The position numbers were made by a program, and so were the translations under genes. Source: Sphingobacteriales bacterium (GTDB taxonomy: Bacteria; Bacteroidota; Bacteroidia; Chitinophagales; LD1). From it: a stretch of 64,000 bases of DNA. The notes below the pieces were generated by a model. That model was not told where the DNA came from, ran no database searches, and saw nothing but the letters and a program-made list of their open reading frames with translations. The stretch spans positions 124,001 through 188,000 of the forward strand of contig JADFDM010000006.1 of NCBI GenBank assembly GCA_018262795.1. The letters run 5' to 3'. Position 1 is the stretch's first letter, and each line of letters begins with the position of its first letter. Positions 1-64,000 of the stretch are shown here, in pieces.

Positions 1-409
1 CTGTTATAAAAGTTTGAGGTTCTAAAATAGAATAGAAGGCAGTGACCATTCCCGGAATGGTGTTTAAAGTTTGAATAGTTGCAGGACACAAGGCACAATT
101 TTTTTCTATCTTCTTTCCATACGCATAAAAGAAAAAAGATTTCCAGCGATTCCCTGTCACAATCCTCTTTTGCTCTGCCGATAAATCCTTTAATTCGGGA
201 ATGGTCTGGTACTCCTCCATCACATGATTCATTTCTCGGATTAGCACTTTGGCATTCCTTTCCACATCGCCAATCCAGTCAAAATCATCAGGATTAAAAA
301 ATCTTTTGGGAGCACTTGTATGGTGAATCACAAACTCAGCAAAGGCAATCAGCCAAACTCCGGTTTGTGCAATGAACCTATAAAGGATAGTGTTGTATTT
401 TATCTTCAT
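1..409 (-). CDS. Aspartyl/asparaginyl beta-hydroxylase-like protein, partial (C-terminus beyond left edge)
   Basis: Reading the minus strand from an ATG at 409 gives 136 open codons that run off the left edge. Upstream in frame there is a stop and no other ATG, so the start is well supported. The fragment has a W-x-x-D-V-E-R-N segment, then a Cys-Pro-x-Thr-x-x-x-Leu-x-x-Ile-Pro-Gly motif, then F-Y-S-I-L-E-P near the edge. This order is typical of the Asp/Asn beta-hydroxylase (LpxO-like) family of Fe(II)/2-oxoglutarate oxygenases, in which the first iron-binding histidine follows shortly after; here that lies outside the window. The gene is divergent from the methyltransferase at 455. The substrate is unknown. 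The family call is inference from motifs. Confidence 0.65.
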   Translation of the reverse strand, partial: MKIKYNTILYRFIAQTGVWLIAFAEFVIHHTSAPKRFFNPDDFDWIGDVERNAKVLIREMNHVMEEYQTIPELKDLSAEQKRIVTGNRWKSFFFYAYGKKIEKNCALCPATIQTLNTIPGMVTAFYSILEPQTFIT

Positions 410-454
410 CCCGCTCTGCCCACAAAATGAAAATATGAATTACTTTGCGCAAAC

Positions 455-1333
455 ATGAGCACAATATTATCCCTTTCGCCCACCCGATGGAAAGATTATG
501 AATTAATTGATTCGGGTAATTTTCTAAAACTCGAAAAGTTTGGCAGTCATATTACGATTCGTCCAGAGCCGCAGGCCGTGTGGGATCCTTCGATGAAAAT
601 AAGCGAATGGGAAAACAAGGCACAGGTGCGGTTTGTTCCCAAATCATCTTCGACAGGCGATTGGAAAAAGTTAAAGAATGTACCGGATCAATGGAATCTG
701 CATTATAATGGTGCGTGCAACATTCAACTTCGTTTAGGGCTGACTGCTTTCAAGCATGTAGGAATATTTCCTGAGCAAGCCGTTAACTGGGAATACATTG
801 TAAATTCTATTGGGCAGATGAAGAATAGGAATCCCAAATTTCTCAATCTGTTTGCCTACACAGGAGGCGCCTCTCTGGCAGCACGAGCAGCAGGCGCAGA
901 GACTTATCATCTGGATTCCATTAAGCAGGTAGTTAGCTGGGCACGCGAAAATATGGAGTTAAGTGGGCAGAACAACATCAGATGGATTGTAGAAGATGCA
1001 CTGAAATATGTAAAGCGTGAAGTGAAACGAGGGAACAAATATCATGGTATTATTTTAGATCCTCCGGCCTACGGTCACGGGCCTTCGGGAGAAAAATGGA
1101 AATTAGAAGACAACATTAATGACATGGTAAAGTGTGTGCTGCAATTACTTGACGAGAAGGAACATTTCCTTATTCTAAATGCGTATTCACTCGGATTCTC
1201 CCCCATGATTTTGGAAAATTTAGTTGCACAGAATTTTAAGCCGGAGAATACTGAGGCGGGCGAGTTATTTCTGAATGACAGTTTCAATAAAAAATTGCCC
1301 TTAGGTTCATTTGTAAGATTCAGGAAAACTTGA
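455..1333 (+). CDS. Class I SAM-dependent methyltransferase (RlmI/RlmK-like, DPPAY motif)
   Basis: 292 aa. The C-terminal two thirds form a Rossmann methyltransferase: the SAM-binding motif I region is NLFAYTGGASLAA (about residues 132-144), an acidic residue follows in YHLDS, and the catalytic-type motif is ILDPPAYG (about 200-207). This arrangement is that of the RlmI/RlmK family of 23S rRNA cytosine methyltransferases and relatives. The N-terminal part lacks a clear PUA domain, so it may be a shorter relative rather than true RlmI. The substrate is inferred to be RNA. The start ATG follows directly on a TTACTTTG sequence, so the leader would be very short if that is the -7 box. Single gene, convergent with the MarR gene. 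Confidence 0.8.
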   Translation: MSTILSLSPTRWKDYELIDSGNFLKLEKFGSHITIRPEPQAVWDPSMKISEWENKAQVRFVPKSSSTGDWKKLKNVPDQWNLHYNGACNIQLRLGLTAFKHVGIFPEQAVNWEYIVNSIGQMKNRNPKFLNLFAYTGGASLAARAAGAETYHLDSIKQVVSWARENMELSGQNNIRWIVEDALKYVKREVKRGNKYHGIILDPPAYGHGPSGEKWKLEDNINDMVKCVLQLLDEKEHFLILNAYSLGFSPMILENLVAQNFKPENTEAGELFLNDSFNKKLPLGSFVRFRKT

Positions 1334-1350
1334 TGAAACTGAAGTAAATA

Positions 1351-1812
1351 TCAATCAAATCCATTCAGCACTTTTGCAATCAGTTCGTTTAGTAGTTTGG
1401 CTTCCTTATCATTTAACTTAGCAAATGGCTGCTGCATTCGACTCTCCAATTTATCTATCTGACTCAGCAGATTAAGTCCTTTTTTTGTAATTAATACATC
1501 CACTGCTCTGCGATCTTTTTCGCATTGCACCCGCTCTACTAACTCCGCTTTACGAAGCCGCTCAACAATCCGTGAAGCATCACTCATTTTATCCATCATT
1601 CGCTCACGAATTAGATTGACTGTGGAGGGGGAAGGAGATTGCCCGCGCAGAATTCTCAAAACGTTAAACTGCTGAAGCGTTAATCCGTATTTTTCCAATA
1701 TTTCTTCGTGGTGATTGCAAATAAGATTAGAAGCGCATATAATGCTTACAATGCACTTGTGCTTCTCATTTTTGAACTTACTCAAGTGAATCAATTCCTC
1801 TACGCTGGGCAT
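1351..1812 (-). CDS. MarR-family transcriptional regulator
   Basis: 153 aa from the ATG at 1812. The open frame extends 30 codons further upstream, but those residues are low-quality sequence unlike the family. The protein has a winged-helix layout typical of MarR: dimer helix, EKYGLTLQQFNVLRILRG, a recognition-helix region MMDKMSDASRIVERLRKAELVERV, and a wing with C-E-K-D-R-R-A-V-D-V, which matches the usual D-x-R-x-x-x-V signature. MarR proteins repress efflux, stress or catabolic genes and release DNA on binding small phenolics or after oxidation. No neighbouring target is obvious: it lies between a convergent methyltransferase and tuf. It may be autoregulated. Confidence 0.85.
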   Translation of the reverse strand: MPSVEELIHLSKFKNEKHKCIVSIICASNLICNHHEEILEKYGLTLQQFNVLRILRGQSPSPSTVNLIRERMMDKMSDASRIVERLRKAELVERVQCEKDRRAVDVLITKKGLNLLSQIDKLESRMQQPFAKLNDKEAKLLNELIAKVLNGFD

Positions 1813-1971
1813 ACGGTTTGTTTTTACAAAAATAAAAAAGCGTAACAAGCAACTGCTTCGTTCAAAATTAAACCTCTTTGAATAAAATGCGTTACGAAGC
1901 ACGCATTGCTAATCTGCGTTATTCTACCCCATACTCCTTTCGCCTACGTTTACCTTGGAAGCAATGTAACA

Positions 1972-2000
1972 TAAAAAAAGGCGGTCTTTCGACCGCCTTT
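1972..2000 (-). terminator. Rho-independent terminator of the tuf operon
   Basis: On the minus strand AAAGGCGGTC, loop GAAA, GACCGCCTTT forms a perfect 10-bp stem directly followed by a run of T. It begins 23 bases after the tuf stop codon. Confidence 0.92.
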
Positions 2001-2022
2001 GACTTATCTCTAGGATTAAGAA

Positions 2023-3219
2023 TTACTTGATAATTTCAGTTACCTGACCGGCACCTACCGTTCTTCCACCTTCACGGATAGCGAAGCGGAGACCTTTTTC
2101 CATGGCGATAGGGTAAATCAGTTTTACCGACAATGTGATGTTATCACCCGGCATTACCATTTCTACGCCCTCCGGCATAGTAATTTCACCTGTTACGTCA
2201 GTCGTGCGGAAATAAAACTGAGGCCGGTATTTGTTGAAAAACGGAGTATGACGTCCACCTTCTTCTTTATTCAATACGTAAACCTCACATTTGAATTCTG
2301 TGTGCGGAGTTACAGAACCTGGCTTCACGATCACCATACCGCGCTTAATCTGCTCTTTTTCAATACCACGCAGCAATAAACCTACGTTATCACCAGCTTC
2401 TCCTCTGTCAAGTATTTTACGGAACATTTCAACTCCGGTAACAGTAGAGGTCAATGCTTTTTCTCCCTCTTTCAATAAACCTACGATTTCTACAGGGTCG
2501 TTAGAGTTAATGACTCCTCTTTCAATACGTCCGGTAGCAACAGTTCCGCGACCGGTGATAGAGAATACGTCCTCTACTGGCATCAGGAATGGAAGATCTA
2601 CCATACGAGGAGGAACCGGGATAAAGCTATCTACGGCATCCATCAGTTCATCAATTTTCTTGATCCATTTTTCTTCCCCATTCAAAGCACCAAGAGCAGA
2701 TCCCTGAATAACAGGAATATTATCTCCATCAAATTTGTAGAACTTCAGCAAGTCACGGATTTCCATTTCTCCCAATTCTAGGAACTCTGGATCATCCACT
2801 AAGTCAACTTTATTCATAAAAACAACAATCTGTGGAACACCTACCTGACGGGCAAGCAAAATGTGCTCGCGGGTTTGAGGCATAGGCCCATCTGTAGCAG
2901 CAACTACTAGAATAGCACCGTCCATTTGGGCAGCTCCAGTAACCATGTTCTTAATATAGTCAGCGTGACCCGGACAGTCAACGTGCGCGTAGTGGCGGTT
3001 TGTTGTCTGATATTCCACGTGCGAAGTATTGATAGTAATACCTCTTTCTTTTTCTTCAGGTGCGTTATCAATTGAAGAATAGTCTCTTACTTCTGCGAAT
3101 CCTTTCTTTGAAAGAACGGTGGTAATAGCAGCAGTTAAAGTGGTTTTGCCGTGGTCAACGTGACCAATGGTTCCGATGTTAACGTGCGGCTTGTCCTTTA
3201 CGAATTTTTCTTTAGCCAT
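2023..3219 (-). CDS. tuf: Elongation factor Tu
   Basis: 398 aa, full length for EF-Tu. GTPase motifs are all present: G1 GHVDHGKT near residue 19, the switch I region [13 protein letters not shown]3 DCPGH near 82, and G4 NKVD near 137. Domains II and III follow, ending in [13 protein letters not shown]. It delivers aminoacyl-tRNA to the ribosome. It is the last gene of a transcript that begins with tRNA-Thr(UGU), tRNA-Tyr and tRNA-Gly, then two pseudo-tRNAs and tRNA-Thr(GGU). A strong terminator follows it. In many Bacteroidota tRNA-Trp, secE and nusG come next; here a MarR gene does. Confidence 0.99.
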
Positions 3220-3277
3220 TGTTATTGTTTTTAAAAATTGATTTTAATATTTATCTAAAAAGTTTTCTGCCACACTG

Positions 3278-3349
<72 letters not shown>

Positions 3350-3465
3350 ATTCTTTCTGTTGCCTCGATCTGCAACCTTCCCGCTATCTAACGGAATATA
3401 CTACCTCTGCCCTATGGCAGCAATTACTACGGTTTGTTCAGCAAACCGCTTCCTAAAACTTACAG

Positions 3466-3542
3466 AGCGGGAGACGAGGCTCGAACCCGCGACCTATCCC
3501 GCTATGCAGCGGGATCGCTCTATCAACCGAATCTGCTTCCGC
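3466..3542 (-). pseudogene. Pseudo-tRNA-Gly, copy 1 (anticodon arm replaced by an 8-bp hairpin)
   Basis: 77 nt aligned to the genuine tRNA-Gly at 3920-3992. The T-arm and 3' acceptor strand are identical, the 5' acceptor strand has one mismatch (GCGGAAG), and the D-stem is degraded (GATT against GAGC). The anticodon arm is replaced by a 20-nt perfect hairpin: ATCCCGCT, tetraloop GCAT, AGCGGGAT. There is no seven-base anticodon loop, so it should not decode. It could still be a processing substrate or a regulatory tRNA-like element. Confidence 0.8.
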
Positions 3543-3692
3543 AGGTAATTTCTTGTCACATTTTAAAGAACGACTTCTCTCTTCTTCTTTTCAAATTCGC
3601 TACTGCCTATTTTTTAATGAGTTAGGCTAACTCTTCGCTATGGTAGCCAATTACTACGGTTTGTTCAGCAAACCGCTTCCTAAAACTTACAG

Positions 3693-3769
3693 AGCGGGAG
3701 ACGAGGCTCGAACCCGCGACCTATCCCGCTATGCAGCGGGATCGCTCTATCAACCGAATCTGCTTCCGC
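3693..3769 (-). pseudogene. Pseudo-tRNA-Gly, copy 2
   Basis: Identical over its 77 nt to copy 1 and offset by exactly 227 bases. It has the same degraded D-stem and the same 20-nt hairpin in place of an anticodon arm. It lies between the genuine tRNA-Gly and copy 1 in the direction of transcription. Confidence 0.8.
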
Positions 3770-3919
3770 AGGTAATTTCTTGTCACATTTTAAAGAACGA
3801 CTTCTCTCTTCTTCTTTTCAAATTCGCTACCGCCTATTTTTTAATGAGTTAGGCTAACTCTTCGCTATGGTAGCCAATTACTACGGTTTGTTCAGCAAAC
3901 CGCTTCCTAAAACTTACAG

Positions 3920-3992
3920 AGCGGGAGACGAGGCTCGAACCCGCGACCTACAGCTTGGAAGGCTGTCGCTCTACCAACTGAGCTACTCCCGC
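3920..3992 (-). tRNA. tRNA-Gly (anticodon UCC)
   Basis: 73 nt cloverleaf: acceptor GCGGGAG/CTCCCGC, D-stem GCTC/GAGC, anticodon arm ACAGC-CTTCCAA-GCTGT with anticodon TCC, T-loop GTTCGAGCC. It is the intact parent of the two pseudo-tRNAs downstream. Confidence 0.96.
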
Positions 3993-4031
3993 AGATAATT
4001 TCCATGCTCATTATTAAAGAACGACTGTTTG

Positions 4032-4114
4032 TGGGCAAGGATGGATTCGAACCACCGAACTCCGAAGAGGACAGATTTACAGTCTGTTGCCGTTGGCCAC
4101 TTGGCTACTTGCCC
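4032..4114 (-). tRNA. tRNA-Tyr (anticodon GUA)
   Basis: 83 nt class II tRNA with a long variable arm: acceptor GGGCAAG/CTTGCCC, anticodon arm ACAGA-CTGTAAA-TCTGT with anticodon GTA, variable arm CCTCTTCGGAG. Confidence 0.96.
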
Positions 4115-4153
4115 ATTCCCATTTTTTCAGTATTGCCTAGTGAAGGTTTCCTG

Positions 4154-4227
4154 AGCCAGCGGAGGGATTCGAACCCCCGACCCACTGATTACAAATCAGT
4201 AGCTCTGGCCAACTGAGCTACGCTGGC
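4154..4227 (-). tRNA. tRNA-Thr (anticodon UGU)
   Basis: 74 nt cloverleaf: acceptor GCCAGCG/CGCTGGC, D-stem GCTC/GAGC, anticodon arm ACTGA-TTTGTAA-TCAGT with anticodon TGT. It is the first gene of the tRNA-tuf transcript. Confidence 0.96.
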
Positions 4228-4308
4228 ATGGCTCTGAAATGCCCTTTTTCTGCACTTCTTACATTAATGAATCCTATCAATGAACTATATGCCCGTAAAA
4301 ACGGGACG

Positions 4309-4338
4309 CAAATCTAAATGTTTAATTTAATTTTCAAA
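4309..4338 (-). promoter_or_regulatory. Bacteroidota-type promoter of the tRNA-tuf operon
   Basis: On the minus strand TTTG (4338-4335), an 18-base spacer, then TAGATTTG (4316-4309) match the TTTG / TAnnTTTG consensus perfectly. Transcription would begin near 4303, about 75 bases before tRNA-Thr(UGU). A small hairpin (CCCGT-AAAA-ACGGG, 4292-4305) lies at the predicted start. Confidence 0.75.
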
Positions 4339-4384
4339 AGCTAAGGAAAATTATTTGCAAGGGATGCTTAAGGAAGGGTGGTAC

Positions 4385-4415
4385 AAAAAGAAACAAAGCC
4401 CGCAAGCTTTGTTTC
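4385..4415 (-). terminator. Rho-independent terminator of hpf
   Basis: On the minus strand GAAACAAAGC, loop TTGCGG, GCTTTGTTTC forms a perfect 10-bp stem followed by TTTTTGT. It separates hpf from the tRNA-tuf transcript, which has its own promoter. Confidence 0.85.
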
Positions 4416-4437
4416 TCTTTATCTGTTAGAGGGCACT

Positions 4438-4737
4438 CTAATGAGCTTTTAATTTCTGTTTCTGTTTTTTCAACTGCCCGGCTATAGTTTGGAGCGCCAA
4501 GTCAGTGCTTTCTTCAAATGATTTTGAGGTTTTACTTACAAACAATGTTTTCCCGGGGACATGAATTTTAATTTCCACAATCTTGTCTCTGATGCTTTGC
4601 CTGGTTTCCATTTTTAAGAAAACCTCGGCTTCTACAATTCGGTCAAAGAAAGTTTCGAGCTTCTGAAGTTTTTGATCAATAAACTCAATAAGCTGAGTAG
4701 ATGCATCAAAGTGCACCGGACGAATTACCACATTCAT
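4438..4737 (-). CDS. hpf: Ribosome hibernation promoting factor, short form (HPF/RaiA family)
   Basis: 99 aa from the ATG at 4737; an ATG three codons earlier (4746) is possible, but the family starts with M-N-(V/I)-x-I as seen here. The sequence follows the S30AE fold: MNVVIRPVHFDAS, a helix with LIEFIDQKLQKLE, strands ending in VEIKIHVPG, and the final helix SFEESTDLALQTIAGQLKKQKQK. It binds the 30S decoding channel and inactivates ribosomes in stationary phase. There is no C-terminal dimerisation domain, so it is the short type. It lies just upstream of the tRNA-tuf cluster, as commonly in Bacteroidota. Confidence 0.9.
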   Translation of the reverse strand: MNVVIRPVHFDASTQLIEFIDQKLQKLETFFDRIVEAEVFLKMETRQSIRDKIVEIKIHVPGKTLFVSKTSKSFEESTDLALQTIAGQLKKQKQKLKAH

Positions 4738-4874
4738 AAAGAACATTTTTAGGTTATAAAATCAGTTCGCATTTCTAAGGTAACGAAAAATTACCCTTAG
4801 GTGTATGACTTTTCAACGAAAAAATCTTAAAAAGGTTCTACTGTATAAAAATCATACAGATACGCTTACTGACT

Positions 4875-6257
4875 TTACTTAATGCGTGCGAATCGAGCGG
4901 TGAAATGGCGCAGAAAAGGAGGCTCATACGTAAGTCGCAGCCCCCGAGCTTGAGGTCTTTCTTCCAAAATATCATCAAACACGTCAATGACATAATCAAT
5001 ATGGCTTTGCGTGTAAACTCTACGAGGAATTGCCAAACGCACTAATTCATTTTTTGCAGGAATTAAGTTGCCATTTTCATCTTTCTTACCAAACATAACA
5101 GAACCTATTTCTACACAGCGAATGCCTCCTTGAGTGTATAAGTCGCACACGAGTGCCTGCCCCGGAAATTCATGAACGGGAATTTGCGGATACAATGCTT
5201 TGGCATCTATATACACAGCATGCCCCCCAAAGGGGCGAACAATGGGAATACCTTTTTCATATAGATGACGGCCAAGGTATTCAGTGCTTTTTATTCGGTA
5301 ATGCAAATAATCCGGGTCAAATACCTCTTCCAAACCAACGGCAATTGCCTCCATATCTCTACCGGATAAACCGCCATAAGTGGCAAAACCTTCAGAGATG
5401 ATAAGTTGGTTAGTGCATTTTTGTGCCATTTCTTTATCGCGTAATACCAGCAGCCCACCCATATTTACAAGGGCATCTTTTTTGGCACTCATTACAAAAG
5501 CATCACACAGTGCTAACATCTCTTGTGCAATTTCCTTGTATGATTTTGTTTCATACCCCGATTCTCGATGTTTAATAAAATAGCTATTCTCTGCAATGCG
5601 GCAGCCGTCAATCACCAACAGGAGTTCATGCTCATCACATAGTTTTCTAAGTTCCTTAGCATTTTGCATACTCACCGGCTGCCCACCGGAAGAGTTATTG
5701 GTCACCGTAAGTATAACAGCCCCTATATTTCCCTTCCCGTACTTATCTATTAGAACCTTCACTTGCTCTATATCAATGTTCCCTTTAAAAGGTAGTTCAG
5801 TATTGGGGTCCAATGACACTTCGCTCATGCAATCAAAAGCTGTGGCTCCGGTAAATTCAATATTGGCTCTTGTAGTATCGAAATGTGTGTTGCTAATGAA
5901 AACTTTATCAGGGCCTCCGAGAATTCCATACAAAATCCGTTCGGCTGCGCGCCCCTGGTGAGTAGGCAGCACATAAGGCATTCCGCTCAGGCCTTTCACC
6001 ACTGTTTCCAGATGTTCCCAACTATGGGCCCCGGCATAACTTTCATCCCCTAACATCATGGCGCTCCATTGATGGTCGCTCATTGCCGAAGTTCCGCTAT
6101 CGGTCAGTAAATCAATGTACACATCATCGCTGCGAATCAGAAAGGGATTGTAGCCCGCTGTTTGCAAAATATTTATCCGCTGTTCAATAGTTGTAATACG
6201 AAGCGGCTCCACCATTTTAATACGAAACGGCTCCGCCAGTGTACGAGGTTTTTTCAT
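4875..6257 (-). CDS. tnaA: Tryptophanase (PLP-dependent beta-eliminating lyase)
   Basis: 460 aa, full length. It splits L-tryptophan into indole, pyruvate and ammonia in the cytoplasm. The family core is clear: IDLLTDSGT near 48-56, LPTHQGRAAE near 97-106, and the PLP lysine in SAKKDA (K260). Two positions separate tryptophanase from tyrosine phenol-lyase: the arginine that binds phenol in TPL is isoleucine here (VEIGS, I384), and the last conserved block reads LRHFTARF with His451, as in tryptophanases. Other segments (AMSDHQW, YAGAHS) look more TPL-like, so activity should be confirmed. Single gene upstream of nothing obvious; no tnaB permease or tnaC leader was found beside it. Confidence 0.87.
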   Translation of the reverse strand: MKKPRTLAEPFRIKMVEPLRITTIEQRINILQTAGYNPFLIRSDDVYIDLLTDSGTSAMSDHQWSAMMLGDESYAGAHSWEHLETVVKGLSGMPYVLPTHQGRAAERILYGILGGPDKVFISNTHFDTTRANIEFTGATAFDCMSEVSLDPNTELPFKGNIDIEQVKVLIDKYGKGNIGAVILTVTNNSSGGQPVSMQNAKELRKLCDEHELLLVIDGCRIAENSYFIKHRESGYETKSYKEIAQEMLALCDAFVMSAKKDALVNMGGLLVLRDKEMAQKCTNQLIISEGFATYGGLSGRDMEAIAVGLEEVFDPDYLHYRIKSTEYLGRHLYEKGIPIVRPFGGHAVYIDAKALYPQIPVHEFPGQALVCDLYTQGGIRCVEIGSVMFGKKDENGNLIPAKNELVRLAIPRRVYTQSHIDYVIDVFDDILEERPQARGLRLTYEPPFLRHFTARFARIK

Positions 6258-6435
6258 CTTTTAAATTTTTGGCGCGACAATTTCGGATAGAAACCGTGAG
6301 TTAAAAACTGATACTTATCATTACTGAATAGCAAATTATAAATACCGAATTATGGTGGCAGGAAGAGGTTGAAGCAACTATTTTCTAAATATTTTTCACT
6401 CATTGCGGTGGCCGGCCACTAAAACCACAACATCA

Positions 6436-7203
6436 TTATAGATTCTTTTTTCTGAAAATGCGCACAGAAGCTAAGAGTGGAAGCAGAATCCACAGCAACA
6501 TCACACCAATGGTATAAATCATACCAAAAGATTTTCCGAAAAACTGCTTGTACACAGCTCCTGTAAATCCCATTAACGCAGAGATGTCTATTTTCAATAG
6601 GATCATAATTCGACCTAAGTCAATTGGATTTAAAGATGCCATTCCAATCACCGCCTTGTCCAACGGGTAATCATTAAAAGCAAACAATACCGCCAACACC
6701 AATGCATCATAAATGACGGAGAAATAAAACCACATCATTAGTGCTACACCTATGCCTTTCGCTTTATCGCGAGTGACTACCGAGGCGAAAAATGCAAGTG
6801 AGGCAAATGAAAGCGTAAGGGCAATGCCGGATAGCAGTAGAACAAAACCAGTCGCGGTGGGGGCATAATAAGCAATAGGAATACCCACCCCTACTAATAG
6901 CCCCACTACAAGCGATACCGCCACACCAAAATACTCCCCTAATAAAATACTGTTGCGACTAATAGGTTGCGCTACGAGTAGTTCAATAAATTCGTAGGCA
7001 TTGTAGAAATAGGTAGTAGAGAAAATAATGCTGACAAGTGGCACGATAATCATGATCACGCTCATCAGGCTAACAAGACTTTTGGAAGGATCGCTCTCAA
7101 GCCCAAAAAGACTAAACGAAATGAGCAACAGAAATAAGGTGTAAGCAATCAGTACCTTGCTGCGCAGAATATCGTAAACAACATATTTGGCTATCTTAAG
7201 CAT
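6436..7203 (-). CDS. nosY: NosY-type ABC transporter permease
   Basis: 255 aa with six predicted membrane segments: residues about 18-34, 46-66, 90-112, 118-143, 156-180 and 228-246. It is the last gene of the nos operon. Its start overlaps the end of nosF by 8 bases, which suggests translational coupling. With NosF and NosD it forms the NosDFY machine needed for maturation of the copper centre CuZ of nitrous oxide reductase. The call rests on membrane pattern and operon position more than on motifs. Confidence 0.88.
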   Translation of the reverse strand: MLKIAKYVVYDILRSKVLIAYTLFLLLISFSLFGLESDPSKSLVSLMSVIMIIVPLVSIIFSTTYFYNAYEFIELLVAQPISRNSILLGEYFGVAVSLVVGLLVGVGIPIAYYAPTATGFVLLLSGIALTLSFASLAFFASVVTRDKAKGIGVALMMWFYFSVIYDALVLAVLFAFNDYPLDKAVIGMASLNPIDLGRIMILLKIDISALMGFTGAVYKQFFGKSFGMIYTIGVMLLWILLPLLASVRIFRKKNL

Positions 7204-7909
7204 GTAGTTTCTCCTTCATAATTTTGGCTATCGCTTTTCCTAAACGGTCTTCCCCAGTTTCAAATTTTAACTCCGGGATAGTTTTATAGAAATTGATTTT
7301 GCCCTCGAATAGATACATCAGTTTATCTCCCATTTCTTCCACTTCACTCATAATATGTGAGGTAACAAGTATTAGCCTACCCTCTTGTTTTGATTTCAAG
7401 ATTTTTGCTTTGAGAATTTCAGATGCTAAGGGATCTAATCCGGCTGTGGGTTCGTCCAGTATCAGCACCTTTGGATGAAACAAGAAAGCGAGGGCAGCAC
7501 TTACTTTTTGGCGAGTTCCGCCCGATAGTGTTCGCATTGATTTTCCGTACATCGAAGGCAAATCATACTGATGCAACAATTCTTCATCCACATCGGTATT
7601 GTGTTTGCGCAAGTCTTTCATCATCGAAACTATCTGGCCAATTTTCATGTTCTCGGGATACCGTCCTATTTGCGGCATGTATCCAATGTCTTTTCGATAA
7701 TGAAAATCATTTACAATATTCTTACCATTAAAAATGACCTCTCCTTTATCGGCCACCACCATTCCAAGAATCGTTTTAATGAGCGTGGTTTTGCCGGAGC
7801 CATTGGGGCCGATAATGATCACCGCTTGGCCGGATTCGAAGAAAGCATTTACATCTTTCAGCACTTCCAACTTCCCAAAACTTTTCCGCAGATTTTTTAC
7901 TTCAATCAT
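7196..7909 (-). CDS. nosF: NosF ABC transporter ATP-binding protein
   Basis: 237 aa. ABC ATPase with Walker A GPNGSGKTT (about residues 34-42), Q-loop in YMPQIG, signature LSGGTRQKV (about 128-136), Walker B VLILDEPTAGLD (about 148-159) and H-loop VTSHI. It powers the NosDFY complex that supports CuZ assembly in periplasmic NosZ. It overlaps nosD by 4 bases (ATGA-type) at its start and nosY by 8 at its end. Confidence 0.93.
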   Translation of the reverse strand: MIEVKNLRKSFGKLEVLKDVNAFFESGQAVIIIGPNGSGKTTLIKTILGMVVADKGEVIFNGKNIVNDFHYRKDIGYMPQIGRYPENMKIGQIVSMMKDLRKHNTDVDEELLHQYDLPSMYGKSMRTLSGGTRQKVSAALAFLFHPKVLILDEPTAGLDPLASEILKAKILKSKQEGRLILVTSHIMSEVEEMGDKLMYLFEGKINFYKTIPELKFETGEDRLGKAIAKIMKEKLHA

Positions 7910-9138
7910 CTTTTAATAATTGTCATTACCGGAGTGGCATCCTGAAATGTATCGGGCATGATACCCGGAATGTTTTTTTCGGCTCGGTCCAGCAAATCAA
8001 CTAAAAAACTTCGCAGTAAAATAACGGCATAAGGCATCTGCTCAATTATCATAGAGTATAGGCTCACGGGTTTGTAGGGCACATCTCCTATTTTATCTCT
8101 ATTCAAATCATAGCCTTCATATTTATCCCAATAATTGTAGGCAAATAAATTATTGACTAAAACTCCGTTAGTAGCAGCATCAAAAGTATTTCCGGTAAAA
8201 TTATTTCTGCGAAAAGTATCGGATTCGCAGTTAGCCATAATTTTCAATCCATAGCCGTTCTTGATGAAATCATTGTTTTCAAACCGCATCCGGCTAGAGC
8301 CTTCCATAGTAACAGCAATAGTGTTGTTGCGGAAAGTATTGCCCACTATGATGCTGCTATTAATATCTTTCAGTAAGAGGCCGTAAGCGGCATCGCCCCA
8401 GTTATCCTCAAATACATTATCATACATCTGCACATAGTCAGTGTACATCACGGCTACTCCGGTGCCGTTGTTACGAAAAGTATTACGGATGTAAGTATTG
8501 TAGTCTGAGAACATAAAATGCAGCCCATAGCGAATATTGTTGGCACTCAAGTTATTAGTGATGGTGCAATGTTTTGAAAATTCAAAGTAAATGCCATCTC
8601 GATGATTATTTATCCGATTTCCTTCAATTAAAATGCTGTCGCACTTCCATAAATGGATTCCGTTACCCCTGTCGGAACCGGCATAATCTGCACCGATTGT
8701 AACGTTATCTTTCACAGTAGTATGGGAGGCATCGCTGATGTAAATTCCAAAGTAAACGTTGCGCAAATGGCACCGAAACACTTGTGTATAATGGCTTTTG
8801 AAAATTCGTATGCCGGCATAATCTTTCAGACTGCCCAGATTCGTATTCCTTATATCGAGTCCGATAAGAGAAACGTGATCGGCCAAAACAGTAATGACCT
8901 CGTCTTTCTGTTGCCCGTCTATTATTGGATAGTGCTCGCCAATAACAGTCAGCGGCTTATTAATTATTGTATTGATGGAGGCGTAGGTGCCGGGTTTTAC
9001 AAGAATAGTATCAAACGGAGCAGCACTCTGTATCGCTTTTGCAAAATCATTGATCTCGCAGGAAGGACAAAGGGTAATAACATTTGCTCTACACAGCGCA
9101 GTTAGCGCAGTGAGAAATAAAAAAAAGTAGAATCGCAT
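7906..9138 (-). CDS. nosD: NosD periplasmic copper-site assembly protein
   Basis: 410 aa. N-terminal Sec signal peptide (MRFYFFLFLTALTALCRA), then a right-handed parallel beta-helix built from many repeats of the type G-N-x-I-x-x-N-x-x-G-I (for example DSILIEGNRINNHRDGIYF and NSSIIVGNTFRNNTIAV). These repeats are typical of NosD in the carbohydrate-binding/sugar-hydrolysis fold family. It works in the periplasm with NosFY, passing or positioning copper or sulfur for NosZ. It lies 3 bases downstream of the NosL fusion. Confidence 0.93.
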   Translation of the reverse strand: MRFYFFLFLTALTALCRANVITLCPSCEINDFAKAIQSAAPFDTILVKPGTYASINTIINKPLTVIGEHYPIIDGQQKDEVITVLADHVSLIGLDIRNTNLGSLKDYAGIRIFKSHYTQVFRCHLRNVYFGIYISDASHTTVKDNVTIGADYAGSDRGNGIHLWKCDSILIEGNRINNHRDGIYFEFSKHCTITNNLSANNIRYGLHFMFSDYNTYIRNTFRNNGTGVAVMYTDYVQMYDNVFEDNWGDAAYGLLLKDINSSIIVGNTFRNNTIAVTMEGSSRMRFENNDFIKNGYGLKIMANCESDTFRRNNFTGNTFDAATNGVLVNNLFAYNYWDKYEGYDLNRDKIGDVPYKPVSLYSMIIEQMPYAVILLRSFLVDLLDRAEKNIPGIMPDTFQDATPVMTIIKR

Positions 9139-9141
9139 GTA

Positions 9142-10203
9142 TTAGAAATTGAGTGTGGCGACTTTATCCCACAACAACAAGTTACCGCCTAAGTCCTTTT
9201 GAGTTTCCTCGGCTGCCTCTCTCGTTTTAAAAGATGCCAAGTTGCCCCCCATAGGGCTTTTAATATTTTCTCCTTGAAGATAAAAAGCACTCCCGGCATC
9301 AATCAACTGGCCTGGATTTTCATAGCTCACTACCAAGTATTTTGAAAATTTATCGTCCGGATGATTTTTGAGGAATGCCACCATGCACTCCCCTGAATCG
9401 AATTTGTAAACTTTCCCTTTGGGGTTTATCACTTCGGCTCCGAATCGCTTATCCATAATAATCATCTTGCAATGTTCACAGGCATTTTTACCGTATTCTA
9501 TTGGATCGGGGTTTGTGCTGCAAGCACTCAACGAAATCAACAATAAAACAATAGCTGCCGAAGCGGTTTGGAGTAGGTGCCGTGGATTCTTTATCGCTTT
9601 TATTTCTTGCTTGGCTACACTTACCCTTTTTCGGCCTACAATTATTTCATACAGCAGCACACCTACAATGATGACAGCGGGCGCAATAATTAACCACCCT
9701 CCCACATCGGGAAAAGAGCCGGCTAAAAAGTTGAGCAACTGTTTCCAACCAAACAATGGGGGTTGGTAAGTCATGCCAGGCACTTTGATAGCGGCATGAG
9801 GATCGAGATTGTGCCCATATTCGTATTCCCATTTCCAAAAATCATAGGATCCCCAAACACCACACAAGGCCAAGTAAGCCACATTGAACCAAAGCATGAT
9901 TCGTCTTCCGGTGATAGCCACCAACACGCTTAGCGCAATCATTGCTATAATCAGCCAAGGCATCACTTTAAATTCGGGAAAATTTTCTTCATGAATTAAG
10001 GACATCCCTATATAGTGGTTCAAGCCATTAATTTTATCTACATCACCTCCTAATTTATTCGCCCATATCTCCATTTTTAAACCTTCGGGATATTGCGGAG
10101 CTTCTAATTGTATTTGCCATACGGGAACAAACAAAGAACCAATCATGGTAAGCCCACACACTAGAACAATGACACGTGAAAATATTTTTAGTTTCTTTTT
10201 CAT
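9142..10203 (-). CDS. nosL: Fusion of a four-helix membrane protein with NosL copper chaperone
   Basis: 353 aa from the ATG at 10203 (MKKKLK, a good membrane start); the frame remains open to 10260, overlapping the space behind nosZ. Residues 1-210 hold about four membrane segments (about 9-30, 80-98, 100-120, 170-188) with a conserved LEAPQYPEGL stretch. Then comes a lipobox-like L-I-S-L-S-A-C (Cys near 228) followed by a NosL domain with C-E-H-C-K-M (Cys 242 and 245, Met 247). NosL is normally a separate lipoprotein that delivers Cu(I) to NosZ. The internal lipobox suggests that an ancestral lipoprotein gene was fused to an upstream membrane protein. It follows nosZ by 62 bases. Confidence 0.85.
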   Translation of the reverse strand: MKKKLKIFSRVIVLVCGLTMIGSLFVPVWQIQLEAPQYPEGLKMEIWANKLGGDVDKINGLNHYIGMSLIHEENFPEFKVMPWLIIAMIALSVLVAITGRRIMLWFNVAYLALCGVWGSYDFWKWEYEYGHNLDPHAAIKVPGMTYQPPLFGWKQLLNFLAGSFPDVGGWLIIAPAVIIVGVLLYEIIVGRKRVSVAKQEIKAIKNPRHLLQTASAAIVLLLISLSACSTNPDPIEYGKNACEHCKMIIMDKRFGAEVINPKGKVYKFDSGECMVAFLKNHPDDKFSKYLVVSYENPGQLIDAGSAFYLQGENIKSPMGGNLASFKTREAAEETQKDLGGNLLLWDKVATLNF

Positions 10204-10265
10204 GACTTTGTTTTTGGATGAAAAAACGGGGAGGACACTACCTTCCTCCCCGGCAATCAATCAAC

Positions 10266-12242
10266 CTACTCTTGCGTTTCGTCTCCTGTAGAAAATTTGA
10301 TAGGCACATTAGAGCCTGCCGGAGATACTCTTACATATCCCTGCATTTCCTGATGGAGTGCTGAACAGAAGTCAGTACAGTAGAACGGAATATCCCCCGG
10401 TCTGTCCGGTACCCATTTCAGCGTTTGGGTTTCACCCGGCATTACTAAAAGCTCAGCGTTGTTATTACCTTTTACTGCGAAGCCGTGAGGCACATCCCAG
10501 TCCTGTTCCAAGTTAGTCATGTGGAAATAGACATTATCTCCCATTTTTACGCCTTCAATATTATCGGGAGTAAAGTGCGAGCGAATACAAGTCAAATACA
10601 CATGCACATTATTTCCTTCGCGCACTACTTTCGCTTCTTTCTCTGATTTCGCAGCATACTTGTTAGTGTTATCTGCCAACTTGTAAAACCGCACCGCGCG
10701 CTTAGTAATAATATCCGTTGGGCAAGCTTGTGCGTAGTGAGGTTCCCCTATAAGAGGGAAGTCTAACAGCAACTTCATTTTAGGGCCTGATATGTCATAC
10801 AACTGCGCTGCCTGGCAAAGCTCAGGGCCGGTTTCCAAATAACGATCCTTTGTGATTTTATTAAGTGCTACCATGTATTTGCCGTAAGGCTTAGATGCAT
10901 CTCCTCCGGGAACCAACAAGTGGCCAATGGAGTAGTAAGTTGGAATTCTGTCAAGCACCTTTTTTGTTTTCACATCCCACTTGGTGATTTCAGAAGATAC
11001 AAAGCAGGAAGTATAGCCATGCCCTTCATTATCGAATTCAGTGTGTAATGGCCCCAGCCCTACTTTCTCTACCTCGCCATCCAGAGCAGCTTCATATTTA
11101 ATAATCGGGATGCTGTCATAGTATCCTTCAAAAGCTTTATCCTCTATAGCCTTCAGCATTTTATGGAAAGAATACACCGGAACCACTGCTGCCAGTTTTC
11201 CCGAAGCGCAGAAATACTCGCCTGAAGGATCTACATCGCATCCGTGAGGAGATTTAGGGCATGGAATCAAATAGCACACTCCGGGTAAATCAATTACATC
11301 CATTACCGTCACCGAGTTTTCCATCACGGAAGTGGCAGAGTGGCTGTTCTCATCATAAGTGTTGTGAGCGTATTTGGCCGGCCATTTTTTCCCTTTCCCT
11401 TCCGCCAGATATTGTTCTGCTTTTTTCCAGTTAATAGCAAGAATAAAATCCTTGTCTTTCTGGCTCGCATTCACTTCTAACAAGGTGTGCGCTTTTTCAG
11501 AATTGTAGCAAGTAATAAATACCCAACCGTGTGAGATACCTTTTCCCGGGCGAGAGAGGTCATAGTCAATACCGGGAACCAATAACTGGAAGTTGATATT
11601 CATTCGTCCGGTAGAAGAATCTATTTTGACAAATGATACGGTGCCTTTAAACTTGTCTTTATATTGATTAATCGGAACGTCCGGATCTGCATCATAAGGA
11701 ACAGAAAATCTGGAAGCGCCAATAACGTATTCACTATTCTCTGTCATATAAGGAGAAGCGTGATTACCGCCACAATTGGGCAATTCTAATATCTCAGCCG
11801 TTTTGAAAGTAGATAAATCAATACGCGCGATCCGTGGGGTATTGTTCCCGTTGATGAATATCCAACGACCATCTGCATTTCCGTTGGTGCGGGAAAGTTG
11901 CGGGTGGTGGGCATCATCCCAAGGCACAAAGCCATGTGAGGTCATAAGCATGGGCTTGCTTTCCTCGCTGTAGCCATAGCCGTCTTCCGGATTTTGAGAG
12001 AAAACCGGAATTTGACGAAACAGTCGCCCGCTTGGAAGGCCGTAAACAGACATTTGCCCGCTAAAGCCACCGGATGCAAACATGTACAGTTCATCCTTTT
12101 TACCCGGAGCCACGTACACTTTTTGTGCAGCATCTCCAGCTACAGCAGAATCTACCTTTTTAGGTTTACAACTGCTCATTCCTGTTGCGACCAGAAATCC
12201 GATGGCCAGAAACATTGCTGATTTTAAAGAAATTGTTTTCAT
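10266..12242 (-). CDS. nosZ: Nitrous oxide reductase, Sec-dependent clade II type
   Basis: 658 aa. It reduces N2O to N2 in the periplasm. The N-terminus is a Sec lipoprotein signal with lipobox GMSSC (Cys25) and no twin arginine, which marks the clade II type. The seven-bladed propeller that binds CuZ begins with W-D-D-A-H-H (109-113), matching the D-x-H-H motif, and further conserved histidines follow. The C-terminal cupredoxin domain carries CuA ligands C-T-D-F-C-S-A-L-H-Q-E-M: Cys622, Cys626, His630 and Met633. All the key ligands seen are present, so it should be functional. It follows the cytochrome c gene and precedes the NosL fusion. Confidence 0.97.
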   Translation of the reverse strand: MKTISLKSAMFLAIGFLVATGMSSCKPKKVDSAVAGDAAQKVYVAPGKKDELYMFASGGFSGQMSVYGLPSGRLFRQIPVFSQNPEDGYGYSEESKPMLMTSHGFVPWDDAHHPQLSRTNGNADGRWIFINGNNTPRIARIDLSTFKTAEILELPNCGGNHASPYMTENSEYVIGASRFSVPYDADPDVPINQYKDKFKGTVSFVKIDSSTGRMNINFQLLVPGIDYDLSRPGKGISHGWVFITCYNSEKAHTLLEVNASQKDKDFILAINWKKAEQYLAEGKGKKWPAKYAHNTYDENSHSATSVMENSVTVMDVIDLPGVCYLIPCPKSPHGCDVDPSGEYFCASGKLAAVVPVYSFHKMLKAIEDKAFEGYYDSIPIIKYEAALDGEVEKVGLGPLHTEFDNEGHGYTSCFVSSEITKWDVKTKKVLDRIPTYYSIGHLLVPGGDASKPYGKYMVALNKITKDRYLETGPELCQAAQLYDISGPKMKLLLDFPLIGEPHYAQACPTDIITKRAVRFYKLADNTNKYAAKSEKEAKVVREGNNVHVYLTCIRSHFTPDNIEGVKMGDNVYFHMTNLEQDWDVPHGFAVKGNNNAELLVMPGETQTLKWVPDRPGDIPFYCTDFCSALHQEMQGYVRVSPAGSNVPIKFSTGDETQE

Positions 12243-12345
12243 ATTTATTGGGTTTATTAGTTTACATTTTGGCGTAGCACTCCCCGTATTGCTGAAATTA
12301 AAGTCAGCAACATCTACTTTTGATGGTTAGTTTTTAAGCTATGCT

Positions 12346-12855
12346 TTATTTAGCTGCCTGGGTCGGATTGGCATCATTCTCGCGCAGGTATTCTAGAATT
12401 TCTTTAGCCTGCTCGTCACTCACATCCTGAAAGGTCATTTGAGTTAAGTGTTCTTCTAATAGTTTTTTTGCTGTAGGGTCTTTATGAGTCATTTCTACAG
12501 GATTGGTAATCATGTTCAGAATCCAAGCCGGTTTTTGTTTGGTAGTAACTCCTGCTAAACCGGGTCCAACGATTTTTTGTGAAGTGACTCTGTGGCAAGC
12601 GAAGCATTTTTCTTCAAACACTGCTTTCCCTTTTACCGCCATATCGTGATTAATAGCACCAAGGGTTATATCTCTAAACTTACCTACACCTTGTCCATCG
12701 TCTGCAGGTTGATCGGCTTCTGTGGTTTCAGTTTGGTCAGCGCTTTCATCAGTTTGTTCGCTGCTGTTTCCACCACAACTCCACAATAAAAGCAATGCAG
12801 TTGCGAAAAATAAAGAGGCAAATTTTGAGGGGTTGATTTTGATTTTGTAGTTCAT
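12346..12855 (-). CDS. Lipoprotein mono-haem cytochrome c, first gene of the nos operon
   Basis: 169 aa. Lipoprotein signal peptide ending LLLLWSC, an acidic Glu/Asp/Thr-rich linker (residues about 29-56), then a class I cytochrome c domain with haem motif C-F-A-C-H, a K-I-V-G-P-G-L-A-G-V block and a likely distal methionine in Q-M-T-F. It is probably anchored in a membrane facing the periplasm and donates electrons to NosZ; this role is inferred from position. It is the promoter-proximal gene, 103 bases before nosZ, and an FNR-like palindrome lies upstream. Confidence 0.9.
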   Translation of the reverse strand: MNYKIKINPSKFASLFFATALLLLWSCGGNSSEQTDESADQTETTEADQPADDGQGVGKFRDITLGAINHDMAVKGKAVFEEKCFACHRVTSQKIVGPGLAGVTTKQKPAWILNMITNPVEMTHKDPTAKKLLEEHLTQMTFQDVSDEQAKEILEYLRENDANPTQAAK

Positions 12856-12905
12856 GATAATTGTTGTTTAAGTGAGTAGATATATAGAAGTCTTATTTTC
12901 AACGG

Positions 12906-12913
12906 CAAATGTA
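12906..12913 (-). promoter_or_regulatory. Candidate -7 element of the nos operon promoter
   Basis: On the minus strand this reads TACATTTG, a full match to TAnnTTTG. No TTTG lies at the usual -33 distance, as might be expected for a promoter that needs an activator. The start would be near 12900, about 45 bases before the cytochrome c ATG. Confidence 0.45.
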
Positions 12914-12957
12914 AATGAGGGGTTCTCAGAGAGATATGAGGATGGTCAACCTGCAAC

Positions 12958-12971
12958 ATGATTATAATCAA
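12958..12971 (-). promoter_or_regulatory. FNR/DNR-like operator upstream of the nos operon
   Basis: On the minus strand TTGAT-TATA-ATCAT, one base off the FNR/DNR consensus TTGAT-N4-ATCAA. The inner 12 bases are a perfect palindrome. Its centre is about 64 bases upstream of the start predicted from the -7 box, near the usual class I activator position. A Crp/Fnr-family regulator sensing low oxygen or nitric oxide is the likely ligand. Confidence 0.6.
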
Positions 12972-13401
12972 TGAACAAACTCTGAGTCCTTTCGCTTGAT
13001 GCAAAAATAAAGAATTGTTTCAAAAGACCTGCTCGCTTTTAATAGTGTAAAGTGTTTTGAGTGTTTACCTCTGATTCCTTCTTGTTTCTTGCCTTTGGTA
13101 CATCGCTAAGGTTTCTCATTCTAACAGCAAAGACCGCAAAGAGAAAAGCGTAAAGGACATTATGAGTTTCCCTTGAGTCCCTCCACTTTTTTCTTAATGC
13201 TTTTAATGGTCTTAGTGGTTCATTTTTGTTAGCTGTACGAGAAGATCCCGCATTTTCTGATTTCGTTCACTGTTTGAATTTCATGAATAACCGAGAACCT
13301 GCCTCTGGTGTATGAGTTAGGTTTTTTGAAGAGTTAGAAACAACAACAAAGAGAGAGCAAACGAGCCCTCCAATGATGTAAATTCATATTCACCCACTCA
13401 T

Positions 13402-13431
13402 TTTGATTTCAGACAAATTAAATTATCTTCG
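13402..13431 (+). promoter_or_regulatory. Promoter of the DEAD-box helicase gene
   Basis: TTTG (13402-13405), an 18-base spacer, then TATCTTCG (13424-13431), one base off TAnnTTTG. The transcript would have an untranslated leader of about 130 bases that contains the two palindromes described next. Confidence 0.55.
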
Positions 13432-13452
13432 CGCCTCATTTATAACCGCACG

Positions 13453-13540
13453 GTCATCCAGGGTTTGTCGAAACAACTAGCGTTTCACATGGGATGACGG
13501 AGTTAAATTCTCCTCATCATGGTTCGAAGAACTCGCCATG
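13453..13540. repeat. Two palindromic repeats in the helicase leader
   Basis: First: GTCATCC (13453-13459) pairs with GGATGAC (13492-13498), enclosing an inner GAAAC/GTTTC stem (13470-13486). Second: CATGG (13518-13522) pairs with CCATG (13536-13540) around TTCGAAGAACTCG. Both look like dispersed intergenic palindromes, but they fall inside the predicted leader and could fold there. Confidence 0.5.
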
Positions 13541-13565
13541 ACCCTGCACTAAACGATTTATTATC

Positions 13566-15536
13566 ATGGAAAAATTCCGTTCGCTCGGCTTGAGCGAAAA
13601 TGTGCTTGCTGCATTGCAGAAGAAAGGATGGGAAACACCTTCCCCTATACAGGAGAAAACGATTCCGCTATTATTATCAGGGGCTAAAGACATTGTGGGT
13701 CAGGCACAAACCGGCACCGGCAAAACGGCCGCCTTTGGGCTGCCCCTCATTGAAAAATTAGATGATGCTAACAGAAATGTGCAGGCGCTCATCCTATGTC
13801 CGACCCGCGAGTTGGCCATTCAGGTGGCCGAAGAAATCTCTTCTTTCAGAGGGGATAAAAAATTCTTGGTATTGCCCGTGTATGGCGGTCAAAGCTACCA
13901 GATACAAGAGCGCGGCCTCAAAAAAGGAGCACAGATTGTAGTGGGCACTCCCGGTCGCATCCGCGACATGATGGACAAGCGCATTCTGAAACTCGATCAC
14001 GTATCGCATGTGGTGCTGGACGAAGCCGATGAAATGCTAAACATGGGTTTTGAAGAAGAGGTTCGCGAAATATTGAAAAGTGTTCCCGAAGAGCGCAGAA
14101 TGTTGATGTTCAGCGCTACCATGCCTAATCAGATTCTGAAATTAGCAAGAACCTTTATGCGCGATTATGAAATGATTGCCGTAGAGAAAACTCAGATAGC
14201 TACCGAATTGGTAGATCAAATTTATTTTGAAGTAAACGACCGCGATCGCTTCGAGGCACTTTGCCGTATTATTGATACGGAGCCTGAGTTTTACGGTATT
14301 GTTTTTTGCCGCACAAAAAATGAAACAGATATAGTAGCCGATAAGTTGATTGACCGCGGCTACGATTCAGAAGGTATTCACGGAGATGTAACACAAGGTC
14401 AGCGCGAATTGATTTTGAAGAAATTCAAAATGCGCAAAGTAAATATTCTGGTAGCTACCGATGTAGCCGCCCGTGGTATTGACGTGAACGATTTGACGCA
14501 CGTGGTGAACTACAATTTGCCACAGGACCCGGAAGCTTATGTGCATCGCATTGGCAGAACCGGTCGCGCAGGAAAGCACGGAACGGCTATCACTATCATT
14601 GCGCCTAATGAAATGCGCGATTTGCTGTTCATCCAAAAAATTGCCAACTCTAAAATCCGCAAGGACGAAGTGCCCGGCATCGCTGATGTGATTGAAACCA
14701 AGAAGATGAAAGTGAAAACTGAAATCACAGAGCTAATTGAAAAAGATGGCGCGGATGATTATCTGGAACTATCGAGAGAACTATTAGAAGAAGGAAGAGA
14801 AGTAGAGAAGGTGCTGGCTTCGATGCTGGCGTATGCATTAAAAGATACCCTGAAGCAGAATAGCTATCGCGAAATTTCCCATGTAACCGCTCGCGGTCAT
14901 AGCGGTGGCGGCAAAGAGATGGCTCGGCTGTTCGTAGCTAAAGGCCACATGGATCACATGAATGCCGAAAAGTTAGCGCAGTTTATAGCAGATGAAACCG
15001 GAGTGGATATCAATACATTAAGCGACATCCGCGTATTTGAGAAATTTAGTTTTATATCGGTGCCACCGATGGAGGCTGAACAAATATTAGTAGTGTTTGG
15101 TAAAAAGAAAAGAAACGGAAGATCCCTCGTTACCCGTGCCAAAGAAAAAGATGGCGGTGGAGGAAGTGGTAGAGGTTACTCCGGTGGCGGTGGCAATCAT
15201 CGCAAATTTGAAGATCGCAAACCCAAGTTTGGTGGCGACAGAAAACGCCATGATGACCGCGGAGGCGAACGCAAAGAGTTGGGAGAGCGGAAGCCACGCG
15301 AACGCAAACCAATGGATGTCGAAAAAAAGCAATTCTCCTCAAAACCCGAATTCAAAAAAGAAGTGGTGAAATCGGAGACTACAAATACGGCAGAACCCAA
15401 ACCGCGTAAAAGGGAGAATAAACTCACCGATTACTTAGACAAAACCAAGACAGAAGCACCGGTAAAAAAGAAAAAACAAGATTCATCTGAAATCGAAAAG
15501 TTTCTAAAGAAATTCGATGATGACTTGAGCTGGTAA
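13566..15536 (+). CDS. deaD: DEAD-box ATP-dependent RNA helicase (DeaD/CsdA-like)
   Basis: 656 aa. N-terminal RecA-like core with a Q motif (TPSPIQ), motif I AQTGTGKT (about 46-53), motif II DEAD (about 153), motif III SAT, and the C-terminal core motifs ARGIDV and HRIGRTGRAG. A DbpA/CsdA-type RNA-binding domain follows (about 470-550), then a basic low-complexity tail with glycine runs and many Lys/Arg/Glu. It unwinds RNA during ribosome assembly, mRNA decay or growth in the cold. It has its own promoter, a long structured leader and its own terminator, so it is monocistronic. The leader could provide autoregulation or temperature control, which is inference. Confidence 0.95.
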   Translation: MEKFRSLGLSENVLAALQKKGWETPSPIQEKTIPLLLSGAKDIVGQAQTGTGKTAAFGLPLIEKLDDANRNVQALILCPTRELAIQVAEEISSFRGDKKFLVLPVYGGQSYQIQERGLKKGAQIVVGTPGRIRDMMDKRILKLDHVSHVVLDEADEMLNMGFEEEVREILKSVPEERRMLMFSATMPNQILKLARTFMRDYEMIAVEKTQIATELVDQIYFEVNDRDRFEALCRIIDTEPEFYGIVFCRTKNETDIVADKLIDRGYDSEGIHGDVTQGQRELILKKFKMRKVNILVATDVAARGIDVNDLTHVVNYNLPQDPEAYVHRIGRTGRAGKHGTAITIIAPNEMRDLLFIQKIANSKIRKDEVPGIADVIETKKMKVKTEITELIEKDGADDYLELSRELLEEGREVEKVLASMLAYALKDTLKQNSYREISHVTARGHSGGGKEMARLFVAKGHMDHMNAEKLAQFIADETGVDINTLSDIRVFEKFSFISVPPMEAEQILVVFGKKKRNGRSLVTRAKEKDGGGGSGRGYSGGGGNHRKFEDRKPKFGGDRKRHDDRGGERKELGERKPRERKPMDVEKKQFSSKPEFKKEVVKSETTNTAEPKPRKRENKLTDYLDKTKTEAPVKKKKQDSSEIEKFLKKFDDDLSW

Positions 15537-15554
15537 ATACAATCTACGGATATG

Positions 15555-15594
15555 AAAAATGATGTGCTGTGAAAAACGGTACATCATTTTTTAT
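15555..15594 (+). terminator. Rho-independent terminator of the helicase gene
   Basis: AAAAATGATGT (15555-15565) pairs with ACATCATTTTT (15581-15591) over a 15-base loop and runs on into T-rich sequence. It starts 18 bases after the helicase stop. Confidence 0.8.
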
Positions 15595-15632
15595 TTACTT
15601 GCCGTTCTATTTTCAGAACCAAGCAATCGTTT

Positions 15633-16865
15633 ATGAGATACCTGCCGATTCCACTACTGCTACTCCTTTCTCTGATTTTGCCCGCTCAGGAAAATATCCT
15701 GCTACACGGATATGTGTATGATAAGGAGGCAGATAATGCTCCGCTGCCAATGGCGGCTGTACAGATCAAGAATTCGCAACTCGGAGGATTGACAGACGAG
15801 AATGGTTATTTTGAAATCCCCATCCCGAAAGTGAACTTGCAAGATTCCATGAGGGTAAGTTATGTGGGCTACGCTTCCGAAATGCTATCCATTACCAATT
15901 ACACCCAAAGCGATACGCTTCGGATTTATATTTCTTCTTCTACCGAAACAAAGCAAGAGGTGGTGGTAGTGGCTATGAATGCCCGTGGCGTTTTGCTGAA
16001 AGCCATTGCCAACATGCGGAAGAATTTCTATTCCGACTCCCTGCTCTCTACCGGATTTTATCGGCAGTATCACAAGGAAAACGGGAAATACGTACGTCTG
16101 ATTGAAGCTGATGTGAGCGTGGCCTTCAACTGCAAAAATATTTACCGCTATTCTTTTCATGAATTAATGCAAATCAATAAGGAACGCAGAAGTGAGAATT
16201 TTGAAACTAATGGAGATATACATGGGGACCATTTGGCCGATCTACTAAAAGAAAATCCCTACAGTTATAACAAAAACAATTTTCTGGATCCTAAGAAACT
16301 CGATTTTTACGCTCCAAAATTTGAGAGCGAGGATACCGCACAATACATAATTACCTTGCGATATAAAGAAAGCAGCAGCAAAAAATTAGAGCAGGCGAAG
16401 GTGTGGGTCGAAAAGGAATCGTATGCCATTACCCGAATCGAAATTGAGAAATTTCCTAATCCCTATTATGTGAGAACTCGCTATGAAAACGTGAGCCGAT
16501 GGAAACTCGTAAACGAGAAGGATGTGATCGAGACCGAAAAGGTGAATGGAAAATATATGGTTAGCTCTATTGTGCGAGCATATAATCATCACGTTTTAAA
16601 TAGGCAAACCGGCAATGTGGATTTTGTGGTGGAAGAGGCCTTTGAGTTGCACTTTTATAAACACAACACTACGAGTGTGGGGCAAATTCTTCAGAATGGG
16701 AGGTTTGAATCTATGACTAACCTGTATTCACTGACATACCAATATGACTCCAACTTCTGGAACAATTATGAGATGCTGAAGAAATATCCTATTCCTACAC
16801 AAGTGAAAGAAGATTTGGATGCGAAGAAGCCGTTGTTGGAGCAATTTAAAGCTCCCGGTTTTTAA
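15633..16865 (+). CDS. Carboxypeptidase-like regulatory-domain surface protein
   Basis: 410 aa. Signal peptide MRYLPIPLLLLLSLILPAQ, then a CarboxypepD_reg-like beta-sandwich (residues about 22-105) with the usual AAVQIKNSQLGGLTDENGYF block. The rest (about 125-390) begins AIANMRKNFYSDSLLSTGFYRQY and is rich in beta strands, resembling lipoprotein-sorting-like domains found behind this module in Bacteroidota. It is probably in the periplasm or outer membrane. The function is unknown. It follows the helicase gene and is convergent with the hydrolase at 16868, two bases away. Confidence 0.75.
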   Translation: MRYLPIPLLLLLSLILPAQENILLHGYVYDKEADNAPLPMAAVQIKNSQLGGLTDENGYFEIPIPKVNLQDSMRVSYVGYASEMLSITNYTQSDTLRIYISSSTETKQEVVVVAMNARGVLLKAIANMRKNFYSDSLLSTGFYRQYHKENGKYVRLIEADVSVAFNCKNIYRYSFHELMQINKERRSENFETNGDIHGDHLADLLKENPYSYNKNNFLDPKKLDFYAPKFESEDTAQYIITLRYKESSSKKLEQAKVWVEKESYAITRIEIEKFPNPYYVRTRYENVSRWKLVNEKDVIETEKVNGKYMVSSIVRAYNHHVLNRQTGNVDFVVEEAFELHFYKHNTTSVGQILQNGRFESMTNLYSLTYQYDSNFWNNYEMLKKYPIPTQVKEDLDAKKPLLEQFKAPGF

Positions 16866-16867
16866 GG

Positions 16868-17554
16868 TCAGGTGAAAAAGTCGGTGATTTCTTTCCACAG
16901 TAAATCCATCGGTATTTTTTCAAACGGATGGGACACATCGGGGTAGCATTTTACCATTGAATTTTTGAGCAAATGGTGCACATCCTCCACTTCTTTGGCA
17001 CTTACGGTATCATCATTTTCACCACGGGCTAACAGTACCCTACTTTCAATTTTTAGAAAATCCTGCTCGCTCAGATGAGTATGCGCCAAATCCTTCATCA
17101 GCAGAACGGTTTTTAGCATCAAACTTTTCCATTCGTGTTCGCCATGCCGCTGTGATAATGATTGAGCAAATGCAGGCACTTTATGGAGGACTACTTCCGG
17201 ATTCAGATGCTGAATTTCCTTTTCCGCCACTTCTTCGTTCCATAAAAGTTTAGTGCCTAAAGTGAAAACTTTCCCAACTCTATCAGGGTAAAAGCGGGTG
17301 AGCCACAGTGCTACGTAACCGCCCATGCTATAGCCGAATATGTCTATAGTCTGAAGGTAATTTTCATTCATCCAGTCCAGTACTTCATGGGCTAAATTCT
17401 GTATGGTGAAAGCATGGAGTTGGGACGGACGGCTGCCATGCCCCGAGAAGTTGAAGGCATGTATTTTGAACGATGCGGAAAGAGCTATTTCTAAGTTAAT
17501 AAACTGTTCCTTTGAGCCAAGCGCTCCATGTAAAAGCAAAAGTTCTTTCATCAT
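16868..17554 (-). CDS. Alpha/beta hydrolase
   Basis: 228 aa from ATG 17554 (an ATG eight codons earlier at 17578 and one at 17551 are also possible). It has the alpha/beta-hydrolase layout: LLLHGALGS oxyanion region, GHGSRPS, nucleophile elbow GYSMGG, the acid in ARGENDDTV, and the histidine in DVSHPFEK. The substrate cannot be told; size and motifs resemble MenH- and esterase-type hydrolases, but no menaquinone genes adjoin it. It is divergent from the small secreted protein at 17683. Confidence 0.85.
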   Translation of the reverse strand: MMKELLLLHGALGSKEQFINLEIALSASFKIHAFNFSGHGSRPSQLHAFTIQNLAHEVLDWMNENYLQTIDIFGYSMGGYVALWLTRFYPDRVGKVFTLGTKLLWNEEVAEKEIQHLNPEVVLHKVPAFAQSLSQRHGEHEWKSLMLKTVLLMKDLAHTHLSEQDFLKIESRVLLARGENDDTVSAKEVEDVHHLLKNSMVKCYPDVSHPFEKIPMDLLWKEITDFFT

Positions 17555-17682
17555 CCGAGTTTTTAAATATTTACTCATGCGAACTTTGATTAAAGCTGCC
17601 GGTAAATTTTATTTCAGCAGTGTCTCGGCACAAAGATTACTTAACTTTATCGAAAGTATAGTGGATAAATTGTGAATGAAGG

Positions 17683-18102
17683 ATGGGATTATCAGTTTTC
17701 AATATTAGGAGAAATGTGCTGACCGTTTTGGCTATGCTTTTTTTCTTGTGCTTATCAGCGCAAGAAGATGAAAGCACTTTGGTTTCGTCTGACAGCACCT
17801 TCACCATGAAAATTTATCGTGACGGATACAAGGTCAAGATGATGCTTTACTTTACCCATCCATCAACAATCCAAAGCATCAGTGTAGAAAGAAGTGAATT
17901 AAATGGCAGACAATTCAGCCAGTGCAAATACTTTGACTTTTCGGAGAAGCAGTTGATGGATACCATCATTAAAACAGATAACTATCCCTTACCGGCTTCC
18001 GTAGATATTCTTTACCGCTTGCGAATCATTAATAAAGAAGGAGTTACACGGGTCTATCCGCCAGTGAAATTAGCAGCCGTGAATACCAGAAAATCTAACT
18101 AA
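17683..18102 (+). CDS. Small secreted protein of unknown function
   Basis: 139 aa. After a short basic start it has one hydrophobic segment (VLTVLAMLFFLCLSAQ, about 12-27) that reads as a Sec signal with cleavage after Ala-Gln-type residues. The mature part (about 110 aa) alternates short beta strands and has the look of an Ig-like domain: DSTFTMKIYRDGYKVKMMLYF and YRLRIINKEGVTRVYPPVKL. I do not recognise the family. It stands alone between two minus-strand genes. Confidence 0.6.
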   Translation: MGLSVFNIRRNVLTVLAMLFFLCLSAQEDESTLVSSDSTFTMKIYRDGYKVKMMLYFTHPSTIQSISVERSELNGRQFSQCKYFDFSEKQLMDTIIKTDNYPLPASVDILYRLRIINKEGVTRVYPPVKLAAVNTRKSN

Positions 18103-18130
18103 TAAAAAAATAGAGATGAATGCGCTTGAC

Positions 18131-20725
18131 TTAATTCTTTTTATTGAGTCGGTCAAGAGCACTGTTAGCAGTCGTAACAATCGAATCATAATTGTTGATG
18201 GTTTCTTGCAGATCAAGCTTGGCAGAAGGTTCTTTTTCTTTAGCTAAGTCACTTTCTGTCTTCTTCTTTTTATCCTCAAAATTTTTCGCAATGCGTTTGA
18301 GAGAGCCTTTTCCCGCACCCAGTATAAAGTGCGAGTCATCAGTCTGTGCTTCACTCACTATATCCTCAATACCCGCCAGCACCTCCGGCTTATCCATGCG
18401 GGTAAGAAAATTAGCGTAGTAATAGAACAGATAGTACTTCGTAATACCGGTACTGCTATTCAGTTTCTTCTTAAAATAATTTTGATAACTGGAATCCCCC
18501 TCTTTTGAATATACATCGGCTACAGCGGCTGCCACTTCCGTATTTTTTTGATTTTCAAATTCTTTCGCAAAGTCCATCGCTCTTTTACTATCTGCCGTAA
18601 CCAGTGCCTTTAGGGCAGCTCCTGCCACCATATATGAACTGTCGCCTACCGCAGTTTCAAACAACTGAGTATAGTCAGAGGCTTTTCCCGCTTTAGAAAG
18701 TCTCTGAATAGCTGCTGTGCGCACGTGGCTGTTAGAATCATGGAGCGCAAGGCTGGCCAAATCAGCAAGAATTTTGGCGCTATCTTCTTTCAGGAACTGA
18801 AAGGTTTGAATGGCAAATTCGCGAAGATCAAAAAATGGGTCGTGCATGGCAGTAATAACGGTTGCCTTAGCTTCGGGACTTACTCTTTGAGAGTCCACTA
18901 AAGCAGTTAATGCTTCGTAGCGTTGAACAAACAGAGAAGAGTTTTTGTATTGGAAAATATAGTTAGCAATACTTTTGTTTTCAGTTTTGCTGCACAGTAC
19001 CACCCTATCCGCATCTGCATCTATCAAGTCGGGAATTCCCTGCGATTTGAAAGAGAAAATTTGCGATTTCTTGCTCAATTCAATAGGGTAAGTGCTCACC
19101 GTATTGCCATGATGTATGGCTACTTTCATGGGGAGCGTATAAATTAGACCTCTGCCGGTATTTTGCTTTTGAGTCATAGATACATACACGCTATCGGCAT
19201 CATACGAATAGTGAATGTCTAATTCAGGATACCCCGAATCTAAAAACCACTGATTGAAAAACCAGTTCATATCGCGACCGGTTACTTCTTCAAAAGCCAA
19301 CCGCAACTGGTGCACTTCTACCGGCTTAAATTGATTTGTTTTTAAATAAAGTGCGAGGGATTTAAAGAAGGCCTCCTCCCCCACCACACTCCTCAGATAA
19401 TTCAGTATCAACCCGCCTTTTTCGTAGCTATGACGGTCAAACATATCCTCCCGGTCATTGTAATGAAAGCGAATCAGGTTTACATTCTTGCCCTCTGCTT
19501 CCTGCATAAATTTTTGATAATTATCGAACTGCTTATAGTCGGCATATTCCTTTCCGTATTTGTATTCGTTCCACAGGTATTCGCCATACGTGGCAAACGA
19601 TTCATTCAGCGGAATGTTGCTCCAGCTTTCGCAGGTAACTAAGTCGCCAAACCATTGATGAAACAGTTCATGGCTTATCACATCTTCGTAGGTTTCGTCC
19701 AGCAACTCGCGCGAGTCGCGATTCAGAAATTCGCCATGCAAAGTGGCCGTAGTATTTTCCATGGCACCGCTTACATAATCGCGCACAATCACCTGCGAAT
19801 ATTTCGGCCAGGGGAAATCAAAGCCGAGTTTCTGCGAAAAGAACTCTATCATCTGAGGAGTGTTGCCAAATATCTGCTGCGCATAAGGCGCGTATTTATG
19901 TTCTACATAATAGTTCACCGGCACATCGCGCCATTGGCTTTTTATAATGTCAAAATCGCCAATCGCCATCATAAATAAATAGGGGGCATGAGGCAAGCCC
20001 ATCCGCCAGTAATCGGTTACGGTGCTGTCGCCATTATCAGTAGTGGACACCAATACACCATTCGAGAGCGATACATATTTTTTCAGGTGAGTGATGTAAA
20101 TTTCATCAGTCGTTTTCTGATCGGGCTTGTCAATAGTCGGAAACCAACAAGAGTTCGACTCCGTTTCGCCTTGCGTCCATATCTGAATGGGCTTCGTGGA
20201 GTCAGTGCCTAAAGGGTTAATGAAATACAGCCCTTTATCTTCGCTGATAGCAGCACTGCCACCCACCTTGCGTTCCTCCGGTTTAGCGGTGTAGTCAATA
20301 AACAGTTTTAACTGCTCATTGCGATTGTAAGAGCGATCTAACTTTATTTTTAATTGCAGCGAATCATAGGTGTAGGTCAGCGTAGTATGACTGCTGTCAG
20401 CATTTATCACGCTCACTTCATGAATGTCAAATTGCTTAGCATCCAGCACTAATTCGCTCTGCGGATAAAAATGCGGACGAAGGGTGATGATCGCTTTGCC
20501 GTAAAGATATTGTTTGGCATAATTGAAACTCACCTGCAATTTCGTATGTACCAAGTCAAAATACTTCGTAGCGGAAGCTCTGTATGGATTATCGCGCGAA
20601 GCGGTGATTTCAATGGTATCGAGATCAACGGTTACGGCATCTTTCTGCTTCACTGCATTTTTAGTGGAGGAACACGAAGCGGCTAAAAGAAGAAGAGTGA
20701 GCAAAGGCCAGTAGCGGATTGGCAT
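18131..20725 (-). CDS. M1-family aminopeptidase lipoprotein with C-terminal helical repeats
   Basis: 864 aa. Lipoprotein signal (LLLLAASC), an N-terminal beta domain, then the gluzincin catalytic domain with GAMEN (320-324) and the zinc site HELFH (352-356) followed 19 residues on by the third ligand Glu375. The C-terminal third consists of helical HEAT-like repeats (DPFFDLREFAIQTFQFL, HDSNSHVRTAAIQRL). It removes N-terminal residues from peptides, probably in the periplasm. The catalytic residues are all present. It ends in a Lys-rich charged tail. It stands alone, convergent with the small secreted protein. Confidence 0.93.
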   Translation of the reverse strand: MPIRYWPLLTLLLLAASCSSTKNAVKQKDAVTVDLDTIEITASRDNPYRASATKYFDLVHTKLQVSFNYAKQYLYGKAIITLRPHFYPQSELVLDAKQFDIHEVSVINADSSHTTLTYTYDSLQLKIKLDRSYNRNEQLKLFIDYTAKPEERKVGGSAAISEDKGLYFINPLGTDSTKPIQIWTQGETESNSCWFPTIDKPDQKTTDEIYITHLKKYVSLSNGVLVSTTDNGDSTVTDYWRMGLPHAPYLFMMAIGDFDIIKSQWRDVPVNYYVEHKYAPYAQQIFGNTPQMIEFFSQKLGFDFPWPKYSQVIVRDYVSGAMENTTATLHGEFLNRDSRELLDETYEDVISHELFHQWFGDLVTCESWSNIPLNESFATYGEYLWNEYKYGKEYADYKQFDNYQKFMQEAEGKNVNLIRFHYNDREDMFDRHSYEKGGLILNYLRSVVGEEAFFKSLALYLKTNQFKPVEVHQLRLAFEEVTGRDMNWFFNQWFLDSGYPELDIHYSYDADSVYVSMTQKQNTGRGLIYTLPMKVAIHHGNTVSTYPIELSKKSQIFSFKSQGIPDLIDADADRVVLCSKTENKSIANYIFQYKNSSLFVQRYEALTALVDSQRVSPEAKATVITAMHDPFFDLREFAIQTFQFLKEDSAKILADLASLALHDSNSHVRTAAIQRLSKAGKASDYTQLFETAVGDSSYMVAGAALKALVTADSKRAMDFAKEFENQKNTEVAAAVADVYSKEGDSSYQNYFKKKLNSSTGITKYYLFYYYANFLTRMDKPEVLAGIEDIVSEAQTDDSHFILGAGKGSLKRIAKNFEDKKKKTESDLAKEKEPSAKLDLQETINNYDSIVTTANSALDRLNKKN

Positions 20726-20841
20726 ATATAATTCGATTTAATTGAGGCGGTAAATGTAACATGTATTAGGAATGTGGGAAGGCGAAGCTGAATGAGCAAA
20801 TGATACAAACCTTATCGAAGAGGCGGGAAATTACTATTCAT

Positions 20842-20880
20842 AAAAAAAGCCGCCTTAGTTCATTAGGCGGCTTTTTTATC
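20842..20880. terminator. Bidirectional rho-independent terminator
   Basis: AAAAAAGCCGCCT, loop TAGTTCATT, AGGCGGCTTTTTT: a perfect 13-bp stem with A and T runs on the two sides. It lies 14 bases behind the stop of the minus-strand foldase gene. Confidence 0.9.
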
Positions 20881-20893
20881 AGGTCAAATTTCA

Positions 20894-23023
20894 TTAGAAG
20901 AAATCAGAACGGTCATCTACTATGTCAGCTAATTTCTTCTGCACTTCCTCAGCACTGCGGGCTTTGCCTTGCAGCTTTTGTTTCATTTGGAAAGTATAGA
21001 TAGAATAATCTGTCTGTTTGGCCGGCTCCTGCACGGCAACAGTTTGCACTACATAAACTCCGGAGTTTCCTTTTACCGGTGCCGACAATTTGCCTGCTGT
21101 GGTTCCTATTGCGGTTGCTACCACAGTCGGCTCATAAGCGCCATTGAGTGAAGGATTGCTGAAAGAGACATGGTCGGCAGTAAGAACGGTGCCACCTAAC
21201 TTAGAGGCGAGATCGTCAATATTTGAAGCCTTTGCGTCTTGCATTTTTTTGGCGAGCGTCTCAAATCTCTTCTCGTTGAGCACTAAACTTTTCACCGTTT
21301 CACGAACCTCGTCTAAGGTAGGGAGGCCTTTCGGGCTGATATTCTCCAACATCGCTACAACGTGTTTCTTTTCTACCGTAAAAATAGAAGACACCTCTCC
21401 TTTCTTCGCCTTGAATGCCCACTTTACAAGGTCGCGAGCGGCACCGAGGCCGGGAACATTAAACTGATCGAGTTTAAGATCAGAGACGGTTTTCATGTTT
21501 AACTTTTTGCCGGCTTCTAAAAATTTATCGGCACTCTGGTTATCGGCTGCAAAACCACTAGCAGTGCTATATACATTTCTCTCGGTTTCAGTGCTCGGAA
21601 GTATTTCCTTGCTCAAGTAAGTGACCAATACTCCTGTTTTGGTGGGCTTCTCTTCTGTGACTTGGAAAATGTAGAAAGCATTATCCTGCTGGCTTCCCTC
21701 CATGTATGTTTTGCCTTTCTTGGCGTGGTAGAAAATAAGATCATTCAGTGCCTTTTCTTTCTGTCCTGCTTTTACCCATCCGGCATCACCTCCTTTCATT
21801 TTGCTGGCTTGGTCATCTGAAAACTGCATCGCCATTAAACCAAAGTCGGCATGTAAGGAATCAATAGCGTGATAAATACTATCTACTAATTTTCGCTTGG
21901 CGGCACCTTCTTCTTGCGTTTTTACATCGTTGAAAGAAATTACTATTTCGCGAAGCCGCACCGAGTCAGAAATCATTTTGCGGTCGCTAATCTTAGCTAA
22001 CTTAAAGTAAGGGCCATCTAAGTAAGGGCCAATGATAGTTTTTACCGGAAGGCTGAAAAGAGAATCTTTAATAGGGGAATTCAATTGCTCTTTATCGTAG
22101 TACACGCCATCAAAAGGGGTTTGAGAATACAACTTTACAAAGACGGAATCTTCTGAAACGGTTTCCCCTTTGGCAAAATCTTCTCGTCTTTCTTCTATTT
22201 CTTTAATTATTTCTGCGGAGTCAGAGGAGGAAGCTGCTATATCGAAAATGACATAGTTGATTTTACGGGTTTCGTCATCCTTTTTAAAGGCTGCTTGATG
22301 TTCGTTGATGTATTTTGTCATTTCATCATCGCTCACTTTTATGTCAGCATCATTCACCTGACTGTAGGGTAGGCTTACATATTTAAAGTCAACCGTGCGG
22401 TTTTGATCGTCATAATTCATTTCGCCCATCCAAGAGGGTACGTAAAGCCCTTTCGAAATCAGATTATCATACTTTGTTTGGAACTCATTTTTTTTCATCT
22501 CCGACTCAAAAGCCAACCACTGCTTTCTACGGGTACCCGGTTCTGCTCCCGGATCGTCTTTATCTAAGTTCTGTAAGAAATAGCGAACTTGAGCCGGATC
22601 GAACTGACCGGTTTGCGGATTGGAGAAAGACTGTTTGATGTAAGGATGCGGATTTTCACCGGTGGCCAATTCATTCATTTCTTCAGCCGTAACATTGATT
22701 CCCAATTGCTTATAGACATTATCAAAGATGATTTCATTCACCATTTGATCCCAGGTTTGGTTGCGCAAGTAGTTGCGCATATCATCCGTCATAGGTTGAC
22801 CGCGCAATTGCATTTCCTGAGTCTTTATATTCTCTTCGTATTTTTTTTCAAACGTGTTGATAGGAATCTTTTCGCCATTGACCTCTCCCACGCTGTCTTT
22901 TCTACCCTTCAGTACACTAAACTGAGAGTTGGTAGCATCCATCACCAAGAAACCTACAATAGAGGCTCCAATCAAAAAGATGAGTAATCCTGAATGTTGA
23001 CGAATCTTACCTATTGCTGCCAT
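20894..23023 (-). CDS. Membrane-anchored peptidyl-prolyl isomerase / SurA-N domain foldase (PpiD-like)
   Basis: 709 aa. A single N-terminal membrane segment (IFLIGASIVGFLVMDA, about 15-30) anchors a periplasmic chaperone. A SurA-type N domain (about 35-250) is followed by a parvulin-like rotamase region with F-S-D-D-Q-A-S-K-M-K-G-G-D-A-G-W-V (about 390-410), as in PpiD, and a second alpha/beta region ending in AEEVQKKLADIVDDRSDFF. It should help outer-membrane and secreted proteins to fold after Sec export. It is followed by a strong terminator. Upstream lies the CNNM gene, 135 bases away. Confidence 0.88.
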   Translation of the reverse strand: MAAIGKIRQHSGLLIFLIGASIVGFLVMDATNSQFSVLKGRKDSVGEVNGEKIPINTFEKKYEENIKTQEMQLRGQPMTDDMRNYLRNQTWDQMVNEIIFDNVYKQLGINVTAEEMNELATGENPHPYIKQSFSNPQTGQFDPAQVRYFLQNLDKDDPGAEPGTRRKQWLAFESEMKKNEFQTKYDNLISKGLYVPSWMGEMNYDDQNRTVDFKYVSLPYSQVNDADIKVSDDEMTKYINEHQAAFKKDDETRKINYVIFDIAASSSDSAEIIKEIEERREDFAKGETVSEDSVFVKLYSQTPFDGVYYDKEQLNSPIKDSLFSLPVKTIIGPYLDGPYFKLAKISDRKMISDSVRLREIVISFNDVKTQEEGAAKRKLVDSIYHAIDSLHADFGLMAMQFSDDQASKMKGGDAGWVKAGQKEKALNDLIFYHAKKGKTYMEGSQQDNAFYIFQVTEEKPTKTGVLVTYLSKEILPSTETERNVYSTASGFAADNQSADKFLEAGKKLNMKTVSDLKLDQFNVPGLGAARDLVKWAFKAKKGEVSSIFTVEKKHVVAMLENISPKGLPTLDEVRETVKSLVLNEKRFETLAKKMQDAKASNIDDLASKLGGTVLTADHVSFSNPSLNGAYEPTVVATAIGTTAGKLSAPVKGNSGVYVVQTVAVQEPAKQTDYSIYTFQMKQKLQGKARSAEEVQKKLADIVDDRSDFF

Positions 23024-23158
23024 TTGAGTATATTGATTTTAAGTTTATCCCTTTAAAATCACCGAGTTGGGGATTTTTAAAGGACGGCAAATTAAAAGGA
23101 AAAAGTCCGAAAAAGGAACAACTATTATTTATAGAGAAGATTCGAGAGAGAAATGAGC

Positions 23159-24427
23159 TTATTCTTCGGTCTTTATTTTCACATTTACGAGTTCGATGCG
23201 AGTATCGGTGGCTCTCAATATTTTAAATTGAAAATGATCAAGATCCAAGAGAGTGCCGGGTTCAGGAATATCTTCGATACCGCTGATTACATAGCCTGAA
23301 AGAGTAGTGTAATCCCCTTCAGGAAGGTCGAGATCGTATTTTTCGTTTAGGTAATCTACCTCTAAGCGACCGGAGAAAACAAACTCATTTTCCGCTATTT
23401 TCTTTTCGGTCAGGTTGGGCGTGTCGTGCTCATCCTCTATTTCACCAAAAATCTCTTCCATTAAGTCTTCGAGCGTAATAATGCCGGCTGTGCCTCCATA
23501 TTCATCTACCACCCAGGCGATGTTTTTGCGCTCTCTGATGAATTGAAGCAGCAGGTCGCGAGCGGTCATGCTGCCCGGAATTGCCTGCAACGGTCGAATG
23601 ACAGCGCGCAGACCCATCGGATTTTTGAGTAGGTCAAAATGGTGGATATATCCCTTTATTTGATCAATAGTTTCATCATAAATAATAATTCTCGACAGCT
23701 TGCTTTCAATGAACTTAGCTTTTAAAGCGGCCACATCTTCGCTCACATCCAATGCCTGAATTTCGGGACGCGGCACCATGCAGTTGCGAATTTTAATATC
23801 CTTTAGATACAATGCCTTTTCAAATAATTCGGAGTTGAGATGATCTGTTTCATCCTCTGCCCCTTCATCGGCATAGGCAGTTTCTTTCACTAAATATTCT
23901 AAATCTGCTTTTGTGAAACTGAGTTGCGCTTCGGTAAGTTCTTTCCCGTCTATGACTTTGATGATCCAGCGCGCCAGATTATGAAAGATGAAATTGAAGG
24001 GAGAAAGAAGTTTGTAGAAAAACTGAATGGGGTATGAAAATACCAAGAGCGACTGATCGGAGTTGACGCGGAAAAGAATTTTAGGAATTAGCTCTCCAAA
24101 AATGAGGATAACAAAGGTGGTAAAGAGAGTTTGCACCACCAACAGGGAAATCTCCTGATTATCGGCCGGCAAAAACCAAAAGCGATCTTGCACAAAATAT
24201 CGGGCGGAAACACTGGCAAACACCACCAATGAAATATTTAGCCCTACCAGCATGGTGCTGATAAACTTAGAGGGGTTGTTGTTAAACGCAGAGATAATCT
24301 TTGCTCTGCCGGAGCCTTTCTCCTTTAAGAGTTCAATCCGCAGTTTATTGGCGGAAACAAAAGCAATCTCCACTCCTGCAAAAAAAGCGATGAGTATAAG
24401 CGAAAGAATAATAGCGAGTAATTCCAT
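23159..24427 (-). CDS. CNNM/CBS-domain membrane protein (hemolysin-like, GldE-type architecture)
   Basis: 422 aa. N-terminal DUF21/CNNM membrane domain with about four helices (1-25, 57-80, 90-115, 125-145) including the N-P-S-K-F-I-S-T motif, then paired CBS domains (about 205-325) and a C-terminal CorC/HlyC domain (about 345-420). Proteins of this build are linked to magnesium or cobalt export; GldE of gliding bacteria has the same order of domains. No gldD or other gliding gene is beside it, so a gld name is not justified. Confidence 0.87.
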
Positions 24428-24705
24428 TAGATGAGGGAAAGATACTACAAATATGAAAATGCCCTCTACAGCATCCTACTAAAAATGACATTTCTATTTA
24501 TCCCGGTGGCTCTCCACTTAAAAGACAAGTTCACAAACGCAATTATCTGCTCGTATGCGACCCAAAAAAAGTTTTGTTCAAAAACTATCTTCTCCCCACT
24601 CCACGCTTCCCTTTTACCACTTTCCCTTCAAAACTTACCACTTAAAACTCATCCCTTTTTCTTACTTCTTGTTGCAAGCACTGAAATAGGGTATCGCTCT
24701 CAGGG

Positions 24706-26049
24706 CTAATAACTGACAATTTTCGCATTCTTGAGCTTGCGAAGTTGGGCGCGAATAATTTTTTGCACTTCAAAATCATCCTCCTCCATCTTAATTATTT
24801 CTCGCAGGTTTTCAGGAGTTGCTTCCGTCAGTTCGGGATTAAAGAAACCGTAGCCTTTATATGTATTATGATCTAACCATACCACCGAGAGTTCATCGGG
24901 ATGAATGCCTTCGCCTATAATAAAGAAGTTCTGATTTTTGTAGAGGTACCTGCGAACGGTTCTTTCAATAAATGCATTGTGGCTCAAAAGTCCCTTCTCC
25001 TCCATCACTCCTTTCTCTTTCATTTTGGAGCGAATGGCAAACCAACTATACAAATTATTATCGCGGATGATTTTTGACAACACCTTATTGGCACTGGCTT
25101 TTGAGTTAAAGCGAATGATCGCTTCTCCACTCGGCCAATCCACGGGATGAATTTTCAATTGATAGAATCCGTTTTCGTCAGTGGTTAAAAACACGGCATG
25201 AGTAAACTCTTGCAACTTGGGTTTTTTATTGAATTCGGGCAGATGCTTTTTCAGATCGCGGTAAGCGTTCAACTTCGCAATCATTTCATTGCCCGATAGT
25301 TCGTAATCTACCCCACGCATCAATTCAAACATTCGCTTCCGCTCGGGCGAATCGGCCAGCGAAGAAATATGCGAAATCACTTTTTTGCGAATATTCTTTA
25401 CCCCATCTAAGTACAGAATTTTCCCTACCTCATCTTTGTAATAAAACACGCCTGCATCTTCGGGCAACTTTTCAATTTCAGCTTTCGAGAGATAAGGCGG
25501 TAACAAGCTCATATCTATGCCGTGGTTCAGTTCAATCTCAATGTACTTGGATGAATTACTTTTCGATAAAATTATGTCGAGCAACTTCACCGTAGCTTCT
25601 GCATCGCCAAAAGCGCGGTGACGATCGGTGATTTCAATGCCCAAGCTATCGCAGATATTTCCCAAGCTATAGGAGTTGAACCCCGGAAGCACTTTCCGCG
25701 CTAAGTTTACAGTGTCTAATTGCCTTCGGTTAAAATCAATTCCCAGCCGCTTGTATTCTTGGCGAATCATTCCGAAATCGAAACGCACATTATGCGCCAC
25801 AAAAATGGCTTCGTCAGTTAGTTCTAAAATTTTCTGATGCACCTCTTCAAACAAAGGAGCATCGGCTACCATTTCAGAAGAGATGCCGGTCAGTTTGGTC
25901 ACGTAAGGGTCAATTGGTCTGCGTGGATTTACTAACGACTGAAATGTATCTACGGTTCTTTGACCATCGTAAATAATCACCGCTATCTCAATAATACGGT
26001 CGCTTGCAGGGCTGCCCCCTGTGGTTTCTACATCAATGACAGCATACAT
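24706..26049 (-). CDS. DEDDh exonuclease fused to a GIY-YIG nuclease domain
   Basis: 447 aa from the ATG at 26049 (MYAVID), the natural start of the exonuclease fold; the frame is open for 20 more codons upstream. Residues 1-170 are a DnaQ-like DEDDh 3'-5' exonuclease: AVIDVETTGG (ExoI), AHNVRFDFGMI (ExoII), HRAFGDAEAT (ExoIII). Residues about 190-270 resemble the UvrC-type GIY-YIG domain: PEDAGVFYYKDEVGKILYLDGVKNIRKKV, although the usual second-Tyr/Gly pair reads Y-L-D-G. The remainder is a Cho/UvrC-like region. Such fusions may act in DNA repair. It is not the replicative epsilon subunit as such. Confidence 0.85.
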   Translation of the reverse strand: MYAVIDVETTGGSPASDRIIEIAVIIYDGQRTVDTFQSLVNPRRPIDPYVTKLTGISSEMVADAPLFEEVHQKILELTDEAIFVAHNVRFDFGMIRQEYKRLGIDFNRRQLDTVNLARKVLPGFNSYSLGNICDSLGIEITDRHRAFGDAEATVKLLDIILSKSNSSKYIEIELNHGIDMSLLPPYLSKAEIEKLPEDAGVFYYKDEVGKILYLDGVKNIRKKVISHISSLADSPERKRMFELMRGVDYELSGNEMIAKLNAYRDLKKHLPEFNKKPKLQEFTHAVFLTTDENGFYQLKIHPVDWPSGEAIIRFNSKASANKVLSKIIRDNNLYSWFAIRSKMKEKGVMEEKGLLSHNAFIERTVRRYLYKNQNFFIIGEGIHPDELSVVWLDHNTYKGYGFFNPELTEATPENLREIIKMEEDDFEVQKIIRAQLRKLKNAKIVSY

Positions 26050-26181
26050 CAGGCGTGAAAATATACAGAATAAGGACACTCTATAACTACCGACCCGGCA
26101 TTTTAGCATAAAAAATTTATCGGGCCGTTCAAAAGCGGCAAAGTCAAGGGCTTTAGCGGCAATTTTCAGTATTATAGCGCT

Positions 26182-26805
26182 GTGAAAACGATTCGGATTA
26201 TCCTCTTTATGTTACTCACAGCCACCACCTTTCAACTGGCTACGGCACAGGTGATGAAAGAGGACACCACCACGAATGCTCCTTTTTTCAAAGCCTCAAA
26301 ATTTAACAGTAAAGGATATGTGGGCTTTGAAATGCAGGCCACCCAAATATTGAAGAATAAAGCGGCTATGGTAATGGGCTTGAGCCTTAACTGGGTCATT
26401 AATCACAAGTATGTAGTCAGCGGGAAGTATCAACTGCTGACCTCGCGAGTAGATGTGAAAGATCGAGTAGCCCCTTCATCGGGAGGGAAAATATACCTCA
26501 CTCACCATTTTGCCGGGTTGGCATTCAGTTATATTCTATTCTTTGATAAGCGATTTTCCTTTCAACCGGAGTTAGCGGCCGGATGGAGCGCTGCAAAATT
26601 TGAAAACCCTACCAATACAAAATACCGGCACGACTACGGAGCTATTATTCCCGCTGTATATGGTATTTATAATGCCTCTAAAATTTTCAGAGTAGGGGTG
26701 GGTCTAAATTATCGGGCCGTTTTCGGCACTAATTTTCAGGGCCTTAAAGCCAGCGACTTGAACGGTATTACCGGAGTAGTTTTTATTCGACTCGGCACTT
26801 TCTGA
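26182..26805 (+). CDS. Outer-membrane beta-barrel-like protein (GTG start)
   Basis: 207 aa. The GTG at 26182 gives a complete Sec signal (MKTIRIILFMLLTATTFQLATAQ); the next ATG at 26209 would cut into it. The mature part shows alternating beta strands (GYVGFEMQATQIL, AAMVMGLSLNWVINHKYVVSGKYQLL, LAFSYILFFDKRFSFQPELAAGW, RVGVGLNYRAVFG), ending in the aromatic F-I-R-L-G-T-F typical of outer-membrane barrels. About eight strands are likely. The function is unknown. It stands alone, divergent from the exonuclease gene. Confidence 0.72.
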   Translation: MKTIRIILFMLLTATTFQLATAQVMKEDTTTNAPFFKASKFNSKGYVGFEMQATQILKNKAAMVMGLSLNWVINHKYVVSGKYQLLTSRVDVKDRVAPSSGGKIYLTHHFAGLAFSYILFFDKRFSFQPELAAGWSAAKFENPTNTKYRHDYGAIIPAVYGIYNASKIFRVGVGLNYRAVFGTNFQGLKASDLNGITGVVFIRLGTF

Positions 26806-26867
26806 TTTTTAAAGAATCGCAGTTTCCCTTTACCGATAATCTATTCCCAAGAAATGAAGAATGCCTA

Positions 26868-27263
26868 TCAGATGTACGCCTTATTAATAGCAGCCGCAAT
26901 GCTTTCCATCTCCTCTTTTGCTAACTGAAGTTTAGGGCGCGTAAAATCTAAATCGCTCATCGTTTGCAGCGGTACTAAATGGATGTGCACGTGCGGCACC
27001 TCAAGCCCAACCACGGCCATGCCCACTCGCTTGCTGGGAATGACCTTGTCTATTGCTTTTGCCACCTGCTTTGCAAAAATGGCAAGGCCGGAATAAGTAG
27101 CATCGTCCAGATCAAAGATATAATCCACTTCCTTTTTAGGGATCACCAAGGTGTGCCCCTTTACCAAAGGTGCAATGTCTAAAAAGGCCAAAAAGTTTTC
27201 GTCTTCGGCAACTTTATAGCAAGGTATTTCTCCCTGCACAATTCTGGTAAAAAGTGAGGCCAT
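26868..27263 (-). CDS. HIT-family nucleotide-binding hydrolase
   Basis: 131 aa. Starts MASLFTRIVQGEIPCYKVAED, has the A-F-L-D-I-A-P block and the histidine triad H-V-H-I-H-L-V-P, the active-site signature H-x-H-x-H-x-x. Family members (Hint/Fhit-like) hydrolyse nucleoside phosphoramidates or dinucleotide polyphosphates. It lies 9 bases downstream of greA and is likely cotranscribed with it, an arrangement often seen in Bacteroidota. Confidence 0.95.
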   Translation of the reverse strand: MASLFTRIVQGEIPCYKVAEDENFLAFLDIAPLVKGHTLVIPKKEVDYIFDLDDATYSGLAIFAKQVAKAIDKVIPSKRVGMAVVGLEVPHVHIHLVPLQTMSDLDFTRPKLQLAKEEMESIAAAINKAYI

Positions 27264-27272
27264 CGTTAAGTG

Positions 27273-27746
27273 CTAAATACTGATGTTTAGAATTTCAAAC
27301 TCCATTTCACCTCCGGGGGTATTTGCCGTTGCAATGTCTCCTACCGCTTTCCCCAGCAATGCTTTGCCAATAGGCGAGCTGATAGAAAGTTTGCTTTCCT
27401 TGAGGTTGGCCTCGGCCTCACTCACTAAGGTAAAGCTCATTTTCTTATTCATCTTTTTATTCAATACCTCAACGGTAGAAAGTATGCCCACTTTAGAAGC
27501 ATCCAATTTACTCTCGTCCATCACCCGGGCATTTATCAGCTTTCCTTCCATCTCTGCAATCTTCGCTTCTAAGTGCCCTTGCTCTTCTTTGGCTGCGTGA
27601 TATTCCGCATTCTCCGACAAGTCACCTTTCTCGCGCGCTTCGGCAATGGCTCGAGCCACCTCCTGACGTTTTATGGATTTCAAATACCGGACTTCTTCCT
27701 GAAGTTTTTCTAAACCGTCCTTGGTCATATAAAATATGCTCGACAT
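27273..27746 (-). CDS. greA: Transcription elongation factor GreA
   Basis: 157 aa, full length. N-terminal coiled coil with MTKDGLEKLQEEVRYLKSIKRQEV and the acidic tip REKGDLSENAEYHAAKEEQ (about 40-58), then an FKBP-like C-terminal domain with ISSPIGKALLGKAVGD. It inserts the coil into the secondary channel of RNA polymerase and stimulates cleavage of backtracked RNA. It is the first gene of a pair with the HIT gene. Confidence 0.98.
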   Translation of the reverse strand: MSSIFYMTKDGLEKLQEEVRYLKSIKRQEVARAIAEAREKGDLSENAEYHAAKEEQGHLEAKIAEMEGKLINARVMDESKLDASKVGILSTVEVLNKKMNKKMSFTLVSEAEANLKESKLSISSPIGKALLGKAVGDIATANTPGGEMEFEILNISI

Positions 27747-27776
27747 GATACTGTATTTTTAACTTTCTGAATTAGG

Positions 27777-27809
27777 GAAAAAATAAGACGCCTCCTTGCA
27801 GAGACGTCT
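27777..27809 (-). terminator. Rho-independent terminator of the TonB/PorV operon
   Basis: On the minus strand AGACGTCTC, loop TGCAAG, GAGGCGTCT (9 bp with one G-U pair), then TATTTTTT. It starts 28 bases after the stop of the PorV/PorQ-like gene. Confidence 0.82.
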
Positions 27810-27836
27810 AAAAAGTTCTTGAATCGAAGTTACGAA

Positions 27837-28910
27837 TTACAAACTAAAGTGCAAACCGATGCTGTGCGTACCCATGAAAGGTTGGGTGGCTCTAAAGGAA
27901 TAATCTATCCCAAGACGTGGCCCATCTTTCTTCAAAGGCACATCCACCGTTATTCCCGCAGCTAACCCGGTATAAGTATTTAAACGAGTCGCCTCTTTGA
28001 ATTGTCCTTTTTCAAACTGATAAGCAGCCCTTAACATCAACATCTCACGCCATCCAAATTCCATCCCTACGCCATAATGATCGTACCCGAAAGCATTAGA
28101 AGCAAAGTTAGCCAACACCGTTAAGCGAAAATCTTGCTTGAAAATTTTTGGCTGCACTTCTTTTTTCTTTCCCATCCAAATATCATAGGCTGCTCCAATG
28201 TTCAACTGGGTAGGCAGTTCAAACTTATTCGACTTATTGTCCACGGTCAACTGGTAAGTGGTAGAGGAAACAATTTGCACTTGATTCGACAAGGCATCGC
28301 CCTTAAACTTCATAGGCGTACCCACATTTCTCAAGGAAACCCCAAAGTGAATATTATCCTTTGGGCCGGTGACATACTGCAAGCCTGCATCTATTGCAAA
28401 GCCAAATGCATTTAGGTTTCCTAAGCTTTCATTGATTAAGCGCACGGTAATTCCACCATAAATACTGTTGGAGAAAACCTTTGCATAAGACACTCCAATA
28501 TTTATAAAAGTAGGCTTGTAAGTACCTAATTCACCTTCAGGACTTTGGGTGGTGGTTCGTTCAATACTTCCCAAATTCAAGGCCTGAATGCTCAGTGCCA
28601 CGGTGTTGGTTTCTTTAAAACCTTGCGCAATCCCGGCATGAGCAATACCTACCCCGGAGCCTTGCATCCATAACGTATAGGCTGCTTCTACTTCGGTCTT
28701 TTTTACTCTTGCCAAGCCGGCAACATTTAACCGTTCAGATTCGATGCCGGCAATGGAAGCGGTATTCATTGTCCAGAAACCGGAGGAACGTGACCATCCG
28801 TTCATAAGCAACTCATACGCACCGGCTTCCCCTCTGCGATCGGGGTTTCCGGCATATACCGTAGTACCTATGATAAGCACCCCTGATATTACTGCTAAAA
28901 GTTTCTTCAT
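27837..28910 (-). CDS. PorV/PorQ-family outer-membrane protein
   Basis: 357 aa. Sec signal (MKKLLAVISGVLIIGTTVYA), then a mature start with R-G-E-A-G-A-Y-E-L-L-M and N-V-A-G-L-A, the pattern of PorV/PorQ proteins, followed by about fourteen amphipathic strands ending in SIGLHFSL. PorV proteins are type IX secretion barrels that receive cargo at the outer membrane. Here it is the third gene of an operon behind a TonB-dependent receptor and a 1435-aa secreted protein, with a terminator after it, so it probably serves that partner specifically. Confidence 0.85.
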   Translation of the reverse strand: MKKLLAVISGVLIIGTTVYAGNPDRRGEAGAYELLMNGWSRSSGFWTMNTASIAGIESERLNVAGLARVKKTEVEAAYTLWMQGSGVGIAHAGIAQGFKETNTVALSIQALNLGSIERTTTQSPEGELGTYKPTFINIGVSYAKVFSNSIYGGITVRLINESLGNLNAFGFAIDAGLQYVTGPKDNIHFGVSLRNVGTPMKFKGDALSNQVQIVSSTTYQLTVDNKSNKFELPTQLNIGAAYDIWMGKKKEVQPKIFKQDFRLTVLANFASNAFGYDHYGVGMEFGWREMLMLRAAYQFEKGQFKEATRLNTYTGLAAGITVDVPLKKDGPRLGIDYSFRATQPFMGTHSIGLHFSL

Positions 28911-28931
28911 ATTCTTTTCTTTTCTTAATTT

Positions 28932-31900
28932 TTAGAAGTTAGAAGTATCTGCCGGACGCAATGCCCCAAACCATTTCAGTGTTCTCTGCCCAATACCGGG
29001 AGCCTCTACATGGAATAGGTATATACCGCTTGAAATGGTAATGCCTTTATCATTTTTCATATCCCAGTTGGTAGAGTTGTCTATGTTGATTTGATCAGAG
29101 GAAGCGCCATCGCTAATGTCCACGCGCTTGTTAGTTGCCGGATCCACACTAATTCCCCGTGTTAACTTTCGGATAATAGTACCATCCAAAGAATAAATGG
29201 TGATTTTACAATTATTCGGCAAGTTGGTGATTTTTACGGTGCTGCTGTTTTGATCTGTTTCATACTGCGAATACGCCAAGTAAGGATTCGGCACAATTCT
29301 GATTTCATCTAAAGCACTTTTTGCTATCTCAGGATTATCTTCAGTAGCTCCCATTCCCTTCGTGCTAAATTGATAGCGAGGCAATGAGTCAATTCCGTTG
29401 GAAGAAATAGTAGCAAATCTTTCGTACGGTCTTTCTACTCTCAATTTCACATTAATAGTAGCCGGAGGGATGTATTTGTTTCCATTCTGATCGGCTACAA
29501 AACTATAGCCCGGTGTTAGATAGGGAATAGCAGTCCACATAAGTGTTTTATAGAATGGCTGCAAAGCAGTGGGAATACCAAAGAATGGGGAATTACCAAT
29601 TCCGGCAAAGTTGTCCATCAGTGTTTGATGAGCTGAATCTCCTTCGTCATACTTTGTTTCAAAAACATAAATAAAGTGCTTGCCGCCAAAATAAGGCAAC
29701 TGGCTCACCACCTGCCCGGGGAAAGAAATAGGGCTATACACTTTATCAGTAGGATTCCAAAGCATATCTCTTCCATTTTGATCGCCCATATCAGAACTTT
29801 CTCCAAATGCTACATTGAGGCGTTCGCCTGTTTCTACATTAATAGCATAGCCCGGGAACCAAGAACGACCAATGTCTGTAGGATCGTCTTCGAGGTAATC
29901 TCGCGAGATAGGGTCATGCCATCTTTTGGAGCGTTTCATTCTTATTTGTCCTTTGCGGGAAGCTTTTGCATTAGGAGATAAATCTGCCCCTTCGTTAATC
30001 GCCTCATCTTCTCCGGTTTCAAATACCACACAACGGCTCCATTTTGATTTATCGGGAGTAATCACCACATCTACACTGGCAATGCGATCTAAATTGTTTT
30101 GTGGAGGATAGTTGTGTCCGTAATCTTTCCACTTAAAGCCGGGGCCATAAACGAAAGGTGGTTTGCCATTGGTTTGATCATCGTTAGTAAGATTCTTTTT
30201 AGCATAGTTGGCCGTTAGGCAATAAGGGGCCCAAGTACCGTTCAGAATCGTTTCAAAGGTTTTGTTAGGGTCGTCAAAGGCCGCAGCACCATCTGTAGAG
30301 GCGGCATAAGCATTTGCAGGATAAGTGCCGGTTCCCCAGAAATAATAATTGTCGTCAAAAGCCTCGGCAGCCGCTTTAGTGTCTTTACTCTGGCTGGCCG
30401 GGTCATTAGCCGTAGTGCCGGACCGAATCCAATTTTGTACAGAATTAGTCCCTTGATCTTGCACAAAACTCAACCATTTTTCAAGAGGGTTTGCATATTC
30501 GATGCTGGACGTAGAAACATCATACACATACCGAGTTGGAGAGCCGGAACTGGCTAAATAATTTCCATTAATGGAATAAACCGGAACAGGGGTACCCAAC
30601 TTAATTAAAAAGCCATAATCGTTCTGCAAAGAATCTACAATATGTTGCTCATAAGGGCGATCTAAATACCGATCGCTATGAATGGTCATATTGTTGGTAA
30701 AATCTTTCAGCACCCACTTCCACTTATTGCTGGTAAAAGTTGTACTCATTATAGTTTGTAGTGTATATCCCTGAGGTAACAGAGCGCCCAGTGCAGAGGC
30801 ATCGGCCGCTTCGGTTGATTTTATATCCTTTAGCAAGATGGTATCTAAACCGCCATCTGGTCGCTGTGCTTGCACTCTTACATTCACAAAAGAGTCTTCC
30901 AAGAACTGAACTTCAAAGTCGCCTTCCTTCAAGTTAATCGGGTCTGTCACTTTAAATCCAATAGGATCAAAGCCCTTCTGATACACCAAGGTATCGGCAA
31001 AAGCATAAGAGCCGGAATTAAGAATATTTTCAATTGTTTCCGGTTTAAGATTCAGATTGTTTCCTCCATTTCCTTTCCCTTCAATCCTCTTTACTTCCAC
31101 GCCATCTCCCCAAGCAGAATTCAGTTGAGTTCCCTCATTACGTGGATCCGGTATGTGCGGAATGGCAGAATATACTTTAAAGTTTTTGCCCCCCTGTAGA
31201 TAAGGAGTCAACTGCCCTCCATTTCCCGGGTTGTTGTAGTCATAAGGCTTGTAATTATTGTAGGAATAGGCAATAGCCGTATAATAATAGGTCTCATGAT
31301 TCACTAACAGATTGTTGTCACCCGTAGCAAAAAGATCGGTTGTTAAATTAAAACTGGTAGTAACACCATTATCCTTACCGGTTACTTTTAGTACCGGCAC
31401 ATATAAGCCGCCAAGTGTCGCGTCTTTCTCAAAGTTGATAATCTTAGTCACTCCGTTCTTCAAATCTACGGTGGCAATTTCTCTTGCCTTATCCGAATTA
31501 TTTAAATCGGTAGCAGAAACCTGTGGGTTAGCTACTTGATATAAACGGTATCCTTCAAAGGTGTAAGTAGAATCGCCTTGCCCATTCAATTCGCTATTGA
31601 TAATAAGTGCAATTTTACCATCCACCTGATTATAACTCTCTCCGTAGTTATTGCTGGTAGGTGCATTTTCAAGATTGATAATTACCTGATTACTCAATTC
31701 TCTGATTTTTAAATCAGGGGCCCAAGGGCCATCTACTAATTTGAAGCAAGTATTAAATAGGGATTGAGCCAAGTCATCGGCAGGACCAATCATCGTTTCA
31801 AAGTTAGGAGGCACCCCTACTCCACCGGCCGGTCTTACAAACACTACTCCAATAGTTACGTACTGAGACACTCCCGGGTTAAGGGTAAATGTTCCGGTGG

Positions 31901-33239
31901 TTTGCACAAACCTACGATCACCCATTTGGGTATTGGCGGTTACTTCACTCCATCCATTCGGATCAACCGGATTACTTGGATAAACGAAATTGGTAGGAAC
32001 GCTTCCGCCATGTCCGGTACCACCTACAGTAATAGGGCTTCCATCATAAAACTTGCCTTCCTGGTAATTCCGATATTGAGCAGCAGTTAAAGGGTCGCCA
32101 TCAGAAGTTCCTCCATTGGTATAATAGATGAAAGAGGTCATTCCTAATTCCTGTCCATTATCTCCTATAGGGCCTTCAAAAAAATCTACTCCCAACAGTG
32201 GAAGGTCTGTTCCATAGCCAGCGACTCCCTGAAAATCTCCATCATTTGTTGTTCGATTATACACTATTCCCAAACTACGAGAGGTATCGCAACCGATAGC
32301 ATCATTATTGAAATTACCTAAGTCCGGATCTACGTTTTGCGAAACGTAAGTATCATACAGCGGGTTCGATGATTTGTTAACGATCTCGTACTTATAAAAA
32401 GTCATGTTATTGACATCGTCTGTAGTTTGGAATGCAAATGCTAAGGAGTTAATCTGCACTCCAATGGCTTGCCCGTTTGATTCGGTGTGTTGGTTACCGG
32501 CATCGTTAATTACCCAAAATATCATTTGGTCACCAAAGGCTTCTCCACCACCTGCTCTACAAGGGATGTAAGGATAGTCTCCTTTAACAGGATCGTAAAT
32601 TCCATCTCCATCCACATCCTTAAAAGGAGCTAGGTTATCCGGGATAATAAAGGTTTCACCCAATAAAGTAGGGTCCGTTTCTAAATAAGGATTTCCCTTC
32701 CCCGGCCAAGCTAAAACTCCTTTCGGAATATCAGCAGCTACCGTTTGTGCTCCTTTCAATGCGACCACACCTTGTGCCTTAGTAATATCGGCTCCATATA
32801 CGCTAAAGAATCTATCGTATTTATTACAAGTAGATTTGTCAACGGTTCCGTTGGTGAGAGGTCCCGGCCAATAATCGTCACCGGAAGCTCGGTAGCGCTG
32901 AGCAGCCACTTTCAAATTCTGACCGGCATCTTTTCCTGAAATCCATATACTTCCCGAAAAAATCGCATTGAGAGGTGCTCCGGTACCATTACCCTTAGGT
33001 ACTTCATACTTTGCATCCGACAAATTCCACCACATATCACCTCCGGTTAAGAGTCTGGCTCGCACATTATTGATATCTAAGTCAAATTGCGCAGTAGGTG
33101 TTACACAATCGCCTGCCTCTGTTTTGAATGAAGCTTTTGGGTTTCTCTTCGAAGACTTTGCATCTTCTCTCGCAGCAACAGACATGCTTATCAGGAGAAA
33201 TCCCGATAGTAGTGCTGAAGTAAATAACCTCCTTTTCAT
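28932..33239 (-). CDS. Giant T9SS-type surface protein (1435 aa)
   Basis: 1435 aa. Sec signal (MKRRLFTSALLSGFLLISMSVAA), then a long body rich in Asn, Gly, Asp, Thr and Tyr without any motif I can name. It has repeated fibronectin-like and calcium-type acidic loops such as FKDVDGDGIYDPVKGDYPY (about 205-223). The last 110 residues are a T9SS C-terminal-like sandwich: I-V-P-N-P-Y, CKITIYSLDGTIIRKL and GIYLFHVEAPG, ending in W-F-G-A-L-R-P-A-D-T-S-N-F. Between TonB receptor and PorV-like genes it is likely a secreted partner of both. The function is unknown. Confidence 0.8.
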   Translation of the reverse strand: MKRRLFTSALLSGFLLISMSVAAREDAKSSKRNPKASFKTEAGDCVTPTAQFDLDINNVRARLLTGGDMWWNLSDAKYEVPKGNGTGAPLNAIFSGSIWISGKDAGQNLKVAAQRYRASGDDYWPGPLTNGTVDKSTCNKYDRFFSVYGADITKAQGVVALKGAQTVAADIPKGVLAWPGKGNPYLETDPTLLGETFIIPDNLAPFKDVDGDGIYDPVKGDYPYIPCRAGGGEAFGDQMIFWVINDAGNQHTESNGQAIGVQINSLAFAFQTTDDVNNMTFYKYEIVNKSSNPLYDTYVSQNVDPDLGNFNNDAIGCDTSRSLGIVYNRTTNDGDFQGVAGYGTDLPLLGVDFFEGPIGDNGQELGMTSFIYYTNGGTSDGDPLTAAQYRNYQEGKFYDGSPITVGGTGHGGSVPTNFVYPSNPVDPNGWSEVTANTQMGDRRFVQTTGTFTLNPGVSQYVTIGVVFVRPAGGVGVPPNFETMIGPADDLAQSLFNTCFKLVDGPWAPDLKIRELSNQVIINLENAPTSNNYGESYNQVDGKIALIINSELNGQGDSTYTFEGYRLYQVANPQVSATDLNNSDKAREIATVDLKNGVTKIINFEKDATLGGLYVPVLKVTGKDNGVTTSFNLTTDLFATGDNNLLVNHETYYYTAIAYSYNNYKPYDYNNPGNGGQLTPYLQGGKNFKVYSAIPHIPDPRNEGTQLNSAWGDGVEVKRIEGKGNGGNNLNLKPETIENILNSGSYAFADTLVYQKGFDPIGFKVTDPINLKEGDFEVQFLEDSFVNVRVQAQRPDGGLDTILLKDIKSTEAADASALGALLPQGYTLQTIMSTTFTSNKWKWVLKDFTNNMTIHSDRYLDRPYEQHIVDSLQNDYGFLIKLGTPVPVYSINGNYLASSGSPTRYVYDVSTSSIEYANPLEKWLSFVQDQGTNSVQNWIRSGTTANDPASQSKDTKAAAEAFDDNYYFWGTGTYPANAYAASTDGAAAFDDPNKTFETILNGTWAPYCLTANYAKKNLTNDDQTNGKPPFVYGPGFKWKDYGHNYPPQNNLDRIASVDVVITPDKSKWSRCVVFETGEDEAINEGADLSPNAKASRKGQIRMKRSKRWHDPISRDYLEDDPTDIGRSWFPGYAINVETGERLNVAFGESSDMGDQNGRDMLWNPTDKVYSPISFPGQVVSQLPYFGGKHFIYVFETKYDEGDSAHQTLMDNFAGIGNSPFFGIPTALQPFYKTLMWTAIPYLTPGYSFVADQNGNKYIPPATINVKLRVERPYERFATISSNGIDSLPRYQFSTKGMGATEDNPEIAKSALDEIRIVPNPYLAYSQYETDQNSSTVKITNLPNNCKITIYSLDGTIIRKLTRGISVDPATNKRVDISDGASSDQINIDNSTNWDMKNDKGITISSGIYLFHVEAPGIGQRTLKWFGALRPADTSNF

Positions 33240-33303
33240 GGTCGTAACTTTTGGGTTAATGATGTTTTCGTTCGGTTCTGTTTATTAAGTGGTAGTGTTT
33301 CAA

Positions 33304-36300
33304 TTAAAAATTAAATACAGCCCCTAAGAATATTCTTCTTGGCAAACTGTAATTATCCGGATTATTAATATAGGCAGCATATAAATCCTTGTAGGATTGT
33401 GGGTTCACTGCATTTTGTATAGCCGCATAACTGGCCGGATCGTTTAAGTAGCCATCGTCATCGGGAGTACCGGTGTAGCGATATACTGCAACAGCATTCT
33501 TCGTATTTAGCAGGTTTTGAATTTGCAAATAAATCTGTAAGGTAAATTCATGTTGCCCCTCCTTGTTTTCCTTTTTCTTGCCACTTACAAAAGTGAAGCC
33601 TTTCCAAATCTTCATATTCATGCGGAAATACCAAGGCTTTCTGCTACCGTTAATGGAACCCTTTGTGACGGGCCTTCCCGGTAAACCTTCGATTCCTTGC
33701 GGTGTTGCATAAGCCTGCTCTGTATAGGGGGTGCCGGATCTGGTAAGTACTTGAAAATTGATCCCTGTATTCGCCAATATTTGTTTGTTTTTGACAGTTG
33801 GCCCATTGTACTCTTTCCCGGAAGCAAACTCATAATCTAAACTCAGGTTGATGGTGTGCCGGGCATCATAGTTCAGCGGGTTGATGCTTCTGAAGTTGGG
33901 TTGATTTGCGTTTACCAAATTTGATTGCGACAAATCATCTGAACCTGTTCCTTCAGCAAACTGCATGGTATAGTTCGCTTTCACACTGAAATTTCCGGTT
34001 CTGCGCATATCAAAGTCCAACGTAAATCCTTTGGTAGTTCCAAAGTCCACGTTATCATAAGTGATATAATCTTTAGGGTAAGCATAGTAGATTTTACGAA
34101 CCTGAATTTGATCTCTGAACTCGCGATAGAAAGCGGAAATAGTAAAGGCAGCGGTGGCACTTACACGTTGTTTGAATCCCAATTCAAAATCTATTGTTTT
34201 TTCCGGCTTCAAATTCGGGTTATTAATAACTCCTCCAATGAGGTCATTAAAATAGAGGTACTGCGTAGGATCCATAATCACACGAGAAGTTGGTCTTTGC
34301 GCTAGTATATCGTAGTGAGCAAAGAACAAAGCGCGATCGGTTAAATTAAACGAAAACTGTAAGCGTGGCATGACGATAATGCTCGGCTTATAATCCTGAA
34401 AACTGGAGTGTGCATCAAAGGTAGAGTCCTTAATGCTTATGCCCGGTGATTCCAAATCCGGAATAACAGTTCCGCCAGATGCCAAAGCAATAGTTTTGCC
34501 ACTGGAAAGTTCTGTTCCATACCGGTCGTACCAAGTATTTCCTTTGCGGTATCCGGTAACCGCAGACGGGGTATTTTTATCATTTACATACACCAAGTAA
34601 TCGCCACCCATGTTGGTAGGGTGTGTGACCGAAGTTCCGTTCAGCGAGTTAACTTCCGAAACTGTTTTAATGGCATATAGGGAGTATTCATCTTTTAGAA
34701 CTGGCTGGTTGGCATCAAATCTATCTAAACGAACACCCACGTTAAAAGTCAGGTCTTTAAAGTAAAACCTATCCGAAATGTAGGCAGCCGTATAGATGGG
34801 ACGAAAAGCAGGGATAGCCCGTGCCAATTCCCCATCCTCCCGTTTCTTTGTAAAGAAATCGTAGAACGAAGGCTGTGAACTCAAGCGATTGCCGTATTGG
34901 TCATAGCCTCTGTAAAACACCAGTGCATTCCCATCCGCCAATAAATCTTCAGGTGAAAACATGTTTAATTTCAGGAAAGAAGGGTCTAATGCATCCACAT
35001 CAATCCAATCGGTGTTGTTGATGGCTTTGCCTAATGCCTGTCGCAATGATTTATCGAAGAATGTTTGAGTAGCAGCATTATAAAGTCTTGAAAAAGTGAT
35101 AGTATCTGTCAGGTAAAATCCGGGTCTGTTTGGATCAGCATAAGTATAGTCTGCCCCGTTAATACGAAGGGTGGGGTTGCTCATATCCAAATCCGTCAAA
35201 TGCTGGTTGGCTAACTGGCGAGCCCTTGCCCAAAGTCCAAGAGGAGAAACCTGATATTCTCTTTGTATCCTTTGTTCAAACTCTACCCCAAACTCAAAGG
35301 AATGCTTATTACGGCTGGAAGCTCCCGGCTTCAAAATATCAAATGCTCCTTCGAGGCGCACACGAAATTGATCGTTATCTCCCCCTCCATTGTTAGGGTC
35401 ATTTCCACTTGCTGCATTAAAATGGCTGTATCCATAGCCGTTGTATTGCCTGCCGGTGTTATACCAAATATTATAGTTCAGATCAGAACGCTGACCGTTG
35501 ATTAGTGCCTTATTACCCTGAATGTCAGTGATAGTACGGGTGTAGTCTAAATTATCTTGTCCATAAACCTCATAAGCTCCGTTGGCATCGGGTTGCGCCC
35601 CCAGCAATTGGTAATATTGTTGTGTAAAAGCGGTTCCATAAGGATTAAGCGTGCCGGGGGTGAAAACCACAGCCGTATCTTGATAGCCTACCTGCTTCCA
35701 ACCTTCCAATACCTGATTGCCGATGGCTAAGGTGTCATAAGCGAAAATTGGTGCTTGCCGGGTTTCATATTTCCCTATGTAACCGTAGCTAAACGGGTTA
35801 AATCCATAAGAATCATCTGCATATTTATCTATTAACTTCTCGTAGTCAAATTGAATAGAATAGAAGGCGTTCTGAAAAGCAGATGATTTCTTCTTTTTGT
35901 CGCCATCCTCATCTTGCTTTGATTGAATGTTATGCGTAAATCTTCCATAAACTCTCCAATTGAGTTCATTGTGAACGGGATTGTTTTCTGAGTTAAAGAG
36001 GGTGTATTTATTCACCCAGTCGTGATAATTTCTGTAAGAAACAGAGCCTCCGAAAGCTAGGGTAATATTATCGGTCGGCCGAATATCCAAACGCCCGGTT
36101 CCTCTATAATTACTTTCTACTACGTTGGGCTTGGCTTTTTGCTTATACATATCGGCATAAGTCACCGTTTCACCACGGATATTAAAGCCGGTGGCTGTTT
36201 CCTTCTTTATCAAAGGGTATTTATGGAGTGAATCTAAAACACTCTCTCTAATTTGCCATACCCCTACGGCAGAAGGGTCAGGGTCTTGTTGGCGCAAATA

Positions 36301-37128
36301 TTCAAACGCTATAAAAAAGCCCATGATTGTTTTTTTGGAGTTTTTCAACTTCCATATAGGGCCGGTTAAATTGGCATTTACAAGGTTATATCCGTAAGCA
36401 TCTAATCCCTGAGAGGTCTGCGCTTCAATGCCTCCGTGAAATTCGCCTTGTGGACCTTTTGAAGTGATGTTGACAATACCTCCGGTAACATCTCCGTATT
36501 TTGCGGGAATACCTCCGGTAATCACCTGCAACTGTTCAATAGCAGAAGCGGGCAGTGTAGCCACCCCGGTCACTTTCACACCATCAATGTAATATTGAGT
36601 TCCTCCATCGCGACCTCCTTTTATATTCAACCCTTTACCCTGATCGCTTTGAAAAGCTCCGGCAGTAGTAGCCGCAATATCACTCACATTTTTAGTGGGC
36701 ATATTCGCTATTTCCTCGGCTGTAACCGTATTTTGAGAGGAAGTTTTACCGGGGTCTATCAACGGCACTTTATACGAAACAATCTCCACTGCATTTAACT
36801 CTTGTGCAGAAGGCTTCATTTTCATATTCACCCAAGTCGTTTTATCCGCATTGACCACTACTCCCTGCTCAATTCGCGTAGCATAACCTACATACGAAAC
36901 CTGTAGATTGTATTTTCCGGGAGTGAGTGGCTTGATGGAGTAGTTTCCATCAAAGTCGGTAGTAGAGCCGCGACCGGTAGAAACCCCTTTGGCATCCACC
37001 AACACCACGTTAGCAACCGGAACCCCTTCTCCGTTTTCATCGGTAACCTTTCCGGAAATTTCACCGTTTTGGGCTTTCAGGGCGAAACTCATGGCCACCA
37101 AACTCAGTAGAGTAAGTATTTTCTTCAT
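33304..37128 (-). CDS. TonB-dependent receptor with carboxypeptidase-like N-terminal domain
   Basis: 1274 aa from the ATG at 37128 (MKKILTLLSLVAMSFALKAQ, a good signal peptide); the frame opens six codons earlier. A CarboxypepD_reg beta-sandwich (about 20-105) is followed by the plug domain (about 130-225, with the segment IPAKYGDVTGGIVNI) and a 22-stranded barrel ending in the aromatic RIFLGAVFNF. It takes up a large ligand through the outer membrane using TonB energy. It heads an operon with the 1435-aa protein (65 bases later) and the PorV-like barrel, so the ligand may be a protein or polysaccharide product handled by them. Confidence 0.93.
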   Translation of the reverse strand: MKKILTLLSLVAMSFALKAQNGEISGKVTDENGEGVPVANVVLVDAKGVSTGRGSTTDFDGNYSIKPLTPGKYNLQVSYVGYATRIEQGVVVNADKTTWVNMKMKPSAQELNAVEIVSYKVPLIDPGKTSSQNTVTAEEIANMPTKNVSDIAATTAGAFQSDQGKGLNIKGGRDGGTQYYIDGVKVTGVATLPASAIEQLQVITGGIPAKYGDVTGGIVNITSKGPQGEFHGGIEAQTSQGLDAYGYNLVNANLTGPIWKLKNSKKTIMGFFIAFEYLRQQDPDPSAVGVWQIRESVLDSLHKYPLIKKETATGFNIRGETVTYADMYKQKAKPNVVESNYRGTGRLDIRPTDNITLAFGGSVSYRNYHDWVNKYTLFNSENNPVHNELNWRVYGRFTHNIQSKQDEDGDKKKKSSAFQNAFYSIQFDYEKLIDKYADDSYGFNPFSYGYIGKYETRQAPIFAYDTLAIGNQVLEGWKQVGYQDTAVVFTPGTLNPYGTAFTQQYYQLLGAQPDANGAYEVYGQDNLDYTRTITDIQGNKALINGQRSDLNYNIWYNTGRQYNGYGYSHFNAASGNDPNNGGGDNDQFRVRLEGAFDILKPGASSRNKHSFEFGVEFEQRIQREYQVSPLGLWARARQLANQHLTDLDMSNPTLRINGADYTYADPNRPGFYLTDTITFSRLYNAATQTFFDKSLRQALGKAINNTDWIDVDALDPSFLKLNMFSPEDLLADGNALVFYRGYDQYGNRLSSQPSFYDFFTKKREDGELARAIPAFRPIYTAAYISDRFYFKDLTFNVGVRLDRFDANQPVLKDEYSLYAIKTVSEVNSLNGTSVTHPTNMGGDYLVYVNDKNTPSAVTGYRKGNTWYDRYGTELSSGKTIALASGGTVIPDLESPGISIKDSTFDAHSSFQDYKPSIIVMPRLQFSFNLTDRALFFAHYDILAQRPTSRVIMDPTQYLYFNDLIGGVINNPNLKPEKTIDFELGFKQRVSATAAFTISAFYREFRDQIQVRKIYYAYPKDYITYDNVDFGTTKGFTLDFDMRRTGNFSVKANYTMQFAEGTGSDDLSQSNLVNANQPNFRSINPLNYDARHTINLSLDYEFASGKEYNGPTVKNKQILANTGINFQVLTRSGTPYTEQAYATPQGIEGLPGRPVTKGSINGSRKPWYFRMNMKIWKGFTFVSGKKKENKEGQHEFTLQIYLQIQNLLNTKNAVAVYRYTGTPDDDGYLNDPASYAAIQNAVNPQSYKDLYAAYINNPDNYSLPRRIFLGAVFNF

Positions 37129-37159
37129 ACGCGAATAATGTAGCATTTACAAAAGCGGT

Positions 37160-37167
37160 CAAAAGTA
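37160..37167 (-). promoter_or_regulatory. Candidate -7 element of the TonB receptor operon
   Basis: On the minus strand TACTTTTG, a full match to TAnnTTTG, 32 bases before the ATG. No clear TTTG at the -33 position was seen. Confidence 0.4.
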
Positions 37168-37279
37168 ATTTTTTTTCGTAAACGAATATAAAGGTTGTTA
37201 AAGTCGGATGAAAGACCTTGAACACAATATGACAAAAAAATGACACAATGCCTATCAACCTAAATAATGCCTCTGTATT

Positions 37280-38221
37280 TTATTGTATCGCTCTGATTTT
37301 CATCAGCAGAATTTCAGCAATTCTACGCTTGCTTTCGTGAGTCCAACCGGCAATATGAGGGGTGAGCAAAACCCGTTTATCTATGATCAACTGATCAAAA
37401 AGATTTTTCTCACTTTGATTGAAAGTTTCAAGCTTTTCATTTTCGAGTACATCTAAGGCTGCGCCTCTAATTTTCTCTTCTTGCAGGCAACGGATGAGGC
37501 CTTCGGTATCCAACACTTTTCCGCGCGATGTATTAAGGAGCCAAAAAGGTTTGCGGAACGAAGAAAGATATTCATAGCCTATCAAAGATTTTGTTTCCTC
37601 TGTCAGGGGTAAATGCAAACTCAACACATCGCATTGCTGTGCTATTTCTTCCATTGTGCTTTCCTTTACTAATTCATTGCCGAAGCCGTGGAGATACTTA
37701 TCATACGATAGAATGCTCACCTCAAATCCGCTCAGCAGTTTTGCAAAAGCCTGCGCTGTATTTCCGTAGGCAATTAAGCCTACCGTTTTGCCGGAGAGTT
37801 CCACTCCTCTGTTCGCCTCACGACTCCACACTCCATTTTTCACTTCATTGTTGGCTACTGAAATATTATTCAGCAGGTTGAGCAACATACCGAGCGCCTG
37901 CTCGGCTACCGCATTGCGATTGCCTTCAGGCGAATTAAAAGCAGTAATTCCCTTCAGGGCCGCATACTTTAAATCTATCACCTCCAAACCGGAGCCTGCC
38001 CTGCACACAAACTTTAGTTGCGAAGCCCTATCCATCATCTCTTTGCCCACGTACACTTTACTATTTATTACCAGTCCGGTGTATTGGTCAATAATTGCTC
38101 CCACTTCATCGGGGGTAATATCGGGGCAGTCTTGTACTTCAAAACCATCCGCCTTTAAGCCTTCCTTCAGCAAAGGATGAAGATCATCGGTAATCAATAT
38201 TTTTCTCCCCTGCCCTTTCAT
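37280..38221 (-). CDS. D-2-hydroxyacid dehydrogenase (phosphoglycerate dehydrogenase-like)
   Basis: 313 aa. Rossmann-type 2-hydroxyacid dehydrogenase: substrate-domain start ILITDDLHPLL, NAD site VGLIAYGNTAQAFAKLL (about 145-161), catalytic Arg in NTSRGKVLD, and the catalytic His in LLTPHIAGWTHESKRR (about 290). The nucleotide-binding motif reads A-Y-G-N-T rather than the usual G-x-G, a small departure. It resembles the short SerA form. Its start overlaps the end of rsmA by 4 bases, so the pair is cotranscribed. Confidence 0.87.
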   Translation of the reverse strand: MKGQGRKILITDDLHPLLKEGLKADGFEVQDCPDITPDEVGAIIDQYTGLVINSKVYVGKEMMDRASQLKFVCRAGSGLEVIDLKYAALKGITAFNSPEGNRNAVAEQALGMLLNLLNNISVANNEVKNGVWSREANRGVELSGKTVGLIAYGNTAQAFAKLLSGFEVSILSYDKYLHGFGNELVKESTMEEIAQQCDVLSLHLPLTEETKSLIGYEYLSSFRKPFWLLNTSRGKVLDTEGLIRCLQEEKIRGAALDVLENEKLETFNQSEKNLFDQLIIDKRVLLTPHIAGWTHESKRRIAEILLMKIRAIQ

Positions 38222-38982
38222 GAAATCAGATTAGTGAGTGATTCAAACTCAGCTATTGAAAGTTGCTCGGGTCGCTTGGCGAACACTTCTTGCGCCAGCA
38301 ACGATTTATCAGCAACTAATTCTTTTAGGCTGTTGCGCATGGTTTTTCTGCGCTGATTAAATGCGGCTTTTACTAGCTTCTTAAATTTCTCTTCATCGCA
38401 TTGTAAGGTCGTTCTTTTGCGTTTCAGCTTAATCACTCCGCTCATGACCTTCGGTGGTGGATTAAAGCTCTCGGGCAACACATCGAATAAATAATAGCAA
38501 TCAAAGTAAGCCTGTGCGAGCACACTCAGAATGCCATAATCTTTGTTGCCGGGTTTGGCAGCAATGCGCAGTGCTACTTCCTTTTGAAACATGCCGGTCA
38601 TTTCTTCCACCACCTCCTTATATTCAATCATGCGAAAAATGATTTGCGAGGAAATGTTGTAAGGGAAATTGCCCACTATATGGGTTGGGTGTTGCATGAA
38701 ATTCAAATCCGCTTTCAGGAAATCCCGGTGGATAACTTTACCCCGCAAGTGGGGATAGGTTTGCGCTAAATGCGCTACCCATCGGTCGTCTAATTCTACT
38801 ACATAGAAATTATCGGGCTTTGGCTGAAGTAAATATTTTGTGAGTGCTCCCATTCCCGGCCCAATCTCTACCACGGTGGCAAAGGATTTCATATCGCCAA
38901 TAGCTTCGGCTATCTGCTGCAACACGGCTTCATCTTTCAGAAAATGCTGGCCAAGTGATTTTTTGAGAAAGGGTTTTTGCAC
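38218..38982 (-). CDS. rsmA: 16S rRNA (adenine1518/1519-N6)-dimethyltransferase RsmA/KsgA
   Basis: 254 aa. N-terminal KSLGQHFLKDEAVLQ, SAM motif VVEIGPGMGALT (about 37-48), and the catalytic N-F-P-Y-N (about 104-108), which are the KsgA marks. The C-terminal helical domain has FNQRRKTMRNSLK. It dimethylates two adenosines at the 3' end of 16S rRNA. It overlaps the dehydrogenase downstream by 4 bases. Confidence 0.97.
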   Translation of the reverse strand: MQKPFLKKSLGQHFLKDEAVLQQIAEAIGDMKSFATVVEIGPGMGALTKYLLQPKPDNFYVVELDDRWVAHLAQTYPHLRGKVIHRDFLKADLNFMQHPTHIVGNFPYNISSQIIFRMIEYKEVVEEMTGMFQKEVALRIAAKPGNKDYGILSVLAQAYFDCYYLFDVLPESFNPPPKVMSGVIKLKRKRTTLQCDEEKFKKLVKAAFNQRRKTMRNSLKELVADKSLLAQEVFAKRPEQLSIAEFESLTNLIS

Positions 38983-39101
38983 CGCGCAAATATATCGTAA
39001 TGGAGCTTTGTCATCACATCACAAACGGGAATGCGACTTTAAACTTTCGCACCAAAACCCGAAAGTTCCTCTATTTTAGTCCCCTCAAAAAATTTAAAAA
39101 A

Positions 39102-40535
39102 ATGAAACTTCAATTAAGTATATGTAAAGACTACACGGCTTTTGACCATACGGTCGTGTTGATAGATGATAAAACCAAATTAGAAAGTATCGGCATCTCA
39201 AAAGTGGTAGTCACCGATGCCGGGCAGTTTTTTACTAACAAAACCGGCAATCTCTATCAGCAGATTTTCGAAGGCAAAAGCTTGAGCATTGTTAAGTTAG
39301 ATCCCTCAAAAGAAGAGTATCGCGTGCTGGAAGCTGCGCGCAGAATGGGCTTCTCCATCAACCGCTTTTTAAACAGCAAAAAAATAAAAGAGGCTTCGGT
39401 ATTCAATGCGATAAACAAACCAAAAATCACAGCCGCTTTTGCAGAAGGTGTAGCGTTGAGCAACTATGAATTTCTGAAGTATAAAACCAAAGATAAGCAG
39501 GCGAAAAGCTTAGTTTCATTAAAGATAGATGAACACTCTTGCGACAGTAAAACGTTAGAAGAAGTTTCAAAAATTTCAGAGGCAAATTTCTTTTCCCGCA
39601 ATCTAATTAACGAACCTCTTTCGTACTTAACCGCCACTCAACTGAGCAAGGAGATTAGCGCTGCCGGAAAGAAATACGGTTTTTCAGTGAAGGTGTTCGA
39701 CAAGAAAAAAATTGAATCCTTGAAAATGGGCGGGCTGCTGGCGGTAAACAAAGGCAGTGTAGATCCACCGACCTTCACAGTGATGGAGTACAAATCATCT
39801 AAAAAGAAAAACAAAAAGCCTATTGTGCTGGTTGGGAAAGGCGTGGTGTACGACACGGGTGGCTTGAGTCTGAAACCCACTGCCAACAGCATGGACATGA
39901 TGAAGTGCGACATGAGTGGTGCCGCAGCCGTGGCAGGTGTTTTCATAGCTGCTGCTTCGCTTAAACTTCCGGTGCACATCATCGGACTAATACCGGCTAC
40001 AGATAATCGCCCCGGAGGAAATGCTTATGTGCCGGGAGATGTAGTAACCATGATGAGCGGCCTGAATGTAGAAATGCTGAATGCCGATGCCGAAGGGCGG
40101 ATGATATTGGCAGATGCACTGCATTATGCCTCGCAATTCTCTCCTGAGTTGGTTTGCGATTTTGCAACGCTTACCGGAGCGGCTAAAGCCGCCACCAGCA
40201 GTGTAGCGTCACCGGTCATGGGAACAGCCGGAAATGATATAAAACAGAAGATGATGAGTTCGGCCAATCACACTTACGAGAGACTGATTGAGTTTCCGCT
40301 TTGGGACGAATATGGCGACATGATTAAGAGCGAAATTGCCGACCTTAAAAATATTGGCGGCTCAGAAGCCGGCAGCATTACAGCCGGAAAGTTTTTGGAG
40401 CGCTTTACTGATTACCCTTGGTTACATTTCGACATTGCGGGCACCGCTTATCTCACAGGCGAGGATAGCTACCGCGGTCGCTATGGCACGGGAGTTGGCG
40501 TAAGGCTGATTACTGACTTTTTGAAGAACTATTAA
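39102..40535 (+). CDS. Leucyl aminopeptidase (M17 family)
   Basis: 477 aa from the ATG at 39102; the frame is open for 34 more codons upstream, but that stretch matches no family start. The C-terminal metal-dependent catalytic domain has GVVYDTGGLSLKP (about 250-262), KCDMSGAAAV, and the signature N-A-D-A-E-G-R (about 325-331). These provide the ligands for two divalent metal ions. It removes N-terminal residues from peptides in the cytoplasm. It is divergent from rsmA and followed by pdxA on the same strand. Confidence 0.93.
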   Translation: MKLQLSICKDYTAFDHTVVLIDDKTKLESIGISKVVVTDAGQFFTNKTGNLYQQIFEGKSLSIVKLDPSKEEYRVLEAARRMGFSINRFLNSKKIKEASVFNAINKPKITAAFAEGVALSNYEFLKYKTKDKQAKSLVSLKIDEHSCDSKTLEEVSKISEANFFSRNLINEPLSYLTATQLSKEISAAGKKYGFSVKVFDKKKIESLKMGGLLAVNKGSVDPPTFTVMEYKSSKKKNKKPIVLVGKGVVYDTGGLSLKPTANSMDMMKCDMSGAAAVAGVFIAAASLKLPVHIIGLIPATDNRPGGNAYVPGDVVTMMSGLNVEMLNADAEGRMILADALHYASQFSPELVCDFATLTGAAKAATSSVASPVMGTAGNDIKQKMMSSANHTYERLIEFPLWDEYGDMIKSEIADLKNIGGSEAGSITAGKFLERFTDYPWLHFDIAGTAYLTGEDSYRGRYGTGVGVRLITDFLKNY

Positions 40536-40571
40536 TAGATTATTGCGGAACTATAATTTGTGTAATCGAAG

Positions 40572-41624
40572 ATGGAAAACAGAAAATACAAAATAGGCAT
40601 TACTATTGGTGACTATAACGGCATTGGTCCCGAAGTCATTATTAAAACGCTGGAGGACGAACGCATCTTCCGCTTTTGTTCGGTGGTCGTTTACGGGCAG
40701 AAAAACATCATTTCTTATTACGCTAAAAACTTGAAGGTTCAGAATTTCAATGTTCAGGAAATTGAAGAAGTTGAAAAGCTTAATCCTAAAATTCCAAACA
40801 TTATCAACTGCTGGAGCGAGCCAGTGAAAATTGAACCCGGTAGAGCTGAATCGGAAGCAGGCACTCGCGCCATGATATGTCTGAACCGAGGCATTAAGGA
40901 TTTGCTGGCCGGGGAGATTGATGTGCTGGTTACCGGCCCCGTAAATAAAAGCACCATCAGCGAACATCACCCCGACTTTACCGGCCAAACGGAATACATA
41001 GCCAAAGAAGCAGACGCACAAAATCCCATGATGATTTTAGGAGATGATGCACTGAAAGTAGGGTTGGTCACTACTCATCTACCGCTGAAAGAGGTAGCGG
41101 GCAAAATGGACATTCAACTGATTACTTCCAAAATTGAAATTCTAAATCAATCGCTCCGGCAAGACTTTTTGATTAACCATCCGCGCATTGCGGTGTTGGG
41201 TCTAAACCCCCATGCCGGGGATAACGGTTTGCTGGGGAAAGAAGAAAAAGATTTGATAGCTCCGGCAGTAAATCGCGCGAAGGAAAAAGGGATTCTGGCT
41301 TTAGGGCCTTTTTCGTCCGATGGATTTTTCGGCTCGCAACATTACCGGAAATTTGATGCGGTACTGGCGATGTATCACGACCAAGGGCTGGTACCTTTTA
41401 AAACTATTTCTTTCGGAACAGGAGTAAACTATACCGCAGGCTTGCCCATCGTGCGCACTTCGCCCGACCACGGAACCGGGTATGACATTGCCGGGAAAAA
41501 CCTCGCCTCGCCCGATTCGCTTCGCAATGCTATTTTCATGGGAATTGACATTGTAAAAAACCGCGAAGCTTATAAGGAAATGACTGCCAATCCGGTGGAG
41601 AGAGTACGAGTGGATAGAGAGTAA
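40572..41624 (+). CDS. pdxA: 4-hydroxythreonine-4-phosphate dehydrogenase PdxA
   Basis: 350 aa. Start MENRKYKIGITIGDYNGIGPEV, then VTGPVNKSTISEHHPDFTGQTEYIA with the first metal histidine, and later CTTHLP-type VTTHLPLKEV, LNPHAGD and YHDQGLVPFK with the other metal-binding histidines. Ends at PDHGTGYDIAGKNLASPDSLRNAI. It catalyses an NAD-dependent step of pyridoxal phosphate synthesis. It lies 36 bases behind the aminopeptidase gene. Confidence 0.96.
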   Translation: MENRKYKIGITIGDYNGIGPEVIIKTLEDERIFRFCSVVVYGQKNIISYYAKNLKVQNFNVQEIEEVEKLNPKIPNIINCWSEPVKIEPGRAESEAGTRAMICLNRGIKDLLAGEIDVLVTGPVNKSTISEHHPDFTGQTEYIAKEADAQNPMMILGDDALKVGLVTTHLPLKEVAGKMDIQLITSKIEILNQSLRQDFLINHPRIAVLGLNPHAGDNGLLGKEEKDLIAPAVNRAKEKGILALGPFSSDGFFGSQHYRKFDAVLAMYHDQGLVPFKTISFGTGVNYTAGLPIVRTSPDHGTGYDIAGKNLASPDSLRNAIFMGIDIVKNREAYKEMTANPVERVRVDRE

Positions 41625-41689
41625 TCTTACCCCACATTAAACGAAAAGATCAGAAGTGATTTTTTGAAGAAAGTTACACAGCTAATCTC

Positions 41690-42358
41690 CTACGCATCCT
41701 GAAATTCGATACCATACTTGGTTTGCAAATGAGCCCACCAAATGAAACGATATGTTAGATAGGAGGCAATAGGAGCAAAAGCCACATCCATAGAGTAGTG
41801 AACGTGTTGCCATACCAGCAGGATAGCAACCGTTATCGTCACAAAAATGGCGTAATACTTTAGGTAACGGTTCGAGACTAACAGCGCTAACAATGTAAGT
41901 GCGGAAATATGCCCCGAAAAAAATAGGTCTTTGGTGACCACCACATTTTTGCTGTGCAATACCAAATTCGCTATAGGGTCGGTTAAAAAAATCATGTCGT
42001 GAGGAGGCTCTAAGGGCACAAAATAAATGCTGATTGTGCGAGCTATCATAATGATAGAAAACATCTGCAAGCCCTTCACTAACTTATCGGGGTGTATCAG
42101 CGTGTAAATAAATACCATTAGCAGGGTCGAATACTCCAAGATGAAAATGGGCACTGAAAAATTATAAGGCGGCAGGTAACTTTCTAAGAAATCATTCACT
42201 TGCAGGCCGCTTCTCTCCTGCCATATTCTTAAATAATGAAACTGATATAGGCAAACCCCAATCAGCACCAACACAGATAGCACCAATTGATTCCTAAAAG
42301 TCGTGGATGCCCAAACTTTGCGCCATACTTCAGGAATTTTTTTCAACTCAGTGAACAT
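41690..42358 (-). CDS. PAP2/sphingomyelin-synthase-like membrane protein
   Basis: 222 aa with about six membrane helices. Near the C-terminus are L-F-F-S-G-H (about 150) and Q-H-V-H-Y-S-M-D-V (about 182-190), the two catalytic histidine motifs of the PAP2_C (sphingomyelin synthase-like) family. Such enzymes transfer or remove phosphate head groups on lipids. Many Bacteroidota make sphingolipids, so a sphingolipid or glycerolipid substrate is possible, but no other lipid gene adjoins. It lies 59 bases downstream of the CPBP gene, in the same direction. Confidence 0.72.
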   Translation of the reverse strand: MFTELKKIPEVWRKVWASTTFRNQLVLSVLVLIGVCLYQFHYLRIWQERSGLQVNDFLESYLPPYNFSVPIFILEYSTLLMVFIYTLIHPDKLVKGLQMFSIIMIARTISIYFVPLEPPHDMIFLTDPIANLVLHSKNVVVTKDLFFSGHISALTLLALLVSNRYLKYYAIFVTITVAILLVWQHVHYSMDVAFAPIASYLTYRFIWWAHLQTKYGIEFQDA

Positions 42359-42417
42359 TTCTAATTGTGTTAGATTACAAATTTACTAAACCAAGGTTAG
42401 ATATAGGGTTAATTTTT

Positions 42418-43011
42418 TTAAACTACTGCTGACTCCGGATTTTCACTGCGGTAAGAATATTTCAGCACACAAAACATAGACACATCATACACAAAATGGG
42501 CAATGATAGCCGAGAACAATCCGAAATACCGAAACAAGTAACCAAAACCGGCACAAATTACCACCAGGAATATTCCATATATAGTTAGGTTCAGGTTGTA
42601 GGGATGAATATAACCATGTAGCAACACAAACAGAATTGAAGCCGGCCAAACGCCTATGAGAGGTTGAATGCCCGCTCGAAATAAAACCTCCTCCCCTACC
42701 GATGCGCAAAATGAATAAAATAGAATATGGAGGAGCGTTGGGTTCATCCCCCCAATCATTCCTTCAAAAAAAACCCGAATGCCTTTAAATCTTCTGCCGT
42801 TAATCATTACCAAACCTAAAATGGCAGCAAGGCTTCCAAAAAATAAGCCGGCCAAGGTTTGCAAATAATATTTTTTCCCTCCCAGCAGCACCGTGCGCAC
42901 TCCCTTTTGTTGCAAATAGTGAATGAGCAAAATACCGATGGCGCTCATGCCAAACAGCGTAAGCCAACTCAGGTAATTCAATCTTTTTTTATCCGGAGGT
43001 ACCATTTCCAA
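42418..43011 (-). CDS. CPBP-family intramembrane metalloprotease
   Basis: 197 aa, ATG at 43011 or two codons later. About six membrane segments. The core motifs are G-E-E-V-L-F-R (about 107-113), F-V-L-L-H (about 129-133) and A-H-F-V-Y-D (about 170-175), as in CAAX-processing and bacteriocin-immunity (CPBP) proteases. The substrate is unknown. It lies upstream of the PAP2-like gene and may share a transcript with it. Confidence 0.87.
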   Translation of the reverse strand: MEMVPPDKKRLNYLSWLTLFGMSAIGILLIHYLQQKGVRTVLLGGKKYYLQTLAGLFFGSLAAILGLVMINGRRFKGIRVFFEGMIGGMNPTLLHILFYSFCASVGEEVLFRAGIQPLIGVWPASILFVLLHGYIHPYNLNLTIYGIFLVVICAGFGYLFRYFGLFSAIIAHFVYDVSMFCVLKYSYRSENPESAVV

Positions 43012-43146
43012 TTTAGGGATGATTTAGCCGCCACAGCAAGAAGCACACATGGAACAAAAAGCAATCATCAAGTTTCCCTTTTAACTTTTACAGCGTTTAC
43101 ATTTTGAATGGTAATATAGTAATCTTGCGCAACGAATTAAAAAATT

Positions 43147-44196
43147 ATGGCTGAAGATAAAAAACCAACTCCCGTGAGCGCTCTGGGCGAATTCGGGCTC
43201 ATTGATAAATTAACCGCTGATTTTGTTCCTGTCAACTCCTCGACCATAAAAGCGGTGGGAGATGATGCAGCAGTGGTAGGTTATGGAGGGGAAAAGATGG
43301 TCATCAGCACCGATTTATTGGTAGAGGGTATTCACTTCGACTTAGCTTATACTCCTTTGAAACACTTAGGTTACAAAAGTGTGGTGGTAAACTTGAGCGA
43401 CATCTACGCTATGAATGCCGAACCGAAGCAGATCACAGTTTCCATCGCCATTTCGTCCCGATTCACCGTGGAGGCACTGGAGGAACTTTATGCCGGAATC
43501 AAGCTGGCCTGTTCCAAATATCAGGTGGATTTGGTGGGGGGCGATACAACTTCTTCGCTGACCGGTCTCATCATTTCGGTAACAGCCATCGGAGAGGCAG
43601 AGGAGTCTGCTCTCACTTACCGTAGCGGAGCGCGCGTGGGCGATTTAGTTTGCGTGAGTGGCGACTTGGGAGCCGCCTACTTGGGGCTTCAGATTTTAGA
43701 AAGAGAGAAACGCATTTATCTCGAACATCCCGATGTGCAGCCCGAATTGGAGAATGCCTCCTACCTTCTGGAGCGGCAGTTGAAGCCTGAAGCGCGCAGA
43801 GATGTGATTCACTTTTTTAAGGAAGTGGGGCTTAAGCCCACGGCCATGATGGATTTGAGTGACGGCCTGTCGAGCGATATTCTGCACATCTGCAAGCAAA
43901 GTGGCACCGGCTGCGAAATTGACGAGGCAGCTATCCCCATTGCAGAGGAGGCCTACCACATGGCGCTTCAATTCAATATGGATCCCACTACCTGTGCGCT
44001 AAACGGAGGGGAAGATTATGAATTGTTGTTTACCATTGAACCGGAAGATGAAACCAAACTCACCGGAGAGTTTTCGTTTTCAATAGTAGGGCGAATTACC
44101 GAAAAAGCAAGCGGCTATCATCTTATTTCTAAAGCAGGCCATCGCCACGCACTCAAAGCGCAAGGGTGGAGCCATTTTTTACCGGCAGCGGAGTAA
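43147..44196 (+). CDS. thiL: Thiamine-monophosphate kinase ThiL
   Basis: 349 aa. Starts with G-E-F-G-L-I-D-K-L, then VGDDAAVV (about 37-44), STDLLVEGIHF, VNLSDIYAMNA, and GGDTTSS, the AIR-synthase-like motifs of ThiL; MMDLSDGLSSD lies near residue 236. It phosphorylates thiamine monophosphate to the active pyrophosphate. It is a single gene divergent from the CPBP gene. Confidence 0.95.
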   Translation: MAEDKKPTPVSALGEFGLIDKLTADFVPVNSSTIKAVGDDAAVVGYGGEKMVISTDLLVEGIHFDLAYTPLKHLGYKSVVVNLSDIYAMNAEPKQITVSIAISSRFTVEALEELYAGIKLACSKYQVDLVGGDTTSSLTGLIISVTAIGEAEESALTYRSGARVGDLVCVSGDLGAAYLGLQILEREKRIYLEHPDVQPELENASYLLERQLKPEARRDVIHFFKEVGLKPTAMMDLSDGLSSDILHICKQSGTGCEIDEAAIPIAEEAYHMALQFNMDPTTCALNGGEDYELLFTIEPEDETKLTGEFSFSIVGRITEKASGYHLISKAGHRHALKAQGWSHFLPAAE

Positions 44197-44315
44197 TATT
44201 TTCTACTTGTTGACTCCTTACATCCTAAGATGCTTAAAAGCGGATGTAAAATTGAATCTTTACAATCAAACAAGCCGATTAGCAAACGAAAGCGATCACG
44301 TTAAACACCTCTCGC

Positions 44316-45059
44316 TTAGTTGTATTGCTTCAACTTTTCTTCTAATAATGCTGCTTTGGGGAACAGCAGGTTGTTCTCCAAGTGCATGTGTTGGTGGAGG
44401 TCATCGCGAAACTCTTTCAACATTCCGTACAACATTTTAAAATTATCACAGGCATATTCCGGAAGCGTAAAGTCCAAAGAAGTGTGTTCGATTTCAAAAA
44501 TCAGATCTCCGACTACTTTGTGTTCCTGCTCCTCCACTCGCATAGGTCCTTTAATTGTACCAAACTGGGTATGAGGAAATTGCTTCAACTCGCCCTTCTG
44601 ATATTTTTCCATGCTGCGGATATATGGAAATAGCACCAACTCTTCCTTCTTCATGTGATGGCTCAACTCAGTCATCACCTTCGTCCACAAAAAATTTATT
44701 TCTATCACCTCCGGATGATTTTGCCCGTAAGCTTTTGCTACTCTTTCTGCCAGTTCGTTAATGGAGCTTAAACTGTTGTTGATATAGGCGTGGTGAATAT
44801 TCAGAATATAGTCTATCAAGAATGATAATGACCATTTATTGAAGTCATAACGCTTTGCCCCGATTTGGTTTTCTAAAGCATGAATTTCATTCTCTAAATC
44901 CTGTATATCCAACTGCTTTTCTTCACAAACCTGCGTCATTTTTCTTCTTCCTCCATAGCTGAAATCTATTCCATACCTTTTGAATATCTCAGCCGCTCTA
45001 AAATCGTTGATAACAATATCTGCCACCGTTGAGTCGGCAAGGTTTTCAATTTCTTTCAT
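44316..45059 (-). CDS. RIC/YtfE-type di-iron iron-sulfur repair protein with altered ScdA_N motif
   Basis: 247 aa from the ATG at 45059 (the frame also has an ATG at 45074). The N-terminal ScdA_N helix bundle (about 8-60) is followed by a hemerythrin-like domain with histidine ligands in YILNIHHAYI, SHHMKKEE, VEEQEHKVVGD and LHQHMHLENNLLFP. RIC proteins repair iron-sulfur clusters damaged by nitric oxide or peroxide. The usual D-F-C-C-G-G of the first domain reads D-F-S-Y-G-G here (Ser34, Tyr35), so both cysteines are missing. A 12-base palindrome lies about 50 bases upstream. Confidence 0.9.
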   Translation of the reverse strand: MKEIENLADSTVADIVINDFRAAEIFKRYGIDFSYGGRRKMTQVCEEKQLDIQDLENEIHALENQIGAKRYDFNKWSLSFLIDYILNIHHAYINNSLSSINELAERVAKAYGQNHPEVIEINFLWTKVMTELSHHMKKEELVLFPYIRSMEKYQKGELKQFPHTQFGTIKGPMRVEEQEHKVVGDLIFEIEHTSLDFTLPEYACDNFKMLYGMLKEFRDDLHQHMHLENNLLFPKAALLEEKLKQYN

Positions 45060-45106
45060 AGTGCTTCGTTTCACGCGAAGTTGCAGCGAAGCGATAATAA
45101 TATTCG

Positions 45107-45118
45107 TGACTTACGTCA
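45107..45118 (-). promoter_or_regulatory. Palindrome upstream of the RIC gene (candidate Crp/Fnr-type operator)
   Basis: TGAC-TTAC-GTCA, a perfect inverted repeat of two 4-base arms around a 4-base spacer, 48-59 bases before the ATG. The spacing is that of Crp/Fnr-family sites; the nos operon palindrome has TGAT-N4-ATCA, so the two might be read by related regulators. This is inference. Confidence 0.4.
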
Positions 45119-45161
45119 TAGAGGCAACTAACATTGATTAGGTGGAAGTATGGTTTGCGGG

Positions 45162-46058
45162 TTACGCTTTCGGATGAGCCTTCCGGTGAATGTCCTTTAG
45201 TTTTTCGATAGTGTTATGCGTATAAACCTGTGTAGCCGCCAAACTGGAATGGCCTAATAATTCTTTCACGGCATTGATATCGGCTCCGCGATTCATTAGA
45301 TGGGTGGCAAAAGTATGGCGCAGTACATGCGGACTTTTTTTACTCACCGTAGTTATCTGCGAGAGATATTTTTTTACAATGGCATAAACAGATGCCGGCT
45401 TCAACTTCTCCCCTGTTGCATTCACGAGCAAGTAATTCTCTCGTTGCGATTCAAGCAGCTTTTTCTTCTCTGCCATATATTCCTTCACCGATACCAACAA
45501 TTCGGGGTGCAAGGGAATCAATCGCTCTTTGTTGCCTTTCCCCAGCACTTTGATTTGCGAATAATAAGAATCTACATCTGACTCTTTTAGTTGAATGAGT
45601 TCATTGCGCCTCATACCGGTGCCATACAACAACTCAATAATCAACTTTTGTAAACGGCCTTCGAGACCTTCCCCAAAATCAATGTTCGTCAGCAGATTTT
45701 CTATTCCTGCTTCTTCTACAAATACGGGAAGCCTTTTAGAGGTTTTGGGAGCCTGCACTTTTGCCAGTGGCGTTTTATTTATGTCCCCCTTTCGAAGCAT
45801 ATACTTATAGAAGGATTTGAGTGCCGATAATTTCCGGTTGATGGAGCGAGGACTTATTTTATCCTGCATCAGGCTCACCATCCAATTGCGGATGTCGGAA
45901 TGGCCTGCTTTTAAAATATCATCAGTAGTTCCATTGGCTTTTAGGAAAACATAGAATTGCGACAGGTCGTTCTTATAACTCTCAAAAGTGTTCGTGGAAT
46001 AACGCTTTTCGTAGCGAATATAATTCAGAAATGATTCTATAGTCACCGGTAAATCCAT
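45162..46058 (-). CDS. xerC: Tyrosine recombinase XerC
   Basis: 298 aa from the ATG at 46058; upstream codons in the open frame do not fit the family. Core-binding domain FLNYIRYEKRYSTNTFESYKNDLSQF, then the catalytic domain with the nucleophile and arginine set: G-T-G-M-R-R-N-E-L, H-V-L-R-H-T-F-A-T-H-L, G-H-S-S-L-A-A-T-Q-V-Y-T-H. It resolves chromosome dimers at dif with XerD. It follows rpsU on the same strand, a pairing common in Bacteroidota; the usual next gene, hpf, lies 40 kb away here. Confidence 0.94.
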   Translation of the reverse strand: MDLPVTIESFLNYIRYEKRYSTNTFESYKNDLSQFYVFLKANGTTDDILKAGHSDIRNWMVSLMQDKISPRSINRKLSALKSFYKYMLRKGDINKTPLAKVQAPKTSKRLPVFVEEAGIENLLTNIDFGEGLEGRLQKLIIELLYGTGMRRNELIQLKESDVDSYYSQIKVLGKGNKERLIPLHPELLVSVKEYMAEKKKLLESQRENYLLVNATGEKLKPASVYAIVKKYLSQITTVSKKSPHVLRHTFATHLMNRGADINAVKELLGHSSLAATQVYTHNTIEKLKDIHRKAHPKA

Positions 46059-46205
46059 GAGATAGCTAAAGTAACAACGACTGCTGTGAAATTGCAGGAA
46101 TGAATACGATTTATTATTACACAACTTGGAGCCATTGTGCTAAAGGACGCACAAATAGAGTTCCATAAAACTAAAAGACGAGGATGCTGGAGAGCGGGTA
46201 AACAC

Positions 46206-46235
46206 AAAAGCCCTGCTTAGTACAAGCAGGGCTTT
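46206..46235 (-). terminator. Terminator or attenuator between rpsU and xerC
   Basis: On the minus strand AAAGCCCTGCTT, loop GTACT, AAGCAGGGCTTT (12-bp perfect stem), then TTTTG. It lies 21 bases after the rpsU stop and about 150 bases before xerC, so it may end most rpsU transcripts and let few reach xerC. Confidence 0.8.
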
Positions 46236-46256
46236 ATCAGTCGAAAGAACAGAGGA

Positions 46257-46451
46257 CTATCCTTCTGCTTCTCTTTTAATTACTTCGATATACGCAGCTT
46301 TGAGAACCTGAGTTCTACGCTTCACTGATTTCTTGGTGAAGGTTTGACGTTCGCGTAATTCGCGCAAGATTCCGGCTTTTTCGAATTTCTTCTTGTACTT
46401 TTTGAGTGCCTTATCAATAGAATCTGCTTCTCTGGTGTCAATGATTAACAT
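46257..46451 (-). CDS. rpsU: 30S ribosomal protein S21
   Basis: 64 aa, full length for S21. It starts MLIIDTREADSIDKALKKYKKKFEKAG and is Lys/Arg-rich with RERQTFTKKSVKRR. It binds the 30S head and platform near the anti-Shine-Dalgarno sequence of 16S rRNA. It has a strong promoter overlapping the end of the acyl-CoA dehydrogenase gene and a terminator behind it. Confidence 0.97.
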   Translation of the reverse strand: MLIIDTREADSIDKALKKYKKKFEKAGILRELRERQTFTKKSVKRRTQVLKAAYIEVIKREAEG

Positions 46452-46474
46452 GCTTTGTTATTATTTTGGGAGGG

Positions 46475-46505
46475 CAAAAATAGGATTTACTGTGAAAAGT
46501 CCAAA
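46475..46505 (-). promoter_or_regulatory. Promoter of rpsU
   Basis: On the minus strand TTTG (46505-46502), a 19-base spacer, and TATTTTTG (46482-46475), a full match to TTTG / TAnnTTTG. It lies directly behind the stop codon of the upstream dehydrogenase gene. Confidence 0.75.
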
Positions 46506-47702
46506 CTAAATATTGCCTTTCATGATCTCTCGGGAGATAACTAATTTCTGAATTTCGGAAGTTCCCTCGCCAATAGTGCAAAGTTTAGAGTCGCGGTAAA
46601 ACTTCTCTACCGGAAAATCTTTGGTGTAGCCATAACCGCCAAACACCTGAATAGCATCGGTAGAAACCTGCACGGCCACCTCTGAAGTATAGTATTTTGC
46701 AAAGGCAGATTCTTTGGTCAATTTCTTGCCCTGATTCTTCAAATAGGCCGCCTGCATGGTCAGCAGTTCACCGGCTTCAATTTTGGTAGCCATATCAGCC
46801 AACTTAAAGCCGATGGCCTGAAAATTGGCAATGGGCTGGCCAAACTGCTGACGTTCTTTCGCATACTTTACAGAGGCTTCATAAGCTCCTTTTGCAATTC
46901 CCAATCCTAAGGAGGCGATAGAAATTCGTCCCCCATCTAATATCTGCATAGCCTGCTGAAAGCCTTTGCCAACCTTCGCTTCCCCTCCTACTACATTTTC
47001 GTCCGGCACAAAGCAGTCTTCAAAAATCACTTCGGCAGTTTCGCTGGCGCGCATCCCTAATTTATTTTCCTTTTTTCCGGCTTTTAATCCTTTGGTACCT
47101 CTCTCAATAATAAAGGCCGTCATGCCATGCGAATCGAGCAACTCGCCTGTGCGCACAATAGCCACCACCACATCGCCCGATTTACCGTGCGTAATCCAGT
47201 TCTTATTGCCGTTCAGTATCCAACCTCCGTCCACCTTTTTGGCAGTACACTTCATCCGCATGGCATCGCTGCCGGTGTTGGCTTCCGTAAGCGCCCAAGC
47301 CCCAATCCATTCACCGGTCGCGAGTTTAGGGAGATACTTCTGCTTTTGCTCTTCTGTTCCGTGGTAATAAATATGTCCGGTGCAAAGTGAATTGTGAGCC
47401 GCTACGCTAAGGCCGATAGAGCCGCACACTTTTGAAATTTCGGAAACGACAGTGACATATTCAAAATAGCTAAAGCCGGAGCCACTGTATTTTTCAGGAA
47501 TGTAAACTCCCATAAATCCGAGTTCGCCCATCTTGTGAAAAAGATCCACCGGGAAAATTTGCTCTTCGTCCCATTTCATCAGATTTGGGCGTATTTCCTT
47601 TTCGGCAAAATCGCGGATCGTCTGGGCGATCATTTTTTGATTTTCGTTATAGTCGAAATTCATGCCTGTCAGCGTATTTAATTCCGTTACAGTACTACTC
47701 AT
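46506..47702 (-). CDS. Acyl-CoA dehydrogenase
   Basis: 398 aa. FAD-dependent acyl-CoA dehydrogenase with the fold order of the family: N-terminal helices ([16 protein letters not shown]), the flavin motif [12 protein letters not shown] (about 134-145), [10 protein letters not shown], and the C-terminal [21 protein letters not shown] and G-E-G-T-S-E-I-Q (about 385). Glu in EGTSEIQ region and the ISREIM end are typical of short-chain/butyryl enzymes. It catalyses the first oxidation step of fatty-acid or branched-chain acyl-CoA breakdown. A start at the internal ATG 13 codons on is possible. Confidence 0.95.
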
Positions 47703-47768
47703 ATCCTTCCTTTTATAGTGGTGCGAATATAGAAATTTTGACTGCCGAAAGAAGATGTGAGATACCCC

Positions 47769-48314
47769 TTAAGAAAAGCGGATGGCAGAAACAATGTTGG
47801 GAGAGTACGATAAAATTTTATCGCGACCTTTTAAAAAATCCAACTCGGCAATAAATGAAAAGCCGGCTACCTGTCCTCCTTCGGCCTTTATCAATTCGGC
47901 AGCGGCCATAGCGGTTCCACCTGTTGCAAGAATATCATCATGTATCATAATCTTCCAATCGGGCTTTACCACTCCGGTATGAATTTCGAGAGTGGCCGAT
48001 CCATATTCCAAATCATAGGTAAAAGACTTTGTTTTTGCCGGAAGTTTACCGGCCTTGCGCACAGGAAATAAGGGGATTTGTAGTTTATTGGCAATCAACA
48101 TTCCGATAAAAAAACCACGACTTTCAATAGAGCAAACAGCATCTATTCCACCATTTCGGGTAACAAACTCTTTAATGATGTTATCTGCAATTTCATCGCA
48201 CAAATTAGCATCGAGAAAAACCGGTGTAATATCCTTAAAGCGGATACCGGGTTTGGGAAAGTCAGGAACGTTGCGAATGGCCGTATCTAATTTCTCTTTC
48301 AGTTGCGTCATCAT
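47769..48314 (-). CDS. apt: Adenine phosphoribosyltransferase
   Basis: 181 aa with an ATGATG start. PRPP-binding motif IMIHDDILATGGTAMAAAEL (about 119-138), N-terminal NVPDFPKPGIRFKDITPVF and IESRGFFIG, all as in Apt. It makes AMP from adenine and PRPP. The start overlaps the stop of the 47-aa gene upstream, so it is probably translated from the same message as the transporter pair. Confidence 0.96.
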   Translation of the reverse strand: MMTQLKEKLDTAIRNVPDFPKPGIRFKDITPVFLDANLCDEIADNIIKEFVTRNGGIDAVCSIESRGFFIGMLIANKLQIPLFPVRKAGKLPAKTKSFTYDLEYGSATLEIHTGVVKPDWKIMIHDDILATGGTAMAAAELIKAEGGQVAGFSFIAELDFLKGRDKILSYSPNIVSAIRFS

Positions 48315-48454
48315 CTTGGCACCTCATCGTTTTCGTCAAAAGAATCCGGTTCAGGATTGGGTGGGGTTTTCAGCACTTTCATAAAAAAGTAACCTGTTAC
48401 CGCAGTTACTGACAACATGGTGACGACCATAATAACTATTGCTGTTGTATTCAT
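48311..48454 (-). CDS. Small membrane protein, probable MetS-like partner of the NSS transporter
   Basis: 47 aa. One N-terminal membrane helix (TAIVIMVVTMLSVTAVTGYFF, about 4-24) with an acidic Pro-rich tail. Its ATG overlaps the transporter stop by 3 bases (ATGA), and its stop overlaps the apt start. The T-(S/T)-A-I-V-x-M-V start is like the MetS subunit of the sodium-coupled MetPS transporter. The family call is inference from position and the first residues. Confidence 0.65.
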   Translation of the reverse strand: MNTTAIVIMVVTMLSVTAVTGYFFMKVLKTPPNPEPDSFDENDEVPR

Positions 48455-50115
48455 ATTGCCGTTTTTATCTTTGAATGATTGCCTTTCGCTTTGTACACCA
48501 GCACCCCTATGCCGATAAATACCGCCAGCAGCAAAATTCGCGCTCCGGTGATGTAAAGCAACTTATCTTTTAACGAAGATATCACGGTAGGGTCGGTAGC
48601 AGCCGCTATCTGCTCCCGCAAACCGGCATTTGTTATTTGCTTAACGATAGAATTGTTATCGAGCACCCACCCGTTCCCTGCAAAAAGTTGGCTAAACCCA
48701 CCGGCCCAGTCGTTGCCAAGCGGAGTAAACAGTGAACCTAAGAACACAAATAGTAGAAGAGCGGGAGTAATATATTTAATGATGAAGCGGTATATGGTAG
48801 GAACTCGTATATCCGCCCCGGCATTAATTTCCTTCCATCCCTTTTCCATCCCGAATATCCATGAAAACAGAATTGTTTCTGCCAATGCAAATACGACCAG
48901 CGATACGGTGCCCGCCCAGTAATCGTATTCGTCAAAAACCCCTTGATTGAAAAACAGCACGGTAGGAAGGCCAAGTAACAATACAATAGTGCCGAAAGAC
49001 CAGGCTCCTTTTTCGCGGCTCCAGCCATATTCATCCTGCATAAAACCCATCCAAGGAGTTCCCATCGCTAAGGAAGAAGTGATGCCCGCAAAAAATAAAA
49101 GACCAAACCAAAGCACCCCTGCCACAGCAGCCAACAGCGGCCCCCAATGCTCAAACAAAAAAGGCATGGTTTGAAAAGCCATCCCAAATCCGGCATTCTC
49201 TTTTACCCAGTCCAAACCGAGATAACCGGCTGCAATAGGAATAACAATGGAACTACCGAGCACTACCTCCACAAATTCATTCATAAATCCGGCAGAAACC
49301 GCATTGAGCGCGACATCGTCTTTTGTTTTCAGATAAGAAGCATAACATTGAATAGACCCCATCCCCACGGAAAGGGTAAAGAAAATTTGTCCGGCTGCCG
49401 CGAGCCACACTTTCGGATTGATGAGCGAATCGAATTGTGGGGTCCACAAGAAATTAAGTCCATCAAACGCACTGGCAGTAGGGTGTTCGGGGCTGGCACC
49501 CGAAGTGCCGAGGGTAAGTCCGCGAATAGCCAGAATAGCTCCGAACGCAATTAATATCGGCATCCCGATTTTGGCCGCTTTTTCTACTCCATGTAATCCA
49601 CGAGATAAAATGAAAGTATTCAGCAGCAGGCAGATCACAAAAAACACTACAGCTTCGTAAGGAATGCCGGTAGTTGATTTAAAAATATCCACATACTTTC
49701 CGAAGAAATCAGCTACCTGCAATTGCGATAACCCGTTGAAGGTGCCGGCAACGGAGTGATAGACATACGCCATCGTCCAACTTTCAATGTAGCAGTAATA
49801 GGAGGCAATGGCCAGATTGGTAAAAATGCCGAACACCCCAATATATTTCCAATAAGATCGTTTGTCCAATGAATCCAGAATAAAAGGAGTGGAATGATGC
49901 CCGCGATTACCGCCAAAGCGACCTATACTCCATTCAATCCATAAAAGGGGAATCCCCATCAGCAGAAAACAAACTAAATAAGGGATGATGAATGCACCGC
50001 CACCATTTTGGATGGCTTGCACCGGGAAGCGAAGAAAATTTCCGAGGCCAACTGCATTTCCGGCCATTGCTAAAATAAGGCCTACCCTCGTGCCCCAGCT
50101 TTCTTTGTTTGACAT
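48451..50115 (-). CDS. Sodium-dependent NSS-family amino acid transporter
   Basis: 554 aa with about twelve membrane segments. The N-terminus has the NSS signature W-G-T-R-V-G-L-I-L-A-M-A-G-N-A-V-G-L-G-N-F-L-R-F-P, which forms the unwound part of TM1 that binds sodium and substrate. FTLSVGMGSIQCYASY (about 250) matches TM6. It imports an amino acid with sodium; methionine or alanine is possible if the MetS-like partner is real. It overlaps the small gene downstream by 4 bases. Confidence 0.93.
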   Translation of the reverse strand: MSNKESWGTRVGLILAMAGNAVGLGNFLRFPVQAIQNGGGAFIIPYLVCFLLMGIPLLWIEWSIGRFGGNRGHHSTPFILDSLDKRSYWKYIGVFGIFTNLAIASYYCYIESWTMAYVYHSVAGTFNGLSQLQVADFFGKYVDIFKSTTGIPYEAVVFFVICLLLNTFILSRGLHGVEKAAKIGMPILIAFGAILAIRGLTLGTSGASPEHPTASAFDGLNFLWTPQFDSLINPKVWLAAAGQIFFTLSVGMGSIQCYASYLKTKDDVALNAVSAGFMNEFVEVVLGSSIVIPIAAGYLGLDWVKENAGFGMAFQTMPFLFEHWGPLLAAVAGVLWFGLLFFAGITSSLAMGTPWMGFMQDEYGWSREKGAWSFGTIVLLLGLPTVLFFNQGVFDEYDYWAGTVSLVVFALAETILFSWIFGMEKGWKEINAGADIRVPTIYRFIIKYITPALLLFVFLGSLFTPLGNDWAGGFSQLFAGNGWVLDNNSIVKQITNAGLREQIAAATDPTVISSLKDKLLYITGARILLLAVFIGIGVLVYKAKGNHSKIKTAI

Positions 50116-50169
50116 CTGTAGTTATTGGTTATCGGTAAATGTATGTAAATATTCGAAGCGTTAAAATCT

Positions 50170-50931
50170 TCAGAGATTGATTTTAAGGCCATCATAAGCA
50201 GGCCTTATGTTTGGAGGGAGCATTTTTTCCATATCTGCATGTAATCCAAATTGATGACTCATGTGAATGAAATAGGTCATTTCGGGTTTCACATCTTCCA
50301 CTACTTTTATGGCTTCTTCTACCGTTAAGTGCGAATAGTGATCTTCGCTGCGCAGCGCATTTATCACCATCACTTTTGAGCCTCTGATTTTGTCGCGCTC
50401 TTCGGGGGCAATCGTTTTGGCATCGGTGATGTAGGTAAAATCACCTATCCGAAAAGCCTTCACCGGCATGTTGGCGTGCATCACCTGAATGGGTATAACG
50501 TTCAAGGTGCCGATGGTGAAAGGCTCCATGGTAACGCGCACAAAATTCATCTTGGGCAAATAGGGGTAATCCGTTTCAGTAAAGGCGTAGCTGTATTGCT
50601 CTTTAATGCCTAATTCGGTTGGGTAGTCGCAGTAGAAATCAAGAGGTTTGCGATTGATAAAATTGAAAGAGCGGATATCGTCAATTCCTCCGGTGTGATC
50701 TTTATGCTGGTGAGTCATGAGCACCGCATCAATGTTGCGTATATCTTCCCGCAACATCTGCTGCCGAAAATCGGGGCCGCAATCCATTACTATAGTCAAA
50801 TCATCAGTGCGAATGAGCGCAGAAGTGCGCAGGCGTTTATCGCGAGAATCAGTGCTTTTACAAACATTGCATTGGCAGCCTATAAGCGGAACGCCACCTG
50901 AAGTGCCGGTGCCGAGGAAAGTAATTTCCAT
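50170..50931 (-). CDS. MBL-fold metallo-hydrolase (PhnP-like)
   Basis: 253 aa. Metallo-beta-lactamase fold with T-H-Q-H-K-D-H (about 74-80), HAN-type H-M-S-H and D-C-G-P-D-F. Near the N-terminus lies a C-Q-C-N-V-C cluster (about 19-24), the structural zinc site of PhnP-type phosphodiesterases. No phosphonate genes are nearby, so the substrate is unknown. It lies alone behind the transporter operon. Confidence 0.87.
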   Translation of the reverse strand: MEITFLGTGTSGGVPLIGCQCNVCKSTDSRDKRLRTSALIRTDDLTIVMDCGPDFRQQMLREDIRNIDAVLMTHQHKDHTGGIDDIRSFNFINRKPLDFYCDYPTELGIKEQYSYAFTETDYPYLPKMNFVRVTMEPFTIGTLNVIPIQVMHANMPVKAFRIGDFTYITDAKTIAPEERDKIRGSKVMVINALRSEDHYSHLTVEEAIKVVEDVKPEMTYFIHMSHQFGLHADMEKMLPPNIRPAYDGLKINL

Positions 50932-50984
50932 TTTGCGAATGTAACACTCCGCATTTATTTTATACGATGCAGCGGATAAGTTTT

Positions 50985-51275
50985 CTACTGCGCCCCAAAC
51001 AAATCTGCTTTTTCAGCTTTAACTTGTTGGAACAACTCAGCACTGTCGCTGGAGAGATGCTGTAATTCCAAATCATCAATCGTCAGCAGTATCTCCATCA
51101 TGGAGTTGATTTTGGCCTCTACTTCATGAAATTTGTTGATGACCACCACCCGCCTTTTTTCTAACACACAATAGCCGTTCTGAAAATTTCCTTTCTCGTA
51201 ACGCACCGTATAACCGCCCTCTTTGAAAATTTCCTCTAACTTCTTGAGTAATGCAGCATTATATTTGAGATTCAT
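50985..51275 (-). CDS. Conserved protein of unknown function
   Basis: 96 aa, no signal peptide. It starts MNLKYNAALLKKLEEIFKEGGYTVRYEKGNFQNGYC, with strands CVLEKRRVVVINKF and a helical end ending DLFGAQ. I do not recognise a family by name, though the size and the strand pattern suggest a small conserved cytoplasmic protein of Bacteroidota. It follows the MBL-fold gene in the reverse direction of transcription: it lies upstream of it by 53 bases, on the same strand. Confidence 0.65.
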   Translation of the reverse strand: MNLKYNAALLKKLEEIFKEGGYTVRYEKGNFQNGYCVLEKRRVVVINKFHEVEAKINSMMEILLTIDDLELQHLSSDSAELFQQVKAEKADLFGAQ

Positions 51276-51360
51276 AGTTATTTATTAATGTTACGGGAAA
51301 CTGTCTTGAATTTTTGAATGACTTGAACGGAACGAAAATATTTGACTTAAATTATTTTGG

Positions 51361-52200
51361 ATGAAGAAGAAACTCACACTGTGGATATTGCTGTTGCCGA
51401 CAGTCCTATTGGCACAGGTAGAAATAAAAGATGGCGCCTTGACGATTGATTTTAGCAAGAAAAAGAATCAGCAACAGGATACCGTTCAAAAGCAGCACAA
51501 CAACGAAGAAGCCCCGGCACGGGTCAAGAAGCAAAAAACAAACAACAAACCCGAGGAAGAAGAAAATCCTGATTTTGCCAAAGAGGGCTTATTTAAAGCA
51601 ATGTTTATAGCCGGCCTGAATCTGTCGCAGATTGACGGAGATAATCAAGCAGGATATGCCTATCCGGGCGCGCATGTAGGAGTTGGTGTAATGGTTAAAT
51701 TCCATAAATACATGTCGGTGAATACGGCTATCATTTATGGCATGAAAGGCGCTTACCGAAAACTAAACAGCAGCGAGTTGCCGCAACGAACCTGGCGACA
51801 ACAGTGGGACTACATCCAGTTACCGCTGATGTTTAATGTGCACGACAAGAAGTTAGTAATGGCCAGCGTAGGGCTTAGTTTTAATTATCTCATCCGAGAC
51901 AAACTAACTGCCAGTGTGTTTGACGGAGCGGGTAAAATAGACGATGCTCAAACTCAAATACTGAGAGATGAATTGAATATACCTACCAAGAAATTTGATT
52001 TGGGCGGTGTAGCAGCCTTTCAATTTCTGATAAAACGAGTGTTTGGCATTGGGGCGCGATTTGAATACTCTTTAATTGGATTAAAACCGGCTTTGGCCGG
52101 AACTAAAGTGAAGGAGGTTCACAACAACTCTATCACCTTTCGCTTGATGTATATTCTGGATCCGGTAGAGATAAAAAACAAGAGGAAAAAGAGGATGTAG
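51361..52200 (+). CDS. Outer-membrane beta-barrel protein (PorT-like family)
   Basis: 279 aa. Sec signal (MKKKLTLWILLLPTVLLAQ), a charged linker with many Lys, Gln and Glu (about 30-75), then an eight-stranded barrel: AMFIAGLNLSQIDGD, HVGVGVMVKFHKYMSVNTAIIYGMKGAY, WDYIQLPLMFNV, RFEYSLIGLKPA, ending SITFRLMYIL. The segment YIQLPLMF is common in the PorT-like barrel family. The function is unknown. It ends exactly where the convergent ABM gene ends. Confidence 0.78.
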   Translation: MKKKLTLWILLLPTVLLAQVEIKDGALTIDFSKKKNQQQDTVQKQHNNEEAPARVKKQKTNNKPEEEENPDFAKEGLFKAMFIAGLNLSQIDGDNQAGYAYPGAHVGVGVMVKFHKYMSVNTAIIYGMKGAYRKLNSSELPQRTWRQQWDYIQLPLMFNVHDKKLVMASVGLSFNYLIRDKLTASVFDGAGKIDDAQTQILRDELNIPTKKFDLGGVAAFQFLIKRVFGIGARFEYSLIGLKPALAGTKVKEVHNNSITFRLMYILDPVEIKNKRKKRM

Positions 52201-52518
52201 TTAGTCCTCTTCGCTTGTTCCAAAGCTATATTCTCGCTCTACTTTACAAATGCGAATTCGATAGAAGGCATACCATTTTTCTTTGCCAAGTTGTTGTGCT
52301 ATTTGATGTTCGGCATTCGCCTTCCACGCGCGAATACTCTCTAAATCTTTCCAGTAAGAAACCGTAATCCCCATTTCATTTCGCACCGACTCCATGCCCA
52401 AAAAGCCGGATTGCTGCTTTGCCAACTCTTTCATTCGGCTCGCCATTTCGGCATAGCCGCTATCTTCTTGGGTTCTGTTGTTTGTAAAAATGACTGCGTA
52501 GTAGGGAGTGAAAGACAT
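52201..52518 (-). CDS. Antibiotic biosynthesis monooxygenase (ABM) domain protein
   Basis: 105 aa. A ferredoxin-like dimeric alpha/beta barrel with FTPYYAVIFTNN, MKELAKQQSGFLGMESVR, GITVSYWKDLESIRAWKANAEH, as in ABM-family monooxygenases and YgiN-like proteins. The substrate is unknown. It stands alone, downstream of the HigBA pair. Confidence 0.85.
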   Translation of the reverse strand: MSFTPYYAVIFTNNRTQEDSGYAEMASRMKELAKQQSGFLGMESVRNEMGITVSYWKDLESIRAWKANAEHQIAQQLGKEKWYAFYRIRICKVEREYSFGTSEED

Positions 52519-52551
52519 AAGACAACTTTTATTCTAAAAGTGATTTGATAA

Positions 52552-52911
52552 TTATCCAGCCATTAATATCTCATACGGAATGTTGAAATATTCATGCAAT
52601 GCGCGAATCATCCGTTTCGAAAGCTCGCGCTTTCCACTCAGCACTTCCGACACCTTACTCTTATCTCCGATCGCCTGTTCCAGATCTTTCCTTCTCCAAC
52701 CTTTCTCTTCCATTAGGTAATTCAGCGCAGCAATCGGATCCGGAGCCTCTATTGGGAAATGCTGGCTTTCATAGCCATCCACCAACGAAGCAAGGATGTC
52801 TAACTCATTCCCTTCGGGAGTGCCACTTTTGGCTCCCCACAATATCTCCATGCGCTGTAAAGCCTGCTTATAATCGCGCTTAGTTTTAATCGGTCTAATA
52901 TCCATTTTCAA
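52552..52911 (-). CDS. higA: HigA-type antitoxin with helix-turn-helix domain
   Basis: 119 aa. The C-terminal half holds an XRE-type helix-turn-helix (NYLMEEKGWRRKDLEQAIGDKSKVSEVLSGKRELS, about 66-100). Its start overlaps the end of the toxin gene by 4 bases, the usual toxin-first order of higBA. It neutralises the toxin and represses the operon. Confidence 0.88.
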   Translation of the reverse strand: MKMDIRPIKTKRDYKQALQRMEILWGAKSGTPEGNELDILASLVDGYESQHFPIEAPDPIAALNYLMEEKGWRRKDLEQAIGDKSKVSEVLSGKRELSKRMIRALHEYFNIPYEILMAG

Positions 52912-53201
52912 ATACTTTTTGCGTCCACCTTATCGTAATCGTTATGCATTCCAATGAAGCGAATCCATAGAATCCGCTTTTCGTAATCTATTGCAGCTAT
53001 CAATCTGTAACTGTGTCCTTTAATGTTGAATACCACCCTGTCATCCCCAACTACACTGGTATTGCCAAATTGCTTTTTCAGTGGATTAAAATTCTTCCAT
53101 TCCGCCTTTCGCACTTCGCTAAACCATGTTTTTAAAGGAGTGGCACTATCCGGGTGTTTCTCCCAATAATCTCTCAATGTACTTCGGGCGATAATCCTCA
53201 T
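52908..53201 (-). CDS. higB: HigB-type mRNA interferase toxin
   Basis: 97 aa from the ATG at 53201 (an ATG at 53207 is equally possible). It starts MRIIARSTLRDYWEKHPD and has W-F-S-E-V-R-K-A-E-W and a F-N-I-K-G-H-S-Y-R-L-I-A-A-I-D-Y core with I-R-F-I-G-M-H-N-D-Y-D-K, the HigB_toxin pattern of RelE-type ribosome-dependent RNases. It lies 41 bases downstream of ruvB. Confidence 0.88.
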   Translation of the reverse strand: MRIIARSTLRDYWEKHPDSATPLKTWFSEVRKAEWKNFNPLKKQFGNTSVVGDDRVVFNIKGHSYRLIAAIDYEKRILWIRFIGMHNDYDKVDAKSI

Positions 53202-53241
53202 GTACATCAAAAGTAACAAAAGGTTTCCAAAATGGGAACTT

Positions 53242-54261
53242 TTAAAACAAGCCACCCACACTCGGAGGTGTTTTGCCTAAGTGGCGGTAGGCTATTTCTG
53301 TGGCTTCACGCCCACGGGGAGTGCGTTTTAGAAAGCCTTCTTTAATCAGGAAGGGTTCGTACACTTCCTCTATGGTTCCGGCTTCTTCGCCCACAGCCGT
53401 TGCAATGGTGGTAATGCCCACCGGACCGCCTTTGAATTTATCAATGATAGCAGACAGGATTCGATTATCCATTTCATCCAAGCCATATTGATCTACGTTG
53501 AGGGCTTCGAGCGAATACTTAGCAATGTCAAAAGTAATAGTGCCATCGCCTTTCACTTGAGCAAAATCGCGCACCCTGCGCAACAGCAAGTTGGCAATAC
53601 GCGGAGTGCCTCGGCTTCTGCGCGCTATCTCATAAGCAGCATCCTCCGCAATTTCCGCCTTCAGAATTTTTGCTGATCGCTTAATGATATTCTTGAGCAC
53701 CGTAGCATCGTAGTACTCCATGCGGAAGGTAATGCCAAAGCGCGCCCGCAAAGGAGAAGTGAGCAAGCCCGAACGGGTGGTAGCTCCCACTAAGGTGAAT
53801 GGATTCAGCCCTATTTGCACACTGCGAGCATTGGGGCCGGTGTCAATCATTATATCAATCTTATAATCCTCCATAGCGCTGTAGAGGTATTCCTCCACCA
53901 CAGGCGACAGTCGGTGTATTTCATCAATAAACAGCACATCGTTCGGCTCCAAATTGCTGAGTAGCCCGGCCAAGTCACCCGGCTTTTCTAACACCGGGCC
54001 GGAGGTCACTTTGATATTCACCTGCATCTCATTTGCGACAATATAAGAGAGCGTGGTTTTACCCAAACCCGGAGGGCCGTGCAACAGCACGTGGTCTAAG
54101 GCTTCGTTTCTGCGTTTGGCGGCTTCAATAAAAACAAAGAGATTATCAATAGTTTTGGGTTGCCCCATAAAATCATCTAAAGCCTTCGGGCGGAGCGCTC
54201 TTTCCGCCTCCACTTCTTCGGGGCTGAGGTTTGATTTATCGGGGTCTATATTCAGGTTCAT
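53242..54261 (-). CDS. ruvB: Holliday junction branch migration ATPase RuvB
   Basis: 339 aa, full length. Walker [10 protein letters not shown] (about 61-69), Walker B FIDEIHRL (about 112-119), sensor [12 protein letters not shown], and the C-terminal winged helix ending [16 protein letters not shown]. It drives branch migration with RuvA. It lies upstream of the HigBA pair on the same strand. Confidence 0.98.
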
Positions 54262-54403
54262 GCCGTGGCGAATTTAATTATTTGCGCTTCTTCTCCTCTC
54301 TCTTTCCATGAACAACACTGCCTGTTAATTTGAGCCTCTCCCCCAAATGGGGGATATAGCTTTTACACGATTAGTCTTACTTTGCGATTAAATTGGAAAT
54401 TAT

Positions 54404-55456
54404 ATGCGTTTCAAGTCTATACTCCTCCTTTGCTTTTCATCTCTGCAAATTGGATTGTTTGCCCAAGGCGATATCCAGCTATTGCCTTTTGTAGGGAAGG
54501 ATAATTCAGAAGTAGTGATGGCTTACCATCGTAAAACCGGAAAATCGGTAGAATGGTATTATGACGAAGCGGAAAAGAAAATGGCAAAAGCTAATGCAGG
54601 TTTTCAGTTACCGGCCAGCACAGGTATTACGGCCAACGCAATGATGAAAGCTTATATTGGTTCAGATGGCTCCGAAGTGATATTAGTGTGGAATACCGCT
54701 ACCGGTCAATCTGTATCCTGGTATTATGATGAGGCCGATAAAAAGATGAAGCAGGCCACGGCAAATTATCAGTTGCCCCAAAGTATTGGGCTTTCAGGCA
54801 GTGTTCACATGTTCCCTTACATTGGTAGCGATGGCTCCGAAGTAGTGCTTTGCTGGGAAACGGCCTCCGGTAAATCAGTTTCCTTTTATTTCGATAACGC
54901 CTCCAAGAAATTCGTAAAGTCCTCTGCAGAATATCAGTTGCCTTCTTCTACGGGAATTGCGGGTAAAATAATGATGCACCCATATATCGGTAAGGATGGC
55001 AGCGAAGTGATATTAGTTTGGGATGCCAACTCCGGCAAATCCGTTTCCTATTATTTTGACAACAGCGAAAAGAGATTTCAGAAAGCGACCGAGCCGTATC
55101 AACTACCCGCCAACCCCGGGGTATCAGGCAACGTGATGATGTATCCGTATATCGGTAATGATAAGAACGAGGTCATTTTAATATGGAGTGTGATCAATGG
55201 CGCTTCAATGCTGTGGTATTACGATGAGTTGGAGAAGCGACTCATCAAATCGAAATCAGATTTTCAGTTGCCCACCAACACCGGTATTGCTCAAAACGTG
55301 ATGATGGTTCCCTTTGTGGAGGAACATCACGATGAGGTGATCTACATCTGGAATTCGGGCACCGGAGTTTCTGCCAATTATTTCTTTAACGATAAAGACC
55401 GGAAATATCTGAAGTCAAAACCCGAGTATCAGTTGCCGGCTAATCCTTTGCAGTAA
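54404..55456 (+). CDS. Secreted protein of six 55-residue repeats
   Basis: 350 aa. Sec signal (MRFKSILLLCFSSLQIGLFAQ), then six tandem units of 55 residues from about residue 27 to the end. Each unit reads x-x-Y-I-G-x-D-G-S-E-V-I-L-V-W ... G-K-S-V-S-W-Y-Y-D ... K-K ... Y-Q-L-P-x-x-x-G-I, a pattern of three or four beta strands. Units 2-4 are the most alike, and the last lacks the tail. A six-bladed propeller or a string of beta sandwiches is possible. There is no T9SS tail. I do not know the family. It opens the surface-protein island. Confidence 0.8.
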   Translation: MRFKSILLLCFSSLQIGLFAQGDIQLLPFVGKDNSEVVMAYHRKTGKSVEWYYDEAEKKMAKANAGFQLPASTGITANAMMKAYIGSDGSEVILVWNTATGQSVSWYYDEADKKMKQATANYQLPQSIGLSGSVHMFPYIGSDGSEVVLCWETASGKSVSFYFDNASKKFVKSSAEYQLPSSTGIAGKIMMHPYIGKDGSEVILVWDANSGKSVSYYFDNSEKRFQKATEPYQLPANPGVSGNVMMYPYIGNDKNEVILIWSVINGASMLWYYDELEKRLIKSKSDFQLPTNTGIAQNVMMVPFVEEHHDEVIYIWNSGTGVSANYFFNDKDRKYLKSKPEYQLPANPLQ

Positions 55457-55582
55457 AGCAGCCCTTCTACCTTCAGCCGCCCTATCTCACCTTGCCTGAG
55501 TAACATTTTACAATTTCGTGACATTTTATGTTTGTTAGCTAACCTAAAACAATCTAACTTACATTAAAATTTGTCATAACTG

Positions 55583-57019
55583 ATGCGCCTGCTGCTGTTA
55601 TTTTCTCTGTTTTTCGCTATCACTAATTTATATGGGCAGAACGGTTTTCTGCGTTACTACGATGGCTATCCCAATGGGGGAGTACCCTATTGCCTGGAAA
55701 AAACACCCGATGGCGGATTCCTGATTGGTGGCAATGCAGGCGACCCTGATACGCCTTCAATTGCAGCCATGCAGCTCATGAAGATTGATGCAGCAGGAAA
55801 TAAAATATGGGAAGTGCGAGATCATGAAACCAATTTCGACAACATACAGGATATGGTCGTATATGATGACAGCACTATTTTCTGTGCAGTGTCTTTAAAT
55901 GTTAATCACATCGCTCTTGTAAAAAGAAATACCTCCGGTCATATTATTTGGATTAAACAGTTTTTTCAACCTGATACTATAGGCCATCTCTTGCGTATCA
56001 TTAAAGTGCAGGATGGCAATTTAGTTATAGCGGGAGACGTTAACAGAGCATTTGATTCCGATTCTGCCGAAAGCTTAATTTTAAAAGCCGATACGGCCGG
56101 AAACATACTTTGGCTGACACGCTATTTTTCACCACTCGGAAACGGAGCCGCTGATGTAATAGAAGCACCGGATTCCTCTTTATTTTTTGCCGGTAGGTTA
56201 CACAGCATTGATACTGCTGCGCATCTGGATTATTTTTTTTGGATGTTAGGTAAACTCGATAAGCAGGGCAATTTACAATGGGTAAAAACGTATGATGACA
56301 GTAATGGTTATTGTTGGGGATTATCGCTTTTGAACAATGGCAACATTGCTTTAGCAGGTTCCGAACTGTCTCACGCTAAAATGCTGATTGTAAATGATAC
56401 CGGGCTTGTTCTTACCACCCAAATAGTGGACACCGCGTTACACCAAGAAACTTTTTTTTGGAGAATAAAGAGCAAGGATAATTCGATTGTATTATTGGAG
56501 TCTTATTTCCACGGAATCACTAACGATTCATTCACAGACATAAAAATATTAAAATATTCATTGACGGCAGATTCGTTTTATTTCGAAAAATTATTCGGAC
56601 AATTTAATTATCAGAATCCCCGCGATATGGAGTTGCTACCTAACGGAAGCATAGCCGTTACTTTTCACGAATTTGGCGATTCCAGCACTTGTTTTCATTG
56701 CACCGGCTTGCTGGTAGTGGACAGCACGGGGTGCAATCCCGATTTGTGTACTACCTCTATATCCGAAGTTGCTAAACCTAAATTACTTACAGTTTTCCCT
56801 AATCCGTGTTCAAATGTTTTAAATATTCGAAGCCCGGAAGGCGAGCTATTGCAGGATGTAAATATCACAGATGTTACCGGACAAGTAATATGGTCGAAAA
56901 GTTTTACAGGTGGAGTGCCGCAACTAAAAATTTCCTTGCCGGATATTGCCCGCAGTTTTTTATTGGTAAGAGCCAAAGCCGGAGGAAAGGATTATTATGC
57001 GAAAGTGATAAAAGAGTAA
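55583..57019 (+). CDS. T9SS-exported repeat protein, first of two tandem paralogues
   Basis: 478 aa. Sec signal (MRLLLLFSLFFAITNLYGQ), then a propeller-like body with repeats of the form D-x-x-G-N-x-x-W-x-x-x-Y (for example DAAGNKIWEVRD, DTAGNILWLTRYF, DKQGNLQWVKTYDD). It ends in a T9SS type A domain: V-F-P-N-P-C-S-N-V-L-N-I, ITDVTGQVIW and a final YYAKVIKE. It is therefore secreted and anchored to, or released from, the outer surface. The next gene is a clear paralogue 4 bases later. Confidence 0.85.
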   Translation: MRLLLLFSLFFAITNLYGQNGFLRYYDGYPNGGVPYCLEKTPDGGFLIGGNAGDPDTPSIAAMQLMKIDAAGNKIWEVRDHETNFDNIQDMVVYDDSTIFCAVSLNVNHIALVKRNTSGHIIWIKQFFQPDTIGHLLRIIKVQDGNLVIAGDVNRAFDSDSAESLILKADTAGNILWLTRYFSPLGNGAADVIEAPDSSLFFAGRLHSIDTAAHLDYFFWMLGKLDKQGNLQWVKTYDDSNGYCWGLSLLNNGNIALAGSELSHAKMLIVNDTGLVLTTQIVDTALHQETFFWRIKSKDNSIVLLESYFHGITNDSFTDIKILKYSLTADSFYFEKLFGQFNYQNPRDMELLPNGSIAVTFHEFGDSSTCFHCTGLLVVDSTGCNPDLCTTSISEVAKPKLLTVFPNPCSNVLNIRSPEGELLQDVNITDVTGQVIWSKSFTGGVPQLKISLPDIARSFLLVRAKAGGKDYYAKVIKE

Positions 57020-57023
57020 TATA

Positions 57024-58502
57024 ATGAAGATGAAACTAATTATATCCAATTGCCTTTACGTGGTTCTGTTCATGGGGCTGTTTGTTGTTAGGCTAAACGC
57101 ACAAAATACATTTGTGCGTTTCTATAACGGAATTCCTACCGGAGGCATCCCTTATTGTGTTGAAAGTACAACAGATGGCGGTTATTTAATAGGGGGCTAT
57201 AATGGCCAATTGGATAGTTTTAATGTTATCAATATGCAAGTGCGTAAAGTGGATGCCAATGGCAACGAAATATGGAAAAGAGAAGATAATGTAAGAGGAT
57301 GGGATATGGTACATGACATAGTCATTAACGAGGATCACACTTTTTATGAGGCTTGTGAACTTGGATTTAAGCCCGGATTATGTAAGCGCGATACAGATGG
57401 TACCTTGCGGTGGGCTAAAGTTTATACTACTAACGACACAAGTGGCACCTTCTTTTCAATCATAAAAGCTACTGACGGTAATTTGGTTATGGTTGGCGGA
57501 ATAACGCCCGACTCAATTCCCGATATTAATATATTAGTTCAAAAAACGGACACCGAAGGCAACATAATATGGAGGCGAATTATACCTCAAACGATGAGCG
57601 GTGCTGCTTCGAGCATTATAGAAACCTTTGACTCAAGTTATCTGATTACCGGCTACACTCAAAATGATTACCCCAATATTTACAATGCAACTACTCAACA
57701 GTTTTTTCTGCTAAAAATAGAAGGTGACGGCACTATTGATTATTACAAAACATACGGAGATACAGCCAAGGGGGCTGATGCACAGTCAATTGCCCAGTCA
57801 CCCAATGGCGACATCCTTATTGCGGGGAGTTTTACAGACATAACCCCCAACTCTAACGAGGCAGCTTTTTACACACTGGATGATACCGGTAAACTTATTC
57901 ATACCTACTTCGATACTATTGATCATCAAAATTTCTTTACTACCTGCAAAATACATAACGGGGATTTATACCTGCTTGAACGAGTGGGAAAAAACCAAAA
58001 CAATGATTCTTCTACCGATATAAAGGTAATTAAGTATGCTTTGAGCACGAATACGATTGTTTTTGAGAACCTGTTTCAAATAATTGGAGTACAGGGTCCG
58101 GCAGATATGCTCGTGAATAATGATGGAAGTATAATTATTGCCTTTACACAAAGCGATACAGGTGCTTGCTATGTCTGTACCGGTTTGGCAAAATTAGACA
58201 GCAGCGGTTGTGTTACAGATTGGTGCTATACAGGAGTAAGCATAATAGAAGGCGAGCCTACAGTAACTGTTTTCCCTAACCCCTTTAATAACGAGTTGAT
58301 GATAGAACCCGAAGATGTTCCCAAAGGAACAATTATTGAACTATATAACCTGACCGGTGCCCTTGTTAAACCACCCATTTCGGTAACAGGGACTGACAAA
58401 ACAGAAATAGACACTAAAGAATTGCCAAACGGATTTTACTTGCTGAATGTACAATATAAAACTTTTAGAAAAGTGTATAAATTGATAAAGATGTATAATT
58501 AA
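57024..58502 (+). CDS. T9SS-exported repeat protein, second paralogue
   Basis: 492 aa. Sec signal ending in VVRLNAQ, then a body that follows the previous protein: F-V-R-F-Y-N-G-x-P-x-G-G-I-P-Y-C against F-L-R-Y-Y-D-G-Y-P-N-G-G-V-P-Y-C, with repeats such as DANGNEIWKRED, DTEGNIIWRR and DGTIDYYKTYGD. It ends with V-F-P-N-P-F-N-N-E-L-M-I and GFYLLNVQYKTFRKVYKLIKMYN, a T9SS type A tail. The two genes are 4 bases apart and probably cotranscribed. The function is unknown. Confidence 0.85.
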   Translation: MKMKLIISNCLYVVLFMGLFVVRLNAQNTFVRFYNGIPTGGIPYCVESTTDGGYLIGGYNGQLDSFNVINMQVRKVDANGNEIWKREDNVRGWDMVHDIVINEDHTFYEACELGFKPGLCKRDTDGTLRWAKVYTTNDTSGTFFSIIKATDGNLVMVGGITPDSIPDINILVQKTDTEGNIIWRRIIPQTMSGAASSIIETFDSSYLITGYTQNDYPNIYNATTQQFFLLKIEGDGTIDYYKTYGDTAKGADAQSIAQSPNGDILIAGSFTDITPNSNEAAFYTLDDTGKLIHTYFDTIDHQNFFTTCKIHNGDLYLLERVGKNQNNDSSTDIKVIKYALSTNTIVFENLFQIIGVQGPADMLVNNDGSIIIAFTQSDTGACYVCTGLAKLDSSGCVTDWCYTGVSIIEGEPTVTVFPNPFNNELMIEPEDVPKGTIIELYNLTGALVKPPISVTGTDKTEIDTKELPNGFYLLNVQYKTFRKVYKLIKMYN

Positions 58503-58568
58503 CAGGGCTAACCCCATTAAGTAGATTAGCTCAAACAGCGTGTTTTCTCTCACAAAAACAACATAGTA

Positions 58569-59849
58569 ATGAAACCAAAACAACCAAACAGCGTAGTCCT
58601 ACTACACAAAAGTAGGCATTTGATTTACCTATGCTTATTCCAATTCCTCTTTTTACAATTATTTAGTCAACACTACCAATCGAGATATTAGTACACGGGT
58701 GAACAAAAATTTGATTTTAGCAATAACACAAAGTCTAATTTACCCGGAACGCACGCTCAACACGCCAAGTATGTTGCCAATGGGGTATATTTTGTAGATG
58801 ACGCGAACAACGCCTCAATTGAGTTCAGTGTTTCAGATAATTATGTATATGATGCTACAGGCAATCAAATTGAGGCGTATGATCTTGTTTCCCAATCTTT
58901 AGGTCCGTTATTTCTTAAAGATGACGCTGTTATTGGCGAAACGACTATTACAGTATCAGTTGGCGGTAAGTTAGGTATTGTACCAAAGCCTGGTGACGAA
59001 TGTAGCCAGTATTACATTTTTTATTCCACTAGTACTGTTACGTCAGCCCCATCAACCGGGGGGAGATCAACAGCCGGTTTATATTACGCACTTTACGACA
59101 AGGACAACGTAAATGACCCATTAACTACCAACAACATTGTAAGCGAAATTGCACTCTGTGGTGGTCCCACGCCATGCGCTTTGTTTCCCAGTTCCTTTGC
59201 AATAGGCAAACGGCAAGCAAACGGCAACCGTTACTTGTATGCGGTAGAACCATATATGAACGGAACAACAGTATGGACAAGGGTTAATAAATATACCCTA
59301 AGCGCGTTAGGCGTGAGCAGTGCTAACGTTCTTGTTACTTTACAGGGTAAAATTGTACCATCCGAAGTTGAACTATCACATGACCAATCAAAACTTGCGT
59401 TTGCGAGAAGCAAACCATACAGTGTTAATACGTCAGTTCCTAATACTGATTTAGTAGTTCTAAATTTAGATGCGAATGGTGATTTATTAACCACTAATAA
59501 ATATGATATTTTAAATGACGATGCCTTACAATATACAGGCATTGAATTTGACCCGACAACGACAAACCTTTATTTAAACCGGGGAGGAGATGGCATTCAT
59601 ATTTTCACCTTAAGTCCAGGGACTTTTAACTATGCTGCTATAAACTCATCCTCATATGATTATACATGGAGTCAGTTAGAATTAAGCGATTATACCGGCA
59701 AAGAGCATAAAGTCATTAACGTATCCTCTGACATAGGAAACAAAAGCCTGTGCAATATCAACATTCGTGATCTTCCTTCGGGTAACTATGTTCTGGGTTT
59801 GAAAGATGGAACCGAAGTATTAAAGACGCAAAGATTTACAAAGCAGTAA
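58569..59849 (+). pseudogene. Surface protein interrupted by an in-frame amber codon
   Basis: From ATG 58569 a Sec signal (LIYLCLFQFLFLQLFSQ) runs to HYQSRY, then a TAG at 58689-58691 (codon 41). The same frame continues open for 385 further codons to 59849 with credible secreted-protein sequence (KFDFSNNTKSN, KYVANGVYFVDDANNASIEFSV) and a C-terminus INIRDLPSGNYVLGLKDGTEVLKTQRFTKQ like a T9SS tail. The first half of that tail (the P-N-P block) is missing. One nonsense change, a deletion in the tail, and no better start show a decaying gene, unless the TAG is a sequencing error. Confidence 0.75.
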
Positions 59850-59908
59850 TGCTTACTTTTAAAAAATGGGATGTCGGCTTCGAATCAAAGCACGTTTCCC
59901 CTTTTACT

Positions 59909-61096
59909 TTATTTCCTCTTCTGCTTCTTCCTTCTCTTAATCTCCTTATTAATCAAAGCCAGTTCTCGACCGGTCTGTCCGGCTACGGAAGTGTTTTCTT
60001 GTGCACGTCTGATAAGGTAAGGGATCACTTCCTTCACGGGGCCGTAGGGCAAATACTTCGTAGCATTAAAGCCCGCCTGCGCTTGATTGAAAGTAACATT
60101 ATCGCCCATGCCATAGAGTTGAGAGAATACTACCTTTTCAGTTTTTGGGTCTATTTTTCGCTGTAGCATTTCGCGCATGGCTCGCAGATTGCTGTACTCG
60201 TTTTGAGAAGCCACACAGGTATACACCCACTCATGATGATCGAGACACACCTCCACCGCTTTATCAAAATCAGCATCCACCTTCTGCTTGTTTTCGTGAA
60301 TGGGCGATTTGTAATTCATTTCGGCAGCGCGTTCTCTTTCTATTTCCATATAAGCCCCGCGGACTAATTTCAACCCCAGGTAATACCCTCCGGCTTTTGC
60401 TTTTTTTATTTGCTCGTTCAGGTAAGCGATTCGATCCCAACGATACATTTGCAGCGTGTTGCACACCACACATTTCTCGCGATTAAAGCGGCTCATCAAC
60501 TCTTCCACCATATTATCCAAGGCATCTTGTATCCAGGTTTCCTCTGCATCCAAATAGAGCATCACATTTTTGCGGTCGGCCACTTGGCACAATTCTTCGA
60601 AGCGCTGCTGCACCCGATGCCATTCCTTCTGTTCCGCAGCCGATAACTTTTCCTCTTTCTGCACCTTCTCTAATAGTGCCATCCGTGCAAAGCCAGTGGG
60701 TTTTAGGCAAACAGCCGTTACCGCTCTATTGACTCCCGCAAATTCTATGGCCTCCGTGTTTTTCTTCAAAGCCTTATCAAAATCAGCTTCCGACTCTTTC
60801 AGTTCTACCCCATAATTCAGCAATACTCCCACTCCGGCTTTCTGTAAGGCTTCGATGGTGAGTTTGCATTCCTCAAAAGTTTCTCCGCCACAGAAATGGT
60901 CATACACTGTCCACTTAAAAACGGGCGAAACCGGCAGGTGAAGTTTCAGCGCCAGCATGGCCAGCGAACTTCCGGCTCGCACAAACAAATTATTTCCTAC
61001 TACTGAAAAGAGAGCCTTTGCTTTTTGCAACGCTGTATCGCTTTTCGCGGCAAAGGCCGATTGGGTGTTTTCAAAAATATCGGGTGATATTTCCAT
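59909..61096 (-). CDS. Proline dehydrogenase
   Basis: 395 aa. PRODH (beta/alpha)8 barrel: YDHFCGGETF, GVGVLLNYGVE, LKPTGFARMALLEK, LVRGAYMEIERERA (the FAD-contacting arginine block), SQNEYSNL, and QLYGMGDNVTF, ending in YLPYGPVKEVIPYLIRRAQENTSV. It oxidises proline to pyrroline-5-carboxylate with electrons going to the quinone pool. It is a separate enzyme, not a PutA fusion. It ends in a Lys/Arg tail. Convergent with the pseudogene before it. Confidence 0.95.
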   Translation of the reverse strand: MEISPDIFENTQSAFAAKSDTALQKAKALFSVVGNNLFVRAGSSLAMLALKLHLPVSPVFKWTVYDHFCGGETFEECKLTIEALQKAGVGVLLNYGVELKESEADFDKALKKNTEAIEFAGVNRAVTAVCLKPTGFARMALLEKVQKEEKLSAAEQKEWHRVQQRFEELCQVADRKNVMLYLDAEETWIQDALDNMVEELMSRFNREKCVVCNTLQMYRWDRIAYLNEQIKKAKAGGYYLGLKLVRGAYMEIERERAAEMNYKSPIHENKQKVDADFDKAVEVCLDHHEWVYTCVASQNEYSNLRAMREMLQRKIDPKTEKVVFSQLYGMGDNVTFNQAQAGFNATKYLPYGPVKEVIPYLIRRAQENTSVAGQTGRELALINKEIKRRKKQKRK

Positions 61097-61216
61097 AAAG
61101 AAGAATTGGAAGCGAAGTTGAAAAAATCTCGCTACTTGCCAACTGATTTATCCGCGCAGCGATTTAAAATTTGAACCATCTTAATTTTTAACTTTAGCGC
61201 TCAAAGAATTCAGTGT

Positions 61217-62554
61217 ATGGAAATTGTTTTTCTGCTTGTGGGCTTAGTGATCGGCTTCGGACTGGCTTATTTTTTTCTGCGGGCCGGTAGTGCCGCAGTC
61301 TTGAGTGCAGCCGATGAAAAGGCACGCTTGCTCGAAGCAAATCTGATTGAGATGAAGAGTGAGTTAAAGACTCTATCGGACAGCAGTGAAACAAAACTAA
61401 AGGAGGAAAGAAGTCGAATAGAAACCACCAAAGAGGAGTTGGCTACTGCCAAAAGCGAGAACCATAATCTACACCAAAAACTATCGGAACAGAAAGCAGA
61501 ACTGGACGAACTGAATGCCAAGTTCACAAAGGAGTTTGAAAACCTTGCGAACCGTATATTAGAGGAGAAGGGAAAGAAGTTTACCGAGTTGAACGAAACG
61601 CAAATCAAAAATATACTGGACCCACTGCGCGACCGCATCAAGGACTTTGAAAATAAAATTCATCAAAACCATATTGAGCAGGAGAAAGAACGGAGTGCTT
61701 TGAAAGAACAACTGCGCAGCCTCACCGAGATGAACAAGCGCATGAGTGACGAAGCGCTGAACCTGACCCGAGCGCTGAAAGGCGAGGTGAAAACGCAGGG
61801 CAACTGGGGGGAGTTGATTCTTGAAAAAATATTGGAGAAGTCGGGCTTGCGCAAAGGAGTGGAATACGATGTGCAGCAGAGTTTCACGCTCGATGATGGC
61901 AGCCGCTTGCAACCCGATGTGGTGATTCACCTGCCCGATAGTAAGAACCTGATTGTAGATTCTAAGGTTTCACTCATTGCTTACGAGCGCTATAACTCTG
62001 CCGACACCAAAGAGGAGCAGGACAAATTTTTAAAAGAACACATTGCCAGTGTGCGCAGCCATGTAAAAGGTTTGAGCGGTAAGAATTATCAGAACCTGTA
62101 CAACATCGGCAGCCCCGACTTTGTGCTCATGTTTATTCCTATTGAACCGGCTTTTTCGCTGGCCGTAGGGAATGATGACGGCCTGTATCATGAAGCCTTT
62201 GACAAGAATGTGATCATTGTGAGCACTTCCACTTTGCTGGCCACCCTGCGCACCATTGATAACATTTGGAAACAGGAACGGCAGAATAAAAACGTAATGG
62301 AGATAGCGCGGCAAAGTGGAGAACTCTACGATAAGTTTTCGGGCGTGCTGGATGACTTTGTGAAAGTGGGCGGCAAAATGAAGGAGAGTAAGGACGTGTA
62401 TGACGAAGCCATGAAAAAGTTGCACACGGGGCGCGGCAATGTGATTGCTCGCTTTGAAAACTTGAGGATACTCGGTGCAAAAACTTCCAAAACCATCAAC
62501 CCAAAAATAGTAGATAGAACGGAGGATATGAACGAAGAAACACTGATCCCATAA
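61217..62554 (+). CDS. rmuC: DNA recombination protein RmuC
   Basis: 445 aa. One N-terminal membrane helix (FLLVGLVIGFGLAYFFL), a long coiled coil (about 45-175, Glu/Lys-rich), then the RmuC domain with KGEVKTQGNWGELILEKILEKSGLRKGVEYD, LQPDVVIHLPDSKNLIVDSKVSL, and DFVLMFIPIEPAF (about 285-305). RmuC limits inversions and may be a nuclease linked to replication forks. It is followed 2 bases later by a membrane protein. Confidence 0.95.
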   Translation: MEIVFLLVGLVIGFGLAYFFLRAGSAAVLSAADEKARLLEANLIEMKSELKTLSDSSETKLKEERSRIETTKEELATAKSENHNLHQKLSEQKAELDELNAKFTKEFENLANRILEEKGKKFTELNETQIKNILDPLRDRIKDFENKIHQNHIEQEKERSALKEQLRSLTEMNKRMSDEALNLTRALKGEVKTQGNWGELILEKILEKSGLRKGVEYDVQQSFTLDDGSRLQPDVVIHLPDSKNLIVDSKVSLIAYERYNSADTKEEQDKFLKEHIASVRSHVKGLSGKNYQNLYNIGSPDFVLMFIPIEPAFSLAVGNDDGLYHEAFDKNVIIVSTSTLLATLRTIDNIWKQERQNKNVMEIARQSGELYDKFSGVLDDFVKVGGKMKESKDVYDEAMKKLHTGRGNVIARFENLRILGAKTSKTINPKIVDRTEDMNEETLIP

Positions 62555-62556
62555 TT

Positions 62557-63102
62557 ATGTTTACACTCATCATCTATATACTTATGGTGGCCACCGGTTT
62601 TATGATGGGCTACCTTTATAAAAAGGCCAACACCACCTCGCGGCTATTAAGCCCCAAGCCCGATAAAGCCCTCAAAATATTTGTAGCCGTATTAGTGACA
62701 GCCGTCCTTATCACTTTCGGCCTTTCTTATTTTACTACTGAAGTGCTGCACTCCTCCGGTCTTCAGGAGGTGGACAAAATCAAGTATAACAATCTAAAGT
62801 CAGTGATGATTTTTGCCATCAACATTTCCTTCTTCCTACTCATCATTCTTTCAAATGTCTATTCACAGTCGCTCAAGAAGTTTGCTGCGGTGCCTTACGT
62901 GCTGGCGTTCTGCTTTTACATGTTGTTTATTCTGAAAGATGCTTACGTGATTACCGACTACTACCTGTTGTGGCAAAAATCGCTGCAACTGATTAAAGGC
63001 GATATTCCCGAACACACGCAACTCGCCTGGGCCAAATGTTTCCTCGGCTTGGTGGTGACTTCTTTTAATGCGTTGATGATTTGGTGGGGATTGAGGAAAT
63101 AA
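62557..63102 (+). CDS. Membrane protein of unknown function
   Basis: 181 aa with five likely membrane segments: about 1-20, 44-66, 84-104, 110-128 and 157-176. Between the second and third is a polar stretch. I do not recognise a family. It begins 2 bases after rmuC and precedes the alkyltransferase gene by 18 bases, so the three genes form one unit. Confidence 0.72.
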   Translation: MFTLIIYILMVATGFMMGYLYKKANTTSRLLSPKPDKALKIFVAVLVTAVLITFGLSYFTTEVLHSSGLQEVDKIKYNNLKSVMIFAINISFFLLIILSNVYSQSLKKFAAVPYVLAFCFYMLFILKDAYVITDYYLLWQKSLQLIKGDIPEHTQLAWAKCFLGLVVTSFNALMIWWGLRK

Positions 63103-63120
63103 ACCTTCTGCACACTTCCG

Positions 63121-63615
63121 ATGGAACCTGAATTTGTTACTTATCTATCCACGCTGCTTGGCACTATTGCCATCAAAGGGACGGAGCATTTTATCACTTC
63201 CGTTCATTTTGTAATGGAAGAAGAAAACCATTCGAACAACATTCCTGAAACGGTGTTGCAGGGCAAACTGGAACTGGAAGAGTATTTTGCCGGAAAGCGG
63301 AAGCAGTTTACCGTACGCACAAAGCCCGAAGGCACCGAGTTTCAAAAGCTGGTGTGGGCGCAGTTGAAGCAAATACCTTACGGCACCACGAGCACTTACG
63401 GCAGCATAGCCAAAGCGATACAAAAAGATGAGCGCTCCTCGCGGGCAGTGGGTCATGCCAACGGTCAAAACCCTATTGCCATTATTATTCCTTGCCATCG
63501 GGTAATTGGTGAAAACGGTAAACTGACCGGCTATGCCGGAGGCCTCTGGCGCAAAGAATGGTTGCTCAAGCACGAAGGTGAAATAGCGGGCACTCGTCTG
63601 CGCCTTTTTAGTTGA
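63121..63615 (+). CDS. O6-alkylguanine-DNA alkyltransferase (MGMT/Ogt)
   Basis: 164 aa. The C-terminal helix-turn-helix and active site match the family: G-T-E-F-Q-K-L-V-W-A-Q-L, Y-G-T-T-S-T-Y-G-S-I-A, NGQNPIAIIIPCHRVIG with the acceptor Cys in P-C-H-R (about residue 120). It moves alkyl groups from guanine O6 to its own cysteine. Third gene of the unit behind rmuC; a terminator follows. Confidence 0.95.
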   Translation: MEPEFVTYLSTLLGTIAIKGTEHFITSVHFVMEEENHSNNIPETVLQGKLELEEYFAGKRKQFTVRTKPEGTEFQKLVWAQLKQIPYGTTSTYGSIAKAIQKDERSSRAVGHANGQNPIAIIIPCHRVIGENGKLTGYAGGLWRKEWLLKHEGEIAGTRLRLFS

Positions 63616-63678
63616 TGGTTATAGACAAGAGCCAAGAATCAAGAGGAAAGAAACGAGAAACAAGAGACGAGAACTGAC

Positions 63679-63714
63679 CCGTCCCCTATAAATTATGGGA
63701 CGGATTTTATTTTT
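63679..63714 (+). terminator. Rho-independent terminator of the rmuC unit
   Basis: CCGTCCC (63679-63685), loop CTATAAATTAT, GGGACGG (63697-63703), then ATTTTATTTTTT. It lies 64 bases after the alkyltransferase stop. Confidence 0.8.
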
Positions 63715-63731
63715 TATCCGATTTGATTACT

Positions 63732-63765
63732 CACGGTTGAGGCCTAGCCAACGGTTTCAACCGTG
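63732..63765. repeat. REP-like palindrome
   Basis: CACGGTTGA (63732-63740) pairs with TCAACCGTG (63757-63765) around a GC-rich loop that itself repeats A-C-G-G-T-T. Palindromes of this kind occur as dispersed repeats in Bacteroidota, often with RAYT transposase genes; none is visible here. Confidence 0.55.
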
Positions 63766-63837
63766 GGGAATAAGGATACCAGATTTTTTCAAATGGATTC
63801 ATCTATTTTTTAACTGGTGTGCCATCGAACTCTATCT

Positions 63838-64000
63838 CTATTCCCCAAATCTTTCCATGTGCGGTATCATTACCCTTTGTTCGTTTAGCACAAAGGGCAG
63901 GCGGTAAAAATCAATGTTATCTTCTATCCACCGATCGTTCAATTTCCAATCTTTAAAAGTATCATTGGTCACTAATAGGCAGTGGTCTCTCTGTACCGCA
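63838..64000 (-). CDS. Possible NYN/PIN-type nuclease, partial (N-terminus beyond right edge)
   Basis: On the minus strand an open frame enters from the right edge and stops at TAG 63838-63840, giving 53 residues. The text has C-L-L-V-T-N-D-T-F-K-D-W and N-I-D-F-Y-R-L-P-F-V-L, which resembles the last part of Zc3h12a-like NYN ribonucleases (V-x-N-D-x-F-x-D). The fragment is short, so the call is tentative. Confidence 0.45.
   Translation of the reverse strand, partial: AVQRDHCLLVTNDTFKDWKLNDRWIEDNIDFYRLPFVLNEQRVMIPHMERFGE

Follow-up and report, generated by a model that had tools for sequence, protein, structure and literature searches.

Two tandem 227-bp units between the genuine tRNA-Gly and tRNA-Thr genes upstream of tuf in a Sphingobacteriales bacterium are probably ORF-less tandem derivatives of a family of mobile GIY-YIG elements whose entry point into tRNA genes is the anticodon arm. 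The observations behind this reading are the anatomy of the units, a rule by which pseudo-tRNAs before and after a real tRNA keep opposite halves, the linkage of the hairpins to one clade of GIY-YIG nucleases (clade T), palindromes that covary, and a hairpin found unchanged in two tRNA contexts of this genome; cutting and homing by the clade-T nuclease are what we infer.

Anatomy of the tandem units in the tRNA–tuf operon

On the minus strand of the window (the whole stretch of 64,000 nucleotides that was analysed), the transcription order is Thr(TGT), Tyr, Gly(TCC), unit, unit, a 71-nt tail, Thr(GGT) and tuf, and all four of these tRNAs are called as genuine by both ARAGORN and Rfam. All features described below lie on this strand. 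The genuine tRNA-Gly(TCC) gene (3919–3992) is followed by a 3′ flank with an 8-bp spacer hairpin (3875–3918), which is duplicated in both units. The first unit in transcription order (3648–3874) comprises a spacer, a decayed Gly 5′ half, a hairpin, an intact Gly 3′ half and the 3′ flank, and the second (3421–3647) differs from it at a single base (T3604 versus C3831), as a sequence-only reading of the same DNA had reported. A 227-bp repeat at 99.6% identity cannot have arisen by chance. Positions 3875–3950, which belong to the 3′ half of the genuine tRNA-Gly together with its 3′ flank, form a third copy of the first 76 bp of the units.

The pseudo-tRNA-Gly copies (3692–3769 in the first unit, 3465–3542 in the second) have a 3′ half and 3′ flank identical to those of the genuine gene, a decayed 5′ half (identity 0.81), and an upstream spacer that is a degraded copy of the genuine tRNA-Gly upstream spacer. 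In both units the anticodon arm is the perfect 8-bp hairpin ATCCCGCT-GCAT-AGCGGGAT, with the replacing cassette TCCCGCTGCATAGCGGGA at 3724–3741 in the first unit and at 3497–3514 in the second, and a separate hairpin, GCGGTTTG-CTGAA-CAAACCGT, lies behind the pseudo-tRNA. The GCAT-loop arm and the separate hairpin had both been recognised from the letters alone, and both are confirmed here. With the anticodon replaced, the acceptor 5′ strand mutated, and neither ARAGORN nor Rfam calling the pseudo-tRNA of either unit in the window scan, these copies do not qualify as functional tRNAs, and their fold is no better than that of shuffled sequences (z -0.9). The tail adds a third pseudo-tRNA to the two described earlier: positions 3355–3420 fold as a decayed hairpin pseudo-tRNA (hairpin TTCCGTTAGATAGCGGGA; z = -3.69) that resembles, and probably comes from, tRNA-Thr(GGT), the genuine gene of which (3277–3349) is the next before tuf.

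An Rfam scan of the window at gathering thresholds returned four tRNAs only and no RtT (RF00391), and a known RNA family was ruled out as the identity of the units for want of an Rfam match. A phage origin was also ruled out, as the phage collection yielded ordinary tRNA-Gly only. Neither a GIY-YIG ORF nor a remnant of one can be recognised in the window units, and the whole 569-bp interval holds no integrase gene between the tRNA and the orphan half. Because no GIY-YIG ORF lies inside them and intact genes occur elsewhere in the genome, the window units are at most non-autonomous. A boxA-like string, GTTCTTTAA, stands before the genuine tRNA-Gly and before each pseudo-Gly (complement of 3563–3575, 3790–3802 and 4014–4026); similar strings occur in other arrays (L038, L328 and L021), and antitermination signals may have been copied along with the units. 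Judged from ORF translations only, the neighbourhood of the tRNA–tuf operon encodes an HPF/RaiA-like ribosome hibernation factor and a tryptophanase/tyrosine phenol-lyase-like protein (4438–4746 and 4875–6257), and nosY, nosF, nosD and nosL-like genes for nitrous oxide reductase maturation are found at 6436–10260.

The Gly–Thr(GGT) spacer measures 569 bp here versus 29–101 bp in seven genomes of the same genus that lack a hairpin copy. In the congeners G007 and G010, which hold a hairpin pseudo-Thr before the real Thr, it reaches 128 and 167 bp, and two further congeners (G015 and G004) carry a hairpin pseudo-Thr(TGT) after Thr(TGT). A search of 150 relatives, of which 17 belong to the same genus, found the Gly unit itself in none. 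The operon has thus been struck repeatedly, at different tRNAs and in different species, a pattern that fits mobile elements but not a conserved regulator.

The same hairpin at a second tRNA and its relatives across Bacteroidota

The pattern TCCCGCTN{2,6}AGCGGGA occurs at seven sites in the whole genome, six of them pseudo-tRNAs (two in the window and four around a tRNA-Met gene on contig C12) and one other. On C12, three 92-bp units, each with an intact Met 5′ half, the hairpin and a decayed 3′ half, precede the real tRNA-Met, which is followed by a terminator, an intact GIY-YIG ORF and a further Met copy that again has the hairpin and whose 3′ half is intact; the locus ends with a terminator and a truncated second GIY-YIG ORF. 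The stop codon of the intact ORF lies inside the D-loop of the further Met copy. The hairpin 18-mer is identical at Gly in the window and at Met on C12, yet the junctions differ (GCGA-hairpin-TAGG versus GCG-hairpin-AGG), so that it looks like a transferred cassette. Moreover, the loop of the window hairpin holds CAT, the Met anticodon, and not TCC. The best reading of these sequences is that the window units would be ORF-less derivatives with a hairpin derived from the tRNA-Met array. A third array in the genome, four 111-bp units with another hairpin, stands before tRNA-Gly(GCC) on C12, and 10 of the 28 TCCCG hairpins of this genome belong to tRNA arrays. A general dispersed repeat was considered and set aside: hairpin counts exceed controls, but the largest group in this genome is that of the tRNA arrays.

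From all fetched loci we collected 120 hairpin pseudo-tRNAs, defined by a real tRNA nearby and one half at least 80% identical. The real tRNAs beside them are of 20 kinds, with Ala(GGC), Met, Val and Lys making up most cases; tRNAs were assigned by ARAGORN, which at times names a pseudo-tRNA. Copies that precede the real tRNA keep its 5′ half (identity 0.93, versus 0.66 for the 3′ half; 38 of 44 copies follow this rule), and copies that come after it keep the 3′ half (0.92, versus 0.72 for the 5′ half; 66 of 76). Since random sites give identities of only 0.55 and 0.51, the poorer halves are decayed and not unrelated. Several loci (Pro, Lys, Arg) have copies both before and after. Across 30 family genomes, TCCCGN{5,10}CGGGAN{1,3}GGTC matched 61 times versus 7 times for a reversed control. 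Phylum-wide, 169 of 395 genomes had at least one match to the survey pattern, which favours TCCCG stems and for which related sequences were counted as if independent; many matches are perfect palindromes in arrays, and others are chance-like.

ARAGORN reports 'tRNA-Stop(tta)' and 'tRNA-???' at hairpin pseudo-tRNAs in two genomes (L026 in G005 and L023 in G122), and odd public annotations such as 'tRNA-Stop' or 'tRNA-???' may mark these elements. In G005, one 18-mer apparently stands beside both an Ala and a Ser tRNA. In G507, a large mixed array (L344) alternates between hairpin pseudo-Asp units and real tRNAs for Asp and Gly(GCC). Extra TCCCG palindromes were seen in the T-loops of pseudo-tRNAs (L234, L253, L294, L297 and L254), along with one palindrome that sits inside the loop of another, and in the congener G008 three 132-bp tandem units with the hairpin TCCCGAAAGCATTCGGGA are inserted in non-tRNA sequence (L338, contig C2, 563–844).

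The stems themselves covary. In distinct hairpins whose outer stem is TCCCG/CGGGA, Watson-Crick pairing holds at pair 6 in 64 of 66 (41.5 after shuffling) and at pair 7 in 54 of 59 (19.1 after shuffling), and these distal pairs use A-T, C-G, T-A and G-C. The palindrome is under constraint or made as one piece. When one mismatch is allowed, 91 stems are perfect and 7 have a single mismatch, 1 of which is a wobble; because selection on RNA structure should leave more G-U pairs, this is suggestive, though only suggestive, of recent copying or of a role at the level of DNA. The anticodon of the neighbouring tRNA can be read in 22 of 85 distinct hairpin interiors (shuffled mean 9.4), and for this reason most hairpins seem to be reworked anticodon arms, occasionally moved between tRNAs as in the window. 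The earlier judgement that the design is too regular for random decay is borne out by the recurrence of the hairpin in the tRNA-Met array and by covarying homologues across Bacteroidota, which also contradict the possibility, raised at the time, that homologues would be lacking elsewhere. Of the three origins then offered, a mobile hairpin insertion came closest, to which the same cassette in another tRNA context of the genome and the homologous covarying hairpins can now be added.

A clade of GIY-YIG nucleases linked to the hairpins

The small GIY-YIG genes of the family split into two clades, T and U, in a phylogenetic tree. Clade T provided 115 usable rows, most of them found by protein sequence alone in a single-protein search and not selected for tRNAs or hairpins. 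In 78 of 115, a TCCCG-type hairpin lies between -45 and +75 relative to the stop codon (20 of 506 in shifted control windows), an intact tRNA ends less than 130 nt upstream in 62 of 107, and a crude pattern identifies the stop codon as the D-loop TAG in 36 of 117. None of the 25 clade-U rows is linked to a tRNA; a hairpin stands at the stop in 0 of 25 and a tRNA upstream in 0 of 24. By hand assignment in drafts of unequal completeness, hairpin pseudo-tRNAs occur in 15 of the 18 family genomes with clade-T genes and in 0 of the 12 without. The type of linked tRNA changes 19 times on the nuclease tree, a count that comes from few columns and many open forks. ORF-containing units also occur in tandem, before Pro (3 × 317 bp) and after Arg (3 × 358 bp). 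Most of the hosts named in the single-protein search belong to Bacteroidota, and Ignavibacteria, Neomarinimicrobiota, Aminicenantes, Nitrospira and an archaeon contribute a single MAG record each.

The Met-linked protein matches Pfam PF01541 (E = 1.7e-19), and the protein alignment has invariant Y, Y-x-G, R and E columns, with conserved active-site residues. By sequence profile, the nearest solved relatives of the nuclease domain are chains of UPF0213 proteins and of SLX1, which are structure-specific GIY-YIG nucleases. SLX1 acts on branched DNA; it is a repair enzyme, whereas clade-T genes are tRNA-linked and multicopy.

Alternative explanations and a proposed mechanism

We regard it as unlikely that a Y1 (RAYT-type) transposase, or another host enzyme with a preference for hairpin loops (anticodon loops and T-loops, for example), moves the hairpins as REP-like mobile palindromes, with the GIY-YIG genes merely travelling along with duplicated tRNAs. 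Such movement would fit the TCCCG hairpins found in T-loops, within another hairpin and at a few non-tRNA sites, the Y1_Tnp genes present in this genome and in all relatives tested, and the 18-mer shared in a different register by two tRNA contexts here, apparently also in G005. However, no listed TCCCG hairpin lies near Y1_Tnp in G000 or on the contigs of G005 and G008 that carry full-length Y1_Tnp, the share of hairpins in tRNA arrays (10 of 28) and the strong link to one GIY-YIG clade speak against it, and the before/after rule is left without explanation. REP and REPIN palindromes with their RAYT transposases resemble the present hairpins in being short, dispersed, non-autonomous and helped in trans (PMC3733652), but here the hairpins are tied to tRNA halves and a GIY-YIG clade, and none was found near Y1 transposase genes. 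It is rather improbable that a tRNA gene was simply duplicated in tandem and then decayed, and that template switching produced the hairpin by chance correction of a quasi-palindrome. One half of each copy has indeed decayed, unequal exchange expands tandem repeats, and the anticodon arm is an imperfect palindrome of a kind that template switching can perfect; the dead duplication proposed in the sequence-only reading is to this extent half right, in that the copies are non-functional as tRNAs and lose one half to decay. What duplication does not predict is the nuclease linkage, and the recurrence of the same TCCCG/CGGGA stem beside 20 kinds of tRNA and the excess of its pattern over the reversed control (61 versus 7) also count against it.

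We rejected, as highly improbable, a tRNA-like regulatory RNA or decoy in the tuf operon that controls processing, tuf or glycyl-tRNA synthetase, or absorbs anticodon-cutting toxins. The position in the tRNA–tuf transcript, the copying of a real spacer with its boxA-like motif and the stable fold of the decayed relic are in its favour, but the unit is found in none of the 150 relatives, other genomes hold different pseudo-tRNAs (of Thr) in this cluster, G-U pairs are almost lacking among the stem variants, and the pseudo-Gly fold does not exceed its shuffles. With neither conservation nor wobble pairs, the RNA control of processing, tuf expression or glycyl-tRNA synthetase suggested earlier finds no support. 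That the repeat is an assembly artefact is barely conceivable: the genome is a draft of 19 contigs and contig ends interrupt some arrays in other drafts, but the two copies differ at one base and similar arrays recur in many independent assemblies, including contigs of 3.7–4.2 Mb.

The nearest precedent for the tRNA-linked GIY-YIG elements, and an experimental one, is SegB of phages T4 and T6, a free-standing, tRNA-linked GIY-YIG homing endonuclease that causes tandem amplification of a tRNA segment by homologous recombination (PMC13096335; table in PMC2988022). In the excerpts cited, the likeness extends to a small free-standing enzyme encoded among tRNA genes, to microhomology of its 3′ end with a tRNA, and to the driving of tandem amplification of the tRNA segment; SegB is, however, phage-borne and amplifies working tRNAs, whereas the present elements are chromosomal, and those excerpts describe no hairpin-armed copies, 5′-half/3′-half rule or ORF-less arrays. 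The 178-bp repeats of E. coli tyrT, with the RtT RNA (Rfam RF00391), are likewise tandem repeats behind a tRNA gene, each with a tRNA 3′ end, but they carry only the last ~19 nt of the tRNA, no anticodon-arm hairpin and no nuclease. Integrative elements with tRNA att sites also insert in a tRNA and leave a working tRNA on one side and an orphan half on the other; they use tyrosine recombinases and bring kilobases of genes, in contrast to units of 73–358 bp here with at most a GIY-YIG ORF.

In the favoured reading, invasion of tRNA genes by GIY-YIG elements, a full element consists of an intact tRNA, a short spacer, a small GIY-YIG gene (80–110 aa), a hairpin-armed damaged tRNA copy and the original 3′ half. 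The nuclease stop codon falls within this second, damaged copy, whose anticodon arm is the perfect hairpin, and a mirror-image form of the element precedes the tRNA. We propose that the nuclease cuts an intact tRNA gene at or near the anticodon arm and that repair templated by the element copies the unit in, rebuilding a working tRNA on one side and leaving an orphan half on the other. The junction hairpin would then be a cut-resistant site. A later break could be repaired from a misaligned neighbour copy one unit away, the broken 3′ half pairing with the orphan 3′ half or the broken 5′ half with the orphan 5′ half, and one unit would thereby be added. Breakage and misaligned repair would yield tandem arrays in which the outer half stays identical to the real tRNA and the inner half decays, and arrays served in trans could lose the ORF. 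The nuclease acting on the window would be supplied in trans by the tRNA-Met locus on C12, and the Met hairpin with its CAT loop would have been carried into the Gly copy. A functional tRNA-Gly is retained throughout.

Several points weigh against this model. An ORF-bearing origin of the window units is suggested by hairpin and anatomy alone, and the donor's own intact tRNA should stay cuttable, unlike in ordinary homing. The model leaves the palindromic form of the resistant site without explanation, the TCCCG hairpins in T-loops, in nested positions and in non-tRNA sequence (L338) are not predicted by a pure anticodon-cut model, and a recognised intact tRNA lies close upstream of only 62 of 107 clade-T genes. 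As a hypothesis, more of these exceptions would be accounted for by an SLX1-like, structure-specific enzyme with cruciform DNA as its substrate.

In the part of the literature covered, we met neither hairpin-armed pseudo-tRNAs nor any chromosomal GIY-YIG element of Bacteroidota linked to tRNA genes, and a family of DNA parasites living on tRNA genes is apparently undescribed. More tentatively, these could be minimal mobile elements of a new class, in which a structure-guided GIY-YIG nuclease attacks the anticodon arm of almost any tRNA, each insertion restores a working tRNA, a covarying DNA palindrome marks the junctions, and ORF-less units (down to ~73 bp) are amplified in trans, in Bacteroidota and some other phyla.

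If this reading is right, a common and tiny selfish element is housed in tRNA genes across Bacteroidota and has been missed or misnamed by annotation tools, whether as 'tRNA-Stop' and 'tRNA-???' calls or as GIY-YIG proteins with ends that read into a tRNA. It would offer a testable nuclease specific for tRNA-gene or cruciform DNA and would link tRNA amplification of the phage SegB type to bacterial chromosomes. Furthermore, the species-specific expansions seen in essential tRNA operons, that before tuf among them, would find an explanation.
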